In this document: piece after piece, positions 1 to 15,253 of the stretch
How the letters are laid out: each line of letters opens with the position of its first letter
How positions within the stretch are numbered: the stretch's first letter is position 1
Origin: Bacillota bacterium
Lineage (GTDB): Bacteria > Bacillota_A > Clostridia > Lachnospirales > WQUN01
Assembly (NCBI GenBank): GCA_009786175.1
Contig: WQTQ01000182.1
Span: 1-15,253, forward strand
Length of the DNA stretch: 15,253 nt
Direction of reading: 5' to 3'
Translations under genes and position numbers: made by a program
The notes under the pieces: model-generated
The model's database searches: none
The model's input: only the letters and a program-made list of their open reading frames with translations
Told to the model about the DNA's origin: nothing

Positions 1-825
1 TGTGCCGCTGCCTATATCAACAAAATCATTTACTGCATTAAGTGCCATAAACCCCGGGATAGACATGTCGCGGCTGCTTGTCATACGCATAAAGTCGCCC
101 AGACTCCATATATCGTCTCTTCCAAGGTCAAGGCCTGCGGCCAATACATCTGTATAAATGTCTATCATTTGGCTGACGGTAATTGCTCCGTACTGCATAA
201 AGCGGTTAATAAACTCCTGCGGCAGCCTGCTGTTAATGCCAATATACTGAAAGCCGAACCCCAAGGGGAAGAAGTACAGCTCACCGTTTACGGTTAGGGC
301 TTGCAAGGCTTCCTCGTAAAAATCGTGCCGGTTGAAAGTGCTGCATATGTTTATCAGTTCATGAATTTCTGTCAAATAGCCATCCCGCGCAAAGTCCCAC
401 ATAGGGAAGAGCGGGTCTGCAAAAATAAGATCGAAACCCTCACCTGCGGCGAACATGCTTTGTAGCCTGTATGCCCAGTAATCTGCTTCGGTTTCCGGGT
501 TGTAAGTGGTAATTTCCAGTTCAAACCGGCGATCGTATTCCATTAGACGAGCCGCCTGCTGCAAAATTGGACGGAAATGCCCCGGCGCAAGAACTGTAAG
601 CCTGCCGCCCGGACGTTGTGGTGTTACAGGGGAAGGGTCTGCGGTGTCCGGTTGCTGTGGTGGTGCTTCGTTGTTTTGTACGGTGCCGGGGGTTAGCTCT
701 GCCTCCAGCCTTTCAAGAAAGTCTGCCGGGGTTTCCCTTTTCGGCGGGGTGCTTCTGCCACAGGCGGACAAAATTAGTAAAACGCACAACGCAAGTGTTA
801 CACCGTATGATATTTTACGTTTCAT
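1..825 (-). CDS. Extracellular solute-binding lipoprotein, ABC sugar transporter (3' end outside window)
   Basis: This is the first 275 codons of a family 1 type solute-binding protein; the C-terminal part lies beyond base 1. The N-terminus has a basic start, a hydrophobic stretch and a lipobox L19-S-A-C22, so the mature protein should be lipid-anchored on the outer face of the membrane. Residues 24-74 are a Pro/Glu/Gln-rich linker, followed by a first lobe starting near GGRLTVLAP (73-81) and a GFDLIFADPL stretch (130-139) typical of the sugar-binding fold. The start is fixed by a strong AGGAGGAG site (831-838), 5 bases from ATG. It follows the GH43 gene after a hairpin and a palindromic repeat, so it may begin another transcription unit. 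The permeases it serves are not visible. Ligand unknown; an oligosaccharide is inferred from context. The lobe sequence is divergent, so the family call rests on architecture. Confidence 0.8.
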   Translation of the reverse strand, partial: MKRKISYGVTLALCVLLILSACGRSTPPKRETPADFLERLEAELTPGTVQNNEAPPQQPDTADPSPVTPQRPGGRLTVLAPGHFRPILQQAARLMEYDRRFELEITTYNPETEADYWAYRLQSMFAAGEGFDLIFADPLFPMWDFARDGYLTEIHELINICSTFNRHDFYEEALQALTVNGELYFFPLGFGFQYIGINSRLPQEFINRFMQYGAITVSQMIDIYTDVLAAGLDLGRDDIWSLGDFMRMTSSRDMSIPGFMALNAVNDFVDIGSGT

Positions 826-852
826 AAGTTCTCCTCCTGTCCAATGTTATGT

Positions 853-966
853 AATTTCAAGTGAGTGTCTCGTTAAGCAAGAAAACAATTATTTCCTATA
901 GCGACAATCATCGATTCGGAGCATTAGGGAATTATTGTTTTCGGACTAACGAGACAGCCCTTGAAA
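853..966 (-). repeat. Palindromic structured repeat, copy 1 (core 867-955)
   Basis: A long imperfect inverted repeat fills most of the gap between GH43 and the leftmost binding-protein gene. The core has outer arms GTCTCGTTA (867-875) and TAACGAGAC (947-955), a second 18-bp stem (881-898 with 925-942, one mismatch and one G-U pair on the minus-strand transcript), and a short apical stem AATC/GATT (906-909 with 913-916). Outside the core, TTTCAAG (855-861) pairs with CTTGAAA (960-966). A related copy in the same orientation lies at 5877-5976; 37 of 40 bases match between 921-960 and 5936-5975. It may be a MITE-like element, a processing or termination hairpin, or a structured leader for the gene downstream. 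No transposase is present. Confidence 0.8.
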
Positions 967-974
967 TATTTATT

Positions 975-1001
975 CAGTTGACTCGATTTTCGAGTCAACT
1001 G
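975..1001 (-). terminator. Perfect hairpin after GH43, probable terminator
   Basis: CAGTTGACTCGA (975-986) and TCGAGTCAACTG (990-1001) form a perfect 12-bp stem with a 3-base loop, only 3 bases after the GH43 stop codon (TAG, 1005-1007). On the minus strand it is followed by GAATAAATATTTC, which is A/T-rich but has no clean run of T. It is best read as the terminator or 3' stabilising hairpin of the hydrolase operon. Termination strength is uncertain because of the poor T-tract. Confidence 0.65.
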
Positions 1002-1004
1002 ATT

Positions 1005-2486
1005 CTACTGTACCAAAAACCAATCAAAATCCACATAGCCGCCGGTGCTTTCCGTGGCGTAGTTAAACAGTGCAAAGCGATATCCGGTAAAGTGCGCCAA
1101 TGTATACCGCATTTTTAGTGTGCCGCCAATTTTTTTCCACTTGCTGCCACACAGGCTGTAATAAAAGTTGGCTTCGTCTATGGCATCTGTAAAGTTGAAA
1201 TCAATTTTCAGACGCACCTGATCCTGTGTAAGGGGTACAACCTCCATTGTATCCGTTGATGTGGCCATAATTATAGATTTTTGGCCGTCTTCCATTTTCA
1301 CACCCACAAACCCATACAGCTCTGCAAGGGCAGCAAAGCCTGCCACGTCACCGTCTTTCATTTGGCCTGTGTCCAGTAAAACACTGCCGGAGCATGCAGG
1401 CCCAAATGTGCGCTGGGTAAGGGTGTTTCTTGCTTCCACCAAGCTTTGTATCACATGGGTTGTTGTAAGCCTTAGCCAGCCTTTACGCGCCGTAAGTGAC
1501 CAGCCCGTATTATCCGGGTTGTGGTTCCACTGCCACTGCAGCGGCAGCTTGTCGCCGTCAAAATCGTCGGACACAACTAACGGAGCTGTTAGGTGAGGGG
1601 CAGATGGGTATGGCATTTCTATGGGCACTTCGCCGTCTTCACCAAATATTGGCCAGCCGTCTTGCCAGCTTACAGGCACCAGCACAGGTATACGCCCTAC
1701 GGAACCATGATCCTGAAACAACATGGCATACCATTTTCCACATGGGGTGTCAACTATCCCGCCTTGGGCCACACCCGCATTTTGGAAGCCAAGGTTATCA
1801 TCCAACACAATTCTGCCCTCGTACTCACCATCTATTGCATTTGCCCGGTAACATATTTCTATGCGCCTTCTTGTGCCTGTGCGGGGCCACGCGATAATAA
1901 AAATATAATACTTGCCGTCCAGCTTATATATGTGGGCCCCTTCTGCCAAGGATTTACCCCCGGTAATGTCCGCGTGTTCAATTATTACTTTGTTTAGCCC
2001 ATTTGGTTTTATTGCCGTTGCGTCCGCGGTTAGCTCCACAAGCCTAATCGCCCCTGCCCCGTAAACCATGTATACCCTGCCGTCATCAAAAAGCAATGAC
2101 ATGTCATGGTAAATGCCTTCAATGTCATACCTGCGCCATGGCCCGTTTTCTATGTCTTCTGTTTGGAAAATGTAGGTTGTATTTGTATTGTAAGCCACAA
2201 AGCTAACATAAAAAGTACCGTTGTGGTACCGCAAACTGCTGGCCCAAGATCCCCTGCCGTAGTCATGCTTGCCGTTCCGCAGTGCCATATGGTCGATATC
2301 GGAAAGGGTGTCGTACACGTAATTTACAATCTCCCAGTTTACCAGGTCTTTAGACTTCATTACCGGGCACCCGGGGGTAAAATACATTGTGGTGCTTGTC
2401 ATATAGTAGGTATCCCCAACGCGGATAACAGACGGGTCCGGCACATCCGCGTAAATAAACGGATTGATAAATGTATCTGCAGCCAT
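1005..2486 (-). CDS. GH43 family beta-xylosidase / alpha-L-arabinofuranosidase, cytoplasmic
   Basis: This 493-residue glycoside hydrolase has a GH43 five-bladed propeller (about 1-300) and a C-terminal beta-sandwich (about 303-493) of the kind seen in GH43 xylosidases. The N-terminal block with PDPS fits the general base at D17. D128 in HDMSLLFDDG fits the pKa-modulating Asp, and E182 in LAEGAHIYK fits the general acid. No signal peptide is present, so it should act in the cytoplasm on imported oligosaccharides, releasing xylose or arabinose from xylan fragments; sequence alone does not separate the two activities. The ATG follows AGGAGTG (2492-2498), and the upstream GH95 stop lies inside that site, so translation is probably coupled. 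It is the last gene of the GH10-GH95-GH43 set, followed by a hairpin at 975-1001. Family call is firm; substrate is inferred. Confidence 0.93.
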   Translation of the reverse strand: MAADTFINPFIYADVPDPSVIRVGDTYYMTSTTMYFTPGCPVMKSKDLVNWEIVNYVYDTLSDIDHMALRNGKHDYGRGSWASSLRYHNGTFYVSFVAYNTNTTYIFQTEDIENGPWRRYDIEGIYHDMSLLFDDGRVYMVYGAGAIRLVELTADATAIKPNGLNKVIIEHADITGGKSLAEGAHIYKLDGKYYIFIIAWPRTGTRRRIEICYRANAIDGEYEGRIVLDDNLGFQNAGVAQGGIVDTPCGKWYAMLFQDHGSVGRIPVLVPVSWQDGWPIFGEDGEVPIEMPYPSAPHLTAPLVVSDDFDGDKLPLQWQWNHNPDNTGWSLTARKGWLRLTTTHVIQSLVEARNTLTQRTFGPACSGSVLLDTGQMKDGDVAGFAALAELYGFVGVKMEDGQKSIIMATSTDTMEVVPLTQDQVRLKIDFNFTDAIDEANFYYSLCGSKWKKIGGTLKMRYTLAHFTGYRFALFNYATESTGGYVDFDWFLVQ

Positions 2487-2496
2487 TTTTTCACTC

Positions 2497-4719
2497 CTAA
2501 AATTTAAGAATCACGCTTTCGCCTTTAGCCAGGTTAATCTGTTTCTGCTGCCCGCCAAAAACAATTATGCCGGTATAGTCGGCTTTAGCGGTAATGTTCG
2601 CGGTTAACAAAATGCCGCATTTCCAAGTCAAATCTATAACTAAACCGCCTTTGGCACACAAGCCCTTAAACGACCCGTTTTGCCATTCTTCCGGCAACGC
2701 TTTTAATAAGTATACATGGTTTTGACTACTTTGTACAAACATATGGGCGATTGCCGCTGTCGCGCCAAAATTCCCGTCTATTTGAAATGGCGGATGGTCG
2801 TCAAACAAGTTTGGCAATGTTGAGTGGCGCAGCAACTCGTTTAAATGGAAGTACGTCTCTTTGCCGTCCCCAAGCCGGGCGTAAAAATTAATTATCCATG
2901 CCCTGCTCCACCCTGTATGGCCTCCCCCTTGGGAAAGGCGTAACTCCAGTGTTTTTCTTGCGGCCTGGGCCAAGTCCGGTGTGGTTTCCGGGCTTATGCC
3001 GTTGCCGGGGAACAAAGCGAACAAATGGGAAATATGCCTGTGGCCAGGTTCGGCCTCTACTTTTTCTTCAAGCCATTCCATTATGCCGCCGTTTTGGCCA
3101 ATTTTAATAGGCGGCAGTTTTGCCCGCATTTCCGCTGCTTTGGCCGCAAGTTCCCGGTCGCAGTCAAGTACTTTGCAGGCCTGTTCAAAGGCATCAAACA
3201 GCTCAACAAGTATTTGCGAGTCCATAGCGCAGCCTTCTGTAAGCCATGCGTGCTTCCCGTCCGGCAGCACATAAGTGTTTTCCGGCGAAATTGTCGGCGA
3301 CACTACCAGCTCGCCATTTTGGTTTTCTATAAGAAAATCTTCAAAAAACAGACAAGCGTCTTTTATAAGGTAAAAATGCTCTTCCAGGAATTTTTTGTCC
3401 AAGGTGTATTCATAATGTTCCCATATGTGCAGGCAAAGCCACGCGGCACCCATCACCCAGTAGGTAGAGCCAATCCATGTATCCTGGGGCGCGGTGTCAC
3501 CCCATAAGTCCGTATTATGATGAGCAACAAAGCCTTTTGCGCCGTACATTTTACTGGCTGTTGCTACCCCGTTAGGGTGCATACGTTTTATATGCTCGAA
3601 CAGCGGTCGGTGACACTCCTGCAAATTACATATTTCCGCGGGCCAGTAGTTCATTTGCGCGTTAATGTTAATTGTGTACTTGCTGTCCCAGGCGGGCAAG
3701 AAGTCCTGGCACCAGATACCCTGCAGGTTAGCAGGTAACGAACCCGGGCGGCTGCAAGACATAAGCAGGTAGCGGCCATACCTAAAGTACAAGGCGATAA
3801 GCCCCAAATCGGTGCCGCCTTCTTTAACAAGGGCCAGCCGTTCATCTGTGGGCAAATCGCTTTCACTTGTAGCCAAGTCAAATGACACGCGGCTTTCTAT
3901 AGCTTTGTAATGCTCTATATGCGCATTGCGGACGCTGTTGAAGTCCTTATGACTAACGGCAGTTAATGTTTTTACACAACTATATGCCGAGTTTTGTTGG
4001 CGGAAACTTGTAGCCGCGGTTACATACAAAACAACTTCCCGGGCGTTCTTGCAAACAATATACTCGCCAACAGTAGATATTTCACCGCGCGCAGCATGGG
4101 CAGACGTCATACAGCAAAATGATATGCCGTTTGTACCGCCGTTAACGCCGTCCACGTAAATTATATTATCGCCTGCCGCGCCCGAGCTCTCGCACAGCCT
4201 GTTGCGTACCAGCCGCGCGTCAAAGGATATGCCTGCCGGGTTGTTTGTAGACATTTTTATAGCGATAACATCATCTTGTACAGACGCAAAAACCTCCCGC
4301 CTATAACTGTAACCGTTTGCCGTAAACTCTGTTACGGCCAAGCCCTCGTCAAGTAATAAACAACGGGTATAATCCTGTACTCCGCCAATGTCTTTATATT
4401 GAATATGCAAATCTGCCAGCGCTTGGTATACACGCTGAAACTCCGGGGTTGCAGTTAACGCGTAACGGGACAGTTCTTCCGCTTCTTTTATTTTGCCCTC
4501 ACGCAAAAGTGAACGAATCCGCTGAAGATTTTTTACGGCATCCGGGTTATTGCGGTTGCGAAACCCGCCGGACCAGCAAGAGTCTTCATTTAGCTGTATT
4601 CGTTCATGATGTGTTCCGCCAAATATCATTGCCCCAAGCCTGCCGTTACCTACAGGCAGAGCTTCTGTCCACCTGTAGGTATTCGCGGGCTTTTTATACC
4701 ATAATTTATTTTCTGCCAT
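2497..4719 (-). CDS. GH95 family alpha-L-fucosidase / alpha-L-galactosidase, cytoplasmic
   Basis: This 740-residue protein matches the GH95 plan: an N-terminal beta-sandwich starting with LPVGNGRLGAMIFGG (21-35) and LNEDSCWSGG (43-52), an (alpha/alpha)6 barrel from about 290 to 670, and a short C-terminal beta region. Family-typical motifs include TININAQMNYWP (349-360), HHNTDLWGD (400-408), SPTISPEN (474-481), HRHISHLFALFPG (560-572), GGGHTGWSRAW (598-608) and QIDGNFGA (646-653). By analogy with characterised members, N351/N353 and D648 would form the base system; the acid is probably a Glu in 480-495, which I cannot assign. GH95 enzymes are inverting and remove alpha-1,2-L-fucose, or L-galactose in some xylan-linked members. 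No signal peptide. The ATG follows AGGAG (4726-4730), which overlaps the GH10 stop codon. Length is normal and no catalytic motif appears broken. Confidence 0.93.
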   Translation of the reverse strand: MAENKLWYKKPANTYRWTEALPVGNGRLGAMIFGGTHHERIQLNEDSCWSGGFRNRNNPDAVKNLQRIRSLLREGKIKEAEELSRYALTATPEFQRVYQALADLHIQYKDIGGVQDYTRCLLLDEGLAVTEFTANGYSYRREVFASVQDDVIAIKMSTNNPAGISFDARLVRNRLCESSGAAGDNIIYVDGVNGGTNGISFCCMTSAHAARGEISTVGEYIVCKNAREVVLYVTAATSFRQQNSAYSCVKTLTAVSHKDFNSVRNAHIEHYKAIESRVSFDLATSESDLPTDERLALVKEGGTDLGLIALYFRYGRYLLMSCSRPGSLPANLQGIWCQDFLPAWDSKYTININAQMNYWPAEICNLQECHRPLFEHIKRMHPNGVATASKMYGAKGFVAHHNTDLWGDTAPQDTWIGSTYWVMGAAWLCLHIWEHYEYTLDKKFLEEHFYLIKDACLFFEDFLIENQNGELVVSPTISPENTYVLPDGKHAWLTEGCAMDSQILVELFDAFEQACKVLDCDRELAAKAAEMRAKLPPIKIGQNGGIMEWLEEKVEAEPGHRHISHLFALFPGNGISPETTPDLAQAARKTLELRLSQGGGHTGWSRAWIINFYARLGDGKETYFHLNELLRHSTLPNLFDDHPPFQIDGNFGATAAIAHMFVQSSQNHVYLLKALPEEWQNGSFKGLCAKGGLVIDLTWKCGILLTANITAKADYTGIIVFGGQQKQINLAKGESVILKF

Positions 4720-4728
4720 ATCCGGCTC

Positions 4729-5805
4729 CTATTCTGCCGTAGCAACCACAGCGTAAAACGCTTCCTTGGGCTGCAAATCTTTATCAAACAGTACAGGAGA
4801 GCCCCAACGGCGCCAGCTATGGCCGTCATGGCGGGCCCACATTGTTACGCGCTCGATATGGCTTGCATATTCCAAGTACATTTTGAAAAGCTCTGTATAC
4901 ATTTCCGCCTGGCGTTTAGATTGCTCCGGTGTTAGCGGGTTGGCGGGTTCTTCATGGCTGCCGAATGTAATGTCCAACTCTGTAACAGAAATTTTTGCCC
5001 CTGTTTTGGCAAAACGCTCTAAGCTTTCCCGTACATGGGCAAGGTTTGTTTTTTGGTTGCAGTGGGCCTGCATACCAATACCTTCTATAAGCAAACGGCC
5101 ATCGTATTCCGGGTGATTGCGCCACTGCTGGTTAATTTCCTCTACCATTTGGGCAATCGCCTCGCGTTTTGTAGGAAACTCTTCGTTGTAATCGTTGTAA
5201 TACAATGTGGCCGCAGGGTCGTATTTGCGGGCAAAATAATAGGCGTCAAATACATAGTCCGCGCCGCTTTCGCCCTTCTCTGGGTCTGCGCCGTTTGCAT
5301 AAGCCAAGTACCATGGGGAAACCGCACGGGGGTTTTCGGACATACCACGCAAATGGTCGCGCCAGTTACCTGAAAACTCGCCACCGTCACGGAAGGCTTC
5401 GTTTATTACATCCCAGGAAAGAATACGGCCGCTGTACCTGCCGCCATAGGCTTTAATGAACGCTTCCATGTTTGCCTTTGCTTCCGTCCTTGTTTTGGGG
5501 CTGCCGTCTTCATTCTTATTAAGCCAAGGTGCAGATTGCCCATGCCAAACAAAGGTGTGGCCAATCATTTTAATACCATTTTCGTTTGCCCATTCCACCA
5601 TTTTGTCTACGGCCTCAAAATCATACTCGCCGGGGGCCGGTGAAACATAAACAGGTTTCATGGCGTTCTCCGGTGTTAAAGCATTAAAATGATGCTTAAA
5701 CATTTCCAGGGTTTCGGGGTTTTTCCAATCGTACGGGGATAAAATGTTGCCAAACAAAAAGTGCTTCTCAAAGGTTTTTTGCAATGATGGTAATGACAAG
5801 TCCAT
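4729..5805 (-). CDS. GH10 endo-1,4-beta-xylanase, intracellular type
   Basis: This is a single-domain GH10 (beta/alpha)8 enzyme of 358 residues. The substrate-binding block is NALTPENAMKP (41-51) and GHTFVWHGQSAPWL (82-95). The acid/base is E136 in WDVINEA and the nucleophile is E276 in SVTELD; H248 in GMQAHC and W323/W331 near the C-terminus fit the active-site wall. No signal peptide, binding module or anchor is present, so it should cut imported xylo-oligosaccharides in the cytoplasm, as do known intracellular GH10 enzymes. I start it at 5805 because AAGGAGGA (5812-5819) sits 6 bases upstream. An in-frame ATG at 5890-5892 would add 29 basic residues coded partly by the repeat and is unlikely. 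It begins the hydrolase set and is followed without a gap by GH95. Confidence 0.94.
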   Translation of the reverse strand: MDLSLPSLQKTFEKHFLFGNILSPYDWKNPETLEMFKHHFNALTPENAMKPVYVSPAPGEYDFEAVDKMVEWANENGIKMIGHTFVWHGQSAPWLNKNEDGSPKTRTEAKANMEAFIKAYGGRYSGRILSWDVINEAFRDGGEFSGNWRDHLRGMSENPRAVSPWYLAYANGADPEKGESGADYVFDAYYFARKYDPAATLYYNDYNEEFPTKREAIAQMVEEINQQWRNHPEYDGRLLIEGIGMQAHCNQKTNLAHVRESLERFAKTGAKISVTELDITFGSHEEPANPLTPEQSKRQAEMYTELFKMYLEYASHIERVTMWARHDGHSWRRWGSPVLFDKDLQPKEAFYAVVATAE

Positions 5806-5811
5806 GGTAAA

Positions 5812-5819
5812 TCCTCCTT
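5812..5819 (-). promoter_or_regulatory. Strong ribosome binding site deciding the GH10 start
   Basis: AAGGAGGA is a near-perfect Shine-Dalgarno sequence with a 6-base spacer to the ATG at 5803-5805. It fixes the start of the xylanase against the longer in-frame opening at 5892. Confidence 0.85.
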
Positions 5820-5827
5820 TTTTTTGT

Positions 5828-5846
5828 CCCCTGCGTGTGCGCAAGG
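5828..5846 (-). other. Small leader hairpin before GH10
   Basis: CCCTGCG (5828-5834) pairs with CGCAAGGG (5839-5846) with one bulged base and a 4-base loop. It lies just upstream of the GH10 ribosome binding site on the minus strand and is followed there by an A-rich run, so it is not a terminator in that direction. It may be an mRNA leader element or chance. Confidence 0.35.
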
Positions 5847-5876
5847 GTATGTATCGCATTTGGATTTTTGTATAAA

Positions 5877-5976
5877 GGGGCCGTCTTGTCAAGCATGAAA
5901 AGGATAACTTCCTATAGCGAGTATCAATGATTATCGCATTAGGGAATTATCGTTTTCGAGCTAACGAGACAGCCCC
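5877..5976 (-). repeat. Palindromic structured repeat, copy 2 (core 5883-5970)
   Basis: This is the second copy of the repeat at 853-966, in the same orientation, between the binding-protein gene (stop at 6010) and GH10. Its ends are GGGGC (5877-5881) and GCCCC (5972-5976). The next stem is GTCTTGTCAAGC (5883-5894) with GCTAACGAGAC (5960-5970), imperfect. The main 18-bp stem is 5897-5914 with 5939-5956, and an apical stem GCGA/TCGC (5917-5920 with 5933-5936) encloses ATCA/TGAT. On the minus strand it ends in GCCCC followed by TTTAT, which resembles a weak terminator. One pair that is A-T in copy 1 is G-C here, so pairing is kept despite sequence change. Ends starting GGGGCTGTCTC resemble transposon termini, suggesting a MITE, but I see no clear target duplication. 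Confidence 0.8.
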
Positions 5977-6009
5977 CAAATCAAAAGTAATTTACAAGCT
6001 TAGAAGCTA

Positions 6010-7476
6010 CTAGAAACCTAATATTCTGTTAGCTTCCGCAACTGCGTCATTTACAAGTGGTTGAGCTTCTTCTACGATAACAGCAGCGTCAGAACCTTCA
6101 TGCCACATTCTCCAAGAGAATACTTCGCCTTCGTGGAAACCTGGGCCAGGAAGAACAGCGTGCCACATTGGCTCCCAACGTGTACCGTCGCGGCCAAACA
6201 ATGCCATTGTTTCGTCTACGTTACGAGGTGTAGAGTGTACAAGATATGCAGCGGCTTTCCAAGCATCTGGATCGTCAAAGCCCGGTAGCGGACGCTGCCA
6301 CATCAGATACGCGAACATAATGTCATCAACTTCTTGTGCGTTAAATGTAGATGGGATAACATTAAAGTTTGTGTTACCTTGGAAACGGTGTGTGGTGCCT
6401 GATGGGCCAACCGGGAATGTTACAAAGCCGAATGGGTCGTCAGAGTAATTTGCAAGGGTACCGGCCAACCCGGATCCACCATTAAACCATGCAACTTCAC
6501 CATTTCTAAATGCATAGTCAAACCAGTTCCATGGTGTATCAGGCGGTTGAGGCATCATAACATTTTCAACATGTCTTAAGTTGTTTATAAATGTAAGAGT
6601 CTCTAGGAATTCAGGTGTGTTTGTTTGGTTGTGGAATCTTCCTTGGGCGTCGCGATAAATATACCTGGCATTGTTAGTAGGCAAAGCCCACATTAGCAAG
6701 AATGACGAGAATCCTGCAAAACCCCATGTGTCATTGATACCGGTGTTGTCAATGTCGCGGGTTGTTGCATGCAACAATTCTAACCATGCATCCCATGTCC
6801 ACTCGCCGCGCAATTGCAGGTCAAATGGTAAATATGGGTCAACTCCTGCTTCTTCAAGAAGTCTCATGTTAAACCATAAACCAGGGCCTGTTTGGATATC
6901 TCTTGACCAGCCATGAGGCACACCGTTGGCGTCGCGTGCCATGTTAACGGTATTTTGGTTCCATGTGTACTCGGATGTGTCTGTAAAGTCTACTGTTGTA
7001 ATTGGCGCAAGTAAGCCTTGTGTCATTAGAGGGCCAAACCAGTAGTGAGAAAGGATAAAGATGTCTGCTGCAGGGTCGCCTGCCAAGATAGACATGGTTG
7101 CAATTTCTTGGATATAGCCCCAGCCACCCAAGTTTTCTTCACGCATTGTAAAGTTGTATCTATCCATTACATAGATACGGTCATCCAAACGCGCTTCTCC
7201 TTGCAATGTTGTAGGTTCAGCGGTGTCTACACACCAGTTAGCCCACCAGTTACCAATAACAATTTCTCTGCCGCCAAGGTCACGTGGCGGTGCAGAAGGC
7301 TCTTCTTGAGCTGCAGGTTCCGGCTCTGGTGCCGGTGCTACAGGGGTTTCAGCGGCAGGTTGGTTATTTGCTTGTGTACCCCCGTCATTTGTGTCATTTC
7401 CGCCGCCGCATGCAGCAAGTGCAAATAAAGCCACAAGCAGCACTGGAAGCAACAAAACTTTCATTTTGACTTTCAT
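6010..7476 (-). CDS. Extracellular solute-binding lipoprotein, ABC sugar transporter
   Basis: This complete 488-residue lipoprotein binds the sugar ligand for the permease pair encoded immediately upstream. The signal peptide (1-22) ends in lipobox L20-A-A-C23, then a Gly/Asn/Pro/Glu-rich flexible linker (24-66) and a two-lobed binding domain from about REIVIGNWWANW (70-81). Many aromatic residues (W77, W78, W81, W147, W190, W228, W317, W330) suit stacking against sugar rings. Residues 135-143 with PAADIFILS and 330-336 with WFNGGSG are typical of family 1 binding proteins. I start at 7476 because AGAGGAG (7484-7490) lies 7 bases upstream; an in-frame extension to 7572 would add 32 residues and overlap the permease stop. 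The ligand is probably a xylan-derived oligosaccharide, inferred from the hydrolases that follow. Confidence 0.92.
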   Translation of the reverse strand: MKVKMKVLLLPVLLVALFALAACGGGNDTNDGGTQANNQPAAETPVAPAPEPEPAAQEEPSAPPRDLGGREIVIGNWWANWCVDTAEPTTLQGEARLDDRIYVMDRYNFTMREENLGGWGYIQEIATMSILAGDPAADIFILSHYWFGPLMTQGLLAPITTVDFTDTSEYTWNQNTVNMARDANGVPHGWSRDIQTGPGLWFNMRLLEEAGVDPYLPFDLQLRGEWTWDAWLELLHATTRDIDNTGINDTWGFAGFSSFLLMWALPTNNARYIYRDAQGRFHNQTNTPEFLETLTFINNLRHVENVMMPQPPDTPWNWFDYAFRNGEVAWFNGGSGLAGTLANYSDDPFGFVTFPVGPSGTTHRFQGNTNFNVIPSTFNAQEVDDIMFAYLMWQRPLPGFDDPDAWKAAAYLVHSTPRNVDETMALFGRDGTRWEPMWHAVLPGPGFHEGEVFSWRMWHEGSDAAVIVEEAQPLVNDAVAEANRILGF

Positions 7477-7483
7477 TTTTTTT

Positions 7484-7490
7484 CTCCTCT
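7484..7490 (-). promoter_or_regulatory. Ribosome binding site deciding the start of the binding protein
   Basis: AGAGGAG with a 7-base A-rich spacer to the ATG at 7474-7476. It rules out the upstream in-frame start at 7572 and leaves a clean lipoprotein signal peptide. Confidence 0.8.
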
Positions 7491-7509
7491 CGAAAAAAAT
7501 AATTTTTAT

Positions 7510-7536
7510 TATAACCGGCGGAAATGCCGGACTATA
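7510..7536 (-). other. Leader hairpin between permease and binding-protein genes
   Basis: TATA-a-CCGGC (7510-7519) pairs with GCCGG-ac-TATA (7526-7536) around a 6-base loop. On the minus strand the right arm is followed by an A/T-rich run containing TTATTTTTTT. It could partly terminate transcription, or protect the 5' end of a processed binding-protein mRNA, a common way of raising binding-protein levels over permease levels. Function is inferred. Confidence 0.5.
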
Positions 7537-7546
7537 ACCATGATAA

Positions 7547-8560
7547 TTACATTTTAATACCCGATTGTCCAATACTTTCTACAAACAGCCTTTGTGTAAA
7601 CAGGTAAAGCACAATTAACGGCGCAACTGCCATTAACAGCCCGGTGGCAATCATAACTTGGATAGCAGCGTTACTAACACCTTCACCGTATATTGCCATA
7701 TGGAACTCGCGGTAAGCTTCCGCAAGGCCGCTTAACTGAACAGAGAATACACCCTGCGACCGTAGGAACAGCGTTGAATAAAACCCGTCTGTCCACTGCC
7801 ATACAAAGGCGAACAAGAAGCAGGATGCCAAAATTGGTTTAGCGTCAAGCAGCATAATTTGTACAAATGTACGTAGTTTGCCGCAACCGTCTACATATGC
7901 CGCCTCTTCCAGTTCTTTTGGCACAGTACGGAAGTATTGACGAAGCATGAATACATACAGACCGCTTCTAAGGCCCATTCCCGTGGCAACAAGAATCAGG
8001 TAACCTGTTAATGTGTCCAATAGATTAAGCGGAGAGCCGCGAAATAAGGTAAACAAACCAAATACATCAAAGAAACGGAAATTTAAAAATAACGGAGCCA
8101 TTATGGTTTGCGGCGGTACAATTATTGTTAGAATAACGCACATAAACCAAAACCCTTTTAGCGGAAATTGGAACCTTGCAAAACCGTACGCTGTTAATGT
8201 ACAGGCAGTAATTTGCAAAATAGCTACCAAAAACGCAATACCGGCAGACCTAAACAGTGCCCCCCAATAGCTCATTATACTTGCTGCCATTCTATAATTG
8301 CCCAACGAAAAATTACGTGGGATAGATATAACAGAAGCATCGTACAAGTCTGCCCTAGACATTATACTTAAGGAAAATTGGTTAAGCAAAGGCTGAAGTA
8401 TTAAGAAGCAAAGGCCAAACAGCAATACAACCTTAAAAATTGTGTTAATTGTATTTGTCAAAGCCCTCTTTACAAAATATCCTCTGCTTTCGCGGTTTCG
8501 TTTAACATACTCACCTATACGGCTGGGTTTTCGCGTATTAACTTTTTCAACTTTAGTCAT
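7547..8560 (-). CDS. Carbohydrate ABC transporter permease (MalG-like)
   Basis: This 337-residue integral membrane protein is the second permease of the inner pair. It has an unusually long basic cytoplasmic N-terminus (about 1-36), then about six membrane segments starting with VVLLFGLCFLIL (44-55) and including 106-128, 138-158, 184-205, 244-262 and 302-324. The cytoplasmic EAA loop that docks the ATPase is EEAAYVDGCGKLRTFVQIML (218-237) followed by DAKPI; D224-G225 and P242 are present, while the usual Ala after DG is Cys226. It ends SGIKM, similar to the C-terminal GIKE/GIKG tails of MalG-type permeases. Its ATG overlaps the upstream permease stop by 8 bases, and it is followed by the binding protein after a hairpin. 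No ATPase is encoded nearby. Confidence 0.93.
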   Translation of the reverse strand: MTKVEKVNTRKPSRIGEYVKRNRESRGYFVKRALTNTINTIFKVVLLFGLCFLILQPLLNQFSLSIMSRADLYDASVISIPRNFSLGNYRMAASIMSYWGALFRSAGIAFLVAILQITACTLTAYGFARFQFPLKGFWFMCVILTIIVPPQTIMAPLFLNFRFFDVFGLFTLFRGSPLNLLDTLTGYLILVATGMGLRSGLYVFMLRQYFRTVPKELEEAAYVDGCGKLRTFVQIMLLDAKPILASCFLFAFVWQWTDGFYSTLFLRSQGVFSVQLSGLAEAYREFHMAIYGEGVSNAAIQVMIATGLLMAVAPLIVLYLFTQRLFVESIGQSGIKM

Positions 8561-9500
8561 AGTAATACACCACCCTCGATATTAATCCACATACAATGGC
8601 AAGTATTAATGCCACAACCAAGAAATACACCCAAACCATTGCGGATGCCAAGCCGTATTCCATACCCTGCAGCATGTTTTGCCTGGCAAGGTTCATTACG
8701 CGGTTGTCTGTCCTAACCAAGAAGTCTACTACGGTATACACAACTACAACCAAAATCATTGGGGAAAGCATTGGGAATGTAATTTTCCAAAAATTCTCCC
8801 ATGCGGTTGCGCCTTCAATACTACTGGCCTCATATACACTTTTAGGTATCGTCTGCAAGCCGGATAAAAATATTAAGATCTGTATGCCCGACGCCATGGC
8901 AATTGTATGAATCTGGTTGATAATCAGGAAAATATACTCCATAAAGTCATTAACAGCCGCGGCACCTGTCGCACTCATTAATATGTCTTCAAGCACACCT
9001 GTTATGTTTGCCCTTAAGGCGTTACTTTCCCTTATATGGTCTGCTAACTGATTTAACATAGAGTTGCTTGTTTCCAAGTCTACTAATACACCACTTGCAA
9101 GTATTACAGGCAGGAAGAACACAGCGCGTACAAAGGCCCTTCCCGGGAAGGCATTGTTTAGCAATACCGCTATAAAAAAACTAAATATCAGTACCGCAGG
9201 AATCATTACGCCCATTCTGGTTACCTCTTCTGTTACATAGCGGGTATACGCAGGGTGTACTAAAAGGGCACGGTTTAGGTTTACAAGCCTTGTAAACTCC
9301 AAGTCGAAACGGTTGTATTGTATATTTAAGTGTACCTGAGAAAATACCATACGTATAGACTGTATCATCGGCCTTGCCATAAAGGCCAGAAAACCAATAA
9401 TAAATGGTGAAATAAACAGGTATCCGGCAATTGCGCCCTTTGTCGCAAGTGTTATTTTGTTGCGCTTTCTCGCGCTGTTTTCAGCAACCACGATATTCAT
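8553..9500 (-). CDS. Carbohydrate ABC transporter permease (MalF/UgpA-like) with periplasm-side insert
   Basis: This 315-residue permease is the first of the inner pair. Membrane segments appear at about 24-44, 97-117, 124-142, 187-214, 246-264 and 286-309. The EAA loop is YEASSIEGATAWENFWKITF (223-242) plus PMLSP, with Glu instead of Asp before the Gly. Between the third and fourth segments lies a hydrophilic insert (about 143-186) including ETSNSMLNQLADHIRESN, longer than in standard permeases of this class and predicted to face outward; it might contact the lipoproteins of the cluster. The start has a good AAGGAAGG site (9502-9509), and the upstream DUF5696 gene ends only 19 bases before. 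It should pair with the 7547-8560 permease and the 6010-7476 binding protein. Confidence 0.92.
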   Translation of the reverse strand: MNIVVAENSARKRNKITLATKGAIAGYLFISPFIIGFLAFMARPMIQSIRMVFSQVHLNIQYNRFDLEFTRLVNLNRALLVHPAYTRYVTEEVTRMGVMIPAVLIFSFFIAVLLNNAFPGRAFVRAVFFLPVILASGVLVDLETSNSMLNQLADHIRESNALRANITGVLEDILMSATGAAAVNDFMEYIFLIINQIHTIAMASGIQILIFLSGLQTIPKSVYEASSIEGATAWENFWKITFPMLSPMILVVVVYTVVDFLVRTDNRVMNLARQNMLQGMEYGLASAMVWVYFLVVALILAIVCGLISRVVYYYD

Positions 9501-9519
9501 TCCTTCCTTTTTCAGGTGA

Positions 9520-12078
9520 CTAACGCACTACCGTATAACGCATTGCGGGAACAATTACACCATCTTGTTTAAAATCAAAATTGGACAAATTTACATATAC
9601 TCTTGTGCCGTCTTCATACACCGTAACGGTAACATCATCCGATAAAATCATGTGGTTAACTATTAATTGGTTGTACAGATGTGAGAAGTATCTGTTATGG
9701 TTTTGATACAGCATATTGGCTTCGTTAACCCAGCGGTCATACTCGTTTGCAAAGAAGCGTCTGTACCTGGCTACACCGTGGAGTTCGCTGGTGGGCTGTG
9801 TTTTAAAGCTAAAGAATAAGGACGAACCGGATTCCACAGAACGCAGTAAATAGTACGAATAGTCTTCGGACAGGTTAAGTGGCCGCCCGGCAAAATGCAC
9901 CAGCCCGTGCAAAGCTATCTGGTAAAACGGTACCGATACATCTGTGATGGCAAAATTTTGGTCCGAAAGTGGCATACCGGTAATTACATTGGCGAAAGGC
10001 ATCGCATAAGCAAAGCCGTAGTTTAGCCAAATACCGGTACCACCGGCTTTTAAGTCTGCCAGTAAATTGCTTCGCATATGCATAGACGATTCGCGGCTTA
10101 CATAACGTCTATCGTTAAAGTCCCCGGCCAAGGCACTGCCCATTGTACGGAATGAAATATTATTTACACCCAAATTGGATGCTTGATCCACAAAATTATT
10201 TACCAAATCCATTGTAAACCCGGGTGTTGCCAGTACTACAGGGTCTGCAAGCACACTCGCGCTTCCCAATTGTCCAAAGTGCACATGACTGTGCCCGTTG
10301 TGTTGAACCCTGTCACGGGTTACATAGCGGGCAGCGTCACTATTTAAACTAAAACCGTTAAATAATGAGTTGTCGCGCATTAGGACAAAATCGCCCTCTA
10401 AATAAAATTCGTAGCCAAACCTGTTTGCGGCATCTAACATATTATTGAAAGACCGCCTGTTACCCAGCCGTGAGACAAGTCTTACCCTGGTTGGTACGGA
10501 ATGGTCTATGGAATTATTATGGGCACCCAGCATACGGATGTGCAAGTTTTGCCACCCCATAGAATGGAAATCTTCCATCATACCCGCAGCTTCATCGAAA
10601 GTTGTTAGGGCAAACGGACGGGAAACCGGCATACCCAACAGTGGCTGAACCATTTCTATCGCGCCAAGGATTTCTACCATAGCGTTTACAGGCTCTGTTA
10701 CACGGTTGTTTAGCCATGGATAACGGGCTTGTAAAAACTCCCGGTAGGCCACTGCCATACCAACATAGCCCGGTGTGTCTGTAAACACATAGCGTACAAC
10801 AATAGATTCGCCTTCCGGCAAACGCCGTTCATGAATTTGGATACTTTCCGCGGTACGCCCCGTTACATTGGCAAGCCCGCCGTGTATTAACCGGAAGTTT
10901 GCCGATACACTACTGTATGGGGTGCGCATACCGCCTGTTTCTGCCCATACTTGCGCGTATGAGGCACCGCTTTCGATTATTGCGGCAAAAGTGCCGCCGT
11001 TCCTGTATATACCAAATACCGGATATGCCGCCCGGTTATCATGAATAATTGCTTCGCGGAAAACAGCCTCGTCCCAGCCAAAAATATTACTGGAGAAAAC
11101 TTGCTGGCTATGGCGCCCGTTGTTGAAAAACAGTAAAGACCCGGAGCCATCCGGCAAAAAGAGATAACCTTCGTCATCGTTATGGCCTGCGCCAAAAAAC
11201 GGCATTAATGTAAACCTGGTGGGAAGAAACTCTACACGGTAATTGATTTCATCAAAAGGAACTGTAACTACCATGGCATTTTGGTCAAGTTCAAAACGCA
11301 TTGTAACGTTGAAAACCGGAATATCTAAATACGTATCCAAACCAAAGTAGTTCATGTCATATTCCCATTCGTAAATGGTATAGCCGACACTTTGCAGCAT
11401 ATCTTGTAAACGCTCAAGCATAAAATCTTGTATCGCGCTGCGCAGCACAAAAATATTTTGATACTCTAACGTAGGGAACCTCTCCAGCAATTCCGAACGG
11501 TTATCTGCGGGGCGCAAACGGTTTATATCAAAAAGCCTGTAGGCTTCTAACATTTGACGCCTTTGTGCGGGCTCTAACTGGTCTATGAAGTAATAAAAGC
11601 GTTCTTCGTATATGGCATCCGGTATAAAGAAAATCTTCGGTATGTTACCAACAGTAAAATATACTTCCAAGCCGCCGTCAACCAATGCATGCTCGAAACT
11701 GTTATTTTGCACCGATTGCCTGTAGGTAGTAAATGTTTGCCCTGCACCAAGCCGGTTCTCAAACTCAAGCAAAAACAGACTTTGCATATGAGAACGTGCT
11801 ACAGGAGCCGCGTTTACTTCATTTCTTGCGTTGTATGGCGTAGAACGCCATTCTTTACCGCTGCCGCGCTCTGTAACAACAATTTCTGCGGTGTCGGTTA
11901 AAAATTCCAGGATTAGATATTCATTTTCAATTGATACAACCGGGGGTATGTCGTCTGCAAGGCCGTAACCAAAAATGATAATCTCGCCGCCATACCTTTC
12001 CTCCATTGTGCAAGCTGCCGCAATAAGCACAAGGCAGGTTAAAAAAGACAACATAAAAATTTTCTTACATGACTTCAT
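9520..12078 (-). CDS. DUF5696-type large lipoprotein, possible glycosidase-like fold
   Basis: This 852-residue protein has a lipoprotein signal peptide with lipobox I-A-A-A-C (lipidated C23), so it should sit on the outer membrane face. The N-terminal half (about 40-460) looks beta-rich, with SGKEWRSTP (73-81) and LPDGSGSLL (308-316). The region from about 465 to 700 alternates strands and helices in a way that suggests a TIM barrel, with acidic residues at putative strand ends (E561 and D563 in LEGDFVLM; D653 in LAGDFND). The C-terminus (about 810-852) is another beta unit. I recognise it as resembling DUF5696 proteins that travel with sugar ABC operons; catalytic activity is a hypothesis. 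I chose ATG 12078 because GAGGTGA (12087-12093) is 8 bases upstream; GTG at 12090 and ATGs at 12087 and 12084 are alternatives. The gene follows YIP1 directly. Confidence 0.85.
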   Translation of the reverse strand: MKSCKKIFMLSFLTCLVLIAAACTMEERYGGEIIIFGYGLADDIPPVVSIENEYLILEFLTDTAEIVVTERGSGKEWRSTPYNARNEVNAAPVARSHMQSLFLLEFENRLGAGQTFTTYRQSVQNNSFEHALVDGGLEVYFTVGNIPKIFFIPDAIYEERFYYFIDQLEPAQRRQMLEAYRLFDINRLRPADNRSELLERFPTLEYQNIFVLRSAIQDFMLERLQDMLQSVGYTIYEWEYDMNYFGLDTYLDIPVFNVTMRFELDQNAMVVTVPFDEINYRVEFLPTRFTLMPFFGAGHNDDEGYLFLPDGSGSLLFFNNGRHSQQVFSSNIFGWDEAVFREAIIHDNRAAYPVFGIYRNGGTFAAIIESGASYAQVWAETGGMRTPYSSVSANFRLIHGGLANVTGRTAESIQIHERRLPEGESIVVRYVFTDTPGYVGMAVAYREFLQARYPWLNNRVTEPVNAMVEILGAIEMVQPLLGMPVSRPFALTTFDEAAGMMEDFHSMGWQNLHIRMLGAHNNSIDHSVPTRVRLVSRLGNRRSFNNMLDAANRFGYEFYLEGDFVLMRDNSLFNGFSLNSDAARYVTRDRVQHNGHSHVHFGQLGSASVLADPVVLATPGFTMDLVNNFVDQASNLGVNNISFRTMGSALAGDFNDRRYVSRESSMHMRSNLLADLKAGGTGIWLNYGFAYAMPFANVITGMPLSDQNFAITDVSVPFYQIALHGLVHFAGRPLNLSEDYSYYLLRSVESGSSLFFSFKTQPTSELHGVARYRRFFANEYDRWVNEANMLYQNHNRYFSHLYNQLIVNHMILSDDVTVTVYEDGTRVYVNLSNFDFKQDGVIVPAMRYTVVR

Positions 12079-12086
12079 GAACATCA

Positions 12087-12722
12087 TCACCTCATCCTAA
12101 ACAGAATTTCTTGCCCAAGAGATATAAAATACGCAACCCCGTCACTTACAACCGCGAAAAACATAACAAAAACGAAAATAATTACGCCAATAGCCACAAC
12201 GGTAAAAAGCGATGACAATATTGTTTTACTCATTGTGTAGTCATGAATTTCCATCATTGCGCAAAGAAGTAGAAGTACAAACCAAAACATACCGACACTG
12301 GTCATTAACCAGTATAACGCGCCTTCGTCAAAAGTTATTATGTGGCTTACAGGTACCAGCGCGGCATTGATAATAATCATAGGTACCAGCGCGTAGGCAG
12401 TACCCATGTATATGTCCTTAAGCCGCCCTTTGCCATCCATAAGTGTAGTCAAACTCCAGTTGGCAATAGTCCATAAAAAAAGTGGCAATAAAACTTGAGC
12501 AATTACTATAAAAATGTTAAAAGACTCTAGGTTCACAAGCCTAAATTGGAAGTTGGTAGCCGTATAACGCAGTATCTCAACTATAACAGCCAATACTACA
12601 ATTGTGTGAGCGGCCGCCATACTGCCCTTGCGTTCGTGAACTAAGTCCCAAAAACCCACAAGAGGCCTACGCATTGTATAAAGGCTGTAGCGCAAGCTTT
12701 GCACGTATTCCGTTCGCGTCAT
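12087..12722 (-). CDS. YIP1 family membrane protein
   Basis: This 211-residue protein has a soluble N-terminus with a P20-containing segment (RRPLVGFWDL, 18-27) followed by five predicted membrane helices at about 38-55, 69-88, 107-127, 137-157 and 168-192. That pattern fits bacterial YIP1-domain proteins; no enzymatic motif is visible. Its ATG overlaps the stop of the propeller gene in an ATGA (12719-12722), so the two are translationally coupled, and its TGA stop lies inside the ribosome binding site of the DUF5696 gene. This tight packing argues that the three products are made together and may form a membrane complex, with YIP1 as the integral part. The molecular role of bacterial YIP1 proteins in sugar operons is not known to me. 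Confidence 0.8.
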   Translation of the reverse strand: MTRTEYVQSLRYSLYTMRRPLVGFWDLVHERKGSMAAAHTIVVLAVIVEILRYTATNFQFRLVNLESFNIFIVIAQVLLPLFLWTIANWSLTTLMDGKGRLKDIYMGTAYALVPMIIINAALVPVSHIITFDEGALYWLMTSVGMFWFVLLLLCAMMEIHDYTMSKTILSSLFTVVAIGVIIFVFVMFFAVVSDGVAYFISLGQEILFRMR

Positions 12723-14197
12723 GACTCCAACACTTCCCTTCTGATGCGGAGGACAAATTTAACCACAGGCGGAACAACAATTAAAGTACCTATAACTATT
12801 GCAAATATCCAAAAGTGGTCTTCCATCCATTGACGGCGATAGAAACCAAATGCACGCCCGTATCCTCTAAAGTCGTCGTTTAATTGGAAATAACGCATTG
12901 CATCTCTGTAATAGCCTTGACGCAACAGCGACCGGGCAATACCCGCATAGGCCATACCAAAATTACCGTTCATTCTTAGCACCTGCTGCCAGCTTTCCGC
13001 GGACGCGTCATACAAACCCTGGCGATAATAAAGTATAGCTTGGTTTATAAGAGTACCGTATTCTGTTAAGTCGAAACGTGTTACGGCGGCGGTTTGAGCG
13101 TCAAGAGCATACAAGGCAAAACCCATACTGTCTACCGCAGAAGGCAGAATAAACATACCCTCACGGTTACCCCTGCCCCCAAAAACGAACAACAAGTCCC
13201 CTTGAAAATCGTAGGCAAACAGACGCCCACGGGTACGGTCAAAGGCAACAAACGTCTCGTTGGGGAGGGTTGTTATGTCTATAAACCTGGAAGGGCCGGT
13301 TATACCGGCAGCAGTCCCGTATGTCAAATCCCCAACAATGGAGAATCTGCCATTTCTAATTAATATATCGTTACCCATGGCATTTAAACGCCTAACAGGG
13401 TCTACTTGCAAATTGGAATTTGTTACAAAAATAAATCCTTCTTGGTCTATAAATACATTGTTGTACTCTGTTGGTGTGTATAAGGGCATGCGGGCCCTTT
13501 GCTCTTGCGTGGCAATCATGCGCCAAAATTGGTCTATCGGGGAAATTGTAACAGGGCTTGCCCCCATGTAGCCCGCAAAATTTCCGTAGCGGTCAAATTC
13601 CATAAGGCCACGGTTTACGTGAGTCGCTTGTACAAATAACCTGCCCGAATGGTCTACACCCAGTTTATTGGGTATAAAATGCAGCCCAGGGTCTAAAAGA
13701 CTATTTTCCGGGTGAGTTATTTCTCTTATAACATTCCATTCCGAGTCTACATGTAAAATACGGTGATTTTCTGTATCGGCAATCCATATGTCGCCCCACG
13801 CCGCGACAAATATACCGTGGGGGCTGTTAAATGTGCTGGGCGAACCATCCAGCATTACATGATCAACCACTTGATAAACTACGTGAGTACTGTCTTCCGT
13901 ATATTCCAAAACTACAATTCTGTTATTTCCTGTGTCGACAACATAAATAAAATTGTCTATTACAAACAAATCCTGTGGGTTGTTAAAATCCCCAATACCC
14001 AAGTGCTCGCCAAGTATAAATGCGGTAACTCTGTAAACATCCGGCGACGGGTTGGGCAAGCCTCTAAAGCAATAAGTGTAGGTAAAATTTGTAGGAGATG
14101 CAGCAAAAATGGGCATTGCCATACCAAAAGTAAAAACGAAAACAATCACAACTGCCACAAAACCGCTAATGGCTTTTTTATGTTTTAGGCACTTCAT
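12719..14197 (-). CDS. Secreted NHL-type beta-propeller with TPR and C-terminal membrane anchor
   Basis: This 492-residue protein starts with a signal peptide (hydrophobic 9-30, likely cleavage near A32/A33). Residues 60-375 carry NHL-like propeller repeats, for example NPQDLFVIDNFIYVVDTGNN (73-92) and SPHGIFVAAWGDIWIADTEN (125-144), with further blades near 177-202, 245-260 and 305-335. Residues 383-440 look like one or two TPR-type helical hairpins (YYRQGLYDASAESW and RQGYYRDAMRYF). A single membrane helix (463-483) ends in a basic tail RIRRE, so the propeller and TPR parts should face outside. The start follows AGGGGGA (14203-14209), which overlaps the upstream permease stop. A scaffold or ligand-binding role is inferred; propellers of this type can also be enzymes, but I see no clear active site. 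Confidence 0.85.
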   Translation of the reverse strand: MKCLKHKKAISGFVAVVIVFVFTFGMAMPIFAASPTNFTYTYCFRGLPNPSPDVYRVTAFILGEHLGIGDFNNPQDLFVIDNFIYVVDTGNNRIVVLEYTEDSTHVVYQVVDHVMLDGSPSTFNSPHGIFVAAWGDIWIADTENHRILHVDSEWNVIREITHPENSLLDPGLHFIPNKLGVDHSGRLFVQATHVNRGLMEFDRYGNFAGYMGASPVTISPIDQFWRMIATQEQRARMPLYTPTEYNNVFIDQEGFIFVTNSNLQVDPVRRLNAMGNDILIRNGRFSIVGDLTYGTAAGITGPSRFIDITTLPNETFVAFDRTRGRLFAYDFQGDLLFVFGGRGNREGMFILPSAVDSMGFALYALDAQTAAVTRFDLTEYGTLINQAILYYRQGLYDASAESWQQVLRMNGNFGMAYAGIARSLLRQGYYRDAMRYFQLNDDFRGYGRAFGFYRRQWMEDHFWIFAIVIGTLIVVPPVVKFVLRIRREVLES

Positions 14198-14207
14198 AAC
14201 CGTCCCC

Positions 14208-15110
14208 CTACTCTTTTATGCCGGAACTGGCCATTGTTCTTAAAACGTTACTTTGGGCAATAATAAACAATGTAATTGGCACAATCATCATAAACAAAGT
14301 AACCGCCGCACCTACACCGGCACGGGCAATCCCGCCGCCCATAATTTGGCCCAGGGCAAATGGTAATGTTTTTAGCTGCTCTGTGTAAATTAAGGTACCG
14401 GCTGTGGTGTGCCACAGGGCCTGTACACAGAAAATCATACCTGTAAGCCAGGCCGGTTTGACCAGGGGCATAATAATGCGGGAGTAAATCATCCACTCGC
14501 TTGCGCCGTCAATTTTAGCGGACTCTACCAAGGAATCCGGTACGGTGTCCATAAACTGTTTCATAAGGAAAAACCCTAACGGCATTGCAAAAGCCGGTAT
14601 AATAACCGCAAAGTATGTGTCTATCCAGCCGAGCCGTGACAAAATTAAGAAGTTGGGTATGCCTGTTACATGACCGGAGAACATTAGTGTTACAATAACA
14701 ACACTAAAAAACAACTTGCTGCCCGGGAAAACATATTTGGAAATTGCATAAGCACCCATAGACGCAAGGGTCAAATGTCCAACAGTACCGACTACTGTGA
14801 TAAACACCGTATTAAAAATGTAGCGTGAAAATGTTACCCACGAACGGGACATAATAATAAACAAATCCTGAAAGTTGGTAAGTGTCGGATTAATTACGAA
14901 AAGCCTTGGGGGGAAAAGGAATATTTCGTTTAAAGGCTTAAACGCGTTGTTAATGGCAAATACAAGAGGGAAGGCAAAAAAGAAACCAAAAATACAAAGT
15001 ATGCATATGATAAATATGTCGCCGCCCCGGGAACGGTTTGGCTTGCGTATAGCCCTTGCGGACCTTATAACTCTTGTCTTTTGACTGTTATTTTTTTTAC
15101 TTTTTACCAT
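14208..15110 (-). CDS. Carbohydrate ABC transporter permease (MalG/LplC/YtcP-like)
   Basis: This 300-residue permease has a basic N-terminal tail (1-30) and six predicted membrane helices at about 33-53, 99-122, 135-153, 164-184, 219-237 and 267-286. Its EAA loop is ESAKIDGASEWMIYSRIIMP (196-215) with the canonical D201-G202-A203 core. It ends SSGIKE, the usual tail of MalG-type permeases. I start it at 15110 because GGGGGAG (15117-15123) lies 6 bases upstream; the alternative ATG at 15125 overlaps the previous stop codon (TAATG) and would add five residues. It partners the permease whose end is seen at 15125-15253. The binding protein for this pair is not seen between them and may lie to the right of the window. 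Confidence 0.93.
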   Translation of the reverse strand: MVKSKKNNSQKTRVIRSARAIRKPNRSRGGDIFIICILCIFGFFFAFPLVFAINNAFKPLNEIFLFPPRLFVINPTLTNFQDLFIIMSRSWVTFSRYIFNTVFITVVGTVGHLTLASMGAYAISKYVFPGSKLFFSVVIVTLMFSGHVTGIPNFLILSRLGWIDTYFAVIIPAFAMPLGFFLMKQFMDTVPDSLVESAKIDGASEWMIYSRIIMPLVKPAWLTGMIFCVQALWHTTAGTLIYTEQLKTLPFALGQIMGGGIARAGVGAAVTLFMMIVPITLFIIAQSNVLRTMASSGIKE

Positions 15111-15116
15111 TATAGT

Positions 15117-15123
15117 CTCCCCC
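15117..15123 (-). promoter_or_regulatory. Ribosome binding site favouring the 15110 start
   Basis: GGGGGAG lies 6 bases before the ATG at 15108-15110. The other in-frame ATG (15123-15125) overlaps this site and has only a weak AGTAGG upstream, although its TAATG overlap with the preceding stop could allow re-initiation. Confidence 0.6.
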
Positions 15124-15124
15124 A

Positions 15125-15253
15125 TTATGTGCCTACTCTGCGCAGAAATGCTTGTACGCCCTTGTTGGTATTAATCATAATTAAGAACAACAACGTAGCA
15201 ATTGCGGAAGCATATCCCATTTCGAAGCGCATACCGCCATAGTCTGCCAGGTG
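15125..15253 (-). CDS. Carbohydrate ABC transporter permease (LplB/UgpA-like), C-terminal end only
   Basis: Only the last 42 codons and the TAA stop are in the window; the rest lies beyond base 15253. The tail contains FEMGYASAIAT (10-20 of the fragment), a hydrophobic segment LLFLIMI and the end FLRRVGT. This GYASAIA block followed by a final membrane helix and a basic end is characteristic of the last helix of MalF/LplB-type sugar permeases. The stop shares a base with an ATG of the following permease (TAATG), so the two are co-transcribed and probably coupled. The EAA loop is not visible, so the call rests on the C-terminal motif and on the neighbouring second permease. Confidence 0.85.
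   Translation of the reverse strand, partial: HLADYGGMRFEMGYASAIATLLFLIMINTNKGVQAFLRRVGT

Follow-up and report, generated by a model that had tools for sequence, protein, structure and literature searches.

Three adjacent genes in a 15,253-nucleotide stretch of DNA from a Lachnospirales bacterium (hereafter the window) encode an NHL beta-propeller/TPR protein, a YIP1-family membrane protein and a DUF5696 lipoprotein. We favor a reading, with a probability of roughly 55%, in which this trio would serve a separate lineage of oligosaccharide ABC importers as its accessory module: the NHL/TPR and YIP1 proteins would provide a platform, DUF5696 would capture glycans without hydrolysing them, and the cargo would be cut in the cytoplasm. 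Gene order across the loci compared shows the trio to be an almost invariant gene set.

Using an ORF scan combined with Pfam searches, we found that the whole window is a single operon on the minus strand (Table 1). The initial annotation had described three tightly coupled genes, in the order NHL, YIP1 and DUF5696, lying between permease genes. This description was borne out: the domains are as named, 4-base overlaps join NHL to YIP1 and YIP1 to DUF5696, and the tail of permease U1 with U2 lies on one side of the trio and D1 with D2 on the other. The window shares with sugar ABC importers, of a class that we take to be CUT1, the BPD_transp_1 domain (PF00528), carried by three permeases with one match falling just short of the cut-off, and the SBP_bac_1 domain (PF01547) in the binding protein. 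An ATPase was absent from the window proteins scanned, and a single ABC_tran match was seen among 58 neighbor proteins. Within the window, Rfam at gathering scores gave no match, a tRNA scan found none, and promoter and terminator scans gave results near the shuffled level.

Table 1. Features of the window, in order of transcription.
Feature	Position	Strand	Evidence
Permease U1, 3' end (42 codons + stop), cut by window edge	15125..15253	-	Translation; likeness to U1 C-termini of L001 and L006
ABC permease, position U2	14208..15125	-	PF00528; U2 clade
NHL beta-propeller/TPR protein, 492 aa	12719..14197	-	ORF; PF01436; sub-threshold TPR; hydropathy; alignment A2
YIP1-family membrane protein, 211 aa, five hydrophobic segments	12087..12722	-	ORF; PF04893; hydropathy; alignment A3
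DUF5696 lipoprotein, 856 aa, predicted GH129/GH101-type fold without GH129 catalytic residues	9520..12090	-	PF18952; model; fold matches; hhalign and columns
ABC permease, position D1	8553..9500	-	PF00528 (E 2.7e-05, just below Pfam cut-off); D1 clade
ABC permease, position D2	7547..8560	-	PF00528; D2 clade
Solute-binding lipoprotein of importer	6010..7572	-	PF01547 (E 1.2e-12)
GH10 xylanase, hydrophobic N-terminal segment not found	4729..5892	-	PF00331; hydropathy
GH95 enzyme, hydrophobic N-terminal segment not found	2497..4719	-	PF22124 (E 3.6e-171); PDB relatives; hydropathy
GH43 enzyme with GH43_C2 domain, hydrophobic N-terminal segment not found	1005..2486	-	PF04616 and PF17851; hydropathy
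ORF of lipoprotein type, cut by window end	after GH43	-	ORF and domain scans

A contig scan with a 29-row DUF5696 alignment returned 68 loci, whose record titles name Treponema, other spirochaetes, Defluviitaleaceae, Lachnospiraceae, Oscillospiraceae and others; many of the isolate codes resemble what we take to be those of termite-gut and rumen metagenomes. With 40 added neighborhoods (34 of the 48 places over cut-off in a Bacillota DUF5696 search and six further places) and the window itself, the set came to 109 loci, all gathered through DUF5696. An NHL gene lies at most four genes upstream of DUF5696 in 104/109 loci, while YIP1 is a separate gene at most three genes upstream in 82 and is fused to NHL in 23. 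NHL was missing from L002, L034, L051 and L060, whose contigs end close to DUF5696, and from L011, which had neither a detected NHL nor a detected YIP1 gene and is a real exception on the available sequence. L048 carries NHL with YIP1 not detected, and other genes are inserted in L004, L005 and L013. The same trio order is found in Bacillota and Spirochaetota, and some genomes carry the accessory set in several copies.

The full form of the locus runs from a binding protein of 900-1070 aa through U1, U2, NHL/TPR, YIP1, DUF5696, D1 and D2, often followed by a solute-binding protein. Exactly two permeases lie downstream of the trio in 100 of the 109 loci and exactly two upstream in 82. Thirteen loci (L102, L109-L112, L123, L126-L128, L132, L133, L135 and L136) combine a fused NHL-YIP1 with the absence of any upstream permease; twelve of them show one downstream pair, and L135 is cut by a contig end. 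The expectation that the trio always sits with two permease pairs was thus not upheld. L106 and L107 instead have the large binding protein, together with additional permeases, after the D pair.

Since these loci had been gathered through DUF5696, we also ran an NHL profile against the 299 Bacillota genomes of the DUF5696 search. DUF5696 exceeded the cut-off in 26 genomes, including the center genome G004, an already known carrier, and the NHL profile matched 28: the same 26 plus partial matches in G251 (E 1e-56) and G019 (E 3e-21). The association has a Fisher p of 2e-35, a value that overstates the evidence because the genomes share ancestry. A genome-wide profile search in Spirochaetota placed 4/149 genomes over cut-off, including the center genome G003 (three full-length matches, one partial). 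Across the genome searches, the controls Thermotoga maritima and Lactococcus lactis gave matches that were all below cut-off. Source names among the best 120 of 644 matches included many Paenibacillus species, P. amylolyticus among them, Gorillibacterium and Cohnella. The genome-wide co-occurrence concerns NHL and DUF5696; the linkage of YIP1 comes from gene order only. We had looked for the families mostly apart, and both the upstream NHL counts and the joint presence in the 299 genomes showed otherwise. Together, co-occurrence and gene order bear out the view that the three genes form a single unit linked to sugar ABC importers.

From 345 permeases (342 in the loci and three in the window), 199 were used in a midpoint-rooted tree. 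Each position formed one clade: U1 41/41 (support 0.999), U2 43/43 (0.978), D1 57/57 (0.623) and D2 58/58 (0.279), the D1 and D2 counts including loci without an upstream pair. The 15 loci labeled S in this tree comprise the twelve short-form loci, the rearranged L106 and L107, and L122, which meets a contig end. When nine further permeases from the same loci were added, D1 and D2 were still pure (support 1.0 and 0.209), U1 gained one sequence and U2 four. These five, nearest to U sequences, came from the rearranged loci L013, L048, L106 and L107, and the remaining four, a small outgroup, were separated by over 3 substitutions per site. At the level of sequence, the clades by position therefore identify the D pair as the trio's constant partner. 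The gene for the large binding protein of the present locus falls beyond the window edge. Elsewhere this protein carries its SBP domain on the C-terminal side, preceded by two N-terminal domains that are homologous to each other (hhalign 99.6%). In the three proteins scanned, the N-terminal domains had only sub-threshold Pfam matches, and a PDB comparison of one protein matched the SBP part alone; a carbohydrate-binding role for them is putative.

The window DUF5696 protein belongs to PF18952 (E 4.4e-157, residues 241-852; 524.7 bits against a curated cut-off of 25.6) and is 96% identical to one database protein. A hydropathy scan found one hydrophobic segment at 11-29, and all 29 rows of alignment A1 share Cys27, which occupies the lipoprotein position. 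In the predicted model, fold matches reveal a GH129/GH101-type glycosidase fold over residues 51-856, shared with NagBb, DagB/ZgGH129 and EngBF. Homology to these families was also detectable by profile search and hhalign: the DUF5696 profile reached GH129-like PDB chains at E 7e-5, whereas the single sequence had no PDB match up to E 10. DUF5696 thus likely originates in the GH129/GH101 superfamily; it differs from the glycoside hydrolases just named in being encoded within an importer operon. Filing the window protein as GH129 was rejected, as PF11308 is absent from its matches at E up to 1 and the catalytic columns lack Asp and Glu. The three DagB catalytic columns correspond to T649, N690 and T704. 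The catalytic Asp column (NagBb Asp435, DagB Asp486) falls at R648-T649-M650, with the register at 648/649 uncertain by one residue, and the catalytic Glu column (DagB Glu517) at N690; all 16 GH129-like rows have Asp and Glu at these respective columns. In the window's own set of 96 rows, an acidic residue occupies column 649 in four, column 690 in one and column 704 in none. Both 649 and 690 are acidic in 10/136 DUF5696 rows, so some members could be enzymes. Conserved across the 136 rows are D657 (123), R666 (134) and N739 (all 136), which could serve binding or another chemistry. PF11308 matched 2/100 Spirochaetota genomes; its zero matches in 149 Bacillota genomes, where the controls were equally silent, are no proof of absence. 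The initial annotation had proposed that the complex holds or processes glycans; since the window DUF5696 lacks the GH129 catalytic residues, holding is favored.

The NHL protein matched PF01436 (E 3.9e-11), with TPR matches below Pfam cut-offs at about 383-438. A hydropathy scan, which is not a signal-peptide predictor, placed hydrophobic segments at 13-31 and 457-475, giving an N-terminal signal or anchor segment and a C-terminal membrane segment. By the same type of scan the YIP1 protein has five such segments, and its PF04893 match (E 1.3e-12; 48.4 bits against a curated cut-off of 28.6) places it in the Yip1 family. The YIP1 profile had no PDB match up to E 1. In NCBIfam, neither the DUF5696 nor the YIP1 protein has a family, and all matches to the NHL protein were far below cut-offs. 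The 23 fused proteins are 670-835 aa long, with a C-terminal part that matches the YIP1 profile at 78-226 bits. An AlphaFold2 model of the L128 fusion (22 rows; mean pLDDT 83.1, pTM 0.72) shows strands, TPR-like helices and membrane helices, and Foldseek relates its propeller to NHL domains such as that of TRIM71 (E 9e-15). Because the two occur as a single protein in these loci, the comparison supports treating NHL/TPR and YIP1 as one functional part.

Downstream neighbors were matched at E up to 1e-10 in two sets. Among the first 25 of 38 families in the first set (58 proteins) were GH10 (10), GH130 (7), GH3 (3), and GH67, glucuronate isomerase and GH5 (1 each), alongside the non-glycan families aminotransferase IV (4), DAC (2) and YbbR (2). 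The first 25 of 71 families in the second set (68 proteins) included GH43 (7), GH42 and GH26 (4 each), GH31, GH3, GH5 and alginate lyase (2 each), GH10, rhamnogalacturonan lyase and pectate lyase (1 each), and rRNA methyltransferases (2). With enzyme families for xylan, mannan, galactan, pectin and alginate as neighbors, the module is not xylan-specific, and a xylan-only role was rejected. The GH10, GH95 and GH43 set of the window together fits glucuronoarabinoxylan. A hydrophobic N-terminal segment was found by hydropathy in none of these three enzymes, which points to digestion of the cargo after import.

The usual description of a sugar ABC importer comprises one permease pair, a binding protein and an ATPase. 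The present loci differ in that as many as two permease pairs and two kinds of binding protein surround an obligate accessory module of three parts. SusCD-type glycan uptake loci combine a repeated transport core with different enzyme sets, as is the case here, and a surface glycan-holding lipoprotein, as proposed for DUF5696, would be a further likeness. Import here is by ABC permeases, and no SusC- or SusD-like domain was found among the window proteins scanned. In Bacillus, the Yip1-family protein YknW is reported to modulate assembly of the YknXYZ complex, likewise pairing such a protein with an ABC transporter (PMC4887032). The YknWXYZ system is described there as an exporter whose permease is MacB-like and which includes a membrane fusion protein, whereas the window encodes importer permeases, NHL/TPR and DUF5696; neither a MacB-like permease nor a membrane fusion protein domain was found among the window proteins scanned. 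That YknW serves an exporter with another permease type was counted against our main reading (PMC4887032). No paper naming DUF5696 was found in the literature searched, whose scope left out most subscription journals, and searches there for PF18952, its InterPro number, and Yip1 with sugar transport returned nothing on this system. The main text of a Paenibacillus JDR-2 carbohydrate paper lacks the terms Yip1, NHL, tetratricopeptide and propeller (PMC4765114). Within that literature, the system is indeed poorly described.

In the reading that we favor, the NHL/TPR-YIP1 part would sit in the membrane beside the D permeases with its propeller and TPR outside, serving as an assembly and docking platform. 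The lipid-tethered DUF5696 barrel would bind long or branched oligosaccharides without GH129-type hydrolysis and, with one or two solute-binding proteins, would hand them to the permeases, after which the co-encoded enzymes, here GH10, GH95 and GH43, would cut them in the cytoplasm. Also counted against this reading were the 10/136 acidic rows, the register at 648/649, L011, L048, the insertions in L004, L005 and L013, and the ATPase not identified in the window. A bolder version, which we put forward tentatively and at less than even odds, is an unnamed multi-part machine for oligosaccharide import in Bacillota and Spirochaetota that would be the ABC-based equivalent of SusCD. Its up to two permease pairs, two binding-protein kinds and NHL/TPR-YIP1 scaffold would form one assembly, with DUF5696, a dead glycosidase, as the capture subunit.

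DUF5696 might instead be an active surface glycosidase, lyase or transglycosidase that uses other catalytic residues to trim side chains before import, with NHL/TPR-YIP1 as an anchor only. A glycosidase fold that extends along nearly the entire protein, the conserved D657, R666 and N739, and the doubly acidic rows speak for such activity, but T649, N690 and T704 in the window protein and the scarcity of acidic residues in its set do not, and association with enzymes for very different substrates is unlike a linkage-specific hydrolase. On balance we consider this unlikely. Less probable still is a sensor or gate, in which NHL/TPR-YIP1 would read loaded DUF5696 or binding protein outside and regulate permeases or expression inside: a membrane domain of several helices linked to a propeller and TPR on the outside would suit signaling, and YknW is reported to modulate an ABC complex (PMC4887032), yet the Pfam matches of the trio include no kinase, receiver or transcription-factor domain. 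That three unrelated genes stand together by chance, or through recent common ancestry of the sampled genomes, is very hard to credit. L011 and L048 are exceptions, and the loci are related, many from similar gut habitats; the same order in Bacillota and Spirochaetota, the NHL-YIP1 fusions, and the joint presence and absence of NHL and DUF5696 in the 299 genomes all argue the other way, and chance neighbors are disfavored by the co-occurrence counts.

What emerges is a widespread importer lineage whose accessory set of three parts is obligate and is found in combination with enzymes for many glycans. DUF5696 has gained a fold and a likely origin, so that its activity can be put directly to the test. 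If the capture-and-dock mechanism is true, it would help to account for the uptake of large oligosaccharides by bacteria of gut and soil, among them Paenibacillus and Lachnospiraceae, and the vague annotations DUF5696, YIP1 and NHL would become a marker for glycan-uptake loci.

In the precomputed labels, the GH129-like proteins P0121-P0135 carry both PF18952, the DUF5696 model, and PF11308, the Pfam model tested for membership of the GH129 glycoside hydrolases. Because both models fall on these same proteins, GH129 relatives are already within reach of the DUF5696 model. Partial and weak matches to the middle of this model (about positions 265-442) were also seen for ORFs of about 490-660 aa in the compared loci L095-L098, and similar weak, partial mid-model matches, below the cut-off of the profile search, occurred in the control genomes of Thermotoga maritima and Lactococcus lactis. 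The genome that holds locus L001 (G002, about 2.6 Mb) contains eight DUF5696 matches.

Two further features are listed in the table below. In the interval listed for the exception locus L011, the NHL and YIP1 genes were looked for and neither was found. The ORF at the window end has a proline-rich linker after its N terminus, and its self-match was its sole label.

Coordinates of ORFs at the window end and in locus L011
Feature	Coordinates	Strand	Type
Additional lipoprotein-like ORF, 275 aa, truncated by the window end	1-825	-	ORF
ORF of 1451 aa, with two small ORFs in reverse orientation, at the expected place of the operon's upstream part	L011:3437-9410		

In L120 and L124, the D permeases, the pair downstream of DUF5696, are succeeded by a run of five to six binding-protein-family ORFs; in L120, part of these ORFs are short or cut. 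These two loci look as if several binding proteins served a single importer.
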